Of a DNA stretch of 60,568 nucleotides, positions 1 through 60,568 are shown piece after piece; within the stretch, counting starts at the first letter, position 1, and each line of letters opens with the position of its first letter. The translations under genes and the position numbers were made by a program. The stretch is taken from positions 1 through 60,568 of the IMG/VR virus record IMGVR_UViG_3300034112_002807. One strand, given 5' to 3'. The notes beneath the pieces were generated by a model that saw only the letters and a list, made by a program, of their open reading frames with translations, was not told the origin of the DNA and made no database searches. The DNA is from a virus.

Positions 1-1
1 A

Positions 2-499
2 ATGCGCGATCTGGCGGGGGAATGCAACCCTGATGAGCAACGCCGGTATGGACTGGCCGCCACATTGCTGGGGCAGAAAGCCGCCGAAACTACTCACTGG
101 CGCCCCGCCACCCTGGCCCAGCCCGAGCCGGAGGATCCGACGAACAAGCAGGCTCAAGAGCTGTTTCAAGCGCTTCGCGTTCCAATTTACGCCACGCGAT
201 CTCCAGGGATGGCCGAGCAGATTGTCGGCCATGAGCCCGTAAATCCAGGGGATTTTGCCCGCGCTGTGCTCACCCGCTTCGCCCGCCCCACCATCGAGCT
301 GGTGGCCGTGGCTGAGCGGCCTTGGGAGCGGGAAGGGTGGTGCAATAGCGACAATGAAGCATTCTTTTTCGATTCTGATACAAAGAAATGGTCGCTATGC
401 GAATGTGATAAATACAGCCCAGTTATGACAAATGCTAGCGACAGGTACACCCACTCTCTCCCCCACCACGCCCTGCCACTACCTCAGCGGTCTCACTAG
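2..499 (+). CDS. DUF551-like hypothetical protein, possibly N-terminally truncated
   Basis: Unknown function. The C-terminal half (about residues 95-163) reads as a DUF551-like module: a hydrophobic beta strand (TIELVAVAERP), a GWCN...EAFFFD segment with a conserved Trp, and an ending YTHSLPHHALPLP that matches the THWLPxxALPLP ending of this family in cyanobacteria and their phages. Residues 1-90 are unrecognised. The first ATG is at base 2, so the true start may lie beyond the window edge. Base composition is GC-rich compared with the following genes. The family match is from memory of the motif; no role is known. Confidence 0.6.
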   Translation: MRDLAGECNPDEQRRYGLAATLLGQKAAETTHWRPATLAQPEPEDPTNKQAQELFQALRVPIYATRSPGMAEQIVGHEPVNPGDFARAVLTRFARPTIELVAVAERPWEREGWCNSDNEAFFFDSDTKKWSLCECDKYSPVMTNASDRYTHSLPHHALPLPQRSH

Positions 500-522
500 A
501 GATTTCAACTGAGGAATGATAG

Positions 523-612
523 TTACTTCTTCTTCCCGCCGTTTTTATAGTCTTTGCCCTTGCCTTTGCCCTTCCCGTCCTTGCTGGTTTTGTAGCCCTT
601 GCCGTTCATCAT
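523..612 (-). CDS. Tiny Lys/Gly-rich basic peptide
   Basis: A 29-residue reading frame starting with two Met codons and made almost wholly of Lys and Gly with two Tyr, ending GGKKK. It is the only open frame of sense in the 180-base stretch between the first gene and the alpha-CTD-like gene, and it points the opposite way. Its composition resembles the other small basic proteins of this phage (around 7 kb and 53 kb), whose C-termini also end in GK/KKK. It could be a nucleic-acid-binding peptide. It is very short, so chance cannot be excluded. Confidence 0.4.
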   Translation of the reverse strand: MMNGKGYKTSKDGKGKGKGKDYKNGGKKK

Positions 613-678
613 TGCTTTTGTGCAACCAATCCAACTCTAGCCGTCAGGTCGGACCAATCACCGTCGCTGCTTTTTAAC

Positions 679-1017
679 ATGAAAAGATTCCGTATTAAGC
701 TACGCTCTATTGTCTACCAGTGGGTAAATGGAGAGATAGAAGCAGAATACGCCCTTCACGAGATTCTAAAGCTTGTCGATGGGCGGTCTGTCAAGCAGTT
801 AAATCTTTGCACTAGGACTTTGCACGCTTTGCTTAGAGCGGGATATGAAACAGTTGAAGATTTGACCGAGGCTACAGAAAAAGAGCTTAAGGCTATTCCG
901 CTGATAGGACTTGGCTCTCTTCTGGAAATTGCAGCCGCACTTGATGAGTTCGAGAGGGGCGGCACAGAGCTTAATTGTATAGCCGTTAGAACGGATCTGC
1001 TTGAGGGGTATGACTGA
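679..1017 (+). CDS. RNA polymerase alpha-subunit C-terminal-domain-like protein
   Basis: Residues 38-91 read as a stand-alone alpha-CTD fold (two helix-hairpin-helix-like motifs): VKQLNLCTRTLHALLRAGY, then ETVEDLTEATEKELKAIP, then LIGLGSLLEI. Aligned by eye to E. coli RpoA, Arg46 corresponds to R265, Gly77 to G296, Ser80 to S299 and Glu83 to E302. H49, A50 and G79 replace N268, C269 and K298, so UP-element binding may be altered. Residues 1-37 are a basic helical extension; the NTD and assembly residues of RpoA are absent. It is the first gene of the left operon, so it is probably expressed early. Likely role (inference): DNA or sigma/activator contact that modulates host transcription. A plain HhH DNA-binding protein is the alternative. 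Confidence 0.7.
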   Translation: MKRFRIKLRSIVYQWVNGEIEAEYALHEILKLVDGRSVKQLNLCTRTLHALLRAGYETVEDLTEATEKELKAIPLIGLGSLLEIAAALDEFERGGTELNCIAVRTDLLEGYD

Positions 1018-1342
1018 TTTACTTAAACAGCTTGTTGAATTGCATCAATCTATCAAGTTAAAAAGAGAAAACTACAATAAAAAAATTGCTGACATTGATG
1101 ACGAGCGTGCAAATCTTTTCTACAAGGCGGCTCAGCTGGAAGAAGATACGCCAGCAATGAATGAAGTTTACCGGCAGTTAGATTTACTTGACAGTAAAGA
1201 GTTTTCGTGCTACTGTCAACTTAGAAATTTTCTTTCACTTGCTGATGAACAGATCGACAAAACAATCAAGTCAGTTGTTCAGCGAAGATTTGAATCCATC
1301 GGACCCCTTCTTCCATACATTGGTGGCGATGCGCTTGAGTGA
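1010..1342 (+). CDS. Hypothetical coiled-coil protein
   Basis: About 110 residues, charged and mostly helical (LLKQLVELHQSIKLKRENY..., then DERANLFYKAAQLEED), suggesting a coiled coil. I do not recognise a family. The ATG at 1010 overlaps the end of the alpha-CTD-like gene by 8 bases, which fits translational coupling. An in-frame TTG lies 9 bases upstream. Being sandwiched between the alpha-CTD-like gene and the replication genes suggests an early function, but nothing in the sequence defines it. Confidence 0.65.
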   Translation: MTDLLKQLVELHQSIKLKRENYNKKIADIDDERANLFYKAAQLEEDTPAMNEVYRQLDLLDSKEFSCYCQLRNFLSLADEQIDKTIKSVVQRRFESIGPLLPYIGGDALE

Positions 1343-1553
1343 GCTGAATCCGCTTATGACAGCTGAGCAGGCAAAGAAAGCAGATGACATATCAGACAAG
1401 CTTTGTAGATTTGCAGTCAGAAAGATTAAAGCTTCCGCCCAGGGCGCTAGAGTAAATCATATTCACAAGCAACAGCTTGAACTTGCAATACTTGGACGCG
1501 ATCTAGTAGTTGAGCTTGAGAACGAAATTCAAAGGAGTGAGGGTGAGCAATGA
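1329..1553 (+). CDS. Small hypothetical protein, 74 residues
   Basis: Starts MRLSELNPLMTAEQAKKADD and is helical and charged; no family recognised. The ATG at 1329 overlaps the previous gene by 14 bases. The open frame continues upstream to 1188, but there it runs antiphase through the previous gene, so the short form is preferred. It ends in an ATGA overlap with the next gene, as is typical of this operon. It may belong with the following initiator-like gene as a replication accessory, purely by position. Confidence 0.6.
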   Translation: MRLSELNPLMTAEQAKKADDISDKLCRFAVRKIKASAQGARVNHIHKQQLELAILGRDLVVELENEIQRSEGEQ

Positions 1554-2296
1554 GCAAGAAGACCGTGCCCGTCGTGTGTGACAGGTTTCTTGTCGCTCCC
1601 GCCAATCTTCTTCAGCACAACAGGAATTATATCTGGGTGTTTTTGATATTGATGAACAAAGCAAACAGTAAGAGGTCTATCGTGATTTCTGGTGATGAGC
1701 TTATTGGCTTATCGGGCCTTTCCCCTGCGGAACTGAGGCACGCTCTGTACTGGCTGATGTTGAATGGCTACGTGAGAAAGACATATTGCGAGGAGAAGGC
1801 AAAGAGCGTCTATCTCTTGAGCGTCGAGGGGGCGCTACCACACGAAATCTCGAATAACCTTCGTCCCTCTTCAAGCCAGATACCTCGCCCCACACGCTCA
1901 GTTGAGCCAGCCAAGACAAAGAGTGGGAAATTTGTTGCGACCCTTTCGGGTAGCGAGGGTGTTGCTATTCCCCCGCAATTGTCAACGGTAGCTTCAATTA
2001 TTTGCGACTTTTTTAACAATCACAAAGGGGGCGCCAAAACAAAAAGATCCTTTTACAGCTTGCTTGATTCTCTGGTTCGGATACTTGAAGATCCAGGGGG
2101 CGGCATCGAAGCGGTAAGGAAGCAGCTCGACTCTGCCATTGAAAAATCAAAGTCGGGTGAGAAAAAGTGGGACTCAATCACCTATCAGAATTGGGACAAG
2201 TTTGGCAGAGAGAAGAAGCCTCACTGGGAGCAAAACACCAGGCCCTCCACTCAGCAAATAGTTAGCACTTTTGAAGAAGACATTGCAGGTTTTTGA
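1550..2296 (+). CDS. Winged-helix replication-initiator-like protein (DnaD/replisome organiser type)
   Basis: Residues 20-95 look like a winged helix: IWVFLILMNKAN..., GLSPAELRHALYWLMLNGYVRKTY, then a wing strand. A low-complexity linker (about 100-150) follows. The C-terminal part has a helical domain and SITYQNWDKFGR, similar to the YxNW motif that follows DnaD-type domains in phage replisome organisers. The gene lies directly upstream of DnaB, the usual place for a phage initiator that loads the helicase. It overlaps the previous stop (ATGA) and is followed by dnaB after one base. Origin recognition plus helicase loading is inferred from architecture and context. Confidence 0.6.
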   Translation: MSKKTVPVVCDRFLVAPANLLQHNRNYIWVFLILMNKANSKRSIVISGDELIGLSGLSPAELRHALYWLMLNGYVRKTYCEEKAKSVYLLSVEGALPHEISNNLRPSSSQIPRPTRSVEPAKTKSGKFVATLSGSEGVAIPPQLSTVASIICDFFNNHKGGAKTKRSFYSLLDSLVRILEDPGGGIEAVRKQLDSAIEKSKSGEKKWDSITYQNWDKFGREKKPHWEQNTRPSTQQIVSTFEEDIAGF

Positions 2297-2297
2297 C

Positions 2298-3719
2298 ATG
2301 AGCATTATCAATCTCGAAAAACTTGAATCGCAGCAGGACTCCTGTGAAATTGAAAAGCACTTTCTCGCTGCCGCCTACAATCATTTCTGCTTTGCGTTTG
2401 GAGAACAGGAGTGGGCGGATAAATTTATGGAAATGTTAAAGGGGCGGGAGCTATTTTCGGACTCTTTTAACAGATATATGTTTGACTGCCTCGAAGAGGA
2501 ATATGGCACCTTTCACCAGTCTCCAACAAACGATATTACACTTGCCGCCCGACTAAGGGACATTTCTGGTTGCGAAATAAAAGCCGCTGAAGATTACATC
2601 GAGCAAATCGCTTCTTATCCCATAGAGAAGGACTTGGACGTTTGGGCGGAAAAGATAATGCCCATCTGGTACTTTCATCATTCTCGCTCAAGAGTCAAGG
2701 ACTATATTCAAAACTCTGCCGATATTGTCAGCAAGAGCTGCAACATCAAAGAATCAAAGGTCGCAACCTCATATCTACTGCAAGCAGTTGACCTGATTGA
2801 GGGGGCGGAGGTTTACAAGAAAGAGGTTCATCCTCTTATTGCAGCCAAGGAGATATTCCTGGGGCCAAAAATCAGCAATCGAGTGATCAGAACTCGCTTC
2901 ACTGGGCTCAATGCCTCACTTGGGGGCGGACTGAATCACCCCGACATGGGGAAAGGGGGGCGGCTGATCGTTGTTGCGGGGCGCCCCGGCAGTGGTAAAT
3001 CGACCTGGGCGATGAATCTTGCACTTGATGTTGCAATCAAGAACTACAAGGTTCTGTATTACACCTTGGAAATGCCAGATAGCGAGGTGTGCCAGAGAAT
3101 GCTGTCTTGCATGGACTATCTCAGGTGCCTGGAGGAAGGGGGCAGCCCTTTAACTTACGGGCACGTCATCAGGCAGGCCAAGGACGAAAAACAAGAGCAG
3201 CGGATTGTTGATACGGAGGTTGAACCGATAGCCCAAAATCTTATATTCACCAACACTTTTGAAACAACCGCCTCTCAGGTTGTTAGCAAGATCAAGTCCG
3301 AAAAAAGAAAGCACCCAGACCTGGCTCTAGTGGTAATCGACTACCTGACATTGATGGACATGGACTCTGACACCACAAAAGCCGAGAACAGGGCTTTGGC
3401 GGTGGGGGCGGCAACAAGAAAGTTCAAAATAGCAGCAACACGTACTGGTGTTGATATTTTGCTTGTTTGTCAGCTAAACAGAGGGGTCGAAAGTCGTACA
3501 GATAAGCGCCCCATGCTCTCAGACCTCAGAGAGTCGGGCAAGATCGAGGAGGACGCTGACATGGTTGTCTTCAATTACTGGCCGTATTACTACGACAAGA
3601 CACAGGATCAGATGACTTACGAGTACGCCATTGCCAAGAACAGAAAAGGGGCGACGGGAACATGCAATATCAACTTTGCCGCTGAGTGCTATGCAATGTT
3701 TGAACCCCGCCAGTGGTAG
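2298..3719 (+). CDS. dnaB: Replicative DNA helicase, DnaB family
   Basis: A hexameric RecA-type helicase that unwinds duplex DNA at the phage fork. With the ATG at 2298 the protein has 473 residues: an N-terminal helical domain (1-170), a linker, and a RecA core. Walker A is AGRPGSGKST (227-236), Walker B is LALVVIDYL (342-349), motif H3 has the sensor Gln in CQLNRGVE (around 392), and H4 is LSDLRESGKIEEDADMVV. The N-domain is diverged from bacterial DnaB, so primase or loader contacts may be phage-specific. A longer start (TTG at 2271) would overlap the initiator-like gene. It is followed without spacing by a zinc-binding primase-like gene. Confidence 0.92.
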   Translation: MSIINLEKLESQQDSCEIEKHFLAAAYNHFCFAFGEQEWADKFMEMLKGRELFSDSFNRYMFDCLEEEYGTFHQSPTNDITLAARLRDISGCEIKAAEDYIEQIASYPIEKDLDVWAEKIMPIWYFHHSRSRVKDYIQNSADIVSKSCNIKESKVATSYLLQAVDLIEGAEVYKKEVHPLIAAKEIFLGPKISNRVIRTRFTGLNASLGGGLNHPDMGKGGRLIVVAGRPGSGKSTWAMNLALDVAIKNYKVLYYTLEMPDSEVCQRMLSCMDYLRCLEEGGSPLTYGHVIRQAKDEKQEQRIVDTEVEPIAQNLIFTNTFETTASQVVSKIKSEKRKHPDLALVVIDYLTLMDMDSDTTKAENRALAVGAATRKFKIAATRTGVDILLVCQLNRGVESRTDKRPMLSDLRESGKIEEDADMVVFNYWPYYYDKTQDQMTYEYAIAKNRKGATGTCNINFAAECYAMFEPRQW

Positions 3720-4346
3720 ATGAAAGCTTCATCGAAAAAATCCCCATGCCCCGTATGTGGCAGGTACACCGATGACAAGTGCCGGTCCAACGACGAAAGC
3801 ATATTGTGTTATTCTGGTGATAAATTTGGCCCCAGCGCCAACCTAAGGAAGGGCGATAGCATCCAAGCTCTTGGCAAGACTTGGATACTTATCTCTTACA
3901 ATGCGGGCTTCTCGGCAACCTCGTATCTGTTTGTTATAGATGACGGAAGATACAAAAAGCTATCGCCCCAAGAGAAAAGCCAGCTCAATCGCAAGAAAGT
4001 CGCCTTAGCAAGAAAGGCAATACTTGCCTTCAGGGGAATTGAAGATAACTTCTTTTTACTTCTCGCCCCAAGAGACTTGTTTTCACTCGCCCCCGATGAG
4101 ATTGATTATGTCGAAGCCTTTGGCAACAAGCTAATCGAGCTATGTGAAAACCTGGAAGATTTTCTTTCTCTCAACAGGATTCACATCAAGCAGCTGGGGG
4201 CGATCAGGGGCAGGTTGCACCAGATGAGGGAGCTGCTTAAGGGCGTGCAGGGGGACCTGGGGCACTTCAGGCGGCAGTTCCTGGGGGAGCCGGTCCAGGC
4301 CCACTCACGGGGCACGGAGGGGGCGCAGACTCAGTCTTCCTCTTGA
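3720..4346 (+). CDS. Zinc-binding protein resembling a primase N-terminal domain
   Basis: Residues 8-31 hold a CPVC...C...C cluster (C10, C13, C21, C30), followed by a beta-rich segment (KTWILISY, SATSYLFVIDD) reminiscent of the zinc domain at the N-terminus of cyanobacterial and phage plasmid-type primases. There is no Toprim or archaeo-eukaryotic primase motif afterwards; residues 90-208 are helical (ALARKAILAF..., IHIKQLGAIRGRLHQMRELL) with a low-complexity tail. The ATG abuts the dnaB stop. It might guide priming with a host primase, or be an orphan remnant. The last 16 bases overlap the opposite-strand RHH gene. Confidence 0.5.
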   Translation: MKASSKKSPCPVCGRYTDDKCRSNDESILCYSGDKFGPSANLRKGDSIQALGKTWILISYNAGFSATSYLFVIDDGRYKKLSPQEKSQLNRKKVALARKAILAFRGIEDNFFLLLAPRDLFSLAPDEIDYVEAFGNKLIELCENLEDFLSLNRIHIKQLGAIRGRLHQMRELLKGVQGDLGHFRRQFLGEPVQAHSRGTEGAQTQSSS

Positions 4347-4540
4347 CCAGCCAGGTTTGCTTTCGCCCACCTCTCGAATCCGTACTCGACAAGCAGGGCG
4401 CAAAAGGTACTCATTGAAAGAGTGCGTGGTTTCATCGCTGCGACTTTTACAGCAGTCTCCTCTTCAATCCGCATTTTCACGGTCATCAAGGAGTGCCTCT
4501 TGGTCTCCACTTTGGTTTTGCTTGCTTCTTCTGTCATCAT
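4331..4540 (-). CDS. Small ribbon-helix-helix-like DNA-binding protein
   Basis: 69 residues. A basic N-terminal segment leads to a strand-like LMTVKMRIEEETAVKVAAM and then RTLSMSTFCALLVEYGFERWAK, the strand-helix-helix pattern of Arc/CopG-type repressors. It is encoded against the left operon and overlaps the 3' end of the zinc-binding gene by 16 bases. Its start lies 9 bases from the next + strand reading frame, so it could control divergent transcription. The + strand frame across the same bases has Ser/Leu-rich noise composition, which supports the - strand gene. Function as a repressor is inference. Confidence 0.55.
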   Translation of the reverse strand: MMTEEASKTKVETKRHSLMTVKMRIEEETAVKVAAMKPRTLSMSTFCALLVEYGFERWAKANLAGQEED

Positions 4541-4548
4541 GCTAAGAT

Positions 4549-4800
4549 TTGGCTCGAAAGGGGAACCAACAGGGACTTTACACTAAACCGATGCCAGGGG
4601 AAAGTCAAGCGCCACGAAAGATCTCTCCCGCCCCAGATTGGACCGCAATCTTCAGTGTCCGCTATGACTTGTCGCCTCCAGGTTATGATGAAGTTTTTCT
4701 TGATTGCATCAATAACCCTAAAAAGACAAAAAAGCAGCTAATGTGGGAGGCCAGCATTGAGAAAAAGAAAAAGAAGGGGCTGGGGCGCGATCAGAAGTAA
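4549..4800 (+). CDS. Small basic hypothetical protein
   Basis: Up to 83 residues from a TTG at 4549, or 69 from the ATG at 4591. It contains a central VRYDLSPPGYDEVFLDCINN segment and ends in a Lys-rich tail (SIEKKKKKGLGRDQK). No family recognised. Neither start has a convincing Shine-Dalgarno sequence. It lies head-to-head with the RHH gene. Confidence 0.5.
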   Translation: MARKGNQQGLYTKPMPGESQAPRKISPAPDWTAIFSVRYDLSPPGYDEVFLDCINNPKKTKKQLMWEASIEKKKKKGLGRDQK

Positions 4801-4820
4801 TTCATTTACACCTTAAAATC

Positions 4821-5009
4821 ATGAGCAAAATTAAGCTTTTTCGGGGCGATCAGATTCTTATACCTGGCATAGAGGCGGTTTTCTCCGTTGAGGCCCCAAG
4901 AATTAATGGAGGCGAGAAAAAGAAAACTAAAGCTCGAAAGCCAAGACTGCAAAAGCCGATTCAGCTTTCACTGCTCGCCCCCGAATTAAGCTTGGCGGTC
5001 AAGGGTTGA
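4821..5009 (+). CDS. Small hypothetical protein, 62 residues
   Basis: Begins MSKIKLFRGDQILIPGIEAVFSVE, a short beta-type segment, followed by a Lys/Arg-rich stretch (GEKKKTKARKPRLQK) and a hydrophobic end. No family recognised. Its stop codon overlaps a TTGACA element that may be a promoter for the next gene. Confidence 0.5.
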   Translation: MSKIKLFRGDQILIPGIEAVFSVEAPRINGGEKKKTKARKPRLQKPIQLSLLAPELSLAVKG

Positions 5010-5034
5010 CAGAAGGGGCTGATGGTGCCATTAT
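5006..5034 (+). promoter_or_regulatory. Candidate sigma70-type promoter, TTGACA-17-CATTAT
   Basis: TTGACA at 5006-5011, a 17-base spacer, and CATTAT at 5029-5034. The -35 and most of the spacer (GGGGCT then ATGGT) recur almost exactly upstream of the ERF gene at 7770, which argues for a shared regulatory element rather than chance. If real, transcription would start near 5041, just before the ATG at 5060. Confidence 0.4.
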
Positions 5035-5059
5035 TCATTGGTCCACCATCCGCCTTGTT

Positions 5060-5350
5060 ATGGGCAAAGACAGAACAAACCGATTAATTGATTCCTTAAT
5101 TGTTGAGTGCCTTTCTCTCAAGGGCCTCTCTTTTGACAATGTTTTTCTTTACGTTGGCCGCAGTTTTCCCATCAACACTCGACAGCCAGGAAAGGGGTCT
5201 GTGCCGCCCCGCTTCTATTTTCTTGTCAAGAATCGCATGAAAGCACTTAAGCGCAAGGGGCTGGTTTCTTATGATCGGAAGCTGTCCTGCTGGCGCTACA
5301 ACGAAGAAGCCGCCAAGGGGATTAATGCAGAAACCGCTGTTCCGGCCTGA
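5060..5350 (+). CDS. Small winged-helix-like hypothetical protein
   Basis: From the ATG at 5060 it has 96 residues: a helical N-terminus (RTNRLIDSLIVECLSLKGLS) and RFYFLVKNRMKALKRKGLVSYDRKLSCWRY (helix, turn, helix, then two strands), a pattern seen in winged-helix domains. A TTG at 5006 would extend it by 18 residues, but that TTG is probably the -35 of a promoter. It could be a regulator. It overlaps the next gene by 26 bases. Confidence 0.55.
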   Translation: MGKDRTNRLIDSLIVECLSLKGLSFDNVFLYVGRSFPINTRQPGKGSVPPRFYFLVKNRMKALKRKGLVSYDRKLSCWRYNEEAAKGINAETAVPA

Positions 5351-5540
5351 CAGTGCCGCTTTCGTTACGACTGACGACGGTGAAGAGGAGATCGCCTCTG
5401 TCAAGTCCAGGCTTGGCAATTACGTGATTCTCGACAACGGTGTCAGGTTTCATGTTCTTGACGATCGCAAGAAAAATACCATGATTTGGAGGCTGCCAGA
5501 TCATGGCATTACCATCAAGCCAATCCTTGGAAAAGAATGA
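5325..5540 (+). CDS. Small hypothetical protein, 71 residues
   Basis: Starts MQKPLFRPDSAAFVTTDDGEE and continues with beta-type strands (SVKSRLGNYVILDNGVRFHVLDD), as in a small beta barrel. No family recognised. It overlaps the upstream gene and ends in an ATGA overlap with the following gene. Confidence 0.5.
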   Translation: MQKPLFRPDSAAFVTTDDGEEEIASVKSRLGNYVILDNGVRFHVLDDRKKNTMIWRLPDHGITIKPILGKE

Positions 5541-5710
5541 AAATTGAAGAGGTGCCATTGCACCAGCAAAGCTGCCTCAACTGTTACTACAAGCGCGAGC
5601 ATCCAACCAGCCTGATTCGACTTTGCTGCCTTGACAATCAGCCGCTTCCGTTGCCAGCAACTAACTGGTGTGGGCAATGGGCAAAGCATCCCGACTTTTC
5701 TTGCAACTAA
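5537..5710 (+). CDS. Small Cys-rich, possibly zinc-binding protein
   Basis: 57 residues with CLNCYY near residue 13, CC near 29, and a later WCGQWAKH. The spacing suggests a small treble-clef or zinc knuckle. Similar short Cys proteins occur widely in phages without an assigned role. It starts in an ATGA overlap with the previous gene. Confidence 0.5.
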   Translation: MKIEEVPLHQQSCLNCYYKREHPTSLIRLCCLDNQPLPLPATNWCGQWAKHPDFSCN

Positions 5711-5718
5711 TCAGTAAA

Positions 5719-5961
5719 ATGACCCCCATTTCTTCCATCACTGAAGTCCAAGGCGCTCTCTCCCTTTCTCCCGAGTCTCAACAGCTTCTTAATGAAGCTC
5801 TTGCTGAGTTTGAGTCTGCTGAGCGCAACAAGGCAAAGTCGATTATTCAAGAACGGCTTCGTGAGATTCGCCGCCTTGAGATTCTCCTGGAAAAAGCCAA
5901 AGCAGATCTCGCCTCTCTTGTTCAAAAAGGTGAACAGGAAATCTTGATGCTGAATTACTAA
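5719..5961 (+). CDS. Small coiled-coil hypothetical protein
   Basis: 80 residues. After MTPISSITEVQGALSLS it is a continuous charged helix (LNEALAEFESAERNKAKSI, then RLREIRRLEILLEKAKADLASL) that should form a coiled coil. No family recognised. It overlaps the next start codon by one base. Confidence 0.55.
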   Translation: MTPISSITEVQGALSLSPESQQLLNEALAEFESAERNKAKSIIQERLREIRRLEILLEKAKADLASLVQKGEQEILMLNY

Positions 5962-6314
5962 TGGCCGTGCTTTGTAGTTCCTCCAGTGGCAAAAGCCTGT
6001 TGCTTTCCGATGGCAGCAGGCTTGCCATTGAGTGGCCTAATTGGGATCGGTGTTTGCTTTTTGATGATTTTCATGTTACCGAGCTTCAGTGCGAAATGCA
6101 CGAAAACACCGTTGACGTAATGGCCTATGGAGATAGCTACCCGCGTTCCATATCAATTGGCAGATCAATAACTCTTGATCTTCGCATTCGATGCGGGCAG
6201 ATGGAGCAACTACCCCTGCAAGAGGCTCGCAAACTATTTAGAACAGCGGAGTCAATGTCCGTGAACGATTTACTAGCTGTAGCTTTTCAAAAAATGAACG
6301 AGAGAGATCAATGA
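5961..6314 (+). CDS. Hypothetical protein, 117 residues
   Basis: Predominantly beta-type N-terminal two thirds (KSLLLSDGSRLAIEWP, CLLFDDFHVTELQC, TVDVMAYGDSYPRSISIG, SITLDLRI) and a helical C-terminus. No family recognised. It has coupled stop/start overlaps on both sides, so it is translated within the early operon. Confidence 0.55.
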   Translation: MAVLCSSSSGKSLLLSDGSRLAIEWPNWDRCLLFDDFHVTELQCEMHENTVDVMAYGDSYPRSISIGRSITLDLRIRCGQMEQLPLQEARKLFRTAESMSVNDLLAVAFQKMNERDQ

Positions 6315-6529
6315 GTGTTTGGATTAACAGCAGGCTGCCGACTCTTGAAGACGCAGATCTTCACGGAATGGTGCGCTGGGGCAAGGATCAGCCTGGGATG
6401 CTCATGAATTGGAGAGGGGTGAGGGCCAACGAGTTCTGGTCGCATAGCTCTGCATGGAAGCGACCTGTCGCCTGTTACACTGAAAGCGCAACTTGCGTTT
6501 CGCAAGATGAACAGCTATCTCAGCGATGA
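6311..6529 (+). CDS. Small DUF551-like hypothetical protein
   Basis: 72 residues beginning MSVWINSRLPTLEDADLHG, which resembles the WxSxRLPxxED opening of DUF551 proteins, followed by VRWG and a Trp-rich stretch (NEFWSHSSAWKRP). It may be a short relative of the first gene in the window. No function is known. It overlaps both neighbours. Confidence 0.5.
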   Translation: MSVWINSRLPTLEDADLHGMVRWGKDQPGMLMNWRGVRANEFWSHSSAWKRPVACYTESATCVSQDEQLSQR

Positions 6530-6851
6530 CGATGAGTTCAAGGAGCAATTAGACGACCCAGAAATTTTTGAAGCAACTGCTTCACTGAGCTTGGTCGTAA
6601 GCATGATGGAGAACCTGGACCTCTCCTTTGCCGAAACGCTAAAGCTCGGTCAGGTTGCTCTTCTCCGATGCGAAAGGAGGCTCGCCAGGTTCCTGGATGA
6701 TTTGGAAGGCAAGGAAGATGGGAACTTCATTGCGCAAAAAGAAGCAATGCGCTCCCTTTCTGCTTACTGGTCAACAATCTTTGATTCCATAGAATCCCTG
6801 GCAAGCATTAGCTCAATGGAAGCAGAGCACTACCTGGAAGATCCCCCCTGA
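6507..6851 (+). CDS. Hypothetical helical protein, 114 residues
   Basis: Acidic N-terminus (SDDDEFKEQLDDPEIFE) followed by a Met/Leu-rich helical region (SLSLVVSMMENLDLSFAETL). No family recognised. It is the last gene of this operon segment; its stop lies 8 bases before a tRNA gene. Confidence 0.55.
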   Translation: MNSYLSDDDEFKEQLDDPEIFEATASLSLVVSMMENLDLSFAETLKLGQVALLRCERRLARFLDDLEGKEDGNFIAQKEAMRSLSAYWSTIFDSIESLASISSMEAEHYLEDPP

Positions 6852-6858
6852 ACTCCTC

Positions 6859-6931
6859 GCGAGTCTACCTATCTGGTGAAAGGAGCCTGCTCATAACAGG
6901 AAATAGGCCAGTTCGATCCTGGCGACTCGCA
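6859..6931 (+). tRNA. tRNA-Met (anticodon CAT), possibly tRNA-Ile2 if lysidine-modified
   Basis: A full cloverleaf can be drawn. The acceptor stem is GCGAGTC/GACTCGC (7 perfect pairs), TA at 8-9, and the D-stem CCT/AGG has a loop containing GG. The anticodon stem has 4 pairs plus a G-A mismatch, with loop CTCATAA (CAT at 6892-6894). The variable loop is AATAG and the T-arm is GCCAG-TTCGATC-CTGGC with a perfect stem. The discriminator is A and CCA is not encoded. Elongator Met versus Ile-CAT cannot be told apart safely by eye. It lies directly after a + strand gene and tail-to-tail with the - strand cluster. Confidence 0.85.
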
Positions 6932-6932
6932 C

Positions 6933-7196
6933 CTACTTCTTTTTGGGTTTGCCCCCGCTTCCATTTCTCGCTCTATTGGTCCTGGGGTTCTCAAGCACCA
7001 TGCGCCCATCTTTGGTATGGCTGAGATCCTTCCCACCCTTCCCGGCAATTCCTCGTTTTTTTCTTTCGCTCCATCTTTCTTCAGAGGCCTTCTTTACGGA
7101 AGGTTTTTTGTTGTATTTACGCTGATACGCATTCCTCTTGCGTCTAGCCTCTGGATTCTCAGAGTAGTAGCGAGATGTTCTGCTCTGACCGGCCAT
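6933..7196 (-). CDS. Small basic protein conserved in cyanophages
   Basis: 87 residues, strongly basic: RYYSENPEARRKRNAYQRKYN, a Lys/Arg-rich centre, then SHTKDGRMVLENPRTNRAR and a GGKPKKK tail. This layout (YxxNPEARxKK, a D/SHTKxG motif, RAR then GKxxKK end) is common among small proteins of T4-like and other cyanophages; it may be a virion or nucleic-acid-binding protein. It is the last gene of a three-gene - strand cluster and its stop lies 2 bases from the tRNA 3' end. Confidence 0.7.
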   Translation of the reverse strand: MAGQSRTSRYYSENPEARRKRNAYQRKYNKKPSVKKASEERWSERKKRGIAGKGGKDLSHTKDGRMVLENPRTNRARNGSGGKPKKK

Positions 7197-7201
7197 AGCG
7201 A

Positions 7202-7480
7202 CTACATTTGCGCAGCCCAGAGCTGCCTGATGTGGACTTCCGCCTCAATCAAGGAAGGAGCGATCAAGGGAAGAATTTGGGGCGACTCAACAAGAGCAAC
7301 TCGCCTGATCTCGGCAAGATCCCTGAAAAGTTCTTTGATGGTTGGGGGGATTGTATTGCTTGCCTTCTTTTCCTTCTCTTCGCTCTGGTCGTTGTAGCTT
7401 TCAAGAGCGAGGGCTGGTGCCATGACTGGGCTAGCGGGTCGGCATTCCTCACCATAGCCGGGGGCGTGGCTCAGAGCCAA
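7202..7480 (-). CDS. Small helical hypothetical protein
   Basis: Up to 92 residues from a TTG at 7480 that overlaps the upstream gene; an ATG at 7423 gives 73 residues. A charged linker (NDQSEEKEKKASNT) is followed by a helix (IKELFRDLAEIRRVALV) and a second helix. No family recognised. Overlap with the previous gene supports one transcript for the cluster. Confidence 0.5.
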   Translation of the reverse strand: MALSHAPGYGEECRPASPVMAPALALESYNDQSEEKEKKASNTIPPTIKELFRDLAEIRRVALVESPQILPLIAPSLIEAEVHIRQLWAAQM

Positions 7481-7758
7481 TCGACGTGAGACTGTGTTCG
7501 CTCCTCAAGGGCCTCCACCGTGATGTCGTCCCAGTTGATGGGCGGCATGGGGAGTCGATACTTATTTTTGCTCCTATTCACGTCGTTTGGCAGTCCGTTA
7601 TGCGAGCAGTAGGCCTCATACCACTTCTGCAGCATCGATCTGTCAACAAAGCCCTGCATTAATCCATGCACCTCGCCCACGTCCTGCCCCTTCTCGTAAA
7701 GCAGATGGGCGGTGACACGAAGGATTCGATTCAGGTTGGTGCTTCCTCTTGTGTGCAT
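7471..7758 (-). CDS. Hypothetical protein, 95 residues
   Basis: Begins MHTRGSTNLNRILRVTAHLL and has a Trp/Tyr-containing centre (SMLQKWYEAYCSHNGLPNDV) and an acidic end. No family recognised. It is the first gene of the - strand cluster, divergent from the ERF gene, with about 95 bases between the two start codons. It could be a repressor of the divergent promoter, but no HTH is evident. Confidence 0.55.
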   Translation of the reverse strand: MHTRGSTNLNRILRVTAHLLYEKGQDVGEVHGLMQGFVDRSMLQKWYEAYCSHNGLPNDVNRSKNKYRLPMPPINWDDITVEALEERTQSHVDWL

Positions 7759-7769
7759 ATCTCTCGCTC

Positions 7770-7798
7770 TTGACAGATGGGGCTAATGGTCCTAACTT
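7770..7798 (+). promoter_or_regulatory. Candidate sigma70-type promoter for the recombination genes, TTGACA-17-TAACTT
   Basis: TTGACA at 7770-7775 and TAACTT at 7793-7798 with a 17-base spacer, in the divergent intergenic region before ERF. The -35 and spacer match the element at 5006 in 20 of 24 positions. The predicted start near 7805 would leave a leader of about 48 bases. Confidence 0.5.
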
Positions 7799-7852
7799 GT
7801 GGATCAGGAGGGGGCAGCATCATCCTATAGTCCCTCGGTCACTCAGAAACCT

Positions 7853-8629
7853 ATGGCCAACGTCTACTCGAAACTCAACCAGGCCCGCACCGAGCTTCAG
7901 CGGCGTGAGCTGAAAAAGACCGGGCATAACAAATTTGCAGGCTACAAATACTTTGAACTTGGCGACTTCTTGCCAACAGTACAAGAAATCTTCGCCCAGA
8001 CTGGTTTGTGTGGAATTGTGAGCTACGGGGCAGAGGCTGCAACTCTCACGATTATTGACGTAGAGGCCCCTGATGACGCAAATCTTGTAATCAGCAGCCC
8101 CATGAGTTCTGCCGCTCTCAAGGGCGCTCATGACATTCAGAACCTGGGCGCAGTGCAGACGTACCTGCGTCGCTACCTCTGGGTGACGGCTATGGAGATC
8201 GTCGAACACGACGAACTGGACGCCACGCTTGGAGCACCCAAGGAGGATTCTGCCGCCCCCGAGAAGGCCGCACCCGCCCCGAAGAGGCAGCGCACTCACT
8301 CCCCTGGGGATTCGGTCGCCCCGGCCCGCCAGGCGCCCATTCAGCAGGACCTGGAAATGAAGATGAAGGAGCTAGGTCTTACGGCTTTTGGCGAGAAAAC
8401 ATTCCTGCAGCTCTGCAAGGCTGAATCTTTTAGCGCCATCGCTGATTCAAAAGCCGCCCAGGCGTACAAGATTGCAAGCGAAGAACTTGTTGCCAAGCTC
8501 AATGCTGGCAAGAACAGCAAAAACGAGCAAATTTTGCAACCTCCCACTGTTACCAAGCCCAACAAGGACAGCATTGAAGACCTGGTGCGCGCAGCCTCCG
8601 CCTTATTTAAGGGCGATGAGGAAAAGTGA
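7853..8629 (+). CDS. erf: ERF-family single-strand annealing recombinase
   Basis: Promotes annealing of single strands in phage recombination, acting with the exonuclease and SSB encoded nearby. The N-terminal 130 residues carry the ERF signature: NVYSKLNQARTELQ, GYKYFELGDFLPTVQEIF, a beta sheet, then GAVQTYLRRYLWVTAMEI and EHDELDA. A proline/alanine-rich linker follows, then a small helical C-terminal domain (about 180-230). The ATG at 7853 is chosen because the family begins near this motif; upstream TTG/GTG codons at 7799 would add an unrelated leader. The stop overlaps the next gene (TGATG). Confidence 0.85.
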   Translation: MANVYSKLNQARTELQRRELKKTGHNKFAGYKYFELGDFLPTVQEIFAQTGLCGIVSYGAEAATLTIIDVEAPDDANLVISSPMSSAALKGAHDIQNLGAVQTYLRRYLWVTAMEIVEHDELDATLGAPKEDSAAPEKAAPAPKRQRTHSPGDSVAPARQAPIQQDLEMKMKELGLTAFGEKTFLQLCKAESFSAIADSKAAQAYKIASEELVAKLNAGKNSKNEQILQPPTVTKPNKDSIEDLVRAASALFKGDEEK

Positions 8630-8940
8630 TGGTTGATAGTTTTCAGTATGCGATTTACTGCCTAGCTCTTACTCTTCCGGCGCTTATTGCAATCCAGTTT
8701 GTCTACGCCCCCAAGAGCTACAAGCCTCGCCCCGAGAGCACCTTTGTCACGGCGCATGGCGACTTTGCGGAGGGTCTGGTCAAGGCCCTTGGGCTTGGCG
8801 GGGGCGTGACAAGCGTTTGCATCATGGTTGATGCTGGCGAGGTCGTAAAGGTGCGAGTAGAGCGGTGTCTCAACGAAGAGCAGGCAACGAAAATCCTTGG
8901 CCTTGTCGAAAAACACAAAGCCGTGGAGATGGAGTCATGA
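8629..8940 (+). CDS. Small single-pass membrane protein
   Basis: One N-terminal transmembrane segment (FQYAIYCLALTLPALIAIQF), then a soluble part with a Gly-rich turn (LGLGGG) and alternating strands (VTSVCIMVDAGEVVKVRVE). No family recognised. The ATG at 8629 overlaps the ERF stop; a GTG lies one codon upstream. Placement in the recombination operon is unexplained. Confidence 0.55.
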   Translation: MVDSFQYAIYCLALTLPALIAIQFVYAPKSYKPRPESTFVTAHGDFAEGLVKALGLGGGVTSVCIMVDAGEVVKVRVERCLNEEQATKILGLVEKHKAVEMES

Positions 8941-9191
8941 CATCTGTTAGGTATGTCTTGCACCCAGGTTACATACTCAGTAAGAACGATGGCGACGAGC
9001 ACTTTATTGGCGGTCCTCGACTAGCTCGTCTCTATGGCGTAAGTCTTCGAGACTGCGTTTATGGAGACGTTCGCACTTACACGCCCAGGGAGGGCGACAT
9101 TCACCTTTGCCCGCGCTTTGACGGCAACTATCAATTGCCGGGGGCTTCTCCGCCCCCGGCTTACATCAACTCCAACAACCCAAAACCTTAG
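8937..9191 (+). CDS. Hypothetical protein, 84 residues
   Basis: Starts MTSVRYVLHPGYILSKNDGD with HFIGGPRLARLYGV and DIHLCPRFDGNY. GGPRLARLYG followed by Pro- and Asp-rich text is often seen in small phage proteins, but I cannot name a family. It starts in an ATGA overlap. A strong GC hairpin (CCGGGGGC...GCCCCCGG) lies inside the last 20 codons. Confidence 0.5.
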   Translation: MTSVRYVLHPGYILSKNDGDEHFIGGPRLARLYGVSLRDCVYGDVRTYTPREGDIHLCPRFDGNYQLPGASPPPAYINSNNPKP

Positions 9192-9194
9192 GCA

Positions 9195-9593
9195 ATGAAT
9201 CGAACTACTGTTATTTTGTCCAGTGCTGGCATTGCAGCTGCATTGGCTTTTGTTCTGTGGGGGCTTCCCCAGCTCGGCGTCTACAACCGCACCCTCTCCG
9301 GTCGTGCCGCCCTGATGGAAGCCGAGAGCACTCGCCAGGTTCGCGTGCTCGAAGCAAAGGCCAAGCAGGAGTCCGCCACCCTCGAAGCTCAGGCCGAAGT
9401 CACGAAAGCCGAAGGCAGTGCTAAGGCTATCGCCGCCCTCAAGGCTGAATTAGGCAGCAGTGATGCCTATCTTCGCTGGCTCTACATCCAGGGCCTGCAA
9501 GAGCAGAACGGCCAAGGCGAGAAAACCGTGGTTTACATTCCCACGGATGGACTGGTTCCGCTGCCTATATCAGAGGCCGGCAGAGTGAAATGA
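9195..9593 (+). CDS. Membrane-anchored protein resembling an SPFH/Band 7 C-terminal region
   Basis: 132 residues. An N-terminal membrane anchor (VILSSAGIAAALAFVLWGLP) is followed directly by a coiled coil of AEA repeats (GRAALMEAESTRQV, LEAKAKQESATLEAQAEV) and a short C-terminal part (YLRWLYIQGL, TVVYIPTDGLVPLP). This is the tail half of stomatin/prohibitin-like proteins with the SPFH core missing; similar short forms are known in cyanophages. It may scaffold membrane complexes during infection (inference). The HNH gene abuts its stop on the opposite strand. Confidence 0.65.
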   Translation: MNRTTVILSSAGIAAALAFVLWGLPQLGVYNRTLSGRAALMEAESTRQVRVLEAKAKQESATLEAQAEVTKAEGSAKAIAALKAELGSSDAYLRWLYIQGLQEQNGQGEKTVVYIPTDGLVPLPISEAGRVK

Positions 9594-9899
9594 TCAATTT
9601 CTGCCAGTAAGCCAATCAATCAACTTGGCCTGCCCAATCTCAGACCAATAGGGCTGTTCTCGCCACCAACTAAACACCTCTCGATGCCCTTTCTTTCTGT
9701 TACAGGAAAGGCAGGCGGGTGCTAAGTTTTTGGCAACGGTCAGCCCTCCTTTCATTTTCGGCTGAACATGATCAAGGCTTTCCGCAGGCTCACCACAGTA
9801 AGCGCATCTGTGATTCCATTCTTGAAAAATGCTTTGTCTGAATCGAGAGCGAAGGGTGCGAGAGTGGACAAGAACCGTTTCCTCGATCGTGGACTGCAT
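9594..9899 (-). CDS. HNH endonuclease
   Basis: 101 residues with a complete compact HNH/McrA-type motif: CAYC (C32, C35), SLDHVQP (D43-H44), NLAPACLSCNRKKG (Asn 58, C63, C66). It cuts DNA with a metal-bound His. The order of Cys pairs suggests a structural zinc. It is inserted on the opposite strand between the Band 7-like gene and the exonuclease gene, with its stop abutting the + strand stop, as free-standing homing-type nucleases often are. A packaging-associated role is less likely because it is far from the terminase. Confidence 0.85.
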   Translation of the reverse strand: MQSTIEETVLVHSRTLRSRFRQSIFQEWNHRCAYCGEPAESLDHVQPKMKGGLTVAKNLAPACLSCNRKKGHREVFSWWREQPYWSEIGQAKLIDWLTGRN

Positions 9900-9941
9900 T
9901 TGAATCAGTCATTTGCTTAAACCCTAGCCGATTTCTCAGAG

Positions 9942-10715
9942 ATGGTTCACCCCGCTTCAGGTTTTTACGTCAAGGACAATCAAGAGTATGCCTCCGTCAG
10001 TCTTGTATTGGGGGCGACAAGTCAAATGTTTGACCCGTCCAAAGAGAAGGGGCTTCAATTCTGGCGCAGAAATGAACCGGACTGGGAGGAGATAGTTATC
10101 AGGGCTCAGAGGAGGGGCAAGATTATTCATGCCGAGATAGAGGCAACCCTTCTTGGCGTTTCAACGGCAGGCCACGAAGACGAAGGGGCCTACGAAGAAA
10201 TAGTAAAATACAACATCAACGAATACTTGATGTATTTAGGGCCCCTGCTGGAAGAGATAAAAGTTGAAAACGAAGGCAGAAAAGACGTGCACCTTGAACA
10301 AGTTGTTTTTTGCCCACATGGATACGCGGGGACAAAAGATGCAAATTTTATGTTCAGAAAAAAATATTCTATGTGGGACTGGAAGTCGGTCAGATCTTAC
10401 AAAGAGTACGAGAGCGAAGAAAAGGGCAAGAAAACCAAGCCAAAGTCCAAATACAAAGATGCCTTCCTTCAGATCGGGGCCTACGCTCTGGCTCACAACA
10501 TTGGGGTCAGGAATGGCGAACTTGACACTTTGGTTGAACGTGGTGTAATCTGTGTCTGTTACGACTGGAGAGAACCTCAGCTCCATGTCCTGGAGGGGGA
10601 CGGCCTGAAAAACGCAGCGCTTGGATTTGTTGAGCGATTCGCCGCTTACTGCGAACTCATTGGCTGCAGTCTTCCTCGTCCAGTACAAGAAGAAGCTGAA
10701 GAGCTGTCTATCTAA
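9942..10715 (+). CDS. PD-(D/E)XK exonuclease (RecB/lambda-exo-like fold)
   Basis: 257 residues. Motifs in order: RGKIIHAEIE (58-67, the R..G..H..E helix), E119 in LEQVVF, GTKDANF with D133, and MWDWKSV with D146 and K148, forming the D...(D/E)XK catalytic set. A QIGAYALAHN helix near 177 completes the nuclease core. It probably digests one strand of duplex ends to give single strands for ERF. The SSB gene follows at once. It lies between the HNH gene and ssb, after a 42-base divergent gap. Confidence 0.8.
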   Translation: MVHPASGFYVKDNQEYASVSLVLGATSQMFDPSKEKGLQFWRRNEPDWEEIVIRAQRRGKIIHAEIEATLLGVSTAGHEDEGAYEEIVKYNINEYLMYLGPLLEEIKVENEGRKDVHLEQVVFCPHGYAGTKDANFMFRKKYSMWDWKSVRSYKEYESEEKGKKTKPKSKYKDAFLQIGAYALAHNIGVRNGELDTLVERGVICVCYDWREPQLHVLEGDGLKNAALGFVERFAAYCELIGCSLPRPVQEEAEELSI

Positions 10716-10734
10716 CATTCTCGCAAAACACACG

Positions 10735-11112
10735 ATGCTTTCTCTAACTGCTACCGGCTATGTTTCTGGCAAGCCCCAAGTTGAAAACAGTGACTACGGA
10801 GACTCCATCTCCATAGGCATTCGCTGTAAGGGCGAAGGCGGCAAGAACGTTTTTTACGTTAATGCCAAGTTCTACGGCAAGAAGATGGGAGTCATTGAAA
10901 AGTACATCAATGACGGTGATCAGGTGACGGTTGCTGGCATGGTCTCAATGGCAACCGAAAAAACCAAGCGGGACGGCACCAAGTACGCCCAGGTTTACAT
11001 GACGGGATCGAGCTTTTCCATTCCGCCCAACCCCGCCCTGAAGGATGCCGCAGCCCCTCTGCGCCCTCTGCCACCCTCTGACGAGGAAGACGACGAAGAC
11101 GCGCCCTTCTGA
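10735..11112 (+). CDS. ssb: Single-stranded DNA-binding protein
   Basis: 125 residues. OB-fold strands are visible (SLTATGYVSGKP, VFYVNAKFYGKK, DQVTVAGMVSMATE, KYAQVYMTGSSFSI), followed by a proline-rich linker and an acidic tip DEEDDEDAPF. That tip imitates the bacterial SSB tail (DDxxPF) that docks partner proteins, so host repair and replication enzymes could be recruited. ATG at 10735 chosen; upstream codons run antiphase through the exonuclease gene. A rho-independent terminator follows. Confidence 0.8.
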   Translation: MLSLTATGYVSGKPQVENSDYGDSISIGIRCKGEGGKNVFYVNAKFYGKKMGVIEKYINDGDQVTVAGMVSMATEKTKRDGTKYAQVYMTGSSFSIPPNPALKDAAAPLRPLPPSDEEDDEDAPF

Positions 11113-11131
11113 CCCCCTTGGCATAGCGAAC

Positions 11132-11163
11132 GCCCCTGGAGGTCTCCAACGAGGGGGCTTTTT
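11132..11163 (+). terminator. Rho-independent terminator after ssb
   Basis: A hairpin with outer stem GCCCCT/AGGGGC and inner GGA/TCC pairing is followed by TTTTT at 11159-11163. It lies 20 bases after the ssb stop and probably closes the recombination transcript. Confidence 0.75.
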
Positions 11164-11313
11164 CTCCGCGCACCAACACCTCTGCTGCTCGGGCTAAGCG
11201 GTAGATCAAAAGGTCAAAGTGCAAGCCAGCGGTCTTTTTCAAGAGTGTCGCAGTTCCAGGCCCGGTCGGGTCCTTTTGGGCGACATGAAGAAAATAAGCT
11301 TGTAAGTCCAGGA

Positions 11314-11339
11314 AAGGCCCTCTGTAACAGGAGGGCTTT
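11314..11339 (+). terminator. Second terminator-like hairpin
   Basis: Stem GCCCTC/GAGGGC (11317-11322 with 11331-11336) extended by A/G-T pairs and followed by TTTC. It sits in the 246-base stretch between ssb and the next gene, which otherwise shows no convincing coding sequence. Confidence 0.5.
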
Positions 11340-11358
11340 CAAATACTATTTTGTTTTC

Positions 11359-11589
11359 ATGGAAGATTTTAATGCAATGAAGCTCGCTTGCGAGGAAATC
11401 AAGTGGGCGATTGATCTCGGTCTTGAACCAAAGTCGTGGATTTTCGGCCTGGAGGCTTATCTTTGGCTTTTGCGAGACAATTCCGTGCTTTGCGATTCAC
11501 CCAAGATGGAATTCAGGTTTTTAGGTCGTCCGGGAATCGTTGATCACAACGTAAATCCCTGGACGGTTAAACTTATCACAGAGGAGTAA
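11359..11589 (+). CDS. Hypothetical protein, 76 residues
   Basis: Starts MEDFNAMKLACEEIKWAIDL and ends in a short VNPWTVKLITEE. Mostly helical then beta. No family recognised. It precedes the dNMP kinase gene by 4 bases and its stop region supplies GGAG as the kinase ribosome binding site. Confidence 0.55.
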   Translation: MEDFNAMKLACEEIKWAIDLGLEPKSWIFGLEAYLWLLRDNSVLCDSPKMEFRFLGRPGIVDHNVNPWTVKLITEE

Positions 11590-11593
11590 TCTC

Positions 11594-12145
11594 ATGTTCC
11601 CCAAGGTCATCGGTCTTTATAGCCCCGCCCCCGGTTCCGGTAAATCAACCATTGCTACCTGTCTGGAGGATTACAGCTATAGCGTTGTTCCTTTTGCTGG
11701 CTCTCTAAAGGGAATGGTCAGGATGTTGTTGGTTGAGCTTGGGTACACACCAGCTCGGGCGACCGAAATGATCAAGCAAAAAGACTTGGTTGTTCCAGGT
11801 ATCAATATTAGAATGAGAACTCTGATGCAAACACTTGGTACTGAGTGGGGGCGAAATGCATTAGATCAGAATTTCTGGATTAACTGCTGGAAGGAGAAAG
11901 TGAAATCTTGTGGGAGCTTTGTAGTTGCAGACGACGTGAGATTCCCGAACGAAGCAGCTGCCATCAAAGAAATGGGCGGGGAAGTATGGAAGATTGTTCG
12001 CCCCGGCGTAGAAAATGGCGAAAATCACTCCTCCGAGGGGCAGCTTGATCATTGGGATGGCTTCTCTCGTGTTATCATAAACGATGGATCGCTTGATGAC
12101 CTGCATTGCAAGATTGAGCGGATTCTAAGCGATGCTCAAGGATAA
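11594..12145 (+). CDS. Deoxynucleoside monophosphate kinase
   Basis: Phosphorylates dNMPs to dNDPs for phage DNA synthesis. P-loop YSPAPGSGKST at residues 9-19; MRTLMQTLGTEWGRNAL (around 74-90) and VVADDVRFPNEAAAI (near 110-125) match the substrate-binding and Walker B-like parts of the phage (T4 gp1-type) family. Length of 183 residues is near that of short family members. The ATG at 11594 has a good GGAG site. It works logically with the dCTP deaminase and ThyX of this phage, and could recycle host DNA breakdown products. Confidence 0.8.
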   Translation: MFPKVIGLYSPAPGSGKSTIATCLEDYSYSVVPFAGSLKGMVRMLLVELGYTPARATEMIKQKDLVVPGINIRMRTLMQTLGTEWGRNALDQNFWINCWKEKVKSCGSFVVADDVRFPNEAAAIKEMGGEVWKIVRPGVENGENHSSEGQLDHWDGFSRVIINDGSLDDLHCKIERILSDAQG

Positions 12146-12878
12146 GAATGACGATTTCTACGGTGCAAGACTTGTGGCAACCGCAAGACTGCATCTGCCA
12201 TCCGTGATGGCAAAGCAGAAATCCCCATTCTTTTTTGAAGTGATGGGCGAGATAATTGAAAAAAGAATCTACAGAGGCTATAAAACCATTAGAGGTAAAG
12301 ATGTTAAGCTGAGCGGGATAAAAGATTTCTTTTTTAATTATCATCATGGGCTTGGCATTAGAGATCTGCCAAGCTTTTTAGGTTGCTGCGCCCACCTGGA
12401 GTCAAGAGATAACTCAAAGCAAAAGCACGCCAGAAGATTTATTGACTGGCTGAGAAAAGAAGACCCGGAGTCTTTTGCTTTTCCCGCTCACTACTGGGAA
12501 TACAGGCGTCTTATGACAGCCCTAAACGAAATGAAGTGGGCGGCTGACAAAAAGAATAGATACTACGGCATGATGAAAAAGATGTATGATACGCACCCCG
12601 AAATCCTGCAAGAGATAGGGCCGGGGCGCAAATACGAATCAATTCCAGAGGCCTACAAAAAAGAAGGATACATAATAGAGCCCAAAAAACTTAGATCAAT
12701 AAGGCTTTCTCAGTACCCTACATACAAAGAGGTTGAAAAGCTGGCCAGAGAGTTGAACTCCAGGCTGGACAAGCTCAAAAACCGTGTTTTGATTGCTAAG
12801 CTGATTGAGATCTACAAGATCAACGAAGCGCTCGAACACCATGTTGTCATCAACCCTTCTCAAGACAGCGACGAGTAG
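12132..12878 (+). CDS. Unrecognised protein, 248 residues
   Basis: A mostly helical, Lys- and Tyr-rich protein (KDFFFNYHHGLGIRDLPSFL, HARRFIDWLRKEDPE, EYRRLMTALNEMKWAADKKN). The C-terminal third forms a charged helix (YKEVEKLARELNSRLDKLKNR). No catalytic motif is apparent. It overlaps the dNMP kinase gene by 14 bases and the RusA-like gene by 38 bases. A replication or nuclease accessory role is possible only from context. Confidence 0.6.
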   Translation: MLKDKNDDFYGARLVATARLHLPSVMAKQKSPFFFEVMGEIIEKRIYRGYKTIRGKDVKLSGIKDFFFNYHHGLGIRDLPSFLGCCAHLESRDNSKQKHARRFIDWLRKEDPESFAFPAHYWEYRRLMTALNEMKWAADKKNRYYGMMKKMYDTHPEILQEIGPGRKYESIPEAYKKEGYIIEPKKLRSIRLSQYPTYKEVEKLARELNSRLDKLKNRVLIAKLIEIYKINEALEHHVVINPSQDSDE

Positions 12879-13374
12879 CTTCGAGTTTTTTGTTGCTGGC
12901 TCCCCGGCTGTTCAGGGCAGCAAAACCGCGTTCGGGCGAGTAGTCAAGGGCTCAGACGGCAGACCCAAGGCCATTGTCAACATGGTTGAACAGGACAAGG
13001 GATTGGGCGAGTGGAGGTATTCAGTGTCTCAAATGGGACGCCTGATGAGGCCCAGGGATTGGTCGAGGCAGGGGATTTTCATGCTTCGAGCAATCTTTTA
13101 TCTACCACGCCCCAAGGGCCACTTTGACGGCAGGGGCAAACTCAGGGCTGGCGCCCCGATCTTTCATTCAAAACGCAAGGACTGTGATAAAATGATACGC
13201 GCTATTGGCGATGCGCTAACAGGGGTCTGCTACGAGGATGATTGCTTGCTGGTTTTTGACGAGGGCCTCAAGCTCTACTGCAATCCCGAGGGCGATGGGG
13301 AGGGGGCAAGAATCCTTGTCGCCCGTCTCGATGAAGCGAAAGCCATGGCCGCCATCAAATCACTGGGTCTGTGA
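12841..13374 (+). CDS. RusA-like Holliday-junction resolvase
   Basis: 177 residues from ATG 12841. The RusA pattern is clear: FEFFVAGSPAVQGSKTAF, IFYLPRPKGHF, then SKRKDCDKMIRAIGDALTG (D114, D116, D124) and YEDDCLLV (D133, D134). These Asp residues coordinate the metal ions in RusA-type nucleases. It would resolve branched DNA before packaging, fitting the ERF/exonuclease set. It overlaps the previous gene and is followed by a 61-base gap holding a promoter. Confidence 0.85.
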   Translation: MLSSTLLKTATSSFEFFVAGSPAVQGSKTAFGRVVKGSDGRPKAIVNMVEQDKGLGEWRYSVSQMGRLMRPRDWSRQGIFMLRAIFYLPRPKGHFDGRGKLRAGAPIFHSKRKDCDKMIRAIGDALTGVCYEDDCLLVFDEGLKLYCNPEGDGEGARILVARLDEAKAMAAIKSLGL

Positions 13375-13382
13375 CCGGGTAC

Positions 13383-13411
13383 TTGCAAGATCCCGCCCCA
13401 TGCTGTACGAT
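13383..13411 (+). promoter_or_regulatory. Candidate promoter of the cyAbrB gene, TTGCAA-17-TACGAT
   Basis: TTGCAA at 13383-13388 and TACGAT at 13406-13411 with a 17-base spacer, 25 bases before the ATG at 13436. AAGG before the start codon is a weak ribosome site. With the strong terminator downstream this makes the AbrB-like gene a self-contained unit. Confidence 0.5.
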
Positions 13412-13435
13412 TAGCAGGTAATCAACGAAAGGCAG

Positions 13436-13972
13436 ATGCCTCGTCGCAAACCCACCCAAGAAGAAACCGACCAAGCCCTTTCCGCTAACACCGAAATGCC
13501 TACCGCTGAAATCGAAGCCCCCGAAGCTACCGAGGCTGCACCCAAGGCCACCGTCATCAAGGGCGAGCGCCTGACGGGTCAAGCCCTGCTTGACTTTGTG
13601 CTTGCCAATCGCGAGCGCCCCGTCAACGAGCTGGCGTTTGAAGCCGGTTACTACACCAAGAAGGTTGATCCTGAGACGGGTGAGGAAAAAATCACCTACC
13701 AGAAGCCTGCGTTCCACGAGGCCATCAACCGAGCAAACGGCATCGAGCTGGCCCCGGCTACTCGAACCTACGCCCCCCGCAAGAACCGCGCCCCCGTGGT
13801 GAAGCTGGGCAAGAACGGCAACATCGTGGTCGGTGGCCGCCACAGCGGCGTGGCTGGCTTTGAGCCTGGCAGCAAAGTCAAGGTGGAGTCCGAGCCTGGC
13901 CGCATCACCATCGTTGCGTGGGCGGATGAAGACGATGACGCCAGCGATGCCGACGACCAGATGGACCTCTGA
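13436..13972 (+). CDS. Cyanobacterial-type AbrB transcriptional regulator (cyAbrB)
   Basis: 178 residues. After a low-complexity acidic/Ala-rich leader (1-40), LTGQALLDFVLANRERPVN, FEAGYYTKKVDPETGEEKI and KPAFHEAINRANGIEL follow the order of cyAbrB proteins (LTGxxLL, CGYYT, FxxALLxAxG). The C-terminal NIVVGGRHSGVAGFEPGSKV plus a strand is the AbrB beta-hairpin DNA-binding fold, located at the C-terminus as in cyAbrB. In cyanobacteria these proteins control nitrogen, carbon and redox genes. The phage copy has an acidic tail (EDDDASDADDQMD). Own promoter and terminator suggest strong, independent expression. Confidence 0.85.
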   Translation: MPRRKPTQEETDQALSANTEMPTAEIEAPEATEAAPKATVIKGERLTGQALLDFVLANRERPVNELAFEAGYYTKKVDPETGEEKITYQKPAFHEAINRANGIELAPATRTYAPRKNRAPVVKLGKNGNIVVGGRHSGVAGFEPGSKVKVESEPGRITIVAWADEDDDASDADDQMDL

Positions 13973-13997
13973 TACAACAGAGGAGTCATGGGAATCT

Positions 13998-14025
13998 CGG
14001 GCCCGATTCGTCGGGCCTTTTCTTT
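13998..14025 (+). terminator. Rho-independent terminator after the cyAbrB gene
   Basis: Perfect stem GGCCCGA/TCGGGCC with a TTCG tetraloop (14000-14017), followed by TTTTCTTT. A textbook terminator 27 bases after the stop codon. Confidence 0.9.
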
Positions 14026-14039
14026 ATCCGCTTTCAACC

Positions 14040-14438
14040 ATGTCACTCATTGAGCAGGCTCACGCATTCAGAAAAGCTTTTGACTTTAGCAATAATTTCA
14101 GTATCGCTGGATTCCAGCTGCAGAAGCGTCTGATCAGCGAAGAATACTACGAAGTGATGTCTGCATGTGAAGAATGCGATGTCAAAAGCTTCAACATCAG
14201 CAGCAAGATCGAACTGCTAAAAGAGCTAAGTGATCTTGTTTTTGTTTGCTATCAGATGGCCGCTTATTTTGGACTCGATCTGGACGAGGCGATGAAGCGA
14301 ATATTTGAAAGCAATATGAGCAAGCTGGGGGACGACGGAAAACCTTTGCGCCGAGAAGATGGAAAAGTGCTAAAGGGGCCAAACTACCAGCCCCCGGATC
14401 TGTCAGACTTGGTAATCGATGTCCATGTTTCGCGATGA
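14040..14438 (+). CDS. MazG-like nucleotide pyrophosphohydrolase
   Basis: 132 residues, all-alpha. The metal-binding pattern EEYYEVMSA (around 38-46) and ELLKELSDLVFVCYQMA (ExxD) matches the MazG/phosphoribosyl-ATP pyrophosphohydrolase superfamily. The C-terminus (NMSKLGDDGKPLRREDGKVLKG) matches the phage/cyanophage subfamily. Such enzymes hydrolyse (d)NTPs or alarmones; phage copies are proposed to affect host starvation signalling or nucleotide pools. Start ATG 14040 lies just after the terminator. It overlaps the next gene (ATGA). Confidence 0.8.
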   Translation: MSLIEQAHAFRKAFDFSNNFSIAGFQLQKRLISEEYYEVMSACEECDVKSFNISSKIELLKELSDLVFVCYQMAAYFGLDLDEAMKRIFESNMSKLGDDGKPLRREDGKVLKGPNYQPPDLSDLVIDVHVSR

Positions 14439-14626
14439 GCAACCACGACCTTCCCACGGAGCAACAGCTGTCGGACTTTTTCTACGAATGGTTCCTCGAT
14501 AGCTATCCCAGAATCACACCCTCAAGTCGCACGGTCGAATCACACGTTGCGTTCGCCAAGGAAGCATTGAAAGAGTTTGCGCCTCTCGATATGAATAGCT
14601 TGCCCGACTCCGACAGCGAAACTTGA
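14435..14626 (+). CDS. Small acidic hypothetical protein
   Basis: 63 residues: PTEQQLSDFFYEWFLDSY followed by an acidic helix (VAFAKEALKEFAPL) and DSDSET end. No family recognised. Linked by overlap to both neighbours. Confidence 0.5.
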   Translation: MSNHDLPTEQQLSDFFYEWFLDSYPRITPSSRTVESHVAFAKEALKEFAPLDMNSLPDSDSET

Positions 14627-14976
14627 CAGAAGACACCAGCAGATTTGAAAAATCCGCAAAGTGCCCTAAATGCGGACGGCAGCTTTTTCGAGTTACAGAG
14701 ACTCGGAATGTCAAGGGAATCAAGCGAAGGCGAAGGCGTTGTGGAGATTCTGGCTGCGATCATCGAGAAACCACCTATGAAATAAGCTCATCGGATTATC
14801 AGTTTCTCAAAAAGGCAAGACAGGTTGAAGCAATTTTCTCCTCCGGTGGAAAAATCGCTTCTCAGAAGCAGCTTACGTGCCAGGATTCCTGTTCCAACTG
14901 GACAAACGGATCTTGCTCCTTTGGCTTTCCCGAGGCGGGCGGCAGGTTTGCAGAAGAATGTACTTTGTTTGACTAG
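14623..14976 (+). CDS. NrdR-like zinc-ribbon protein lacking the ATP cone
   Basis: Residues 13-54 match the NrdR zinc ribbon closely: KCPKCGR (C14, C17), VTETRNVKGIKRRRRRC (C40), C45, then RETTYEI. NrdR normally continues into an ATP-cone that senses dATP; here it is replaced by a second Cys module (C86, C90, C98, C113) with CSFGFPEAGG, a motif seen in small phage/cyanobacterial proteins. NrdR represses ribonucleotide reductase genes. A cone-less copy could compete at NrdR boxes, or serve another DNA-binding role. Start is TTG at 14623 overlapping the previous stop; no ATG is suitable upstream of the Cys motif. Confidence 0.65.
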   Translation: MTEDTSRFEKSAKCPKCGRQLFRVTETRNVKGIKRRRRRCGDSGCDHRETTYEISSSDYQFLKKARQVEAIFSSGGKIASQKQLTCQDSCSNWTNGSCSFGFPEAGGRFAEECTLFD

Positions 14977-14987
14977 CATTAGGCACA

Positions 14988-15506
14988 ATGGCTTTTCTCA
15001 GCGACGCCCAAATCAAAAAACAATGCCAGGAGAACAGACTTGTCGAAGGCTATCTTGATCAACTCATCGGTCCCTGCTCCATCGATGTCCGACTTGGGGC
15101 GGAAATTATGGTGGAAACACCTCATTCGCCGGACCTTGAAAGAATCTCTATTGCTGGCACAAGCGAGCAATATCCATACTTCCTAGTGCCTCAGCAGTTC
15201 ATACTGGCTCACACTGTTGAGTTATTCAACATCCCTGACACGCTTTGCGCTTTTTTTGCCCTAAAGAGTAGTCGGGGGCGAGAAGGAATATCCCATGTTC
15301 TCGCTGGATTTTGTGATGCGGGATGGAGCAATAGCCGCCTTACGCTTGAGCTTCACTCTGTTCGCCAGTATCACTCAATCCCCATTTGGCACGGTATGCC
15401 GATTGGGCAGATGATTTTTGGTGACATGTCTCAGGCCCCAGAGAAAAGCTATTCTCTTGTGGGGCGATACAACAATTGCCCCACAGTTGAGCCAAGCAAG
15501 GGCTAG
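14988..15506 (+). CDS. dcd: dCTP deaminase (possibly bifunctional dCTP deaminase/dUTPase)
   Basis: 172 residues. PCSIDVRLGAEI, ALKSSRGREGISHVLAGFCD (94-110) and AGWSNSRLTLEL with catalytic-type E121 match the Dcd/dUTPase trimeric fold. The product dUTP (or dUMP if bifunctional) feeds thymidylate synthesis by the ThyX encoded at the other end of the phage. Close family members of about 170-200 residues include monofunctional and bifunctional forms; eye inspection cannot separate them. It overlaps the opposite-strand gene at its 3' end by 4 bases. Confidence 0.88.
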   Translation: MAFLSDAQIKKQCQENRLVEGYLDQLIGPCSIDVRLGAEIMVETPHSPDLERISIAGTSEQYPYFLVPQQFILAHTVELFNIPDTLCAFFALKSSRGREGISHVLAGFCDAGWSNSRLTLELHSVRQYHSIPIWHGMPIGQMIFGDMSQAPEKSYSLVGRYNNCPTVEPSKG

Positions 15507-15787
15507 TCCTCTCTCCAGCCCATCGACTCAAGATCTTCTTTTAGCTCCTCTGGCATTTGATAGCCAGTATTGCCAGGCCTTGTTGCGTCAAGAACCTCTT
15601 TCATTATCCACCTCATTTTGCTGTTGCCGGAACAGGCTTGATGATTTAACAGCAATGCAAACTCCAGTAGTCCCGTGTAATCTCCGCTGCGGTGGAGCTG
15701 CCTCAATTTCATTGAGTTGCTCGCCTCGACGAACTGGTCCTCCTGGCGATAATGAAGCTGATTCATTGACAGCAAGCGTGTGTCCAA
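15503..15787 (-). CDS. Hypothetical protein, 94 residues
   Basis: MNQLHYRQEDQFVEASNSMK, then LRQLHRSGDYTGLLEFALLLNHQ and a C-terminal acidic helix. Helical and soluble; no family recognised. Encoded against the operon, its stop overlapping the dCTP deaminase stop by 4 bases and its start divergent from the sigma region. Compositionally protein-like, whereas the + strand frame opposite is Ser/Pro/Cys noise. Confidence 0.55.
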   Translation of the reverse strand: MDTRLLSMNQLHYRQEDQFVEASNSMKLRQLHRSGDYTGLLEFALLLNHQACSGNSKMRWIMKEVLDATRPGNTGYQMPEELKEDLESMGWRED

Positions 15788-15968
15788 GAATACTCGCGTT
15801 TGGCTGGAGGCGCCATGCCTTGCGAACGATTGGCGGTGGGTGTGTTACGGTCTTGGCATGGTGTTCGTCCATCGCCACCAATGGCAAGCCGAGTGGAAAA
15901 TGCACTGGCTACAGCTAGCATCTGGCTGTGAAGCAGAGCGATCCGAGTCTCAAGGCCTACCTCAATGA
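15780..15968 (+). CDS. Possible small Trp-rich protein overlapping the sigma gene start
   Basis: A 62-residue frame from a GTG at 15780, with NTRVWLEAPCLANDWRWVCY and HRHQWQAEWKMHWLQLASG. It would fill the 140-base divergent gap before the sigma gene, which it overlaps by 41 bases. Trp-rich composition is unusual for noise, but no family or ribosome site supports it. Confidence 0.3.
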   Translation: MSKNTRVWLEAPCLANDWRWVCYGLGMVFVHRHQWQAEWKMHWLQLASGCEAERSESQGLPQ

Positions 15969-16836
15969 GGTGGGCAAGCACCCCCTCCTGGGGGCGGACG
16001 AGGAGCTTGCGTTGGGGCGACTGGTTCAAAGACTTATCGAGCTGGAAGAAAAGCTTGACTCTGGACAGATTCTTGGCATAGAAGAAGAGATCGAAGTTTT
16101 CAAGGGGCAAAAAGCAAAGAAAAAGTTTATTAATTGCAACCTGAGATTGGTTGTTGATATTGCCAAGAAGTACCACCACCAATGCCAGAGTCTTGACCTT
16201 CTGGATTTAATACAAGAGGGTAACTTTGCGCTAATAAGAGCTGTCGAGAAATTCGATTACACCAGAGGATACAGATTTTCGACCTACTGTTATTGGTGGA
16301 TACGTCAAGCAATGCAGCGAGCTATTGGTTCACTTGATTCGCCTATCAGGCTTCCCGCAAGCTTTCGAGATATTGTTTTCAGAGTCAGCAAAGCGGCTGA
16401 AAAACTGTCAAAAGAGTTGAATCGTCGCCCCACCGCAAAAGAATTAGCGGAAGAGCTTGGAGTATCGGCAGAAATTCTCGATCTAGCAAATCAAAGGTCC
16501 CAAAGCGTGCTAAGTCTGGACGTCAAAGTTGAATGCGATACCTCAAGAGTCTCAATCATCGATAACATAGAAGACGCCGTCAATCTAAACACCGTAGAAA
16601 GCCTTGAGGACGACCTAATGCTTCAAGAGCTATTTTTTGCTCTTGAGAATTTTCTTGACGATACCACAAGACTTGTTCTTTCTGAAAGATCTCGCCCCAC
16701 CCCAACGCCATGGAAGGAACTCGAAGCCCTGACTGGATTTAACAGGCCAAAGTTAAAGCAGATAGAGAGAAATGCAATAAACAAATGCAGAGTAATGATT
16801 GAAACTCACAGAGCCATGGGTCTTGATTTTTACTAG
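15928..16836 (+). CDS. RNA polymerase sigma factor (sigma70, group 1/2-like)
   Basis: 302 residues from a GTG at 15928. Region 1.2 is DPSLKAYLNEVGKHPLL. Region 2 is NLRLVVDIAKKY, LDLLDLIQEGNFALIRAVEKFDY and RGYRFSTYCYWWIRQAMQRAI (core binding and -10 recognition). Region 3 is RLPASFRDIV and PTAKELAEELGVS. Region 4 is LDDTTRLVLSERS, TPWKELEALTGFNRPKLKQIE, shorter and more diverged than the rest, so -35 recognition may be altered. Region 1.1 is absent, as in group 2 factors. It is the last gene of the left arm, suggesting control of late genes. Its TAG overlaps the opposing gene stop. Confidence 0.9.
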   Translation: MKQSDPSLKAYLNEVGKHPLLGADEELALGRLVQRLIELEEKLDSGQILGIEEEIEVFKGQKAKKKFINCNLRLVVDIAKKYHHQCQSLDLLDLIQEGNFALIRAVEKFDYTRGYRFSTYCYWWIRQAMQRAIGSLDSPIRLPASFRDIVFRVSKAAEKLSKELNRRPTAKELAEELGVSAEILDLANQRSQSVLSLDVKVECDTSRVSIIDNIEDAVNLNTVESLEDDLMLQELFFALENFLDDTTRLVLSERSRPTPTPWKELEALTGFNRPKLKQIERNAINKCRVMIETHRAMGLDFY

Positions 16837-17702
16837 TCCACTTCGGAGCTTGCCGGAGTTGCGATAATTTCTACTCCAGTGCTTTGCTTTGGTCTAAGTG
16901 TTAGCCAGATGCCGCCGAGAGATTTTGGCATCACGATCCTTTCTACCGCCCATCCACCCCCTTCCCCAAACTCCTGCTTGTAGGTTCCGCACTGAATGTG
17001 AAGTCGCTGCTCGATTGAAACCTCTCCATTCTCACTAACTCGATAACAAGGGTGCGTAACGATAGTTTTTTCGTGGTTGTGACCAGAGCAGATTATGTTT
17101 GCGCTTGGGGCCATGGCCGAGTATCTAAGTCCGCCCATCACTCCCTTTGTTACAATTCCGCCCCATGCCCCATGATGCCAGAACAGTGTGCAACGTCTTA
17201 CCCTGCCTCCATCTTTCTTGTGAAATACAAATCTAACAAATCCCTGGTATCCCATGTGCTCAACGGGCGAGCCATTTCCACGCATTATCCGAGCAACATT
17301 ACCAAGCGGATTGACTTCTTGATTTGATATGACTGCCGTTTCATGGTTTCCGTCCCCCATCATCAATATTCGATCGCCCCACGGTTTTAACCATTCAGCA
17401 GATTCCTCAAAAACTAGGTCAAAGTAATTTGACCCCAGGTGTTCAGGCCTAATACTTCCCTTGCTTCCCCTGCGGTCCTTCTTTCCCTGCATCAGGCACA
17501 GAACATCACCAAAAAAAATAGCGTAACCATCACGGTCACGCATTTGATTCATGTGTTTCGCGAACAATGCTCGATCACACTTGGGATTGTCGAGGTGAAT
17601 ATCGCTCGCAAGAAAAAAAGTGGTTGCTTCGCTGCTGCTGGAGTACGGTATCCGTATCTCAAGAAGCTGCTTGGAAAGTTTTGAGACTGTCAGGTTTGTC
17701 AT
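16833..17702 (-). CDS. Calcineurin-like metallophosphoesterase
   Basis: 289 residues with the full metallophosphatase motif set: DIHLDN (D34, H36), FFGD (D66), MMGDGNHE (118-121), FWHHGAWGG (H176-H177) and SGHNHE (207-210). These bind two metals and hydrolyse phosphodiesters or monoesters; the substrate is unknown. GNHE with GHxH suggests DNA or nucleotide phosphodiesterase-like members. It is the last - strand gene, coupled by 4-base overlap to the lysin, which is unusual company. A role in nucleotide signalling or DNA repair is possible. Confidence 0.8.
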   Translation of the reverse strand: MTNLTVSKLSKQLLEIRIPYSSSSEATTFFLASDIHLDNPKCDRALFAKHMNQMRDRDGYAIFFGDVLCLMQGKKDRRGSKGSIRPEHLGSNYFDLVFEESAEWLKPWGDRILMMGDGNHETAVISNQEVNPLGNVARIMRGNGSPVEHMGYQGFVRFVFHKKDGGRVRRCTLFWHHGAWGGIVTKGVMGGLRYSAMAPSANIICSGHNHEKTIVTHPCYRVSENGEVSIEQRLHIQCGTYKQEFGEGGGWAVERIVMPKSLGGIWLTLRPKQSTGVEIIATPASSEVD

Positions 17703-18898
17703 TGGGATTCCTGATAGACACTCACAAACACCTTACCGACTTTTGTGAGTGGCAGAAGCTTGTCTCGAAGGTCTGCGTTGTGCATACGAATGCAGCCATG
17801 GGTCGGGAAGAGTTGCTGTTTCGCAGACCAGGCACCGGGCCAGCCACACGCGCTGCCACCCCCGTGGATCATGATTCCGGCTCGCCCATACTTGCTTTCC
17901 TGGCCCTCCAGGTCGATCAGATCGAAGCTGTACCAGCCATAGGACATGAGGGTGCGATCAAAGGCTGGGCTCGCTCCAACCCTTTCATAGTCTTTGTAGA
18001 TTTGCCCAATGCTGTAAACACCTGGGGGCGTGTCAGTATTTGTATGCCGCCATTCCTTGTCACTCCCCTGCCCCCGAGCAAGAGCTGGAGCACTCCAAAG
18101 TCTTGCGCCTTCAAAACTGAATGCCTGAGCGACTTCGGTGATGTCGTTAACGATAATGTGGCTATCTCCTTTTTTGAAACCAAAATTATGCGGCGTTTTT
18201 TTTGGCCCGGTCGCCCCAGGAATGGTCAAGGGGCGGGGATCTTGGGGAGTGACTTGCTGAAGTGGGATAACAGCAGCAGGAGGGGGTGTGGGCGTAGGAG
18301 AGTTCTCATTCATTAGTCGAATGAGCTTGGTCGCGTAATCGGGATCAGTGGCATATCCCTCCGAAACAAGCATCCTGGCTGCAGCTTCTCTATTGGTTGC
18401 TCTGTTTACGCCTTTGTAGCCTTTGAAATCTTTATACCATTTATTAACAAGGTATTCAACGCAGTCTTGAGGCGTGGCAAAATCAATGAAGCTGTCAACA
18501 ATTTCGACCCATTTGCCATTAATGAACTCTTTTGTCTTTGTTTCCGTTCCCGCGCCCTTCAGTCCGAAATAGTTATTGCGCCCAGAGACGTGTTCGCCCC
18601 AACCGCTCTCCAGGGCCCACTGAGCGGCCACCAGCTCGGGGAACTTGGCCCCGGCAGTCTTTGCCATGGAGGAGATCTCTGCCCATCCAGAAGGCTTCTG
18701 TGGGGGCGAGACAGGGATCAGCGGCGCCTTGGTCTCAACAGCGGCAACCCAGATGTCCCTGAGGACTCCACCGGGCTGCAAAGCCCCTGGGTCCAGCTCC
18801 TCCACGCGATCAAGCAGCGCTTGCAAAAACGCCAAGTGGTGAGACTTGCCGGGATCGAAATGATTTGCGTAATTATTAGTTGGAATTTTGATGGTCAT
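17699..18898 (-). CDS. Two-domain lysin: GH73 glucosaminidase plus L,D-transpeptidase (YkuD)
   Basis: 399 residues. After a leader, residues 75-195 form a glucosaminidase-type domain (FPELVAAQWALESGWGEH with E97, NNYFGLKG, then ATPQDCVEYLV, ARMLVSEGYATDPDYATKL). A Pro-rich linker (200-232) leads to a YkuD domain: PPGVYSIG, IMIHGGG (H345), and THGCIRM with T366, H367, C369, R371 (Ser to Thr change in the SHGC motif). Domain one cleaves glycan strands; domain two would exchange or crosslink peptide stems or hydrolyse them. The start overlaps the upstream small membrane gene by 4 bases. Confidence 0.85.
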   Translation of the reverse strand: MTIKIPTNNYANHFDPGKSHHLAFLQALLDRVEELDPGALQPGGVLRDIWVAAVETKAPLIPVSPPQKPSGWAEISSMAKTAGAKFPELVAAQWALESGWGEHVSGRNNYFGLKGAGTETKTKEFINGKWVEIVDSFIDFATPQDCVEYLVNKWYKDFKGYKGVNRATNREAAARMLVSEGYATDPDYATKLIRLMNENSPTPTPPPAAVIPLQQVTPQDPRPLTIPGATGPKKTPHNFGFKKGDSHIIVNDITEVAQAFSFEGARLWSAPALARGQGSDKEWRHTNTDTPPGVYSIGQIYKDYERVGASPAFDRTLMSYGWYSFDLIDLEGQESKYGRAGIMIHGGGSACGWPGAWSAKQQLFPTHGCIRMHNADLRDKLLPLTKVGKVFVSVYQESQ

Positions 18899-19209
18899 GG
18901 CAATGATTTGTTTGCGGTGATTCGTGGATCATATAGGCTAAAAAATTGGTCGATTTCTTTATCGTCCCATGATTCGCCTGTGACAGACTCAAGTCTTTCC
19001 CTCAGCTGAAGATTAATATCTCTTGCCCCATACCTTGAAAATGCTCCAGGCATTTTTTCGTCAAGGAACTCCATCGCAACAGGGGCGTGCTTAATGATCT
19101 TTCGCTTGATGAATTTTTTGGCAATCGGTTTGATTAATGCCTCTTCGATACCAAGCAGCACAAACGCAATGCCGACAGAGGATATGTTTTCAAGAATTAA
19201 TTTAATCAT
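18895..19209 (-). CDS. Putative holin-like small membrane protein
   Basis: 104 residues. ISSVGIAFVLLGIEEALIKP is a moderately hydrophobic segment followed by a basic cluster (AKKFIKRKIIKH) and a soluble, charged C-terminus. One membrane segment, small size and position immediately upstream of the lysin suggest a holin or lysis accessory. The long C-terminal domain (LQLRERLESVTGESWDDKE) is less typical. Holin status is inference. Confidence 0.5.
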   Translation of the reverse strand: MIKLILENISSVGIAFVLLGIEEALIKPIAKKFIKRKIIKHAPVAMEFLDEKMPGAFSRYGARDINLQLRERLESVTGESWDDKEIDQFFSLYDPRITANKSLP

Positions 19210-19210
19210 T

Positions 19211-19780
19211 TCAGCGCCCCCTGTCTTTATTTCTGTCTTTATTTCTGTCTTTATTTCTGTCTTTGTTTTTGTTTTGAACCTGCTTCAACTCGCCATGCTT
19301 TTTCAATGCCTTCCTAACCTGATAGCGACTGATGCCAAGGGAATCGCTGATTTGCTCCTGCGTCATGCCGGAATCTCGCTTGGCAGCAATTTCCACTGGG
19401 TCGGGGGCGGAAAAGCTGAAAGTATTCGACTCGACAAGTTCCCGTGGCGGAAGTTTTAATTCGGGTAGAATTACATCATCTACATGTAGTTTTTTGTTGT
19501 AAGTATTGAACGCTCCCCAGTTGCCAAGCAGCGCCAAAATACCAGTCGCGACAACTGGGGCATTGTCTTGAATTGCTTGATCGCACTGACCCGGTCCAGT
19601 CTGATAGCGAATGCAGTCAGTAATTTTGTATCCGCCAATCAAGGCCGCCAGCACTCCGCCTACGACAGAGGCTCCAAAAGCTGCAGGCGCCAAGCTTGGT
19701 TGATTCCTTGCAATCGCAATTCCTCCCTTCATCAGGGAAGTCGCTGTATCGGAGTGCATGAACGATCGGAAAAGTTTCAT
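19211..19780 (-). CDS. Membrane protein with C-terminal helix-turn-helix and NKDR repeats
   Basis: 189 residues. Two hydrophobic stretches (AAFGASVVGGVLAALIGGY and NAPVVATGILALLGNWGAF) are followed by a linker. A clear HTH follows, AKRDSGMTQEQISDSLG then ISRYQVRKALKKHGE, and four NKDR tetrapeptides before GR at the end. The repeat is encoded by 12-base units. It is in the lysis cassette. It might be a membrane-tethered regulator or a lysis protein with a nucleic-acid-binding tail. No family recognised. Confidence 0.6.
   Translation of the reverse strand: MKLFRSFMHSDTATSLMKGGIAIARNQPSLAPAAFGASVVGGVLAALIGGYKITDCIRYQTGPGQCDQAIQDNAPVVATGILALLGNWGAFNTYNKKLHVDDVILPELKLPPRELVESNTFSFSAPDPVEIAAKRDSGMTQEQISDSLGISRYQVRKALKKHGELKQVQNKNKDRNKDRNKDRNKDRGR
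19221..19268. repeat. 12-base tandem repeat (four units) encoding NKDR
   Basis: CTGTCTTTATTT three times, then CTGTCTTTGTTT, read on the - strand as NKDR repeats at the end of the membrane-HTH gene. A unit of 12 keeps frame, so slippage would change the length of the basic tail without breaking the gene. Confidence 0.9.
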
Positions 19781-20058
19781 TGTCCAATTTCAAGTTTGAT
19801 TAGCCGTCGATCGTGTTGATCAACTGTATCCTCTAGTTTTTGAAACCTGTCTCCAAGGGCATCCTGATTTTTAAGGATTTGCGTTATTTGGGTTTCGAGT
19901 TGCTGCAGCCTGTTTGGCAGGCTCATCACAAGCCAACCAACCCCGCTCGCCGTCCCGACAATGGCGGCAGCCAGAACGGTGGCGGAGGTGCCCTGAGCCA
20001 CCTGGACAATAGAGAAGCTCCTCCTCTGCTCCTTCAGCTGATTCTCGGGAATTGGCAT
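19777..20058 (-). CDS. Small membrane/coiled-coil protein, XhlA- or spanin-like
   Basis: 93 residues from ATG 20058 (PENQLKEQRRSFSIVQV...). One transmembrane helix (ATVLAAAIVGTASGVGWLVM) followed by a coiled coil (LPNRLQQLETQITQILKNQ..., RFQKLEDTVDQHDRRL). This layout resembles holin accessories such as XhlA in reverse order. It sits at the head of the lysis cassette. Upstream alternative starts extend into the spike gene and look non-coding. Confidence 0.55.
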   Translation of the reverse strand: MPIPENQLKEQRRSFSIVQVAQGTSATVLAAAIVGTASGVGWLVMSLPNRLQQLETQITQILKNQDALGDRFQKLEDTVDQHDRRLIKLEIGQ

Positions 20059-20155
20059 AGGATGAGTGCCCCTGTTTTCACAATAGCCACCGGGAAAAGT
20101 TAACAAAACCCGCTTAGGCTTAACGGAAACGTCGGGGCCTCGCACATAGTCAGCG

Positions 20156-23100
20156 CTACGGCACGGGTATAGCAACAAGATTTGCGGTAAAGTTTGCAAA
20201 CACCTGAGCCCCGGTGTAAGTGGTTCCAGCGTGCGTCCAGCTGTTGTTGGAGTGCAAAGCCTGGATTGCCCGATCTAGCTTGATTGGCGGATTTGCTGAT
20301 GGACCGTTAACAAACACACAGTCGAAGACCAGCATGGGATCGTAACAATTCGCGCCCGTTGCCTTACTAAGAATTGCGTAGCCCGCGTTCGTCCAGCCAG
20401 AAACATAGCAGTCCTGAATTGAGGTGACCCTGGACGACGGAAGGGTGATTGTCTGTGCATCCCGTTCGTAGAAAACACGCGAGCCGACAGAGCTGCAACG
20501 TCGGATGGAGTTAGAACGAGAATCGTTCAGCTCCTTCACGTCCATGTCCGTCGAGCGGAAGAATCTGGAATTCCTGATTAGCGCCTGGCCCGCACCCGTG
20601 TAAACGCCAACTGCGTTGTCATAGAACCAGCAGCCATCAACATTGATCATGTAGTCGTTGCCGTTGGTAGCCGAAAGCGCTGTTCCGCAATTGACGAAAA
20701 TGCAATCTCGCCACTGGCTTGATTCCAGGTATTTGTCGCTAAGGGTTCCCGGCCTTGACAGAGATCCACTGCCGTTCTGAGTAAAATTCCTGAATACCTC
20801 AAATTGATGCAGAACCTTCGATTCACGCATTACGGTACTCCGGTGCATGAATCCCTTGCCAGCTATATTTCGGCCGTCCCAGATAATGCCAATGTAGCTG
20901 GATTGCGGTGCTCCATCCGATCGGAACATTTGACCACCGCTGGCGCCATGCCACTCGACAATCGTGTCTCGACCGTGGCCGCGCACATTGAAGGAGGTGC
21001 TTTGGCCAACCCCGGACTGCATTGCGGTGCTGGCGACTGGGCTGGCCAGGCTGATGTTGAGCGTGTAGGTGCCAACGCCGCCCGTGCCCGTCCCCCTTGC
21101 CTTGATGGTCGGCCCCTCGGTGACACCGTCACCCTGAACAGCGTGACCCACCGTAATTGTTCCACTGGAAACAGCTGTAACAGTCAAGGTGCTGCCAGAG
21201 ATGGAGCCAGTAAACGAAGCCGATACGCTAATTGGGGTTGGGTAGGGGAATAGCTCGCTAGCCAGGCAATACACGCCGGGCGGCAAGTACACCGTAGACC
21301 AAGGCGAATTCTTCTTGCGTACTTCGTTGCAAGCCGCCAAGATTGCCGCAGTGTCCTGGTTTTTATTTGCAGGATTACCGTCACCAACAGCAGACACTCC
21401 TCCGTTGACGCTAGGTGGCAACGCTTTCACGTCCAACCAGTCAGAACGCTTTTGCCAGTTGAGCTGCGGTAGCAGTGGTGGTGCTGCAATCTCCCCAGAA
21501 GTGGGCAACGGGAAAGTTGCACTGTCGATATATTTGTTCAAAAGCAGGTCCATGCGGCTGAGTTCGCGCAGATCATTTAGAGCCTGCCCGGCCAGCTCAA
21601 GAGTATTGGAGTCAACAACATCGGGAACAACCTTGCTGGTGGATACAGTTGCACCCGGATTCCAGTTAGCAAGTACGTGGCGACCAACATTTTCACCGCC
21701 TTGAATTGTTGGCACCGCCTGCCCAACGCCCTGCTTGAACGAATTACCAGCCAGTAACACGGAAACCGGAGCCGTGCCGGTGCAAGCAAACCTGAACTCC
21801 AGCTTGTTCGGATCGTAGTCTGATCCACCAGACTCAAAAGCGTTTGTGTATTCAGCAGTAAGCATGGACAGCCGCCCACGCCAATCGTTTACTGTTACAT
21901 AGGTTTCGTAAGGCAGTTTATTTGGATCTGTTGTGAGCTGAGACGAAGATCCGTAAGCCCCATTGAGCACGGAGGAGGAGAAGGTAACCCGGCCCTGTCT
22001 TGTGTCTCCAGGCGTACCACTGAGAACCAGTGCAGGCGAGGCAAAGTTTTTGTTGTCCCGAGTTGTAGCAGGTCTCAGCTGCTCAATATAATGATCAGAG
22101 GCAATAAAGCTAAGACTATCTTCAATCCTGGCCATGCCATAATAGTTCAACGCGCCGAAGAAGCCATTGCGTAGCGCTGTTGAGCCCCTGACCCGCAATG
22201 CGCCCCAACCCTGCTGGCCATACTGGCTAAACAGAATTCGCGCATTAGAGCAATTATCAAAGCTGACGCCCTTCCTCTGGCTGCTTGTAGCAGAAGAGGT
22301 GATAATACTATTGCCGTTCAGGTTTAGCACTTGCCATGCCATTCCTGTGTTAGAGGTAAAGGAGTACGACTGCCCGTTGCTTGGATTGACAAACTGCGAA
22401 CCCCACCCATTGAAATTGCAGTGCTCGTAGTGAAGGCGAGACGGCTTGGAGTTATCGCTAGAGGACTGACGCACAACAAGACGCATCTGATCCGTGTTGT
22501 GCCTAACGTCTAAGAACTCAATGCGACCGGAAAAATCAATAATCTCAAAAACGGGAGAAATTGAGCTAGTTGCAGTATCATGACCAATTATGTACGTTAG
22601 ATTAATCCCGGCTCCACCAATCATGTAATTGCTACCAGTTATGGTAATAGTGCGCAGGGTTTTATAGCTTGCTCTTGGAAAATACGCCATTGCGTATTCA
22701 CCTGTTGAAGCAGCCCAATCCCTTGCCGCATTGACGCAGGCTTGCATGGCAGCCCAGTCATCAGCACTGTTATTGCCAACAGCGGAAACGCCTCCATTCA
22801 CTTCGGGCGGCAGATTGCGGACATCGAACACCTTCAGGGGAACGAGAGCCTGGGAAAGCGGGGTGGTTGTCGGAACCGGCGGCTCGGGAGGGGGCGGAGG
22901 CAGGACAGTGCCTTTCCTGTAACGCAAATTGTCAAACAAGCACGTTCCAGTCTTGACATTTGCATTGGCACCAGTTCCACCAGCAAACAAACCAAATGCA
23001 GTAAAGCTTTCTACGCCTGGATTAACGGCAATACTTACCTCTGTGCTGATAACCGTGCCAGACAAGGTGCCGGAGCCATCAGGTTTGCCTGTCCAGGTCA

Positions 23101-24832
23101 GGTCAAAGCTATGGTTAACATTTTGTTCTACCAAAATCGTGGCAGACGAGCCACCGCCGGGACCATTAAACCTGACAGCCGCACGGAATGGATCAGTCGT
23201 GCTCCCCCCTGCTGGCTCAACAAATTCAATGCCAATAAACGGCACTGGAGGCGAACCGGCGGCAAGAGATTGATGAGCGACATAGCCCAGGAAAAACGCA
23301 CCATCAAAATTACTGTTCGCGAGCCTAAAGCTGCCAGCCATTCGGAAAGTGTTAGTCCTGGCCAGCGGAGTGATACTGGTGTCGGCGTAATAGGCATACG
23401 TAGACGCCCGAGCGAGTACACCACCGATCGCACCAGCTTCGCCGCTGACGGCGCTAGAGTTTTGCCAGCCAAAATTATGGCCATTGACGGTATTCCCAAG
23501 TCCAACCCAATCGGCATCCTGTGTTGACTGCTGAGTAAGAAAGGGCTGCACGATGCTGATGTCAGGCTCGCCTGGGTCAACAGGGCCACCGCCCTCGCCG
23601 CCGCCCTCTTCGCCGCCCTCGCCGTCAGGGTCTTCCGGTTCGGGAGGCGGTTCAGGCATAAAGCCTATGTTTTCGCTTACTTCTACAACAACAACGCCAG
23701 AAGGCACGTAGGTATCAACGCTGCCAACATTTCGGAATACAGCCAATACGATACCGTCGCCACATTGATGCTCAACCTTTACGACAAAAGGAAGTGGCTT
23801 GCTGTAGCTAGCGCGATCAACAAAATCCCCCAGCGCCACTTCGGCAGCGGGAATACTAACTTCAAATGCCTGGCCAGGGTTTAGCGCAAATCCAACAATG
23901 CCAAGCGTGTATCTCATTGACGTTACGATTCGCCTTGCTGTCTCTGCAGTGCCGCTAATATCAATTGGCCATTCGCCGGTCGCTCCATCGCCATCGACCC
24001 CAGGCGCCCCAACTGAGTTGTAGCTAATCGCACGAGGAGCTGATCCGTCATAGCTAGAGCCTGGATTGGCGCCACTTCCGGTGTCGTCAAAGGTTATCGA
24101 TTCAGGGGAAATGGCTTCAACCTGGATGTTCTCCGTGCCGTCAAACTCAACGCCATTGATAAGGCGGCCCGTTTCAAGCTGGCTGGCGGTTGCGGCATTG
24201 CCAGTTATATCAATATCCCAGCTACCCGAAGCATCTTCACCAGTCAGCCCTGGGGCGCCAATGGTGTTTCGGCTAATTGTCAAAGCCTGAGAGCCATCGA
24301 ACTCGGAATCGGGGGCGGCGCCGGATCCAGAATCGTCAAAGGTGATCGTCTCGATTTCCGTGCCAGGTAGCGTTATGTCTTCGGTGCCATCGAAAGACAC
24401 GCCATTAATCAAGCGAGCAGTGGCCAGCTTCGTAGCAGTATCGGCGTTGCCCGACAGGTCCCCCTCGAACGTATTGGCCTCCACGTTGCCACTTTGGTCC
24501 CTGCGCATCAGGGTGCCACTACTGCTGGTCGCCGTGGCCCCATCCAAAAGGTTGAACATGGTGCTGGGCATAAAGCCCGCAGTGTCCCCAGTGGCGGCTG
24601 CGTGCTGCAGGCCGCCCCCTTGGTTGCCGTGAGCGTGAACATGCCCTGCGTCCGCCCCCTCGCCCGTGCTGCCCGGCGCAGCATCGCCAAGCGGCTGAGG
24701 ATTGGCGGTGCTTAGCGAGGGGTTTCCAGTGCCAAACACAGCGACCTGCGCAGCTGGCGCATCAAGCACTGTTACCTGAACGCCGTCAATCTCGATGACG
24801 GAAAGCTCAACCTGGGATGCAGTGGATGACAT
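20156..24832 (-). CDS. Tail spike/fibre with duplicated beta-helix domains
   Basis: 1558 residues. N-terminal region contains AGHVHAHG and [19 protein letters not shown], then about three repeats (roughly 120-300) of the [21 protein letters not shown] type with ITFDDSGSG and NTIGAPG, as in phage fibre shafts. A Gly/Glu/Pro linker lies near 395-420. A lectin-like domain follows. Two paralogous right-handed beta-helix (pectate-lyase-type) openings, [17 protein letters not shown] near 670 and [17 protein letters not shown] near 1130, precede long repetitive strands. Likely host receptor binding and polysaccharide digestion. It overlaps the next gene by one base. Confidence 0.8.
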
Positions 24833-25215
24833 TAGTTGTTCCTGGAAACAGTTTCTCGAACGTGAAGCGGTGCAGTGGCGTAATAAAACCGATCGCCATT
24901 TGACTTGGTGATACTAATATCGGTTTTATGATTGCTGCCAACCGGAAGCATCAGTGATTCGATTGGCGTCAATTCGAGATCAAACATGCCAGGCACTGGC
25001 GTGTCCTCAATTTCTGGCAGGGCGACAGTGAAAGTCCCGATTTGCTCACCCGCAGCATTTTTAATGTCTGCATCAACCACAACGCCTTCTTCCGTTAGGT
25101 CGATTTCGCTGCCACCTACTGAAACAATAAAGCGCTTCCTGAAGGTAGAATTGCGCAATACAGTAAATGGCTCCAGCACCGCTGGCAATTGAGATAGTTG
25201 GGGAAGTTCGCTCAT
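24832..25215 (-). CDS. Small beta-rich baseplate/tail accessory protein
   Basis: 127 residues with a repeated strand pattern ([66 protein letters not shown]). It resembles the BppU-type N-terminal domain or an immunoglobulin-like fold: a wild-type R..G....F..D..G LT pattern. A distant counterpart may be the 113-residue gene at 44260. It may join the fibre to the tail. It overlaps both neighbours. Confidence 0.5.
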
Positions 25216-25388
25216 GACTTGGGCCGCTCCAGTGCAGAGTATTCTTCAACCATGGCAATCAATGATTCGTTTCGCGAGTGGGCGGCGTAGGGATCCATGT
25301 CCAGTCTAAGCAACTGCTGATAGAAGGAACTGTTGGCGATGCGTTTATCGCGTGCAGCAGGAGTGTAACCAGGGTCAGAAGGAAGCAT
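25212..25388 (-). CDS. Small hypothetical protein, 58 residues
   Basis: MLPSDPGYTPAARDKRIANS... with a helical C-terminus (NESLIAMVEEYSALERP). The ATG at 25388 follows the beta-helix gene stop by one base. No family recognised. Probably a small tail component. Confidence 0.5.
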   Translation of the reverse strand: MLPSDPGYTPAARDKRIANSSFYQQLLRLDMDPYAAHSRNESLIAMVEEYSALERPKS

Positions 25389-25389
25389 G

Positions 25390-28300
25390 TCAAAGAATAG
25401 CGTTTGGAGTAATGTTAAAACCGTGCTCGGGGCTGATGCCGCGCACATAACTGCGCAATCCCATGTTCAAGGGGAACTGGGTATTGGCAGCTACTGCCTG
25501 AGCGGCTTCGGTGATAACCGGATTGTACTTCTTATTGCTGGCGCCCACCGGAGTTGGCTCACCAAAAGAAGCGTTTTGCGCTGGTGAGTAACGTGGCATA
25601 AAGCTTTGAATGCTATCCACGCTAGCGCCAGCTGCTTTGAAAATTGTGTAAGCCAGCTCGCCAGGTAGTCGCACGGTACGTGTTTCAACCTCTAGCTGAA
25701 CAGTAGCGCCGCGCTCTTCATCAAAATTGCCCTGGTTGCCAAGGAGCACGCCTCGCGTCTTCGGGGGAAGGTAGCCGGGGTCGGAAGTCCAAACACTTCG
25801 CCCAAAACGACCAACAAAGCCACGGCTAAATGGTCCGGTGGTATCACTGGCAAAGCCATCGCCACGACTAAAGGCAATGTCACACTTAAAGCCGTTGGAG
25901 GCGTGAATAAATTGATCAAAAAATGGACCAGTGTTGTCGTTGCTTGGTTCGGTTCCGTTAATGGTAAGCAGGTGAATATGATTTGGCAAATACTTGTTTC
26001 CAGATTTATAGAAAATCCTGCTAAACGGTGATCCCGTTTGCTGATAGAAAACATTGCCGCCCAGTTCTTTGATATACACGGAGCGATTGCCATTATCGGA
26101 TGGCCCAATAAACGTATGGTGGGTTTGCCGCCATGTCCATGGCGCGGGAATCACCGCACTTCCGTAATGCGTGCGATCAGCGCCCGGTAAGTTATTTGTG
26201 ACCTGAATACGGTCGCTACGAATCTCGGTAGCCCCGACAATATAAACATTGGACACTTTCAGCTCGACAAGCCCGTTTGTTGCAATATATGGATCGCGAA
26301 CTGCGCCAAGCAATTCTTTGCGTGTTGGCAAAATTGAGCCAAAACAACAATCACTGATAACAGCAGTATCACTAGGGCCACCATCTAGCTGAATTGGCGA
26401 GCCGCTTACGAAGGCCTCAAAGGCGGGGTTGCGACCATTCCGACTTCGCAAAATACGCAAAAATGTTTCTACGTTATTCTCGGTTGACTCATCCCCGACC
26501 AGTGTTGTGGTATAGGCCGTTGCTGGCAGAGCTACGCTACCAAACACCATGAATTGATTCGACGGCAATTGCTCATTGGCAATAGCACGAATCAAGTGTG
26601 GAATGCCAAGGAAGTTGAATCCACCGAGAAACTCGACGCTACGCTTAAACAGCATGGTGTACGAAAGAACGCCAACCTGAAGATCATTGCCAGATTGATT
26701 CGATTCTCGCAACGTAAGATAGAAGGGATTGAAGTTGACTCTGGTCGTTAAGCTTCCATATCCACTGCCATCAAAGTAGTCATTTTCGGTATTTGTATTG
26801 CCGGCAAATGAACTTTGGAAAATTCGTGGCCAACCCAGCTGCGAATCATCTCTAAGCTCAAAGCGCACATTGCATTCCCATACAGAGGCCGGGTTGTAGA
26901 GCCCTGGGGCCATCAATATGATGGCGGTTTGGTTGCTGCCACCAATTACCGCATTGGCATACTCCGAGGCCCTCGCCAGTGTTGGAATCGCAAACTCGGG
27001 CTCAGTGGGCGGCCTATCAAACATCTGGTTGAGATTTCGATCAGTGGTGCCAGGCTTGACATAGATCGTGATCGTTCCGGTCCCAGCACTGATAAGGCGT
27101 TGCGCCTGCCTCCATCGATTCAAGCCCGCAATCGTCACAACCTCAGGTCGCTGATTGAGGCTGTTGTCGTCGCTGGCTACGGGCGCATCCGAACCAATTG
27201 CTGTCAAGTCCTCTATACTTGCAAGCGATACTGGCCCTAGGCGATCTACAAGCGCCGCACTTATCTGCGGGAACGAAACACTGTTTGTAATAGTCAGATC
27301 TCGCACAGTGATAGAACTGGCGGTCAGACCATTCGGGAAATCGGCCTCCCTCGATTCATCCAGTGTTGAGTTACCAATTGCATCAACGCTTAAAGTTGCC
27401 CCCGTTTCAATATCCTCCAGGCCTCGCGGGCTGACGTTAAATCCTTCTTCATTGGCGCCCTGTGGCACCACACGCCCTCCAGCTTCATTCGTGAAATAAT
27501 AAGAGAATTTATTTTGTGGGCCAAGCGTATTTTGTGCCGCCGGCAGCGCCTTTGAATAATTGAGGTGACCCGCCCATTTCCATGTGTGCTGGTTAAGCGA
27601 AAGTATGCTGGGGCGACGAAATTCAATAGCCCAGAAGCCACGACCAGATGCCGCGCCTCCCGATGGCTGCACCGGGAAGTGTGTTGCATTAGCAGGGCTG
27701 CGATCACGGCTTGAAGCACTGCGCGGAACAAGCGCCTGGTGTGCGTCAGTACCAGTAAATCCAAGCGCAACCAAGAATGCGTAAACACCCAGATAGTCAG
27801 AGCCAGTGCGATACTGCTGCTGAATGAGACCGCTTGTGGTCCAGACTGTCGCCCAGTTGATGCCGCAGGTTTGTGTATTGGAACTGTTGTCAGTATCAGT
27901 ATCAAAAATCAGGATTGGCGACTCTGCCGACTGCTGATCTTCCGGGTTGTAATCAGATTGCATGTGGACGAACGTTTCGCCCCAGTCGCGTTGGTCTGGC
28001 GTAGGCGTTGTTGCGATGAAGTCCCGCAATGCCTGCCAGTGCTTTCCAGCATAGGTAACAACCGTTCCGCGACGATAAAATGCGCCATTTGTGTATATGT
28101 TTTCAGCAACAGCACGACGCAGGGTGATTTCTGCGGTCTTACTAACGCCAGGGCCAGGCGATGGCCCGACTCCCGCACCGCTGATAGTTATGCACTCACT
28201 GCCACCGGGCTGCAATTCACGAACAACATTGCCGCTGGTGCGAGATGGATCGGTTTGCAGCGCAAAGCCGCGCTCGGGGAGCCTGGCTGATGCTGAATTG

Positions 28301-30108
28301 TTGATAACGACACTAATGCGTCGCTCGGACGGCGTGCGAGTATCCACCAGTCGCCGAACATAAACCCTTTTGCCTACTGCGGCGTCTGCAGAAATGGATT
28401 GACCCGATTCAGAGTCCACCAATCCCGTGGATAGGTTGATTCGATCTGGCGTACCTGCATTCCACGCGCTGGTACTGAGATCTGCACGCCAATCCGCGCC
28501 AGCTGGATTTTCGATCCAGATTTTCGTGCCAGAAGGAAGCGTGTAACCTTCGCGGGCGAGAACTGCTGGCACGGCCTCGTTCCCTTCATCCGTAGAAAGG
28601 GGCGTCGAAAGAATGATTCGACTGCCATTGATTGAATCAACTACACCAAGTTGAACTCGCCGAATATTTCCACGCTTTTCACCTGGATCCAGGGGTACGC
28701 GAATTCTTCCAACAGACCAATTTTTGTCTTGGGGATAAGCAAATCGCTTGTAGCCTTTGGCGACGGCTGCACAGCCACCGAAGTTTGAGTTACCAAGATT
28801 GCAATCGACCTCCCCACCATTATCGACAAAAGTCATTACGCCATGACCAATTGCAAAAACAGAAACCTTTTGAATAAAGGCATCGTTTACAGCGGATACA
28901 TGCCGACTAAGGCGGCTTGGATTCATCCGCACATTGTCTGGAGAGGCGTTGATGTACCTCTGGTAGTCGCCCGGTGTGTTGGTGAGGCTGACCCATCCAT
29001 TGTTTTCATATAGCTGCCAGCAGCGCATATCTTTTTGCAGGCTTACGCCTGTAAAGTTGGCGCAAACCATGCTTTTGAGGCCATTAACCTTGTCACCATC
29101 CCAGAAGGCCCCGCCCATTCCGTAGTCGGAGCGAATTGAGCAATTGAAGATGTATGGAGAAGCGCTAGCGGTAGTATCCCAGGCCGAGCTAGGAAGCTGG
29201 CCAGCAATAATAGGACCAACAATCTCGTACTCTGTTGACCTTGCTCGCAAAAGGGCGGACGCAAGATCGGCCCCCTCACCTACAGTGGCCTGACACTTCT
29301 CGTAAAACAAATCAAGCTCGGCCTTGCTGGCGGGTCCGTGCAGGTCAAGCAGGTGATGGGATTCCTTGTATCCCAATTTGTCCATGCCGGTATAGCCAAA
29401 AAAGTAACCAGTGCCGGTAACTTTTATTGCAGCACAGCGGTTTGCATAGTTAGCCTGTTCGTCGCCAAAGCCGGGAACCCAGTTGGGGCGAATGGTGGTT
29501 TTCCTGAGATCCGGGCCGCAGAGGCTGCATCCGCGTGGCAGAAGAACGCCGCCAGTGACCGGAGGATTGAACTTGATCAAATCCGAAATACTGGGATCTT
29601 TTTCGTCACCCCAGCTTTCAATATTCGCATCCGACAAGCCCGGATCGCTGTAAAGAATATGAACGCCAGACGCCAAAACAATGCTAACGCAATCCAGGTG
29701 CGCCCTTGGATCCGTGTAGGTGTACCAGTTCTTGCTGGTAATTATTGCCGCCTCGATTGCCGCTCGGTTAATAGTTTTGAATGGTCGATATGGCGTATAG
29801 CCACACGTCATTCGCTGCATCTCAATGCGCTTCAGCTTGCTCGCAATAATCTCTTCGTCCGTTTCACCGGACTCATGACTATTGTAACTCCCTCCAACAA
29901 ACTTATCGCTACCAGTGTATGGATTTACATAAAGAGTAAAGGGCGAGCTAAATGGATCAGCCTGCTCAAGGGCGCCAGCAACAATATTCGCGTCACCACC
30001 GAGTTGGCGCAGGCCGTCAACAAGAGCCGCAATTTGATCGCGAAACTGCTGAACCGAGGGGCTCGCGCTCAACGAGGCTTCTTCGCCAGCAAGCTTAATT
30101 CTGGCCAT
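25390..30108 (-). CDS. Large virion structural protein with beta-helix region
   Basis: 1572 residues. Residues 55-150 (LYVNPYTGSDKFVGGSY, RMTCGYTPYRPFKTINRAAI, CVSIVLASGVHILY) match a cyanophage structural family whose members begin with NPxxGxDxFVGG and RPFKTINRA. The centre (300-480) is beta-helix-like with SIRSDYGMGGAFWDGD. A second NPGTTDRN...LARASEYANAV region lies near 1010-1070. Probably a tail-tip fibre. It is the longest gene of the fibre group. Enzymatic residues were not identified. Confidence 0.7.
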   Translation of the reverse strand: MARIKLAGEEASLSASPSVQQFRDQIAALVDGLRQLGGDANIVAGALEQADPFSSPFTLYVNPYTGSDKFVGGSYNSHESGETDEEIIASKLKRIEMQRMTCGYTPYRPFKTINRAAIEAAIITSKNWYTYTDPRAHLDCVSIVLASGVHILYSDPGLSDANIESWGDEKDPSISDLIKFNPPVTGGVLLPRGCSLCGPDLRKTTIRPNWVPGFGDEQANYANRCAAIKVTGTGYFFGYTGMDKLGYKESHHLLDLHGPASKAELDLFYEKCQATVGEGADLASALLRARSTEYEIVGPIIAGQLPSSAWDTTASASPYIFNCSIRSDYGMGGAFWDGDKVNGLKSMVCANFTGVSLQKDMRCWQLYENNGWVSLTNTPGDYQRYINASPDNVRMNPSRLSRHVSAVNDAFIQKVSVFAIGHGVMTFVDNGGEVDCNLGNSNFGGCAAVAKGYKRFAYPQDKNWSVGRIRVPLDPGEKRGNIRRVQLGVVDSINGSRIILSTPLSTDEGNEAVPAVLAREGYTLPSGTKIWIENPAGADWRADLSTSAWNAGTPDRINLSTGLVDSESGQSISADAAVGKRVYVRRLVDTRTPSERRISVVINNSASARLPERGFALQTDPSRTSGNVVRELQPGGSECITISGAGVGPSPGPGVSKTAEITLRRAVAENIYTNGAFYRRGTVVTYAGKHWQALRDFIATTPTPDQRDWGETFVHMQSDYNPEDQQSAESPILIFDTDTDNSSNTQTCGINWATVWTTSGLIQQQYRTGSDYLGVYAFLVALGFTGTDAHQALVPRSASSRDRSPANATHFPVQPSGGAASGRGFWAIEFRRPSILSLNQHTWKWAGHLNYSKALPAAQNTLGPQNKFSYYFTNEAGGRVVPQGANEEGFNVSPRGLEDIETGATLSVDAIGNSTLDESREADFPNGLTASSITVRDLTITNSVSFPQISAALVDRLGPVSLASIEDLTAIGSDAPVASDDNSLNQRPEVVTIAGLNRWRQAQRLISAGTGTITIYVKPGTTDRNLNQMFDRPPTEPEFAIPTLARASEYANAVIGGSNQTAIILMAPGLYNPASVWECNVRFELRDDSQLGWPRIFQSSFAGNTNTENDYFDGSGYGSLTTRVNFNPFYLTLRESNQSGNDLQVGVLSYTMLFKRSVEFLGGFNFLGIPHLIRAIANEQLPSNQFMVFGSVALPATAYTTTLVGDESTENNVETFLRILRSRNGRNPAFEAFVSGSPIQLDGGPSDTAVISDCCFGSILPTRKELLGAVRDPYIATNGLVELKVSNVYIVGATEIRSDRIQVTNNLPGADRTHYGSAVIPAPWTWRQTHHTFIGPSDNGNRSVYIKELGGNVFYQQTGSPFSRIFYKSGNKYLPNHIHLLTINGTEPSNDNTGPFFDQFIHASNGFKCDIAFSRGDGFASDTTGPFSRGFVGRFGRSVWTSDPGYLPPKTRGVLLGNQGNFDEERGATVQLEVETRTVRLPGELAYTIFKAAGASVDSIQSFMPRYSPAQNASFGEPTPVGASNKKYNPVITEAAQAVAANTQFPLNMGLRSYVRGISPEHGFNITPNAIL

Positions 30109-30147
30109 CTAGGACTGAAAGGACTTACCTTATCCCATCCTAGTCTC

Positions 30148-31203
30148 TCAGCCCCGAGAAGAGACAACCCTGATCTTGCCGGTGGCAACAAATTCAACAC
30201 TTAGCGCTATTACCTCATCGACGGTTGTGTTAACGTTGGTGCTTGAAAGCAGGATAGGAACTTCATAGTAAATTGACTTAGAGCCCTGGCCGCAATCTCC
30301 CTCTGCGTTTTTGTCATCTGCAATCACAAATCTTGCTTCTGCTTTCGCGCCAACCTGTGTAACCAGCATCAGCCTGAGCATGGAGTAAGGGCCAAAACTT
30401 CCCTTTCCGTCTTCCGTGCTCATGATCGCATTAAAACTTCCAGCCCCTCCAAGACTCCCCTTGGCTGATTCACCAAATCTTTGCCCTATCGCCCCCTGGT
30501 CAAGGACTTGCACGTTTGTTTCAAAGGCCCAAGACGTTAAATTAGCAACCTGCTTCCACTTGCTAAGCTCAGAGGCTTCTTCTAGGAAGGCTGCAAGTGA
30601 TTGCAGCAAATCTGCAGGCAGAAACTGATCGCCAACAACCTCAGCATTTCCCTCTTGAAAGATAAGGGGCGTTGCAAAAGACAAAAGTCCGTTTACCAGC
30701 GCCTGGCTGTAATTCCCTTCGGGGGCGGGAGAAACAATTAACTGGTCGCAATCCAAAATCGAGATTGGCATAAAAGATTCGCCAAACCCATTAATTGCAT
30801 CATGCTCTTCCCCGTAAAATGTTATATTATCAATTTCATCTCTATGAATATACGCATAAATTACCCTCTCAAGAGGCAATGGATCGTAAAAGGGGGTCGA
30901 GGGATTGCCCACGTAAACGAGGTTGCGACTTTGCCTTGCTACTCCCCTTGGGCCTGGGTCGTAACGCCCGTCGCCATAGAAAGAGTGACCTCCCGGCGAG
31001 GGCGCGTAGGACTGCCCCTGGGGAATCACGGGGGCGCCCCTGGAGCACAGAATGGCCACTCTGTCGCCACTCCAAAGAGCTGGCTCCTCCATGTCGAGGA
31101 CGTTTCCAGACGCATTCCTGACAAGCCTGGATTCATCAACGGCAGTTGGCGCCGCCCATTCCCTTGAAAACGAAACGGTTCCGTATTTGCCGAGCAGGGC
31201 CAT
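30148..31203 (-). CDS. Tail-associated structural protein
   Basis: 351 residues, beta-rich (YGTVSFSREWAAPT, VIYAYIHRDEIDNITFYGEEHDA, QLIVSPAPEGN, SLGGAGSFNAIMSTEDGKGSF). It has no recognisable enzyme motif. The position between tail-tip proteins and the beta-helix fibre suggests a distal tail component. Conserved VPILLSSTNVNTTVDEVIAL strand at the end. Its stop is 39 bases after the next gene boundary and its start overlaps the 132-residue gene by one base. Confidence 0.55.
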   Translation of the reverse strand: MALLGKYGTVSFSREWAAPTAVDESRLVRNASGNVLDMEEPALWSGDRVAILCSRGAPVIPQGQSYAPSPGGHSFYGDGRYDPGPRGVARQSRNLVYVGNPSTPFYDPLPLERVIYAYIHRDEIDNITFYGEEHDAINGFGESFMPISILDCDQLIVSPAPEGNYSQALVNGLLSFATPLIFQEGNAEVVGDQFLPADLLQSLAAFLEEASELSKWKQVANLTSWAFETNVQVLDQGAIGQRFGESAKGSLGGAGSFNAIMSTEDGKGSFGPYSMLRLMLVTQVGAKAEARFVIADDKNAEGDCGQGSKSIYYEVPILLSSTNVNTTVDEVIALSVEFVATGKIRVVSSRG

Positions 31204-31601
31204 CAGTATTCAGCAGAGGGCTTTCCACTGATAACAAAGTTTATACTTACGGTTGTATTCTCTCCCGAGGAAATTGATTCGCTTTGACTGGAGATAAAGA
31301 CCCTTCCCTTAAGCGTTCCTCTTGACTGCCCGGTGCGAAGAACTAGTGTTAGGTTATCAGTTGACTCGTCGTCATTAAGGATTCTATTCATCAACTCAAC
31401 AGTTGCCGCGTCATCCGTCTTGTAAAGCAGCGTTGCACTTCCACCCGTACTTCTTTTGCCATAGGTATAAGTGTCGTCCATGTCGCCGATTCCAGTAGTC
31501 TGCAGCGTATCCCTATTCTTGTTGATGGACGCATTCGTTACCTTGGCTATCTTCCTGCCGTTCCAGCGAAGCTCTCCGTGGGTTCCATTAAGAATCGTCA
31601 T
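31203..31601 (-). CDS. Tail-tube-like small structural protein
   Basis: 132 residues of alternating strands: ELRWNGRKIAKVTNASINKN, TLQTTGIGDMDDTYTYGKRS, GSATLLYKTDDAATVELMNR, then ESISSGENTTVSINFVIS. The order is reminiscent of phage tail-tube proteins of the TP901-1/HK97 gpV type. A second, larger tube-like gene exists at 47864, so this one may be a distal tube or tip paralog. Overlaps the upstream gene by 14 bases. Confidence 0.55.
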   Translation of the reverse strand: MTILNGTHGELRWNGRKIAKVTNASINKNRDTLQTTGIGDMDDTYTYGKRSTGGSATLLYKTDDAATVELMNRILNDDESTDNLTLVLRTGQSRGTLKGRVFISSQSESISSGENTTVSINFVISGKPSAEY

Positions 31602-32004
31602 CGGAAAAACGAAGTTCTGCCCTCAATCTCACTCTAGTGGTGTATCTGCGACCTGGAACCCTCTCAAGCACTGGTGGCTCACCGTTGACAAAATACCAAA
31701 ACAGCCCAGATCCCTTTTGCGACACTAGGTCCGACAATCCCTCGTCCTCGATTCCATGAAAAATGATAGACGGAAGCGAGATATCTTCAATTGGCCCCTT
31801 AGCTAGCAGGTGTGCACGAACAATCCCAAAAGCGTTGCGCTCTGATATATTTTCAAAGCCCAGGTCAAGCAGTCCATCAGACGGCTTGCTTGACCAGATC
31901 TTGTAGCTCCTGATGCCCGACTGAGAACGGGACTCCGTAATAGGCCACTGGGGCGGAGTGAACGAACAGCTTGTAGGCTTAACTTCTGGAAAGTTGACCG
32001 TCAT
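31588..32004 (-). CDS. Tail-tip accessory protein, 138 residues
   Basis: Contains FTPPQWPITESRSQSGIRSYK, LLDLGFENISERNAFGIVRAH and a basic beta end (GRRYTTRVRLRAELRFS). No family recognised. The four-base overlap with the J-like gene puts it in the same translation unit. A structural part of the tail tip is likely from context. Confidence 0.5.
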   Translation of the reverse strand: MTVNFPEVKPTSCSFTPPQWPITESRSQSGIRSYKIWSSKPSDGLLDLGFENISERNAFGIVRAHLLAKGPIEDISLPSIIFHGIEDEGLSDLVSQKGSGLFWYFVNGEPPVLERVPGRRYTTRVRLRAELRFSDDDS

Positions 32005-35000
32005 CTCGAAATCACCCAGTTGCTTTCATTATCCCATCCATCGACCACGGAAAGAAGTCTGTTGCTGCCAACGGGCGAATGGATGGCCTCTATGTCAAAT
32101 TTGCCTTCATCCGTGGGGCTAATCTTCGAGATTTGATAGCTTCTTACATTGGTGGTTTTGACCGTAAAAACGGATCCACGGAGGTTGCCCTTGCCATTGT
32201 CAGAAACCAACAGAGATCTCTCGGCTGGCCTGCGCTCATCCCCGGCCCACGCGATAACGTCATACGAGCCTGGGGCGAAGGCACGAGATGAAACAATTGT
32301 TCCATCTTTCATTACCCCACCATTGTTAAATTGATTGAAAAATGTTGAATCCATTGCAACTCTGATGTAGTCACCTGGATACAAGTCGGCGCAGACTCCA
32401 GCAAGGGAGTCGTAGGTGATCGTAAACTTAACAACATGATCCCTTAGGCGCTTAGACCTGATTCTGAACTTGCAAACATCAATTACATGTTGTTCATTGG
32501 TAACATAGTCGCTCAGGTCGAGCGACTCAAGCGGATCGGAGTCGCTCCCAAATGGAGACGCCTCACGCACAACAACCTCTCTTTCTACTGGGAACAGTCC
32601 TGGGCTGTTCAAATCGAGATTGAGCCTCTCCTCTCGCCACTTTGCACTGACCCGGACGGGGCGAAGATCGTCAACCGGAATGGTTTCAAGCTTGAAAGTC
32701 CCCTCCTCAATGTTTCCTGCAGTAAAGAGAGCTTTATGACTGATTTCCTGAAATGTAATCGCAGGGGTCAGTGAGTACCTGCCTCCCACCTCACGAAAAT
32801 CAAGCAGCATCGTCCCAGCTACGTCGGCAGCCCACTGCCTGGGGGTGTTGGTTCCCAGCATTACAGGACCATCAAAAAAGTATTTTCTGTCTTGACACCA
32901 TTGAGCCGCTGCCTTGAAGTCGTCAAGCAAAATCAAGTCATCGTTAATTCGCCCAGGTCCGTATTTTGAATTAGTGAAGCGATCAAGGGCGACATCCGGG
33001 AAGAGATGGGAGGGGCCAACGCTTAAATTGTTCAACAGCCTTCTTATTCTTGTCCCCCTGTTTACATAGGAGGAGAACTGCCTAAATTGAGCCCACTCAA
33101 AACTTGAGCGAACGTTGATCCCGACCAGGGCGATTCCATTGTATTCTGGCGCTTGCTCGTTTTCAACTATTTCGTTCACATAGACTATTTCATGCTCTGG
33201 GCCATTACTGGCGCTACTCTCTACCTGTTCATAAATAAATCCTTCTGCTAACTTGCCCCAGGCATCAACGTGATTGTTATTGGTGTCAATAGGCGTCAGC
33301 CCCACGTTCGCTCTCCTGCTTTGCTGAAGAGTGAAGCTCGCCACGGATCTACTTATTGGTCTGCCGTTGAACCTGACCGCAACATCGCCAAGGCTGGTTG
33401 ACGTTGAAACCGATTGCACCTGTTTCAAGCGTGAGTCAAGTACCCACAGGGCCCCGGTGGCGATACCTTGACGGATCTCCCAGCCAGTCAAGGGCTCGAT
33501 GCGAATTTCCCATCGAGACAGAGAAGGCATTTCAAGCCTAAAATAATTAAAGACGGCCTGCTGTGTTTGGCTGCCAACGCCAAAACATTGACTTAGCGGT
33601 ATAAAATCCTCGGCCCCATACTTGCGAACATAAACACGGAAAAAACTGTACCTGTCTTCTGGTGTGGTCAGTGTTCCACTTTGATACTGATCAACCCTTA
33701 AAATCTTTCCTCTTTGGATTTTATCCCCTTCCTTGCCAGTGCAGGCTCTTTCGTCCGCCTCCTCGAAGGAAAGAGTGGTCCTGAACCGAAGAAGTCCATT
33801 GAAGCTTAGGCCGAGAGCAGACTTAATTCCAATCTCTACAATTCTGCACTCTCTCTGCGTAGCAATATTCGCAATCGCAATCCTAAACATGTGCGGACCA
33901 TTCGTTGCGGTCTTTCTTTCCAGTTCATCGGTTGATGGAGCGTCCAGAGATGCTTCTGCTACGGTGCTGGCAGAGCCACTGCGAACGACCTTGAAGGTTG
34001 CAGTTATGCTCTGCCCAGAATCTTCAGCCTCAAGCTCTAAATCACTTCTGAAAATTTCATTATCCGGCGTCCGCCCAGAGCAAACAGCGAGAGCCGAGCC
34101 AACTTTATACATTTCTCCGACAACAATTGCATCATCCCAGGATTTTTGCCTTGCCGCAACAGAAGAAGCTGCGTCATCGGCCTTTTCCAGGTAAGCATCA
34201 AGCTCAGAGAAATCAAAGTTAATATCAGCCCTCAGATTTCCGTTTTGGGCAGACAGGGGCGTGGAATCATTTGAAATCTCATACTCAAATCTAGTAAAGC
34301 CACCGCCGGTCCCAGAAGTGACAACAATATCTGTTACCAGCCCATCATTGTTCTTCTGCGCCTCGTAGAGCGTTTGATCCTTGTAGATCGTGATTATGGC
34401 ATCAAAGAAAGAGGATATATCTTCTTTGATCTCATCGTTTTCAAGCTTAACCCAATACTCTACTCTGTAGCGCCCCTCCGCTGCACCGGCAAGAGCAGAT
34501 CCAGCAGCCGTCGTGTCAAACAACACCCTCACAGAAGATGTTTGAGCAACCGTGTCAATAGAAGGAGCCTCAACAGTAAGAAAAGACAGCCAATCAATCG
34601 TTAGAGTTGCACCCGTTTTTGAATAAACGACAGGCCCTCTATTTAACTCCTTTTTAGATTCCCAACCCTCTTCGTTTGCAATGCCATAAGAGTATTCGGT
34701 TTGAAAATCACTGCCGCTGAGCAATTTGTATGTAAACGTGTCTCCCTCGCTAAAGCCACCGGAGACGATTCCTGAGCGAGAAGAAAACGTCGCTTCAAAT
34801 TTCTGCCTTTGCACATTTGCGACATTATCAATTGGGCACTCAACCTTTGCATCGCCCTCGTCACCAACGGGCTTAAGCCTTGCATTCACACCAGGGCGAA
34901 CGTTTGGATTTAGCTTAAAGGCAAGATTGTTTCCAATTAATCTAAATACGCCAAATGTCGTGCTATTGCTTGGCTTGCTAGTTGAGGAAAAATCTTTGGC

Positions 35001-35726
35001 CCAATCATTTCCAACAGAAAGGATCGAGAAAACGTCATCTCCACCGGAATTTTGGGCGTTTCCAGGGTCTTGACTGGCGGCTCTGCCGGCAATTCTGTCA
35101 CCAGATACAATGCGACCCCCATCCCCTTTGTAATAGATAGTGATTCGACTACCCGACTGGTTGGCGGATGCACTAAGTAAATCATAGGCGCCAATTGTAT
35201 TATCCCCGATTGCAAAACCAAGTGGATCAACTGACTCAACATCCCCTTCTCCTATCATGAAAACGGCCCTAAGCATCTGGCTTCCGCCAAGGCTCCAGAC
35301 CTGAGACCACAGCAACGAAAGATTCGCCCTCACCCCTCCATAAGTCTTGCCATCAATCGTCTCTCTGTTTGCGTAAATTACTGGAATGGGAGCCCCGAGC
35401 GCCGCAACGTCTTGGATTGCATCAAAACCAGCACGGGGGGCGAAGGAGGAAATTCCTATTTGGTTATTGCCGTTCTTATTCCTTGTCTGAAGTTCTGCTG
35501 GCCTGCCAGGTCTTGACTGCAGCAGAAAGCCGATAATCTGAAAACCAACACCAATAACTGACAAAACCAGGGAAATGGTTGCTATTGTTGTTGAAACTGG
35601 TTCACCGCAAACAACTGCAGGCTGGGGCCCCTTCCTCGCCTGCTCCTCTACATAATCCTTCCAGAATTTGTATTGCTCTTCGGTCAGTCCCAGAAGGGAA
35701 GCAACGTAACGATCAGCCGGAAGCAC
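32001..35726 (-). CDS. Tail-tip attachment protein (phage lambda J-like)
   Basis: 1241 residues. It has an N-terminal helical segment, a hydrophobic stretch near 45-70 (TIATISLVLSVIGVGFQIIG), and AALGAPIPVIYANRETIDGK...YGGVRANLSLLWSQ followed by SQMLRAVFMIGEGDVESVD. These match the tail-tip J family core, where similar text (PxPVIYG, xNxxLLW, GEG) occurs. Long fibronectin-like or Ig-like strands follow (VARFNGRPISRSVASFTLQQ...). It is part of an L-K-J order typical of siphovirus tail tips. Likely binds the fibres and triggers DNA release. Confidence 0.7.
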   Translation of the reverse strand: MLPADRYVASLLGLTEEQYKFWKDYVEEQARKGPQPAVVCGEPVSTTIATISLVLSVIGVGFQIIGFLLQSRPGRPAELQTRNKNGNNQIGISSFAPRAGFDAIQDVAALGAPIPVIYANRETIDGKTYGGVRANLSLLWSQVWSLGGSQMLRAVFMIGEGDVESVDPLGFAIGDNTIGAYDLLSASANQSGSRITIYYKGDGGRIVSGDRIAGRAASQDPGNAQNSGGDDVFSILSVGNDWAKDFSSTSKPSNSTTFGVFRLIGNNLAFKLNPNVRPGVNARLKPVGDEGDAKVECPIDNVANVQRQKFEATFSSRSGIVSGGFSEGDTFTYKLLSGSDFQTEYSYGIANEEGWESKKELNRGPVVYSKTGATLTIDWLSFLTVEAPSIDTVAQTSSVRVLFDTTAAGSALAGAAEGRYRVEYWVKLENDEIKEDISSFFDAIITIYKDQTLYEAQKNNDGLVTDIVVTSGTGGGFTRFEYEISNDSTPLSAQNGNLRADINFDFSELDAYLEKADDAASSVAARQKSWDDAIVVGEMYKVGSALAVCSGRTPDNEIFRSDLELEAEDSGQSITATFKVVRSGSASTVAEASLDAPSTDELERKTATNGPHMFRIAIANIATQRECRIVEIGIKSALGLSFNGLLRFRTTLSFEEADERACTGKEGDKIQRGKILRVDQYQSGTLTTPEDRYSFFRVYVRKYGAEDFIPLSQCFGVGSQTQQAVFNYFRLEMPSLSRWEIRIEPLTGWEIRQGIATGALWVLDSRLKQVQSVSTSTSLGDVAVRFNGRPISRSVASFTLQQSRRANVGLTPIDTNNNHVDAWGKLAEGFIYEQVESSASNGPEHEIVYVNEIVENEQAPEYNGIALVGINVRSSFEWAQFRQFSSYVNRGTRIRRLLNNLSVGPSHLFPDVALDRFTNSKYGPGRINDDLILLDDFKAAAQWCQDRKYFFDGPVMLGTNTPRQWAADVAGTMLLDFREVGGRYSLTPAITFQEISHKALFTAGNIEEGTFKLETIPVDDLRPVRVSAKWREERLNLDLNSPGLFPVEREVVVREASPFGSDSDPLESLDLSDYVTNEQHVIDVCKFRIRSKRLRDHVVKFTITYDSLAGVCADLYPGDYIRVAMDSTFFNQFNNGGVMKDGTIVSSRAFAPGSYDVIAWAGDERRPAERSLLVSDNGKGNLRGSVFTVKTTNVRSYQISKISPTDEGKFDIEAIHSPVGSNRLLSVVDGWDNESNWVISR

Positions 35727-36099
35727 AGCGGACTCTCCAGAAATTCCCCTGAACCAATCCTAACGGAATCCATGCCACCCCCTTTCTGTGGCTCACAAAC
35801 ACAACGCCGTCCTCGACAACCGTCGCAATGCTGAAGCCCGTCTCGGGGTTTCTTGTCATATACAAATCAAAATCCCTGGGGATCTTAACCGCAACCATGT
35901 ACCTGTGCCACTCTTGCTCAAGTTGATCCCATTGCCTAGCAAGAGCAAGTTGCAGCCATTCGCCGTTAAGTGGCGGACATGGGGCGCCAGCAGAAATCAA
36001 TATCTTGTGAGCTAGAATCAAGCAATCCGCCCCCTCGCCATCATCGGGATCAGCGGCAAACCTGTGAGGCAGTCCGATCCATTTAGAGTAGTCAATCAT
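35713..36099 (-). CDS. NlpC/P60-like tail-tip cysteine peptidase (gpK-like)
   Basis: 128 residues. The catalytic Cys lies in EGADCLILA (C26) and the His in VFVSHRKGVAWIPL (H105), with WIGLPHRFAAD before the Cys, as in NlpC/P60 peptidases of lambda K and related tail tips. It cleaves cell-wall peptides during DNA entry. The small size is normal. It overlaps neighbours on both sides by 4-14 bases. Confidence 0.75.
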   Translation of the reverse strand: MIDYSKWIGLPHRFAADPDDGEGADCLILAHKILISAGAPCPPLNGEWLQLALARQWDQLEQEWHRYMVAVKIPRDFDLYMTRNPETGFSIATVVEDGVVFVSHRKGVAWIPLGLVQGNFWRVRCASG

Positions 36100-36563
36100 T
36101 GCAGCACAAGGTTTCCGTTTGTCGGAAGTGCGCCAACCAGAGACTGAGACAAAAACCTTCCGCCAATTCGACTCACTGAATCAAGGGGCGAAGCAAGCTG
36201 AAGTACAACTCCATTCTGAGAAATGTCATACTGAACCTGGGAGCAGGCCCATATCTCAGTGGTAAGCAAATTGTCAATAGTGAAGCTGGATCTATTTATT
36301 TTTGCGGTTTTAATTTCTAGCAGCCAGTCTTCATCTGTTGCCTCTTTGAAAACAGAGCTGGTTATTTCGCCGGCTGGAGCGCTAATCGCCGCCTCTGCTC
36401 GATCACCGCCCCTTGTAGAAGCATTTGTTGCAACTGCTATTGGTATAAACCGATAGGACGCCCCCTGAAAGCTCTTGGACTGATCGGGGAAAAAATTCTG
36501 AGCAGCCCAATTTGTGTAAACTCCATCCCTGCTTTTGAATCGCATGAAGTTACATAGTTCCAT
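36096..36563 (-). CDS. Minor tail protein L-like (DUF1833/DUF2163 type)
   Basis: 155 residues: MELCNFMRFKSRDGVYTNWA, YRFIPIAVATNASTRGGDRA, WLLEIKTAKINRSSF and VQYDISQNGVVLQLASPLD, followed by a beta end. The pattern resembles small tail-tip proteins that precede NlpC/P60 genes in siphoviruses. No FeS Cys cluster (as in lambda L) is visible. Assignment rests mainly on gene order. Confidence 0.55.
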   Translation of the reverse strand: MELCNFMRFKSRDGVYTNWAAQNFFPDQSKSFQGASYRFIPIAVATNASTRGGDRAEAAISAPAGEITSSVFKEATDEDWLLEIKTAKINRSSFTIDNLLTTEIWACSQVQYDISQNGVVLQLASPLDSVSRIGGRFLSQSLVGALPTNGNLVLQ

Positions 36564-39500
36564 TACTGCGACATCCCGATTGAACGACGAACCTGTGGAT
36601 TGTTTTTAATGCGACGCTGAGCCAATTCGGCCCCACGGGCAGCCGAAGCACGTCCAATCTGTTCCGCCTCTGCCCTGGTCACGTATTCTACATTGTTGAT
36701 CACTGTTGATTCAAACTTGATCGGCCCATCCCCGGCGTCTCCACCAAACTCAGCAGATACAACATCAGCCCTCATGAACGGAATGCTCAAAGGCTGCTGC
36801 TGCGTGTTGCCAGAGCGACTGCGGAAAGGAATCGAGCTGCTGCCACTGGGGGCCGTGGGAGGCTCCTCGTCCACCATCAGGCTGCCACCCTCGAATGGGA
36901 TGGAGAGGTCCGCCTCGACGCCCAGGCGCCCATCCTTGGTCCGCTTGAGCGGCATGATCGCCTCTGTTCCCGCCTCACCGGCCTGTCCGGTACGGGTCAC
37001 CCCGGCGCTCTCAAAACTGAACAGTGTAGGGGACTGCAGAATTCCGCCATTGGCAAATTTCATCAACTCGCCATTCTGAAATGCGTTTCCGTTTGCGTTT
37101 TTGATAACTCCCTGGACTGCGCTAGTCCATGGATTATTTCCGGCGGCGGCGGGACCCCCAAAGCCAGAAGGCTTCATAAATCCAGCGACACTCATGCCAA
37201 TGCTGCCAACGGTTGTTAGGACCGAGCCAATGCCGCTGAGTACGTTTCCAGCCCCGCCCTTTTGTATGTTTTGAATGCCGCCCACGATTCCAATAACAGC
37301 AGAGGAGGCGAGGCTTAGACCTGTTACGACCTGTCCAAGGTTCTTGCCCCATTGCGGAACAATGCCCCCTATCTTCTGATTGCTTTCTTGTATTTTTTGT
37401 GCTGCTTCTCCGGTTAGCTGGGCCGAATCGACCGTATACTCATTAATCAACTGCATCGATTTGGCGGCCGGGGCAACCGCTGACTCGGGCGAAGGGGCAA
37501 CAATGGCTGGACCAGCAGAAATTTCAGAAGCGCGTTTTGAGATGGCTGTTTCTATTATTCTTTCTATGTCAACGGTCATGGCGGGCCTCGCCTCGTCTGG
37601 CACGCTGCTCAGGAAATTTCCGATCGCATTAAACTGCTTTTCCCTGTACAATCCAAGCTCAGACATTGTTTGAATTTTCTGCACCGTTTCACCGAGGGCT
37701 GCCTCAACCTTTTCATAGGTCTCAAAAGCAAAATCAAGAAAAAGTTGATCTGCTTTTGTTTTAAGAATTTCGTGCGACTGACCGTTCGGCCCGCCAATGC
37801 CGGTGAAGGCGCTGGGGAGGGAAGACTGGGGCGGTAGCTGTTGAGAGGGCGGTAACTGGGGATATAGTTTTTGGATTTTTTCATTAATCTGCCTGTCTAC
37901 TTCGCTGAGAGCACCTTCCTTTATCAGTCTGAACTGATTTGGATTTATGTCAGCCGGGGGGAGCAATAGGTTGACCTCGCCCTTCAGCGCTCCCCTTAGC
38001 GTCTCAAGTTCGGAACTGCCTGAAACCTCCTCGACTCGTTTCTGTATTTGTGAGCCAAGCCCCCTGACCAGGCCCTGAACCCTCAGCTGTTCCTCTGTCA
38101 GTATTTTCTCTGAGGCGGGCACCCCCACCCCAAGAGTCGTTGGAACGACTGCGCCCTGCTTTTTCACAATCTCTCTTTCAATGCTCGCAACAAGATCTTT
38201 CAGTATTTTGATTTCTTCAAGCTGTTGCAACTGTTCTGGCTTGATGTCAAAACCAAGCTTGCCAGCAAGGTCAAACATCGTTTTCTGCATAGCCTGCTCA
38301 ACGGGCTTAAAAGCAATGTCAAGCACAAAGCCAAGACTCTTACGCCCCAGCTCTTCACCCACTCTCTTGACGGCCTCAGAGGCGCTACCAAGCTCGTAGA
38401 AGCCTTCGATCAATCCGCGCAGTGAGAGAGTCAGCTCAGACGAAGCAGTCTTGAAGTTGTTGATGACCTGAAGCTTTTGTTGCAGCATGTCAAGCTTTGC
38501 TGCATTTTCTGTGAGAATCTTAAACTCTTCAGAGGCGGGACTAATACCTCTCTGAGTAAGATCCATCATGGCTTTCTCAAGCTCCGTGGTGCCGCTGATG
38601 GCAGAGTTGATTTCAACTCGCAGTGAATCAAGCTGAGAGGACTGCTGACCCCCTTTCTCAAGGAAGAACTCAAGCGATGCACCAAGTTTTACGTTGGCCT
38701 CCGCGAGCCTTTGGTACTCAAGAACAAGCTCTTTGTAGGGAGCTATTTCGGGAGCCTTTGAAACAGCCTCAAACGCCTCTCCGATTTTTGCAAATTGAGC
38801 CCCCAGCGGATCGTTGCTCAACTCGCCCCTGAGCTGCTCGAACTGATTGATAAGTCCAGTGACGCCTTGGTCCGCAATCTCCTTGAGGCGAGCATTGAAT
38901 CCGATGAAGTCACCACTTGATACAAGTGAAGACAGCTCGTTCTGAACACTTGCAATAGCCGTTGCGAGTTGCTTGCCGCGAGCGGCAACAGTGTCAAGCC
39001 CAGCAGTAGAAACAGAAGCACTAGCGCTTACCGACCCGAAAGAAAGCTGTGGGGGCGGAGCAAAGCTCTTCACGGCATTCTTTTGAGCTTCGATAAAAGT
39101 GGCTTGATTGGCGTAAAGATCAGCCAGTTCGCGATTTTGTTTGGCGATGGCCGGATTGCTATTGTTGGCAGCCCCTCTAAACAGATTTTCTTGCTGTTTC
39201 GCCTCCAGTCTCTTGATCTCAAGATTATTGATATTGATGCGCTTTTCAATCTCAAAGCGACTCCTGTCATAGGCTTGGTTTTTCTTCAGAATCCCGTCGT
39301 TAATTTTCTCAACCTGTTTTTGAGTTGAGAGATTTAGATCGCTAACTTGCTTCGCAACATCAATCCTGTATTGCTCGATCTCAATTCGCTTGGATTCAAG
39401 CTCTAGCTCAAGAGAGCGACGACGATTTGCAACCTCGTTCTCAGTCGAAAGCTGTTTTTCTGTAAATTCAGAAACAGCATCAATAAGCTGTTGCCCAATC

Positions 39501-42500
39501 TCGTTGCCGAAGACGGTAGCTCTCAGTTCGGCATTTGCATTGCGCAGCTGTTGAAGGCGAACTTCTCCTTGAGCCGCAAACAGCTCGTTTTCTTTAGCAA
39601 TAACAGACAGTCGCTCTTGAGTGATTCTTTGCTCAACCCCTCTTCTAATATCGGCAATTGATTTTTCGTAAGATTCGATCAGCTCAAATCTTTGCTCGTC
39701 TAAGCTTTCTTGTTCCTCTGCTGCAGTTTTGATTGCATCAGTGTACTTTTTAGCAATGTCTGACGCTTCAAGGCCGGCAGAGAGAGCAGCAGTAGTTTGC
39801 TGAAATGGCAGCAATTCCTGCTTTCTCTGACCTTCTTGAGTGAGCGGTGGAGTACCAGCCCTTTCTGCGGCCTCCTGGCCACGCTTTCTTGCGTTTTCAA
39901 ATTGAGCCCTAGAGAGACCAAAACCGGGATTAACGACAGATGCAACGTTAAATGCAGCACCTCCAACGTTTTTAACCCAGTCGGGTACGTCTATGGAGGC
40001 AATTCTTTGAAGAGCGGCAGCAAAGTCATTTATGATCGAGATTGTTCCAGTAAGCAGTGGAAGCATCTCGGAGGAAAGAGCTGCATAGAGCTTCTGATTT
40101 ATCTCGTCAAGTTTTTTCTGTTCCTCTGAAAGTGCATTCAGCCGTTTTGCGGCTCCAGGGCCAAGCTGCTTCTCAAGCTCGGCAAAAACAATCGCTTGCG
40201 CAGCAGCCGCGTTGCCAACAGTCTCCAGTCGGTCAACAAGATCTTGAAGTCCTGAGTCAACTTTCAGGCCAGCGGTCTTCATCGCCTCAAGCGCCGCCGT
40301 TGGCTCTTTCAGACTTGAGGCGAGTGCCTTCAGGTTGTTGACAGTGGTATCAACTGCAGAGCCGATCGCCGTACCAATCAGCGACAGACCAAAGCCCAGG
40401 GCGCCACCGGCATAACCACCGGCAAAGCCACCAATGCCACCACCGGCTGCAGCGCCGACCCCCTGCCCAAACAGCAGCGGGAAAGCGCCACCGATTAGGC
40501 CCTCGCTGATACCAGCAGCCAAGCGTGGGTTCTTGGTGAGGCGGACCAGGAAGTCAGCGTCAGGGGCGCGACCAGCCTGTTCGTTCTGAAGCGAGGCAGA
40601 AACCCCATTCATCTCCTTGAGAAGTCTTTTCGCTCCAGGCACAAGTGGATCAATTTGAGCGGCAAGCTCTTGCAGGCCAGAGGCGAGAAGGGTCAGTTTT
40701 TGAGAGGAGAGCTTTGCAGGTTTTTCGAGCTGCTCAAGAGCTGCAAGGCCGGTAGTGCCAGCAAGGGATGGGGTGAACTGCCTGACAATTTTATCAATAG
40801 CTTCTTCTGGCGAGACATTCTGGAAGAATGATCCGGTTTCGGCAAATGAGGTCTGAAGCTTCTGGAAGCTTCCCTCAAAGCCGGTAAGAGCTGCAACTTG
40901 TGAAACCTGGTTCCTTGCTTCACCAAGGGCATTGCTTATTTCATTTATGCTCTTCAGCAACAGTCGAAGATCGTTAGCCACAGCATCAGCGTTTTGACTC
41001 GTAATATTGCCCTCAAGTTGCTTCAGTGCGTTTATTTTCTGCTGAACCTCCAAGCGCAGCTGATCGGCGTTCGTCGCCCCTTTCTCTTGCAACGAAATAG
41101 CCTTACTCTCAAGGCCTATCGTCCTGCCGAGAAGGCGTTGCACGCGACCCTCCAGAACCTCTGGATCAAGTCCACCTGTCTGCCTTATTTTTTCCTGTTT
41201 TGTAATCTCTCTGATTGCCGAAAGTTCATCTCTCTTTGCCTTGACAAAACGATCGGACAGCTGAAGCCCCTGAGCGGAAATCTCATTGATCAGATTTTGC
41301 GCCGCAGACTGCTGCAGAGTTACGTCAACCCCTTCCGACGCAAGCTTGTTTAGGTAGAGCTGCAGAGTTGTCGTCTGCCTCAGTATTTCCTGAACCTTCT
41401 GAGGGGCGTCAATAGAAGCAATGGTCTCCCCAGGCCCCCCAGCCCTCATTGGCCCGCCCGTGATTCTGTTCCTTCTGTTCTCTCTCTCGGTTGACATCCT
41501 GGCCTGTTCGCCCTCTCTCGTGAGCCGCCTGGCAACATCAAGTCTGTTTTGATCCAGTGCAAGCAACGCTTCATCAAGGCGAATCTGAAGCTGAGTTCTC
41601 TGAACTTGAGTCAGATCAGCCTCGTTAATATTGTTCTCAAATGCAACAAGCCTAGAAAGAATATCTTCTCTGGTTTTTTCATAAAACAGTTGTCGCTTCA
41701 GTCTGTTTTCGGGAGCCTCAATCAGTGAGGCGGGGCCAGTTGTTGCCGCAAGCTGACCCGGCCCCTGCATTGCACCTGGGCGCTGCAATGAAGCAGCAGT
41801 CTCAAGGAGGTCGCCGGCAATTCGCTGCTGCTGTGCGAGCCTTCTGTAAGCCTCAGACGTAAAAGTTACAACACTTCTCAGCTCGCCAAGTCTTTCAATG
41901 TAATCCCTGAGACCTGCCTCACTTCTAGGAACTTCGTTGAAGCTGTTGATTAACCGATCAACCTCCTGCCTGGTTCTCGAAACCTCTTCATTGCTCAAGG
42001 CCCTGCCACTCGTGCCTCGCCTCGCCTCATTGCTGGTGCGCGGGCGCTGACCAGGCTCAAGCGGCCTTCCGGCGATGGGAGGCTCAACCAGCGTCCCCCC
42101 TGGCCCCATGACAGGTCGATCTGGGGGCGTGAAAGCCTCTGCCAGAATTGCCAATCTGTTTCTGTTTACCTCAGCAAGGCTCTGAGACGCTGCACGAGAG
42201 GCAATGGTGAACCTTTTGAAAGCCTCTGTGTTAGTTGCAACGCTAGAAGCGAGGCTGTCAAAAAATTGAATTTCAGAACGCAGTCCAGCAGTTGACTGCA
42301 CTGCTCCAATACGACCGGCCAAGTCATCAAGTCCAGCATCTCGAAGCCCCCTGGCCGCACGCTGCTGAGCAGCCTCTGCATTCATGTAGGACCTTGCCAG
42401 GCGATCTGCAAATTGGATTTGAGCCTGCAGGCCTCGTGCGCTCTCTCGATCCTGAAAAGCCTGCCCCCGCCTTTCCTGAGCCTCGGCGAGATCGGCTTCA

Positions 42501-43006
42501 GCCCCCGCCATTTGACGGAGCTGGTAGGTCATCCTGGCGTCAACTGCCGCCCTCCTGCGTTCGAGCTGAGTTTGCTGCTCGGTTAATCTGCTGATTCGCC
42601 CAACAACTAACGAATGGCGAAATGAGGCTCTTTGGAGTTCTTCAGAGCCTGCGGCTGCATTCCTTACGGCATTTCCATAAATCTGAGACTGCCTTCTATT
42701 TACCTCTAGACTCCTACTATTTCTTTGCAGCGCCCTATCAAGAGTGCCAGCCTCTCTTGACACTGCCTGAAAGTTATTTCTCAGTGGAGTGAGGTGGGCT
42801 GCCGCCTGCTCTACTTGACGGTCAATTCCTTGAAGACTTCTTGTAAGTCTTTCAACAGATTGCTGCGCTCTTCCCGGTTGTAACTCAAGCGGCCTGCTAT
42901 TGATTCTTCCAATCGCAGCAGCAAGTTGATCGGTGCTACGAATTACTCTGTCAACCTCGGTCTGGCCATTGACGATAAGATCAATAATCGCCTGATAGCT
43001 AGCCAT
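36563..43006 (-). CDS. Tape measure protein
   Basis: 2147 residues, the largest gene. It is almost wholly helical with long coiled coils, Gln/Arg-rich in the N-terminal part (IGRINSRPLELQPGRAQQSV). A Gly/Ala-rich hydrophobic stretch lies near 830-880 (FGQGVGAAAGGGIGGFAGGY) that could insert in the host membrane. Length sets the siphovirus tail length (about 0.15 nm per residue is known in the family, implying a tail near 300 nm; estimate only). The C-terminus has a conserved Gly-rich AGTEAIMPLKRTKDGRLGV segment common in tape measures. No peptidase domain identified. Confidence 0.92.
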   Translation of the reverse strand: MASYQAIIDLIVNGQTEVDRVIRSTDQLAAAIGRINSRPLELQPGRAQQSVERLTRSLQGIDRQVEQAAAHLTPLRNNFQAVSREAGTLDRALQRNSRSLEVNRRQSQIYGNAVRNAAAGSEELQRASFRHSLVVGRISRLTEQQTQLERRRAAVDARMTYQLRQMAGAEADLAEAQERRGQAFQDRESARGLQAQIQFADRLARSYMNAEAAQQRAARGLRDAGLDDLAGRIGAVQSTAGLRSEIQFFDSLASSVATNTEAFKRFTIASRAASQSLAEVNRNRLAILAEAFTPPDRPVMGPGGTLVEPPIAGRPLEPGQRPRTSNEARRGTSGRALSNEEVSRTRQEVDRLINSFNEVPRSEAGLRDYIERLGELRSVVTFTSEAYRRLAQQQRIAGDLLETAASLQRPGAMQGPGQLAATTGPASLIEAPENRLKRQLFYEKTREDILSRLVAFENNINEADLTQVQRTQLQIRLDEALLALDQNRLDVARRLTREGEQARMSTERENRRNRITGGPMRAGGPGETIASIDAPQKVQEILRQTTTLQLYLNKLASEGVDVTLQQSAAQNLINEISAQGLQLSDRFVKAKRDELSAIREITKQEKIRQTGGLDPEVLEGRVQRLLGRTIGLESKAISLQEKGATNADQLRLEVQQKINALKQLEGNITSQNADAVANDLRLLLKSINEISNALGEARNQVSQVAALTGFEGSFQKLQTSFAETGSFFQNVSPEEAIDKIVRQFTPSLAGTTGLAALEQLEKPAKLSSQKLTLLASGLQELAAQIDPLVPGAKRLLKEMNGVSASLQNEQAGRAPDADFLVRLTKNPRLAAGISEGLIGGAFPLLFGQGVGAAAGGGIGGFAGGYAGGALGFGLSLIGTAIGSAVDTTVNNLKALASSLKEPTAALEAMKTAGLKVDSGLQDLVDRLETVGNAAAAQAIVFAELEKQLGPGAAKRLNALSEEQKKLDEINQKLYAALSSEMLPLLTGTISIINDFAAALQRIASIDVPDWVKNVGGAAFNVASVVNPGFGLSRAQFENARKRGQEAAERAGTPPLTQEGQRKQELLPFQQTTAALSAGLEASDIAKKYTDAIKTAAEEQESLDEQRFELIESYEKSIADIRRGVEQRITQERLSVIAKENELFAAQGEVRLQQLRNANAELRATVFGNEIGQQLIDAVSEFTEKQLSTENEVANRRRSLELELESKRIEIEQYRIDVAKQVSDLNLSTQKQVEKINDGILKKNQAYDRSRFEIEKRININNLEIKRLEAKQQENLFRGAANNSNPAIAKQNRELADLYANQATFIEAQKNAVKSFAPPPQLSFGSVSASASVSTAGLDTVAARGKQLATAIASVQNELSSLVSSGDFIGFNARLKEIADQGVTGLINQFEQLRGELSNDPLGAQFAKIGEAFEAVSKAPEIAPYKELVLEYQRLAEANVKLGASLEFFLEKGGQQSSQLDSLRVEINSAISGTTELEKAMMDLTQRGISPASEEFKILTENAAKLDMLQQKLQVINNFKTASSELTLSLRGLIEGFYELGSASEAVKRVGEELGRKSLGFVLDIAFKPVEQAMQKTMFDLAGKLGFDIKPEQLQQLEEIKILKDLVASIEREIVKKQGAVVPTTLGVGVPASEKILTEEQLRVQGLVRGLGSQIQKRVEEVSGSSELETLRGALKGEVNLLLPPADINPNQFRLIKEGALSEVDRQINEKIQKLYPQLPPSQQLPPQSSLPSAFTGIGGPNGQSHEILKTKADQLFLDFAFETYEKVEAALGETVQKIQTMSELGLYREKQFNAIGNFLSSVPDEARPAMTVDIERIIETAISKRASEISAGPAIVAPSPESAVAPAAKSMQLINEYTVDSAQLTGEAAQKIQESNQKIGGIVPQWGKNLGQVVTGLSLASSAVIGIVGGIQNIQKGGAGNVLSGIGSVLTTVGSIGMSVAGFMKPSGFGGPAAAGNNPWTSAVQGVIKNANGNAFQNGELMKFANGGILQSPTLFSFESAGVTRTGQAGEAGTEAIMPLKRTKDGRLGVEADLSIPFEGGSLMVDEEPPTAPSGSSSIPFRSRSGNTQQQPLSIPFMRADVVSAEFGGDAGDGPIKFESTVINNVEYVTRAEAEQIGRASAARGAELAQRRIKNNPQVRRSIGMSQ

Positions 43007-43042
43007 GCCTCGACAGTTCCTCGTGCTAACAGTCTAGGCATG

Positions 43043-43074
43043 AAAAAGCCGCTGGCCCCGGTCAGGCTAGCGGC
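43043..43074 (-). terminator. Terminator-like hairpin after the tail chaperones
   Basis: Stem GCCGCT/AGCGGC (43048-43053 with 43069-43074), extended by GCC/GGC, with TTTTT on the - strand (43043-43047). It overlaps the stop codon of the frameshift extension, between the chaperones and the tape measure. Confidence 0.55.
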
Positions 43075-43261
43075 GTTTCTTGATCTTCTCCATCTCGGCT
43101 TTCTGTCTTTTGCCTTTGATAGAATAATACAACTGCCACAAAATTAGCTCTTCTTCTGTTACGGCATCTTTGAGCTGAGAAAGAGTCATCTTAAGTTCTT
43201 CTGCCAGTTGCAACTGAAAGAAGAGCCTTGTGTCTTTCTCTAGCTCAGCCTCAGCTGCTTT
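43067..43261 (-). CDS. Tail assembly chaperone extension (gpT-like), read by +1 frameshift
   Basis: 64 codons open in the +1 frame directly overlapping the end of the gpG-like gene: AAEAELEKDTRLFFQ, then LQLAEELKMTLSQLKD and VTEEELILWQLYYSIKG. The LA.EL.MT...L...V..EEL..W..YY pattern is the T domain of lambda-type gpGT chaperones. There is no good start codon before the conserved LQLAEEL, so fusion to gpG by frameshifting is the best reading. An internal ATG at codon 25 would lose half the domain. Confidence 0.65.
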   Translation of the reverse strand, partial: KAAEAELEKDTRLFFQLQLAEELKMTLSQLKDAVTEEELILWQLYYSIKGKRQKAEMEKIKKRR

Positions 43262-43628
43262 TCAGATCCGTCTCAACCTCCCCTTCTTCGTCAGGGCGGA
43301 GAACTTTCAAGATCATCTGCTGAAGAATTTCATCCTCAACTTCCTGTTTGAGAATTGCAGCATCGCCGGGGCGGAAAAGAGGCTGCCCATTCTCATCCTT
43401 GGCTTTCAGAATCAGAAGTTGCAGGGCGTAGTCGTTAGTGCTATCAGATTTAGCATTTTTCTGAGCCTTCTCCCGTTCGGCTGTCGTCAAAGGCGTGACA
43501 TAAAACTCCAGCTCGTCACCACTTGCAAGCAGTACGGACTGCTTGATGGGCTCAAAGTTTGCCGCTTTGCGCAGGCGGTCAATGGCCCGCATGGAGCCGG
43601 TAGAGGGACTGGTCGGAGTGGCGGCCAT
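43251..43628 (-). CDS. Tail assembly chaperone (gpG-like)
   Basis: 125 residues: TGSMRAIDRLRKAANF, LLASGDELEFYVTPLTTAERE and a helical acidic C-terminus (EVEDEILQQMILKVL, DEEGEVETDLKSS). It occupies the conserved place just upstream of the tape measure and binds it during tail assembly. The mRNA ends CTG AAA AGC AGC TGA: tRNA-Lys on AAA can re-pair one base forward with AAA before GCA, giving the gpT extension. Lambda uses a -1 shift; +1 and -2 are known in other phages. Confidence 0.7.
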   Translation of the reverse strand: MAATPTSPSTGSMRAIDRLRKAANFEPIKQSVLLASGDELEFYVTPLTTAEREKAQKNAKSDSTNDYALQLLILKAKDENGQPLFRPGDAAILKQEVEDEILQQMILKVLRPDEEGEVETDLKSS

Positions 43629-43714
43629 GAATTAATCGGGGCAACTTTCCCTAAAAGTCTACCTCAGGGAAGAAAAGAACTCAAGTCGAGCAAGCGGAAA
43701 TGCCGACAGATCGA

Positions 43715-44263
43715 TCACCCAATTGCAACAAACTTCAGAAATTCTACAGTTATTGGTACGGCAGCCGTTTGGTTTTGCACTATGAAAAACAGTCGATCAT
43801 CTGTATTGAGCTGGCAAATGGTTTGAATAGCAGCAGTCCTTGGCTGATTAGAGGATGAACCAGAGTTGCAGTAGATTTCAGATTCAGAGATCCTGTCGGC
43901 ATTCGGGTCCAAGGGAGAGGAAATGTCCTGATTCCTCCCAATATAAAAACCGCAAACATTTTGAGAGCCATCCCTAAAGCTAAAAGTTGCAATTACATGA
44001 AAGAGGCCCCCTGGTCCCAAGTATCTCAAAGAATTGGTGCCAGTGTCCTTGGCGAAGTTTAGCAAGGTCCCAGTCTGCATTGTTCCATTAACAACCGCTC
44101 TTGCATTGACAGAGGGAATCCCAGTAGGGGTTGTGTTGTTTTTGAGATACATTACCCCAACTTCTTTTGTAGGAGCAGGGCTTGGAGGGCCGGCAATCCC
44201 AGGAACACGCAGAATAATCTTCGGCTGCCCTATTGCGCTTTCAATGCTTGCAGATTGAGTCAT
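43715..44263 (-). CDS. Putative trimeric beta-sandwich fibre head (C1q/TNF-like)
   Basis: 182 residues. After a Pro-rich leader, strands (HVIATFSFRDGSQNVCGFYI, RTAAIQTICQLNTDDRLFFI, PITVEFLKFVAIG) follow the order of C1q/TNF-like heads found on phage fibres. No catalytic motif. It is one of a group of accessory fibre genes inserted between the tail tube and chaperone genes. Family assignment is tentative. Confidence 0.5.
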   Translation of the reverse strand: MTQSASIESAIGQPKIILRVPGIAGPPSPAPTKEVGVMYLKNNTTPTGIPSVNARAVVNGTMQTGTLLNFAKDTGTNSLRYLGPGGLFHVIATFSFRDGSQNVCGFYIGRNQDISSPLDPNADRISESEIYCNSGSSSNQPRTAAIQTICQLNTDDRLFFIVQNQTAAVPITVEFLKFVAIG

Positions 44264-44601
44264 GGTGACGTATAGCCCTCAGAAACAAAGGCAAGGCCTT
44301 CCACTAAATAATAGGGGGTCGAGAGTGAGTCAACAAGCAACATGTCATAAAAGCATTCACACGGAAGATTGATAGAATCAGCCGCTGCCAGCATCCAGTA
44401 AAACTTTCCAAGCGAGCGATTAATGTATTCAATTGAAAAATCAGCATACTTAGTATCTCTGTCTTTATCCCAAATCTGAGAATAAACACTTGCCCCAGTC
44501 AAGTCAATAGGATTATCAGCTTCATCAAGAAGCTCAACATAATACCTCCATGCCGCTCTTCGCTGAAGGGAAATATTCCACTTTGCAGGCTGAATCGCCA
44601 T
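44260..44601 (-). CDS. BppU-like tail accessory protein
   Basis: 113 residues: AKWNISLQRRAAWRYYVELL, DEADNPIDLTGASVYSQIWD, FYWMLAAADSINLPCECFYD and MLLVDSLSTPYYLVEGLAF. The R.G.dW...v.l.D..g.PiDLTG pattern is typical of BppU-like N-terminal domains and small phage upper-baseplate proteins. It overlaps the beta-sandwich gene by 4 bases. Likely a fibre-tail adaptor. Confidence 0.55.
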   Translation of the reverse strand: MAIQPAKWNISLQRRAAWRYYVELLDEADNPIDLTGASVYSQIWDKDRDTKYADFSIEYINRSLGKFYWMLAAADSINLPCECFYDMLLVDSLSTPYYLVEGLAFVSEGYTSP

Positions 44602-44690
44602 CTTCTTTTACTGCCTACGATCAGGCTAGCCAGAAAGAATCTCAAGACAATGGGTTCAATGTGAACCGTGCCAGCGATTAGCCCAGTCAA

Positions 44691-44733
44691 GCCTTTGCGC
44701 AGCCAGATGGTTTAGTGGATTCTGCGCAAAGGC
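44691..44733. repeat. 12-base perfect inverted repeat in an intergenic gap
   Basis: GCCTTTGCGCAG at 44691-44702 is the exact reverse complement of CTGCGCAAAGGC at 44722-44733. A 19-base spacer lies between. A second, 6-base repeat (GGTTCA...TGAACC) sits at 44653-44667. No T run follows, so a simple terminator is unlikely; an operator, processing site or stem-loop mRNA stabiliser is possible. The 155-base gap holds no convincing gene. Confidence 0.7.
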
Positions 44734-44756
44734 GGCACTGCGGTAGGCACCGATCA

Positions 44757-44933
44757 TCAATGCTGCCCAGGCTTGGACTTCTTGCCGGGCGCTGCTGGCG
44801 GCTGGGGGCGATCCTCGACCACCTCGGGGATGATCGGGCGGCCTGCGTGATCGGGCCGCTTGCTGAGGCGCTCGGCGGCCTGCTGGCGGAGGGCGGGGAA
44901 CTTCTGAGCAGCACGCAGATATGGATTGGTCAT
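44757..44933 (-). CDS. Small basic hypothetical protein, 58 residues
   Basis: MTNPYLRAAQKFPALRQQAAE then a Pro/Arg-rich part and KKSKPGQH end. GC-rich. It starts in an overlap (ATGA-type) with the 111-residue gene and ends before the 12-base inverted repeat. No family recognised; probably a minor structural or assembly protein of the fibre cassette. Confidence 0.55.
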   Translation of the reverse strand: MTNPYLRAAQKFPALRQQAAERLSKRPDHAGRPIIPEVVEDRPQPPAAPGKKSKPGQH

Positions 44934-45265
44934 TGATTCATGGCCTCCAGGGTGGCGTCATCGGGGGCCTGGGTGGGGCCGCCGAGAAACACGCGGGCCG
45001 GAGAGTTCACCACCACCAGATACTGGTCCCATGCCTCAGGGGCTAGGCCGATGGTGTTCACATGCCAGCCGGAGAGCGCAACGGGCGGGGTGATCACCTC
45101 GCCATCGGGGCCGTATTCGCCGCCTTCGTGGATGGTGCCGACCTCATCGAGGCTGTGGGTGTGACTGGCGGTGATCAGCTCGCCGTCATCGGTGATCAGG
45201 CCCTCGGCGGCGGCGAGGGTGCGGAATTGGTTGCGGGTGGGGAAGCGGTAGCAATAGAAGCTCAT
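44930..45265 (-). CDS. Conserved phage hypothetical protein, 111 residues
   Basis: MSFYCYRFPTRNQFRTLAAA, then EGLITDDGELITASHTHSLD, DGEVITPPVALSGWHVNTIG and LAPEAWDQYLVVVNSPARVF. I have seen the F.YRF.....FR.LAAAEGLI and GWHVNT.G..P..W opening in proteins next to phage fibres of cyanobacteria and other hosts. Function unknown; perhaps fibre assembly. Coupled by overlap to the CBM-like fibre gene. Confidence 0.6.
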   Translation of the reverse strand: MSFYCYRFPTRNQFRTLAAAEGLITDDGELITASHTHSLDEVGTIHEGGEYGPDGEVITPPVALSGWHVNTIGLAPEAWDQYLVVVNSPARVFLGGPTQAPDDATLEAMNQ

Positions 45266-47091
45266 CGGGATAGCTCCTGAAGGATGCTATTAGGCGGGCG
45301 GCGGGGCCAGTAATCGAGGCGGGCGATGGGGCCGTTGAGCCAGCCGCTGGCCGAATTGACGTAAGCGCCAATATCCATTCGTGAATAGGCGCCTAGGCTT
45401 GCAGCCGCAAAGGAGGATGGCGATGCCCCGTTGTACGAAACCGCGCAATTATTTGAATACGCTGCCGCTGCTCGCCGAACTAAAGTGTTTACCAAAGGAT
45501 AGACATCACCTTGAAGAGTGCCTGAGGACACGATGGCATAATTTCCGTTTGCGGGGAAATCAAAGCCAAGCTGTAGCCTTGTCGTTGCAACCCCTGTTGA
45601 CATTGCCAGGAACCATGCAGATGCGGTGTGGTTTAGGTCACTCCTGCGGCCATCTACATAGATCGTCCCCTCATCCTGCCGATACCAGCTACTGAAGTTC
45701 GCCCCCGTGATTGACACCGCATCAGCGGCACGCACGACAGAGCTTCCGGCTGTTGGGATGTAGCTGGTCAGGCCGCCGACCTCTAGTTGGGCGCCCCAGA
45801 CGAATAGGCCGGAAGTGCCGTCGCCGGTATAAACGTCCGCCCCGTCTCCTGTCGCCAGGCGAGCCGCATAAGTCCCTGTTCCCGCTGCGGCTGTAAACGT
45901 CATTACGCATCGGAACCAACCATTTGCGAGTGGGCTAATGAAGCCCGTAGAGGCGACTGCGGTTCCTACGGTGCCTGCCGAAAGATTGAAGTAACAGCCA
46001 AAGTTCGTTACTCCGTCAAATGCAAATAGGCGCACCCATGAACGTTCAGCAGCTTTTGCAAAAATAGATAGCGTATACGTTGTTGCAGCAAACGTAAAGA
46101 CTTGGACGGCAACGTGCGTATTATTAGCGGTATTGTCTTCTACTAATTTGTCTGCCGTAATCGCTCCGCTGGGGGACGCGGCGGCATTGGCCGTAATTGA
46201 AGCCCTAGCTTTTACCCACGTTGCATCATTAAACTCTTCACTTCTAGGTGTCAGATTCGCCTTCTGCTCCTCCGGCAGGAACCCCAAGCACTCCAGCGTC
46301 ACCGGGTCGTGGGTGATCCTGGGTGCGCTGTTGATGCTTGCACCAGTGGGGACGTATTCGCCCATGGTGGCGGATTGCTCTAGTTGGGCGCCCCAGACGA
46401 ATAGGCCGGAGGTGTTATCACCCGCGAAACCATACAAAGGCGTGCCGCTTACATAGGAATTAGGGAGTGGGTTGATCCTGGCTCCAAAGGTTGTCTGCCC
46501 CACCTGGGTTGTCATTTGCATTGCCACGCGATACCACCCATCTGGGAAGGCCGTGATGGTCCCGGTGGCTCCGCTAGAGGATATGACTGACGCAGTAACA
46601 AGGTCAAAAGTTACATAGTTTCCCGTAGCGAACCCTTCCCTGAGTCCGAACTTTGACCATTCAGCTGCCTTGACAAAACAGCTGAGAGTGGATGTCGTAT
46701 TTGCGAGACATGCGACGCTTTGCGATGCGCTCGTTGCCGTAACAACTGTGTCTCTGACGAGCTTGTCAGCCGTTAGCAAGCCCGATGGCGCTATTGCCGC
46801 ATTAGGTGTAACGACATAATTACCCGTCAGCCATGTCGTTGTAAAATCTTCGGACTGCAGCAGCAGATTCGTCACCGCAGGCGCAACCCGCCCCAGCTCG
46901 TTGATGGTCGTGGCACCACTCAGCCTGGTGTGCGTGATCAAGTTCCGCCCAGAGATCACATCGACCATCGAGCGGGTTGCGGCGAACTGCAGGGACAGTG
47001 ATGGCACAGCACGGGCGCGGCGCCAGAGGTCGTTGCTGACCCACCGGCCAGGCAGCAGTGCAGCACGCCTAGATGGCAGCGCCAGCGTCAC
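45262..47091 (-). CDS. Fibre/spike with two carbohydrate-binding-like modules
   Basis: 609 residues. Two tandem modules, TNLLLQSEDFTTTWLTGN at about 70-250 and ANLTPRSEEFNDATWVKARA at about 280-455, share SGLLTADKLVRD/SGAITADKLVED, FVKAAEW/FAKAAER and SGLFVWGAQLE. They match phage head-spike-fibre or CBM-like domains. The last 150 residues look like a LamG-type lectin fold (YRQDEGTIYVDGRRSD). GC-rich relative to neighbouring tail genes. Likely binds host glycans; it may decorate head or tail. Confidence 0.75.
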   Translation of the reverse strand: MTLALPSRRAALLPGRWVSNDLWRRARAVPSLSLQFAATRSMVDVISGRNLITHTRLSGATTINELGRVAPAVTNLLLQSEDFTTTWLTGNYVVTPNAAIAPSGLLTADKLVRDTVVTATSASQSVACLANTTSTLSCFVKAAEWSKFGLREGFATGNYVTFDLVTASVISSSGATGTITAFPDGWYRVAMQMTTQVGQTTFGARINPLPNSYVSGTPLYGFAGDNTSGLFVWGAQLEQSATMGEYVPTGASINSAPRITHDPVTLECLGFLPEEQKANLTPRSEEFNDATWVKARASITANAAASPSGAITADKLVEDNTANNTHVAVQVFTFAATTYTLSIFAKAAERSWVRLFAFDGVTNFGCYFNLSAGTVGTAVASTGFISPLANGWFRCVMTFTAAAGTGTYAARLATGDGADVYTGDGTSGLFVWGAQLEVGGLTSYIPTAGSSVVRAADAVSITGANFSSWYRQDEGTIYVDGRRSDLNHTASAWFLAMSTGVATTRLQLGFDFPANGNYAIVSSGTLQGDVYPLVNTLVRRAAAAYSNNCAVSYNGASPSSFAAASLGAYSRMDIGAYVNSASGWLNGPIARLDYWPRRPPNSILQELSR

Positions 47092-47771
47092 AGACCAGTC
47101 TCCATTGCCGCCACACGCACCGAGATCGTGCTGGCCGATGCCGGTGTGTATGCCCCTCGCGTTTCAAGCTCGGCGTAGAGCGTCGTGCTGGCCGATGCCA
47201 GTTTGATCAACCGACCGGGGTAGTCCGCCTGGGCATATAGGCTGCTGCCAAAATCCAGCGGCGCAGGGATGTCAACATAGCCCATGTAGCTTGCGCGTTC
47301 ACCACTCACCAGATCAAAGGCGGCGTTATCTGCAATAGCAGTCGGACTTGACTGGTAGAAATGCAACCGGAATGCTCCCATGCTGCTGATTACCGCTGCA
47401 TCGCTGAACACCAGCGATACGCTCTGAATCAGCACAGAGCCGCCACTGGGCCCGATGCTGGGCAGGGTCAGAATGGCGCTGCCGCCGGTGTCACCCACCA
47501 CGTCACCAGCGGCATACGCAGTGGTGTTGCTCGGGCGAGTGATCGTCACCGCAGCGTGGTAAGTCTTTCCGTCAACAGTCAGGCTGCTGCCAGCATCACT
47601 AACAGGAATTGGATTGCCAGTATCATTCGCAATCTCAACACCAGCAGCATCCAGGCTGAGTGTTGCACCTTGAATATCAACTTTCAAAAAACCTTCATCG
47701 GTAACAGTGACCGGAAGATCATTCCCGTCAGGCCCTCTACCAATCAGAAAAGCCCCTGCAGACATGCTCAC
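47088..47771 (-). CDS. Virion structural protein, 227 residues
   Basis: A beta-rich protein: LIGRGPDGNDLPVTVTDEGF, GATLSLDAAGVEIANDTG, AAVTITRPSNTTAYAAGDVV, FRLHFYQSSPTAIADNAAF, then DIPAPLDFGSSLYAQADYPG. The RPxNTTAYxAGDVVG text occurs in many phage structural proteins next to spikes. No enzyme motif. It overlaps the spike gene by 4 bases. Confidence 0.65.
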   Translation of the reverse strand: MSMSAGAFLIGRGPDGNDLPVTVTDEGFLKVDIQGATLSLDAAGVEIANDTGNPIPVSDAGSSLTVDGKTYHAAVTITRPSNTTAYAAGDVVGDTGGSAILTLPSIGPSGGSVLIQSVSLVFSDAAVISSMGAFRLHFYQSSPTAIADNAAFDLVSGERASYMGYVDIPAPLDFGSSLYAQADYPGRLIKLASASTTLYAELETRGAYTPASASTISVRVAAMETGL

Positions 47772-47816
47772 TCGGCTGCTACACAGTCAATCTAGCCAGT
47801 CCCAGGCCCAGACAAA

Positions 47817-47840
47817 GAAAAACCCCTCCCGGAGGAGGGG
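47817..47840 (-). terminator. Terminator after the major tail tube gene
   Basis: On the - strand CCCCTCC-TCCG-GGAGGGG is followed by TTTTTC. It lies 24 bases after the tail tube stop codon and separates the head/tail-tube transcript from the fibre cassette. Confidence 0.85.
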
Positions 47841-47863
47841 CCGCAGATCAATGCCTGAGATAT

Positions 47864-48616
47864 TCAGGATTTCGTCAGGTCAAAAGTAGGAGCTTCGCTC
47901 GGACGGAAGTTGATCGAAATCGACTGAGCATCATCGGGGTTGACGTTCAGACTTGCAGAAGTCAAAACGATCTTGCTCTCAATCGAACGACTCAGCGAGT
48001 CGCTAAGAGTGCCACCAGAGAACACCTGATCGATATACAGCTTCACCGCAGCACCAGTTTGACGACGCTGAATTACATCCTCAATCATGCGGTTGGCGAT
48101 GGACTCCTCTTCGTCGGTGGTATAGATAGTGGCCGTGCCACTACCATCTGCAAAGCCAGTGACGTACTTACGGAACGGTGCATACTGCCCGGTGCCCTGA
48201 CCAATGGTGGTCACGTCGATCTCGGAGCGAGTGATCTCAAAACTCCAATCACGAACCTGCCCAACAACACTGAAGCCCTTGTAGACAATCTTCGCCTTGG
48301 CCGCCCCAAAACCAGAAGGTTGAGCAGTCGCAGTTGCAGCAGTGCCACCAGCGGTGGTGCTAATCGTCATCACGCCCGTAGTGGGATCGTAGGTTTTGAC
48401 GAAATAGTCGCCAGCAGCAATTGCGTTGGTAGTGGTCGAACCCACCGGATAGCTAAGAGTGATGGGATCATTCACTCGAAAACCAAGAAAGACGCCAACG
48501 GTGATGTTGGAGCCGGTGGCGGGAAAGGCGGTGGCGAGAAGACAGGCTTCAGTGTTGGCGGGCTTGTAGTAAAAAGCCCCGGAAGTGCCGGTAAGCACCG
48601 TAGTGTCGCAAGTCAT
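47864..48616 (-). CDS. Major tail tube protein
   Basis: 250 residues. Alternating strands and VGQVRDWSFEITRSEIDVTT, YVTGFADGSGTATIYTTDEE, VLTSASLNVNPDDAQSISIN match the tube-protein fold: a WxxxxxRxxID strand then a G-S-G-T-A strand, with the final S.S.NF pair. It follows the tail terminator gene and precedes a terminator, as highly expressed tube genes often do. The SITR-type inserted middle (residues 20-95) may form a surface domain. Confidence 0.75.
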   Translation of the reverse strand: MTCDTTVLTGTSGAFYYKPANTEACLLATAFPATGSNITVGVFLGFRVNDPITLSYPVGSTTTNAIAAGDYFVKTYDPTTGVMTISTTAGGTAATATAQPSGFGAAKAKIVYKGFSVVGQVRDWSFEITRSEIDVTTIGQGTGQYAPFRKYVTGFADGSGTATIYTTDEEESIANRMIEDVIQRRQTGAAVKLYIDQVFSGGTLSDSLSRSIESKIVLTSASLNVNPDDAQSISINFRPSEAPTFDLTKS

Positions 48617-48680
48617 GATTGCTTTACACAGAACAGCAGTACGGGCACTGCCCGGTTACATTCAGAATAGCCGTGGCCGA

Positions 48681-49184
48681 TCACTCAGAGCAGGGCACCA
48701 TAGCCTGCCAACCAGCAGAGATCTTGCCCATAAAGTGAGGCGAATAGGATGAAAGAGATGGCTCAATTGATTCCGCTCTCTCCCTAATAAAGTCAGGCCC
48801 AGTAATTGGCCCAGTCCTTACAAACACTTGATCGACATTCTTTTTTGTCGCCCCAAGCTGAGTAATGACTTTTGCTGCAATGCCAATAAGCTCCTGGCAT
48901 CTCGCAGGCCCACCCCCAAGAGGAGCGAAACAGCGAACAATAAGAGCCCCTCTCGCGTTTTTCACCGTTTGAGATATGCCTGACTCGTTCATCAACCCAA
49001 AAGTAAGATTGATGCGAACATACTCCTTCGGAGGGTCAGGCGGAACAGCAGTGATATTGTCAAAATAGACCGGCACAGGTGGAACCTGAGAATTAAAAGC
49101 AGTCAACAGAGGCGCTTCAATAGCGGCTCTGATACGCTGGTATTCGGTTAAGCCATTAAGTATTTGATCTGGCATGACCGTCAC
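48681..49184 (-). CDS. Tail terminator protein (gpU/DUF4128-like)
   Basis: 167 residues with EYQRIRAAIEAPLLTAFNSQ, VPVYFDNITAVPPDPPKEYVR, LIVRCFAPLGGGPARCQEL, then HFMGKISAGWQA. PVxFDN...P.....Y is a recurring motif of tail terminators that cap the tail tube. It precedes the tube gene and follows the neck genes, the expected order. ATG is overlapped by the previous stop. Confidence 0.7.
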   Translation of the reverse strand: MTVMPDQILNGLTEYQRIRAAIEAPLLTAFNSQVPPVPVYFDNITAVPPDPPKEYVRINLTFGLMNESGISQTVKNARGALIVRCFAPLGGGPARCQELIGIAAKVITQLGATKKNVDQVFVRTGPITGPDFIRERAESIEPSLSSYSPHFMGKISAGWQAMVPCSE

Positions 49185-49816
49185 GGAGAAAACATATCTA
49201 CATCGCTAAAGGCAAATGAGACGCCATCGGCAAGATCTTTTTGCAAGGGCCCGCCCTTGGCGTAGTTATCGAGCCAATCCTGTTCAGCCGTCCTGGCGGC
49301 AGGAGCATCCCGCAACTGACCATTGAAAGAATCTCCAATCTCATGACGAAAGCTTGGATTATCTCTGGCTGTGCCAAGCTCTAAAGCTTTTTCCTTTATG
49401 GGTGCATTATTTGGGCGGACAAACTTTCCCCTTTTACCATCAACGGCCTTTTCTGCGTGATCAGATACGTTGACAATATTAAATCTTGATACGCCATTTG
49501 CCAGGTAGCGCTCAATGCGCCTAACCGGCGCATCGTTTTTCGTGTACTTTTTAACCCCCTCGGGGCCAGTAGATCCTCCATCGGCAATCTGTGGCCTTTG
49601 TCCAGCAGGAGAAAAACCCCAGGAAGCAGCAAATTCACCGCTCCATGCAGGACCAGCCTCGGCCAGGCCATTCATGGAGCGAACTGCAACTTCCTGGATA
49701 GATCGAGCTATGAGCCTTGTAAGAATTTTTTCCTGCTCCTCTGCGTTTCTTCTCAGGTTTCTAGCCCGATAAGAAGCAACCTGCCTTGGTGTTGCGCCCC
49801 TCATTCTTCTGGGCAT
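49181..49816 (-). CDS. HK97 gp10-like tail completion/neck protein
   Basis: 211 residues. A basic helical N-terminus (YRARNLRRNAEEQEKILTRL) and GLAEAGPAWSGEFAASWGF, typical of gp10-like proteins that make the connector between head and tail tube. A GTARDNPSFRHE part follows. Position between head closure and tail terminator is consistent. Overlaps both neighbours. Confidence 0.65.
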   Translation of the reverse strand: MPRRMRGATPRQVASYRARNLRRNAEEQEKILTRLIARSIQEVAVRSMNGLAEAGPAWSGEFAASWGFSPAGQRPQIADGGSTGPEGVKKYTKNDAPVRRIERYLANGVSRFNIVNVSDHAEKAVDGKRGKFVRPNNAPIKEKALELGTARDNPSFRHEIGDSFNGQLRDAPAARTAEQDWLDNYAKGGPLQKDLADGVSFAFSDVDMFSP

Positions 49817-50193
49817 CAGCTCAACCTCCCAACAACTACATGCAGTATAGGATTATCCCCTCGATAGGACATAATGCCAACAATCTTTGCTGTTCTCTGC
49901 GCCCCATCTTGCAAATATCGCACAGAATCAGTAGTTCTCGGATAATACTCTCCGAGTGACGAAGCCGAGATCAGAATCTTCACATCTGTCATCTGATAAA
50001 GCCCCTGCACCTCTTCCGGCCTGAGTTGAGTCGGAAGAAGCTTGATAGGAACCTCCGAGTCACACCCCATTACCGTCCCGGTATATGGGTCATACTGCTG
50101 ATTCTGAGATGACTTAATATAAGTGCCAGAAATTCCCCACTGAGCAATCAGCGGCCCCGGAATCTTCCCAAATACGCGATCAGCAAGAGACAT
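49816..50193 (-). CDS. Head-tail joining (head closure) protein
   Basis: 125 residues: SLADRVFGKIPGPLIAQWGI, PYTGTVMGCDSEVPIKLLPT and VKILISASSLGEYYPRTTD, then KIVGIMSYRGDNPILHVVVG. The small beta barrel with an I.A..L .Y.P...D motif resembles stopper proteins. The position after the adaptor gene fits. Gap to the adaptor is 6 bases. Confidence 0.65.
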   Translation of the reverse strand: MSLADRVFGKIPGPLIAQWGISGTYIKSSQNQQYDPYTGTVMGCDSEVPIKLLPTQLRPEEVQGLYQMTDVKILISASSLGEYYPRTTDSVRYLQDGAQRTAKIVGIMSYRGDNPILHVVVGRLS

Positions 50194-50199
50194 AAGAAA

Positions 50200-50862
50200 T
50201 CAAAGAGGATTGCTATACCAACCCCCAGAAACCGGATAAACCATGCCGCCCGCAAAGGTTACACGTCGCCCCCTAAAAGCCCCGGCAGCGTAATACTTGT
50301 CAATCCTGGCGGAACTGCCTTTCGTAAGATGAGACTGGTGAAAACTGCTATCAATGATATACTTTGAAAGAATATCCATCACAAATGGTGGAATAAACTC
50401 AAAGCCCGACTGCACAGTGTCTCGGTCTCGATACTTAACCTGAAGAGACCCACTGCCGAGATTCACTTCATCGTACTGATCGTTCTCTTTCAGCAAAACA
50501 CCGCCATCGTTATCAGCCCCAATGCCTGCATAACCCCCGGTTGTAGTAAGAAAGGCCGCCATGTAGGAGACAGCAATTTCAAAGTCAAGTGGAAGCTCGT
50601 CACTCGGAAGAATTCGCCCATCGATCTTGATGTATCGAGGCCAGGCGAGAGACTGCTGAGGATCAACCAAGGCCCCCTTCCACTTGAGAGGGTTGATTGC
50701 CATCGTCGCCCCCACAAGCGTCTGCTCTTTTTGTTGGCTGCCAAGAGCAAGCCAGGAAGTAATACCTGGGCTTTGCGGCAAGTCAGAAAGAAGCGAAGTG
50801 GCCCTCGCTGCACTCACAAAAGAATTGGCGTTAGACGCCCCAAGAGTGGAAACGAAGGCCAT
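50200..50862 (-). CDS. Head-tail adaptor protein (DnaT-like connector family)
   Basis: 220 residues: ANSFVSAARATSLLSDLPQS, QKEQTLVGATMAINPLKWKG, SLAWPRYIKIDGRILPSDEL and FEIAVSYMAAFLTT. The AxxYLD/A..WP......DG...P......A..E.A pattern is that of small connector proteins listed as putative DnaT-like. They join portal and tail. This reading is supported by position just after the capsid. Confidence 0.65.
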   Translation of the reverse strand: MAFVSTLGASNANSFVSAARATSLLSDLPQSPGITSWLALGSQQKEQTLVGATMAINPLKWKGALVDPQQSLAWPRYIKIDGRILPSDELPLDFEIAVSYMAAFLTTTGGYAGIGADNDGGVLLKENDQYDEVNLGSGSLQVKYRDRDTVQSGFEFIPPFVMDILSKYIIDSSFHQSHLTKGSSARIDKYYAAGAFRGRRVTFAGGMVYPVSGGWYSNPL

Positions 50863-50870
50863 TCACGCAA

Positions 50871-51104
50871 TCACTTAGACGAAGTGACACCAGGGGCTGC
50901 TTTCACCTTAGCCGCAGAAGTGACAGGGGCTTTCGCCTGCACGGGCTTTGGCTCAGCGGGCTTCGATTCAACCGGAGGCTTGATCGAGCATTCAGCAACA
51001 GGAGCCTCTTCTGCCAGAGACTCCACAGGCGAAGCACTCTGCACCTCTTCTTGAGCTTTGCGCTCTTGCGCTTCACGAGCAAGACGGAAAGTAATCATGG
51101 ACAT
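50871..51104 (-). CDS. Small Ala/Pro/Val-rich hypothetical protein
   Basis: 77 residues from ATG 51104: MSMITFRLAREAQERKAQEE then Pro/Ala/Lys repeats (PPVESKPAEPKPVQAKAPV). It resembles the short low-complexity proteins that follow capsid genes in many phages, sometimes with an EFRHEAQ..KA motif near the N-terminus. Function unknown. Upstream in-frame ATGs would run through the terminator hairpin. Confidence 0.5.
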   Translation of the reverse strand: MSMITFRLAREAQERKAQEEVQSASPVESLAEEAPVAECSIKPPVESKPAEPKPVQAKAPVTSAAKVKAAPGVTSSK

Positions 51105-51127
51105 GGCTTGTTTTGCGATTGAGTAAG

Positions 51128-51165
51128 AAAAAGGCCCCACCAGCATATTAAATGCCAGCAGGGCC
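51128..51165 (-). terminator. Hairpin terminator after the capsid gene
   Basis: GGCCC/GGGCC outer stem with a G-U-rich extension and an inner GCAT/ATGC stem, followed on the - strand by TTTTT. It lies 22 bases past the capsid stop and may be a partial terminator that lowers downstream expression. Confidence 0.7.
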
Positions 51166-51186
51166 CAGCAGTAGTGCAACCAGGGG

Positions 51187-52170
51187 TCACACGTAGCAGC
51201 GAAGCTGAGTCAGGCGAATGTTCCGATCATCGGTAAACACCTTGGACCAGTTGGCACCAGTAGCAAGCTCAGTGTTACTGGGCGAGTTGCCGACAGCATT
51301 ACCAGTCCAGCTGATGCCATTGGGATGCACCAGATAGTGAGTACGGTTGATCAGGAAGTCAACGGCCTTCAGGGTGTCGCGATCAGTTTCCACCGGAGTC
51401 TTGGCAGGGGCAGTCGCATAAGCGAAAGCACCAGGACCGAAGAAGTAGGTGTGATGAACGTCTGCGCCACCAGTGCCTGCACCAGCGTCGTAGGGGAGAG
51501 TGTCGTCCACGAACACGGGACGGCCCAGGTAGGTGCCCAGCTCAAGACGCTCGCGGGAGAGGCGGGTATCCAGCTGACTGGTCTGGCTCGCAGGAACGAT
51601 CAGATCCAGGTTCATGAGGGCGTAATACACCGGAGAGCGCATCAGGATGCCCGTCAGCTCCTGACCGGCGTCGCCCAGCTTGGCAATACCGCTCACCATG
51701 GCCGACTGGCTCAGGGCGGTGGAAGTGCCACCAACGGCGTGGCTGGTGGCCAGGGGACCCCCAGCAACGAACATGCCGCGCAGGATGCTGATCATGGTCT
51801 TCTGCATGTCCCGCACCCAATACTGACCAGTGCGACGAGCAATGGCCTGCATGGGGTCGGAGCCAGCCAGCTCACCAGCCAGGTCGGAAGCGCTCCAGGC
51901 ACGGCCACGCACGTTGCGAACGCCGGTCTGCAGATCGCCAGCCAGTACCGAGGGGGTCAGGCCAACAGAGTCGTTCAGGATCTCGGAATCTCCCGAGAGA
52001 TCACCGAAGAAGGGAAGGTCAATGGTTTTGCCGCCTTTGGCGAACTCAGCCTGGATGGCGTCATTCGTCACCATCAGGCCGGAATTGACCAGTTGATTAC
52101 GGTCTTGAACCTCTTCCTGCTGGTATTCCAGGAAGAGCTGTGGGATAAAAGGAACACCAGCGAGCAGCAT
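51187..52170 (-). CDS. Major capsid protein
   Basis: 327 residues from ATG 52170 (GAGG ribosome site 8 bases before it). MLLAGVPFIPQLFLEYQQEE, GKTIDLPFFGDLSGDSEILN, RAWSASDLAGELAGSDPMQA and YWVRDMQKTMISILRG match the coat-protein family with the HK97-like fold that has N-terminal VWxP/LxEY, W....G. GxDPM..I and W....Q. The C-terminus has LGRPVFVDDTLPY. A GTG 51 bases upstream gives a longer form; the ATG has the better site. Most abundant virion protein, transcribed from its own promoter. Confidence 0.85.
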   Translation of the reverse strand: MLLAGVPFIPQLFLEYQQEEVQDRNQLVNSGLMVTNDAIQAEFAKGGKTIDLPFFGDLSGDSEILNDSVGLTPSVLAGDLQTGVRNVRGRAWSASDLAGELAGSDPMQAIARRTGQYWVRDMQKTMISILRGMFVAGGPLATSHAVGGTSTALSQSAMVSGIAKLGDAGQELTGILMRSPVYYALMNLDLIVPASQTSQLDTRLSRERLELGTYLGRPVFVDDTLPYDAGAGTGGADVHHTYFFGPGAFAYATAPAKTPVETDRDTLKAVDFLINRTHYLVHPNGISWTGNAVGNSPSNTELATGANWSKVFTDDRNIRLTQLRCYV

Positions 52171-52338
52171 GGCTTTAGCCTCAAAAGGAAGAGTTGCTTG
52201 AACAGGTTCGAGGCTCGGCACAGCCGACAGAGATGAGGGGCGTCAAACGCCAGCGCTCTCTCAACACCAAGAAAAAAGATTGCGGCACTGCCGCGACAGC
52301 ATCCTCGAAGCACTGCAACGAAGAAGCCCTACATCGTC

Positions 52339-52347
52339 ACTATAGCA
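52339..52347 (-). promoter_or_regulatory. Candidate extended -10 promoter upstream of the capsid gene
   Basis: On the - strand TGCTATAGT (TGn-TATAGT) lies about 170 bases before the capsid ATG, immediately downstream of a strong terminator. The leader contains GGCG/CGCC and GCGGCA/TGCCGC hairpins that may stabilise the mRNA. No clear -35. The rest of the 52171-52410 stretch shows no gene. Confidence 0.45.
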
Positions 52348-52365
52348 GGAAATCACACGAGCAAT

Positions 52366-52386
52366 AAAAAGCCCCCAAAAGGGGGC
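52366..52386 (-). terminator. Terminator after the 96-residue gene
   Basis: GCCCCC-TTTT-GGGGGC on the - strand followed by TTTTTATT. It lies 24 bases after the stop codon at 52411. Confidence 0.88.
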
Positions 52387-52410
52387 GGAGGCGAGAAGCT
52401 GTAGGTGTGG

Positions 52411-52701
52411 TCAAGGAGTCACATCAAGGGTCCAACCTTTGCCGGTGGCAACAGCCTTCTCGCCAGTAGAAACAGTGGCATTACCAGTGGTGCCACTGAT
52501 GTCCAGGGTCTGAGTTCCGGTTACGGTAGGAAGGCCAGCAAAAAGCTCAACAAGATTGGCCCTTGTAAAGGCGGCAGGAATCACATAGATGCTACCACTT
52601 GCCATGCCAGCGTCATAGGCAATACGAAGAGCCGTAATCACCTCTTCAACAGCAGAAGTGATTTGCCTTCCAATCACATTGCGATCAGTTTTGTAGCTCA
52701 T
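52411..52701 (-). CDS. Small virion-associated hypothetical protein, 96 residues
   Basis: Helical N-terminus (ITSAVEEVITALRIAYDAGM) and a repeat-like end: ANLVELFAGLPTVTGTQTLDI, SGTTGNATVSTGEKAVATGK and GWTLDVTP. The L..D.SG..G......A...GW.L ending resembles the leucine-rich-type short proteins near phage capsid genes. It might be a decoration protein. Its own terminator suggests distinct expression. Confidence 0.55.
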   Translation of the reverse strand: MSYKTDRNVIGRQITSAVEEVITALRIAYDAGMASGSIYVIPAAFTRANLVELFAGLPTVTGTQTLDISGTTGNATVSTGEKAVATGKGWTLDVTP

Positions 52702-52758
52702 GGTGCGTCTGAGTAGAGTGCCCTACATCAGAATAGCCATGACAGCCGAGACCCAGCC

Positions 52759-52950
52759 ATGTCGAGAAGAGAGTACAACACCGCTCGCAGAGAGCCGTGG
52801 AACGACTTCATTAGAGAGGCACTGAAAGCGATTGATACTCACAATACGATGTATTTTCAAACAAACAATATATGGCACCTGGAGAAGACAAGAGAGCTAA
52901 GAAAGCATGTAACTGAATTAAAAGAAATGATTAAGAGGCAGGAGAGATAA
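52759..52950 (+). CDS. Orphan + strand small protein in the head module
   Basis: 63 residues, MSRREYNTARREPWNDFIRE, THNTMYFQTNNIWHLEKTRE, then LRKHVTELKEMIKRQER. The W..F...AL.A...H...Y..T...WHL..A..LR.YV..LK.WI... pattern recurs in cyanophage and cyanobacterial hypothetical proteins. It is the only + strand gene in 42 kb of - strand genes and converges with the small basic gene, overlapping it by 33 bases. Confidence 0.6.
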   Translation: MSRREYNTARREPWNDFIREALKAIDTHNTMYFQTNNIWHLEKTRELRKHVTELKEMIKRQER

Positions 52951-53250
52951 AAGAAGAATCCATTTAACTTTATGGCTCCAATACTTAGCAGATAGCTTGC
53001 TTGTTGGCTTGCCTTGCGCGTTATGCCTTGCATAATAGCTTCGACGCCTGGCTTTTTCAGCCTCCGTCCCAGGACTGCCCCCAGCGCCTTCAACACCTTG
53101 CTGCCCAAAGCGAACTACTTTATAGGTATCACCCTCCTTTGCCATTACGACATGAGACTTTGTTTTATGGCCAGGAGTTTTCTTGGGCTTGTTCACCCCC
53201 GAGAGCCCAAGCTCTTTCATTTTGTTTTTAACTCTTTCTGGAACAGCCAT
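52918..53250 (-). CDS. Small basic cyanophage-type protein
   Basis: 110 residues. ERVKNKMKELGLSGVNKPKK, then TPGHKTKSHVVMAKEGDTYK, VVRFGQQGVEGAGGSPGTEA and SYYARHNAQG...SAKYWSHKVKW match a conserved phage family with VNKPKRTPxHPTKSHVVVAKEGDKVKxIRFGQQGV and a YWAxKVKW end. Family members usually stop at KVKW; here 12 residues (ILLLSLLPLNHFF) follow. Probably a virion protein or DNA-binding protein. It is the last of three small basic genes. Confidence 0.8.
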   Translation of the reverse strand: MAVPERVKNKMKELGLSGVNKPKKTPGHKTKSHVVMAKEGDTYKVVRFGQQGVEGAGGSPGTEAEKARRRSYYARHNAQGKPTSKLSAKYWSHKVKWILLLSLLPLNHFF

Positions 53251-53403
53251 TTACTTTTTCTTCTTGGCGGTTTTTGCAGAGCGCTTAAAAGCTCCCTTGT
53301 CAGGATAATCCTTTTCCCCTGGGCGAGCCTTCCGCTCTTTCGCCCCAGCCGCAATACGCTTTCGCTTTGCGTTGATGTTGGAATACAGTCCGCGCTTGGC
53401 CAT
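53251..53403 (-). CDS. Very small basic protein, 50 residues
   Basis: MAKRGLYSNINAKRKRIAAG, AKERKARPGEKDYPDKGAF, AKTAKKKK end. It matches the GLYANIHxKRxRIAxGSGEKMRKPGxKGAPT family found next to the previous one in cyanophages and other phages. About 40 percent Lys/Arg. Stop abuts the next start. Role unknown; DNA condensation or capsid association are conceivable. Confidence 0.8.
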   Translation of the reverse strand: MAKRGLYSNINAKRKRIAAGAKERKARPGEKDYPDKGAFKRSAKTAKKKK

Positions 53404-53404
53404 G

Positions 53405-53551
53405 TCACTTCCTCTTGGGTTTCTTTTTGCGTGACTTACCAGCCTGACTGTAAGCTATAGCAGCAGCCTGAGACTGACTATAGCCCTCTTCTCTCAGTTT
53501 TTTGATGTTTTGAGAAATAGTTTTGGCCGATCGCCCTTTCTTCAAAGGCAT
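53405..53551 (-). CDS. Very small basic protein, 48 residues
   Basis: [40 protein letters not shown], then RKKKPKRK. It matches a widespread small phage family (MPLKKGxSxxxIsxNIxxLxxEGyxqxqAvAIAlSkAGK). Such proteins are often encoded in head modules. First gene of the small basic trio, preceded by a hairpin terminator. Confidence 0.82.
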
Positions 53552-53576
53552 TGAGGAAAGTCAGCTACCCATACAA

Positions 53577-53605
53577 TAAAGCCCCCTCCGGGAAGAGGAG
53601 GGGGC
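53577..53605 (-). terminator. Hairpin terminator
   Basis: GCCCCCTCC/GGAGGGGGC perfect 9-base stem with a 7-base loop, followed on the - strand by TTTATTG. Lies between the tail-anchored gene and the small basic trio. Confidence 0.75.
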
Positions 53606-53619
53606 GGCAAAAGGATGGC

Positions 53620-53910
53620 TCAAAAAAAAGAAAGCAATAGACCCAGCAAAGCCGCCAACAGTAAAATAAAAATTCCAATTAGCGGAGAAGACTCGTTGCT
53701 AGGCCGATAGGAGGCTCCGCTTCCACGAGGAACGGGAGAGGAAACTGGCTGAACAGAAGAAGGTGTGGGACGAGAAGAAGAATAGCCTCTGGTTCTCGCA
53801 TAAGAACGTGTTGAAGAAGAGGCAGCGCGGCGGCTTCTGTAACCCCCGCGAGACCACTTTGCAACAGTTCTGCGCCCATACCTCCTGTTGTAGCGAAATT
53901 CGTTTCTCAC
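53620..53910 (-). CDS. Arg/Ser-rich tail-anchored membrane protein
   Basis: 96 residues. Residues 1-45 are very rich in Arg, Ser and Tyr (RYNRRYGRRTVAKWSRGGYR, then SRRAASSSTRSYARTRGYSS); a Pro/Ser linker (SSRPTPSSVQPVSSPVP) follows. The last 20 residues form a membrane helix (IGIFILLLAALLGLLLSF). It sits between scaffold and capsid genes, an unusual location for a membrane protein. The composition is like that of RNA- or DNA-binding RS segments. Function unknown. It might be a holin or an internal-head protein. Confidence 0.55.
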   Translation of the reverse strand: MRNEFRYNRRYGRRTVAKWSRGGYRSRRAASSSTRSYARTRGYSSSRPTPSSVQPVSSPVPRGSGASYRPSNESSPLIGIFILLLAALLGLLLSFF

Positions 53911-54813
53911 TCAACCAAACATGCTGCCCATCGCCCTTGCCAGAGTCGGATCAAGCTTGCCAGCAGCGCGAGCTTCACGGAAAAGTCGCGCAGCTTTCTC
54001 CTTGTGTCCTCCGTTGACCATTTCTGCGACAAGAGTTGCATTCACTGATCCAACAGCAAACGGGTTGTTCGCAGAAGTATAAGCAGGAGTACGAGACGGA
54101 GCCATGCCAGAGCCGGTAGCTCCCGAGCCATTAAAGTAAATCGAGTAGTCGTCATCCTCGCGAAGCTTGCTCACGGCATCTTTGAGAGACACCGGATCGT
54201 CCTGGGGTCCATAAACAACCGTTTCCTCATCTTCAAGCAAACGGAAGTCCTCCTTCTTGAGCTTGAACAGATGCCCCGGCTTCCTGCAATCAACACGAGC
54301 CAGCTCATCCATTACCTTCTGCTCAAGCAGCGTTGCACGGCGGCTTTCACGCTCGCGATCACGCTCTTGCTCGGCCTGGATGATCCGCTTGTTCTGCTCT
54401 TCCAGTCGCCGCTTCAGGGAGGCCATCTCCGCTTTCACAACCGTATCCACGGCGTCAGAGGGGTTGGTGTAGGCCTGCTGCCCCTGAGGCTGCTGCTGCC
54501 CCTTAGGCTGCTGTTGTCCACCTTGGGGCTGCCCCCCGCCAGCGCCGCCACCGTCGCCTTCCTCGCCTTCCTCGGAGGCATTCGCAGCCTTGAGGGCCAA
54601 CACCTTCTCGGCAATCTCTTCGTCGCTCATGTCAGGCGTCAGCTCGATGCCAGCCACTTTCAGGAAGGTGGCAATCTGCTTGCGCTTCCTGAGATCGCCC
54701 TGCAGGCCTTCCTTCGTGGCCTTCAGCTTCGTGTTTTCGGTCTCCAGGGCGTTAAGCCGATCCTCAAGGGACTTGAAAGCACTGTTTGCTTCGTCAAGAG
54801 TCTCAAAAGCCAT
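53911..54813 (-). CDS. Capsid scaffolding protein
   Basis: 300 residues. Coiled coil (SAFKSLEDRLNALETENTKLKATKEGL), acidic region and a Gln/Gly/Pro-rich linker (GGQPQGGQQQPKGQQQPQGQ), a second coiled coil (MASLKRRLEEQNKRIIQAEQ) and a helical C-terminus (ATLVAEMVNGGHKEKAARLF) that likely contacts the coat protein. Low Cys and high charge are usual for scaffolds. Position between portal and capsid fits. Confidence 0.8.
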   Translation of the reverse strand: MAFETLDEANSAFKSLEDRLNALETENTKLKATKEGLQGDLRKRKQIATFLKVAGIELTPDMSDEEIAEKVLALKAANASEEGEEGDGGGAGGGQPQGGQQQPKGQQQPQGQQAYTNPSDAVDTVVKAEMASLKRRLEEQNKRIIQAEQERDRERESRRATLLEQKVMDELARVDCRKPGHLFKLKKEDFRLLEDEETVVYGPQDDPVSLKDAVSKLREDDDYSIYFNGSGATGSGMAPSRTPAYTSANNPFAVGSVNATLVAEMVNGGHKEKAARLFREARAAGKLDPTLARAMGSMFG

Positions 54814-54844
54814 ACGGAATTGTTGTCGGTGAAAGAACTATAGC

Positions 54845-56569
54845 TCAAGCTTCGCTTGGTTCAAACCCCGGCTCCAAGACTTCTCTATCGGCGCCCTCGC
54901 TCGTTGGGGCCGTGTTGTCTACTTCAACGCGGAGACGAGAAGATCGCCCATCGGCAGGGGTCCCCTCGCCAGCCCCCATCAGCTCCCTGATAGTTTCAGT
55001 CCCCTTGAGTCCCATTTTTTCGATAATATCTGACACGCTGAAACCAGGAATGCCCTCAAAAAGCTCCCCGCTTTCAAGCATACGCATGAACAGCTCAATG
55101 GTTATCACCCCATCCTTGAACAGAGAGCTATAAGCCATTACCTGTTGCGAGTGCAGTTTAACCGGAATGAAGTTCTTGCTAATTGCGATCTTAACTGCAG
55201 AGTAGTTTCTGTAAGCCGCAGCATACATAAGCGCCCTATTCAGAGCGTCTTCAAGCGACTGAACAAGAACTGCAAGCTGAGAATCGCTTTGAGAACGGTC
55301 AAGAAGCTTCGCAAAACCGGATTCGGCCTGCGTTTTGCCCGTTGTCATTGCAACTGCGGCCAATCGCTCCATTGATTTCTCGATTCTGTCGAGATTTTTA
55401 AGCGTAACTTCCGCCCCCTCCATACTTGCACTAATCATCCCAAATCTTGCATCGGAATTTTGAGAAGAAAGCGTTCGCCCAGACCCCGCTTTTACTTCAT
55501 CGTCGGCACGCACGCCCGTCATTGTCAAAAGGGGCGAGGCTGTAAGGTGAATTGACTCCGCAAGATCAGCGGAAACTGCCCAGTGATGCAGATTTAGCCG
55601 CGCAATATCAAGAAGAAGGGGGCGAGCACGGAAAAATGCTTCTTTTTCACCCCCAAGGACAGGCACAAACGGGATAAACGGGATAGAAAGATACCTTTCC
55701 TCCCCCTCTTGAAGATACCTATCGGTATTTCCGGGTACATTTTGCTTTACATACGTCCTGCAGCGAACTCTGCGGCCAGGAGAAACAGGGCGAAGCGTGT
55801 CATTTACCTCGGAAAAGCCATCTTCCCCAATTTCTACAATGTCATAAACGAAAACAGCGGGCAAAACCTCCTCAAAGAACTCATTTGTAGCACTTTTTCG
55901 GCGAATTTCCCCCTTAATACGCAAATATGTGGGAAAAGAACCAAAAAGTGACTGCCCCAGGATCTCCGCACTGAAAATATCGTGCCTGCATTCAAGCACT
56001 TGGTCGCACTTGATCAAGACGAAATAGGGGCGAGGGTTAAGAATTTTCTCCTCTTCCGCGCTCAGGTCGGTAGGAAGCTTCGGATATTCGACCCAAATAC
56101 CCGCAACACCCGCATCAACAGCTGCTGTAAAAAGCTCTTTGGTGTAAGAAGTTAAAGAATGCCCCTCAAGATCGCAATCTTCAAAAAAATTGCCCCACGA
56201 CCCATCAACATCCTCAGGAATTACAACGCCTTTGCGAAGGGCTGTACCAATTGTAAGGTTGCGAAGATGCGAATAGAATGGCTCAAAGCTGCTCTGTGCT
56301 CTAGTTTTGCGAACGTCATAGGACTCTGGCTCTTCAAGGTGATCCTTGGGGATATATTCGCTAGTCGCTTCGTACAGGAAGAACTCGGGCAGGGTGCAAA
56401 ACTTGATCGGAGACAGCCTTTCCAGCTGCTGAGCCTGCTCGATCGAGTATTCAGCAACGCCCGTAACCCCCTCAACATTCGCTTCCAGCTCTGGGTGCCG
56501 CCGGTCAAACGGGTTTAACCCCAGGGCGTCATCAGCATTTGGGATCAGAGAGTTACCAACGATGACCAC
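54845..56569 (-). CDS. Portal protein (DUF4055 type)
   Basis: 574 residues. PYFVLIKCDQVLECR, PFVPVLGGEKEAFFRARPLL, LDIARLNLHHWAVSADLAES and IHLTASPLLTMTG match DUF4055, a portal family of siphoviruses. The tail end has a coiled helix (IEKSMERLAAVAMTTGKTQAE). Twelve copies would form the DNA gate in the head vertex. It follows the terminase after a 94-base gap without visible gene. Confidence 0.8.
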   Translation of the reverse strand: MVIVGNSLIPNADDALGLNPFDRRHPELEANVEGVTGVAEYSIEQAQQLERLSPIKFCTLPEFFLYEATSEYIPKDHLEEPESYDVRKTRAQSSFEPFYSHLRNLTIGTALRKGVVIPEDVDGSWGNFFEDCDLEGHSLTSYTKELFTAAVDAGVAGIWVEYPKLPTDLSAEEEKILNPRPYFVLIKCDQVLECRHDIFSAEILGQSLFGSFPTYLRIKGEIRRKSATNEFFEEVLPAVFVYDIVEIGEDGFSEVNDTLRPVSPGRRVRCRTYVKQNVPGNTDRYLQEGEERYLSIPFIPFVPVLGGEKEAFFRARPLLLDIARLNLHHWAVSADLAESIHLTASPLLTMTGVRADDEVKAGSGRTLSSQNSDARFGMISASMEGAEVTLKNLDRIEKSMERLAAVAMTTGKTQAESGFAKLLDRSQSDSQLAVLVQSLEDALNRALMYAAAYRNYSAVKIAISKNFIPVKLHSQQVMAYSSLFKDGVITIELFMRMLESGELFEGIPGFSVSDIIEKMGLKGTETIRELMGAGEGTPADGRSSRLRVEVDNTAPTSEGADREVLEPGFEPSEA

Positions 56570-56663
56570 TGTTTCTTCGCAGCACTATTCACACTCTAAC
56601 AGCAGAAAAAGCTTCGCAGTTGGGGGCGCAAGGGGGAAATCAAGGGGGGCGGGAAAATGTAAA

Positions 56664-58067
56664 CTATCTCCAACGCTGCCCTCGCCCAAGCCCAATCGAA
56701 GGCCTTGGCATTGTTTGCCAGACGAGATACCTTAAGGCGTCGCCAAAGTGAGAATAGTCCAATTTTCCACCCTTTGCTGGCTTCAGGGAACTATCGTAAC
56801 CCCAGTTTTCAAGCATTTCTACAGATTCATGGCACGAGGAACAGTTGATAAAAATCTGCCCCTTGTTAAAGCAATTATTTGCGTGCCCCACAGTTTCCGC
56901 AATTGGGGGATTTCGGCGCTCAGCTATAACTTTTGCCCCCGTCTCTCTCAGAATGTCGTGATCACTCATGGTGGACGACGTGCTAGCATGTGACCCCGAG
57001 CTATCAGGATAGATCATCACCATATTTCTTGCAACGTGAGCAGCGTATTTCCGCTTGATATGCTCCGCGAGCGAGAAAGTGTCCCTAGAGATGTTCTCGT
57101 CAAATATGTGTAAAGCCTGGCCCCCAGAAGGCAGGGGGCGCATAACGGCATAGACACTTGAAACCTTGCCCACGTTGAAGTCGCACCCGATGAGGATTGG
57201 CTCGTTGGCCTCGGGGCAAAAGATATTTGTAAAGTGCCTGTCTCTCTCAAACTCACTAAACACGGTCGTCGTCTCAAGATTAACAAACTCGCCCTTCACA
57301 TAGGCATCAACCAAGTTTGCAGGATACTTCTCCAGCAAGTCCTTGACGTAATTTTGATCAAGGTAAGGATTGTCTCTAGTATCCGCTCTGTAAAGCTGTT
57401 TGTCATCGCTTTTATTTTTCTCAAAGAACCCCCAAATAAACTTCCGCCCCTCCGGCGTAGACACAAAGCAAATCTGCGGACAACTCCCTACACGAACCCG
57501 CCCCTGCAACTTGACCAGGGCCGCCTCGGCGACCTCCTGCTTGACCGTATCCGCCTCGTCAATCACCAGGGAGGCAGCGTTGATGCCCACCAGGCGCTCC
57601 ACGTTCATGAGGGGGCGGAGAAGGATTGTGGTGTCCCCCTCGGGCAGATGCAAGGTGTAGCTGGGCTGAGGGGAAACTCGGTGCGTGAAAGGAATATCGT
57701 ATTTATGAAGAAATGAGTTCCACGTCGGAATCGCGATGTCGTTCAACATCACGTAGGTGGGCTCAAGATAAATGTGAGTATGCCCCTGACTCCTAAAAGC
57801 TAAAAGTATTGCCTTGGCGACACTGCTATAAGACTTTCCTGAACCCAATCCACCCACGTAAAGGATATACCTTGTATCGAAATTGCAAACAAAATCTTTT
57901 TGATGTGGGAGAAGATCTGCAACAATTCGATCTTCGATCTCGTCTACGCTCAGAGCATTGTTGTTTTTTCTTTTTAATGCCTTGAGCATCGACGTATCAT
58001 GAAAAAGCCCGAGCGATTGCAGAGCTGCTCTGTCTGCATATCTTGCGCTGCGGGCTTTTGCTGGCAT
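56664..58067 (-). CDS. terL: Terminase large subunit
   Basis: 467 residues. The ATPase: Walker A GGLGSGKS (72-79), Walker B SLVIDEAD (166-173), coupling text STPEG (about 203). The nuclease: GCDFNVG (D296), YPDSSG (D355) and DYSHFGDALRY (D443). It powers packaging and cuts DNA. It is of the phage-typical Terminase_6/PBSX-like kind with an RNase H fold nuclease. No convincing small subunit is near; ThyX lies directly upstream. Confidence 0.93.
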   Translation of the reverse strand: MPAKARSARYADRAALQSLGLFHDTSMLKALKRKNNNALSVDEIEDRIVADLLPHQKDFVCNFDTRYILYVGGLGSGKSYSSVAKAILLAFRSQGHTHIYLEPTYVMLNDIAIPTWNSFLHKYDIPFTHRVSPQPSYTLHLPEGDTTILLRPLMNVERLVGINAASLVIDEADTVKQEVAEAALVKLQGRVRVGSCPQICFVSTPEGRKFIWGFFEKNKSDDKQLYRADTRDNPYLDQNYVKDLLEKYPANLVDAYVKGEFVNLETTTVFSEFERDRHFTNIFCPEANEPILIGCDFNVGKVSSVYAVMRPLPSGGQALHIFDENISRDTFSLAEHIKRKYAAHVARNMVMIYPDSSGSHASTSSTMSDHDILRETGAKVIAERRNPPIAETVGHANNCFNKGQIFINCSSCHESVEMLENWGYDSSLKPAKGGKLDYSHFGDALRYLVWQTMPRPSIGLGRGQRWR

Positions 58068-58086
58068 GTTGTCGCTGGCCTGTTGA

Positions 58087-58821
58087 CTAAGGGGCTAGTT
58101 TTGCTTTGTGCAGGCGCTTCTCTTCGTACCACTGTGCAATCTCAGGCGCCCAATCAACAAAGTGAGGCCACATCAGATCGCAGAGCCAGCGTATCTCCTG
58201 CTGGGCGTCAAGCTTAGCCCTGAGGTCGAGAAAGTGCATCAGCGCCCTCATGCTAAAGCTCACCACAAAATGCTGGCGAATTGCATAAGGTATAAGCTCT
58301 CGGGCCTGCTCTTCAGCCTTGCCCTGTCTGATTTGATGGGCGTAGTGACATGCAGCGTCATAACACCTAGCTAGATCAATCTTTCTATCTTCCTCTGTGT
58401 ATTCGTAATCCGCCCCGTCGCGGTCTCTATATCTCTGAGGGGGGCGAAGGTAAAATACTTCTTCAACAGTTCGCTTGCCACTTGCAGCATCAAGAATCCT
58501 CTGCCCCGTATAACGCCCACTCTGAACGTCAAAGCTAACCCCAATCCGATGCGTTCTCGCCTGCTGCATTGCAGAGTGAGGAAACCACCCCACATTCAAA
58601 GTAATTTGTGGATGCTCCGTGCAACCAAAATGCCCCCTATCGCCACTCAGCAATCTTTTAACTGCAATCGCCCCGGCCTTGCGCTCCTCGGGCAGTTCTT
58701 GATCAGCAATAAAATCTTCACAGTAATCCTGGTGCATCGCAGCGTAAATGCACCTCTGCGGCTCTTCAGTTCTGCGAATTAGCGCAACTCTGAACAGCGG
58801 ATCAATTTTTTCGGTTTTCAT
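58087..58821 (-). CDS. thyX: Flavin-dependent thymidylate synthase
   Basis: 244 residues from ATG 58821 (an upstream in-frame codon would add four residues). RTHRIGVSFDVQSGRY is the ThyX signature RHRxxSxxxxSxRY with T and G substitutions, and PHSAMQQARTHR precedes it. It makes dTMP from dUMP using FAD, NADPH and methylene-THF. It opens the late/packaging operon directly before the terminase, separate from the other nucleotide genes. Spacing to the terminase is 19 bases. Confidence 0.9.
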   Translation of the reverse strand: MKTEKIDPLFRVALIRRTEEPQRCIYAAMHQDYCEDFIADQELPEERKAGAIAVKRLLSGDRGHFGCTEHPQITLNVGWFPHSAMQQARTHRIGVSFDVQSGRYTGQRILDAASGKRTVEEVFYLRPPQRYRDRDGADYEYTEEDRKIDLARCYDAACHYAHQIRQGKAEEQARELIPYAIRQHFVVSFSMRALMHFLDLRAKLDAQQEIRWLCDLMWPHFVDWAPEIAQWYEEKRLHKAKLAP

Positions 58822-59292
58822 GAAGCCGAGCAAATGCAGCGGGGGCGAGAAGCAGCATAGCTCAGCCTAAGAAGAAATCCAGTGGGGGCGAGAGAAAATT
58901 GATGCAATGGGGGAACAGCCGGGCTGAAAACTTTACAGATTCAATATAAGTATAAGTGTCTGTGTGAAATAGACACTAAAAAAAATTTCGAGACATGGGC
59001 TTGAAAAAGTTGCGAAAATCGATTTTTTTCAGAGTGATGGGGGTATAAAGTAATTGCGTTGTTGAGATAAATGAGAGTTGATGTAGCTAGAGAAATAGGT
59101 GGAAGAGACTTGGTGAGAATAGGTAAAAAAAATTAGCGAGAGGGAATAGGTTGAAGAGAGCTGGTTGGAATAGGTAAAAAAAATTTAGGGGTGGGGGGAT
59201 GGCGTCTGCCCCTACTTGGCAGGGTTACCCCATCTAGTTACCTAGCAAGGGCAACCCTTACCGGGTCGGTTTAATTAAAGAATGAAGGATAA
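58822..59292. promoter_or_regulatory. Noncoding control region upstream of the packaging operon
   Basis: No convincing gene is seen in this 471-base stretch. It holds GGGGGCGAG twice (58845, 58884), an AT-rich inverted repeat AGTGTCT...AGACACT at 58955-58977 and the tandem AATAGGT repeats at 59091-59188. A nested inverted repeat (AGGGTT...AACCCT, with CTAGTTACCTAG inside) lies at 59221-59258. Such clustering near the terminase suggests a promoter, packaging site or replication origin, but I cannot choose among them. Confidence 0.5.
59091..59188. repeat. 51-base tandem duplication with four AATAGGT iterons
   Basis: Two imperfect copies of about 51 bases. AATAGGT occurs at 59094, 59118, 59145 and 59169 (spacing 24, 27, 24), and the second of each pair is followed by AAAAAAAATT. 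Regular spacing near two helical turns fits binding by a dimeric or oligomeric protein. Confidence 0.85.
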
Positions 59293-59316
59293 AGCCCGGC
59301 AGGATTAACTACCGGG
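59293..59316 (-). terminator. Terminator of the right-end gene
   Basis: GCCCGG/CCGGGC stem with a 12-base loop, followed on the - strand by TTTATCC. Lies 23 bases after the stop of the 59339 gene. Confidence 0.65.
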
Positions 59317-59338
59317 CCGTGGTTCCAGGCGCTGGCTG

Positions 59339-60151
59339 TTATTGAACCTGAGCGGCCTTGATGTCAGCTGTCGCCCTGTCCGCAAGGGCTTGCGTAAGGT
59401 CGTTCTCGGTGAGTTTGTGCTCTGGATCGATTTCCAGTGCGCCATTGTCTGCCCACCGGAGCCTGTAACCGGGGATCGCCTTCTGACAGGCGGTGAGGGC
59501 TGCTCCCTGGTCCTTGAATAGGGCGCCGTTGGCCTTCATGAGTAACAGGGCATCACCGATTGAGAGGCGACCTTTGCGAATTAGCAAAGCGGCTGCACTG
59601 ATCCCCCATAGGTTGGCGGCTATGGTTGCTTGCCATTTGTGCTGCTCGACTCGATCCGTGGGCTCGGGTTTGTGGATCGCAGGGGAGGGGGCGACAAGGG
59701 AGGGCACGGGCTCACCTTGGGCGCGATATGCGGGCATTTCCCAGAAACGTTGGTCGGGGTGGAGCTTGTCTGCGTTGGAAGCCCGATAGGTTCGCCAGCT
59801 GCGTTCACTCCAACGGCTGGCGTAGCTTTGCTGTTGCTGGAGTGCGGCAAGGGCTGGCGGTGAGAGGCTGACACCAAAACCGGCGGGCTCTGCTCCCTTT
59901 GTCGTCTTGGGGGCCTTGGGGCCTTTAGGGGCTGGCGGTGGTGTTAGTTGGCGGAGGATTTCCAGCAAAGACGGCGGGGCGGTTGCCGTGGTGGGATCGG
60001 TTGCGGGCTCGGTGCTGGGTTCGGTGGGCGGCTGGATGGTGACGCAGTCGCCACCTAAGGGGCCGGTGCGGGGGCCCTGGTGCTGGTGCTCGGGCTGGTG
60101 CTCGGGCTGGTGCTGGCTGGTGCTGGTGCTGGTGCGGTTGGCGCGTGCCAT
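59339..60151 (-). CDS. Unrecognised GC-rich protein with low-complexity N-terminus
   Basis: 270 residues from ATG 60151 (MARANRTSTSTSQHQPEHQP). A Thr/Pro/Gln-rich disordered part runs to about residue 90, then KAPKTTKGAEPAGFGVSLSP, a basic SRWSERSWRTYRASNADKLH segment, Pro-rich linker, and an alpha-rich C-terminal domain (ATIAANLWGISAAALLIRKG, SIGDALLLMKANGALFKDQG, TACQKAIPGYRLRWADNGAL, ending AQVQ). No family recognised. GC content and composition differ from the phage arms and recall host or plasmid genes. A longer start (60217) adds 22 residues. The C-terminal domain could be a DNA-binding helical bundle. Confidence 0.55.
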   Translation of the reverse strand: MARANRTSTSTSQHQPEHQPEHQHQGPRTGPLGGDCVTIQPPTEPSTEPATDPTTATAPPSLLEILRQLTPPPAPKGPKAPKTTKGAEPAGFGVSLSPPALAALQQQQSYASRWSERSWRTYRASNADKLHPDQRFWEMPAYRAQGEPVPSLVAPSPAIHKPEPTDRVEQHKWQATIAANLWGISAAALLIRKGRLSIGDALLLMKANGALFKDQGAALTACQKAIPGYRLRWADNGALEIDPEHKLTENDLTQALADRATADIKAAQVQ

Positions 60152-60487
60152 GGTTGATCTAAAGAAAGCCAGACTCGGTGTCTGGCAAGGGTCGCGCGGC
60201 GGATCCGATCCGCCCAATCGCGACGCGCAGTGGAGCGCGCGCGCGGCTATACCCGACCCAATGGGTCGGACTGACTGAGGCTAGCTAGTTGTCTAGGTTC
60301 ACTGTCCATAATGGCACCATCGGCGCCACACGTCAAGCGATAGGGGCAAGCGGGCAGGTTTTTAAGGTTTCCGCGTCGATTCTGGCTGGAGTGCCAACGG
60401 GCAGACACACCTAGCCTACCGGCGAGAATCGCGAGAATTAAGTTCTTAATCCGAACCGCTGCAGCAGACTTTATAGGTTTCACCCTG
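60152..60487. promoter_or_regulatory. Upstream region with two palindromes
   Basis: No credible gene. A perfect palindrome CCGACCC-AAT-GGGTCGG lies at 60253-60269, about 100 bases before the gene start, and ATTAAG-TT-CTTAAT at 60437-60450. Both look like operators for dimeric proteins. GCGCGC-rich DNA lies between the first and the gene. Further upstream are the direct repeats at the window edge. Confidence 0.5.
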
Positions 60488-60568
60488 ACCTTTAGCTGTA
60501 ACCTTTCGCCTGTAACTTGCTCCAGCTTGCTCCAGCTTGCTCAAACCTTTAGCTGTAACCTTTCGCCT
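60488..60568. repeat. Direct repeats at the right edge (57-base period)
   Basis: The 24-base unit beginning ACCTTTAGCTG and ending TTTCGCCT occurs at 60488-60511 and again at 60545-60568, the very last bases of the window. Between them are three near-copies of CTTGCTCCAG in tandem (10-base period). It may be an iteron array cut short by the contig end. Confidence 0.9.

What the first reader, a model, noticed from the sequence alone, without database searches (positions are those of the whole stretch)
679..1017. Stand-alone RNA polymerase alpha-CTD-like protein opening the early operon
A phage gene encodes an alpha-CTD fold without the rest of RpoA. R46, G77, S80 and E83 match DNA-contacting or turn residues, while three other contact positions differ. 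With a phage sigma (15928), cyAbrB (13436) and NrdR-like zinc ribbon (14623), it suggests a multi-part transcription takeover in which phage factors replace or compete with host contacts at promoters. The alignment is direct; the takeover role is inference.
Basis: partly seen in the sequence, partly recalled or inferred. Interest (0 to 1): 0.72.

Follow-up and report, generated by a model that had tools for sequence, protein, structure and literature searches.

The report
Phage orphan RNA-polymerase alpha-tail domain
A freshwater, probably cyanobacterial, virus carries a small gene for just the DNA-touching tail of the bacterial RNA polymerase alpha subunit; such orphan tails recur in many phages, but here it is an optional extra gene with a worn contact surface, so the proposed multi-part takeover of host transcription is not shown.

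Summary
The protein is real. ORF 679-1017 (112 aa) carries an alpha-CTD at residues 36-90 (Pfam PF03118 E=5.7e-12, 45.6 bits against a cut-off of 23.8). An AlphaFold model on 33 sequences gives only RNAP alpha-CTDs as its top 50 PDB matches. It is conserved in five IMG/VR records under purifying selection (Ka/Ks about 0.12).
The rest of the reading is weaker. It does not open the early operon: the window begins at a contig break, and relatives have over 7 kb of co-oriented genes upstream. It opens the replication module (coiled coil, helicase, others).
It is an accessory gene: one close relative (helicase 98% identical) has lost its 5' two thirds, and three more distant relatives carry other genes in that slot, yet all keep the sigma gene. 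Contact residues are eroded: R265, G296, S299 and E302 are kept; N268, C269, K298 and the sigma-facing D259/E261 are not.
Orphan phage alpha-CTDs are a recurrent, uncharacterised kind: 45 viral loci, none RpoA, about half fused to a sigma region-4 domain; 20 of 21 sampled records lack a phage sigma.
Best reading: an early accessory alpha-CTD mimic acting in trans on host transcription (about 0.42). Main rival: a replication-module DNA-binding accessory (about 0.28).

The parts
679..1017 (+). Gene for the orphan alpha-CTD protein (112 aa, P0001)
   Evidence: ORF; PF03118 E=5.7e-12; Ka/Ks about 0.12 against three relatives
784..948 (+). alpha-CTD core (residues 36-90), helix-hairpin-helix fold; R46, G77, S80, E83 kept of the seven classic DNA contacts
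   Evidence: Pfam span; AF2 plus Foldseek; residue census
682..777 (+). N-terminal two-helix extension (helices 2-16 and 22-33), basic first helix, no PDB relative; the only part of the gene that differs between records L003 and L005
   Evidence: AF2 secondary structure; no PDB hit; L003/L005 differences confined to codons 6-25
1010..1342 (+). Coiled-coil-like protein, 110 aa; its ATG overlaps the end of the alpha-CTD gene by 8 bases, so translation may be coupled; kept in all relatives, also those without alpha-CTD
   Evidence: sequence; synteny
1356..3719 (+). Core of the replication module directly downstream: small ORF 1356-1553, ORF 1550-2296, DnaB-type helicase 2298-3719
   Evidence: DnaB_C E=6.4e-56; PHROG helicase; synteny
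15928..16836 (+). Phage sigma factor; regions 1.2, 2 and 3 clear, region 4 diverged (no Pfam region-4 match; K593 and R596 positions are N and N)

Best explanation
The gene encodes a free alpha-CTD mimic: an alpha-CTD fold without the alpha-NTD that would tie it to RNA polymerase, preceded by a basic two-helix extension. It is an accessory early gene at the head of the replication module. The most likely mode is action in trans during early infection: the domain sits on promoter-upstream DNA, or on surfaces where host regulators or sigma normally meet the host alpha-CTD, and so weakens or redirects initiation by host RNA polymerase, possibly anchored by its N-terminal helices or by the co-translated coiled-coil protein. 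Shown: the fold, the missing alpha-NTD, conservation, position, dispensability, and which contact residues remain. Inferred: DNA binding, the partner, and the effect on transcription. Because K298, N268 and other basic or polar DNA-face residues are lost, weak or altered DNA binding and a partly protein-binding role are expected rather than canonical UP-element recognition.
For: PF03118 match over cut-off and best solved relatives all RNAP alpha; AF2 fold matches only alpha-CTDs at the top. R265, the residue on which alpha-CTD-DNA and activator contacts depend, is invariant in this family and in 25 other viral alpha-CTDs. Independent orphan alpha-CTDs recur in phages, about half fused to a sigma region-4 domain, which links the kind to transcription initiation. 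Purifying selection. Precedents for phages acting on this domain: T4 Alt/ModA modify Arg265 (PMC2988021); Rac of LUZ19 causes the alpha-CTD to be cut off RNAP, and that paper cites G1 gp67 and P2 Ogr as factors that block or use the alpha-CTD (PMC7552054).
Against: Three of seven DNA contacts and the sigma-facing acidic pair are gone, and K271, N294 and K297 positions are L; core net charge is -5 against -1 to -3 in host domains. The gene is lost or not found in relatives that keep sigma and replication genes. Its neighbours are replication genes, not regulators. No binding or expression data exist.
Confidence: 0.42

Rival explanations
1. A replication-module accessory: the alpha-CTD fold is reused as a minor-groove or backbone-binding helix-hairpin-helix that helps the phage helicase/loader or origin DNA, and has nothing to do with promoters.
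For: It is the first gene of the replication module and overlaps the next gene. The hairpin reads G-L-G (77-79), the classic helix-hairpin-helix form (own knowledge), where E. coli, B. subtilis and Synechocystis alpha-CTDs have G-x-K. Neighbours of other orphan or fused viral alpha-CTDs are also replication and DNA-metabolism genes: helicase loaders, SSB, DNA polymerase, RecT, methyltransferases. Sigma-facing residues are lost.
Against: The profile is specific for alpha-CTD, with general helix-hairpin-helix families below cut-off. The replication genes persist without it in G004, G005, G007 and G008. Fusions of viral alpha-CTDs are to sigma region 4 and repressor-type domains rather than to replication proteins.
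Confidence: 0.28
2. A dedicated partner of the phage sigma: it supplies an alpha-CTD contact next to the diverged sigma region 4 at phage promoters.
For: Both genes occur in the window and in three of the five alpha-CTD-bearing records, the other two being fragments of 8 and 26 kb. Both sides lost their charged residues (Q/N against N/N). Sigma region 4 plus alpha-CTD fusions exist elsewhere.
Against: Sigma is kept and equally diverged in region 4 in relatives without alpha-CTD. Orphan alpha-CTD phages usually lack a phage sigma (1 of 21). The genes are 15 kb apart.
Confidence: 0.12
3. A counter-defence or decoy protein that mimics the host alpha-CTD to occupy a host regulator or defence factor.
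For: It sits in a slot whose content varies between relatives and shows a recombination tract in the N-terminal extension, as accessory conflict genes do. The BREX protein PglW model has a stretch that matches a viral alpha-CTD (weak match).
Against: No direct evidence of a target; conservation is as expected for any accessory early gene.
Confidence: 0.1

Closest known systems
C-terminal domain of bacterial RNA polymerase alpha subunit (RpoA, PF03118)
   Same: Same fold and profile; R265, G296, S299 and E302 equivalents kept
   Different: No alpha-NTD, so no means of assembly into RNAP; N268, C269, K298, D259 and E261 equivalents replaced; extra N-terminal two-helix part; only about 34% identical to B. 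subtilis and Synechocystis alpha-CTD
Phage proteins already annotated as 'RNA polymerase alpha subunit C-terminal domain-containing': Mycobacterium phage Mithril A0A5Q2WLP1, Rhodococcus phage Finch A0A2P1JY10, uncultured Caudovirales phages; Bacillus phage Goe8 QDP42789.1 'RNA polymerase subunit alpha'
   Same: alpha-CTD without RpoA in a phage genome; gp68 of the related phage Zenteno07 also has A at C269 and G at K298
   Different: Different N-terminal parts and hosts; no function known for any of them in the material searched
Viral sigma region 4 - alpha-CTD fusion proteins found here (e.g. L017, L018, L078, L081)
   Same: Orphan viral alpha-CTD in early or DNA-metabolism regions
   Different: Carry sigma region 4 and mostly keep the acidic sigma-facing and basic DNA-facing residues; P0001 does not
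Cyanosiphophages KBS-S-2A, S-CBS1, S-CBS3, S-LBS1
   Same: Related sigma factor, and for KBS-S-2A related large terminase
   Different: No alpha-CTD found in them by tblastn

Membership tests
RNA_pol_A_CTD domain family (PF03118) | Profile score over the curated cut-off | tested here: met
   45.6 bits against 23.8; profile positions 13-67 of 67
RNA_pol_A_CTD domain family (PF03118) | alpha-CTD fold | tested here: met
   AF2 model; all 50 top PDB matches are RNAP alpha
RNA_pol_A_CTD domain family (PF03118) | Seven-residue DNA-contact set (R265, N268, C269, G296, K298, S299, E302) | tested here: inconclusive
   4 of 7 kept (R, G, S, E); H, A and G at the other three
RpoA, complete alpha subunit | alpha-NTD for assembly into RNAP | tested here: not met
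   112 aa, no alpha-NTD; NCBIfam rpoA models match the CTD only and far below cut-off
Canonical alpha-CTD that contacts sigma region 4 | Acidic 259/261 patch | tested here: not met
   Q40 and N42 in all five records; 18 of 25 other viral alpha-CTDs have D/E at 259 and 20 of 25 at 261
General HhH proteins (RuvA, ligase type) | Best profile or fold match to HhH families instead of alpha-CTD | tested here: not met
   HHH_5 22.7 bits below cut-off 27; no such fold among the 50 PDB matches shown
Phage transcription-takeover factor | Alters host RNAP transcription | not testable with these tools
   Needs biochemistry
Phage transcription-takeover factor | Conserved linkage with the phage sigma | tested here: not met
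   Sigma kept where alpha-CTD is deleted or not found; 1 of 21 orphan alpha-CTD viral records has a sigma region 2

The most novel reading that the evidence does not exclude
Phage orphan alpha-CTDs, alone or fused to sigma region 4, form an unrecognised class of early proteins that rewire the UP-element/-35 end of host promoters in trans, and the cyanophage protein is a divergent member that has moved from canonical DNA contacts to a new partner.
Probability: 0.25. Interest if true: 0.75.

Novelty: new member of a known kind. Interest (0 to 1): 0.42.

Why it matters
The alpha-CTD is a known target of phage modification (T4 Alt/ModA) and removal (LUZ19 Rac). That phages also carry free copies of the domain, repeatedly and often fused to the sigma domain that the host alpha-CTD touches, gives a small, expressible protein set with which to test whether an untethered alpha-CTD can steer host transcription. 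The protein here would be the first such case described for a cyanophage-like virus, as far as the collections searched show, but it is an optional gene with a partly worn contact surface, so its own weight is moderate.

Tried and rejected
Capture from the host rpoA: no close link to cyanobacterial alpha-CTD in a 56-column tree, where the family sits on a long branch (2.0 changes per column), but holding them together is not rejected (p-AU 0.23), so origin is open. Cellular relatives: a close-relative genome scan found none, and an alignment-based scan found only RpoA of candidate-phyla bacteria plus one Cohnella tandem alpha-CTD protein. Paired charge loss between P0001 and the phage sigma as proof of partnership: rejected because sigma relatives without alpha-CTD lack the same basic residues. 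Single-sequence AlphaFold: poor (pLDDT 53), replaced by the alignment-based run. N-terminal extension against PDB: nothing. Promoter and terminator scan of 1-1400: nothing. One alignment (A5) gave no usable scan pattern. Literature for phage orphan alpha-CTDs or sigma region 4-alpha-CTD fusions: nothing specific in the open library.

Full report
1. What is there. The ORF at 679-1017 on the + strand encodes 112 residues. Residues 36-90 match RNA_pol_A_CTD (PF03118) at E=5.7e-12 and 45.6 bits, about twice the curated cut-off; over the few hundred ORFs of the window this is far beyond chance. General helix-hairpin-helix models score 22.7 bits or less, below their cut-offs. The nearest solved sequences are alpha-CTDs of B. 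subtilis and Thermus. Without an alignment AlphaFold2 fails; with 33 sequences drawn only from fetched loci it gives mean pLDDT 78.7, with most of residues 11-90 at 85-96 and a disordered tail after 95. Foldseek E-values are modest (8e-3 to 0.15, none below 1e-3), but all 50 PDB rows shown are RNA polymerase alpha subunits or their CTDs, and most isolated CTDs superpose at 0.8-1.6 A over 53-57 residues.

2. Contact residues. Equivalent to E. coli numbering (E. coli sequence from own knowledge; Synechocystis and B. subtilis), the protein keeps R265 (R46), G296 (G77), S299 (S80) and E302 (E83), and has H, A and G at N268, C269 and K298. K271, N294 and K297 positions are all L. The acidic residues that face sigma region 4 (D259, E261) are Q and N. 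In 25 other viral alpha-CTDs R265 and N268 are invariant, 298 is K or R in 21, 259 is D/E in 18 and 261 is D/E in 20. So this protein is an outlier even among orphan alpha-CTDs: DNA binding may persist through R46 and a G-L-G hairpin, but canonical UP-element and sigma contacts are not a safe assumption.

3. Position. The gene does not open the early operon. The window record begins inside a repeated region; the near-identical record L001 has 1.5 kb more upstream, and L002 and L005 carry more than 7 kb of mostly co-oriented small genes upstream. It does open the replication module: its end overlaps the ATG of a 110-aa coiled-coil-like protein, followed by a 65-aa ORF, a 248-aa ORF and a DnaB-type helicase. 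No sigma-70-like promoter or terminator was found nearby.

4. Conservation and loss. Five IMG/VR records keep the gene at 88-100% identity with the same downstream order; Ka/Ks is about 0.12. Between L003 and L005 all differences in the gene fall in codons 6-25, in the N-terminal helices, while the core and following genes are identical, a sign of a recombination tract. In the record behind L006/L025/L054 (G004) only residues 77-112 remain; the upstream part has been replaced by a stretch with an alanine/tryptophan-rich repeat gene, while the helicase is 98% identical and the sigma gene is intact. In G005 (helicase 81%) and G007/G008 (58-59%) the slot holds other genes: a 102-aa unknown, and zinc-type proteins of up to 130 aa that share a C-terminal part with the window's NrdR-like protein. 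Sigma is present in all eight closest records. The alpha-CTD is therefore an accessory gene; sigma is core. All these records may be fragments, so single absences are weak, but in G004, G005, G007 and G008 the slot itself was read.

5. The wider kind. An alpha-CTD alignment scan of IMG/VR returned 45 loci, none an RpoA by inspection of the ORFs. Some encode 72-200 aa proteins with little else, several are large fusions, and about 23 join a sigma region-4 domain to the alpha-CTD, some behind a repressor-like helix-turn-helix; eight of these were checked by profile (L016, L017, L018; L073, L078, L080, L081, L090). Several contigs are near-copies, so 23 is not a count of independent events. Phage proteins of this kind are already named in databases (Mithril, Finch, uncultured Caudovirales, Bacillus phage Goe8), but I found no paper that gives them a function. 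Only 1 of 21 such records has a sigma region 2, so they probably work with host sigma as a rule. Neighbouring genes with a known family, for both lone and fused forms, are mostly DNA-metabolism and replication genes, which is also where the window's gene lies; this keeps the replication rival alive.

6. The takeover set. Sigma 15928-16836: regions 1.2, 2 and 3 over cut-off, no region-4 Pfam match, K593 and R596 equivalents N and N. NrdR-like 14623: the zinc ribbon over cut-off, the full NrdR model far below. cyAbrB 13436: below cut-off. The sigma basic patch is lost in the whole group with or without alpha-CTD, so it does not indicate co-adaptation. Host: the terminase and sigma are near those of cyanosiphophages, so a cyanobacterial host is likely but not proven.

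7. Verdict. What it works like: a free alpha-CTD, the state that LUZ19 Rac creates by having the host alpha-CTD cut off (PMC7552054), on a domain that T4 attacks at Arg265 (PMC2988021). Membership: it belongs to the alpha-CTD domain family by profile and fold; it is not RpoA, and it fails the test for a sigma-contacting canonical alpha-CTD. A trans-acting effect on host transcription is my best reading at 0.42; a DNA-binding accessory of the replication module follows at 0.28.

Noticed in passing
L016, L017, L018, L073, L078, L080, L081, L090 and others: Viral proteins that fuse a sigma-70 region-4 domain to an alpha-CTD, the two parts that touch each other in host RNAP at the -35/UP boundary; some carry a repressor-type HTH in front. 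About 23 of 45 viral alpha-CTD loci by inspection.
   Followed up: partly
15928-16836 and L022-L029: The phage sigma family has an eroded region 4 (E585 as P, R588 as K, K593 and R596 lost in the window); relatives differ at the same positions, which suggests altered -35 recognition.
   Followed up: partly
523-612, minus strand: 29-aa lysine/glycine-rich ORF (MMNGKGYKTSKDGKGKGKGKDYKNGGKKK) antisense to the alpha-CTD leader, with similar ORFs in L003, L004 and L005.
   Followed up: no
L006 7500-7750 and L060 (reverse complement) 865-1536: Gene with a long alanine/tryptophan/glutamate-rich repeat in the variable region upstream of the replication module.
   Followed up: no
L065, L105, L107: Large proteins with two alpha-CTD copies in tandem, cellular (Cohnella) and viral.
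   Followed up: no
L003 against L005, gene start: Recombination tract limited to the N-terminal extension of the alpha-CTD gene, with identical sequence downstream.
   Followed up: partly
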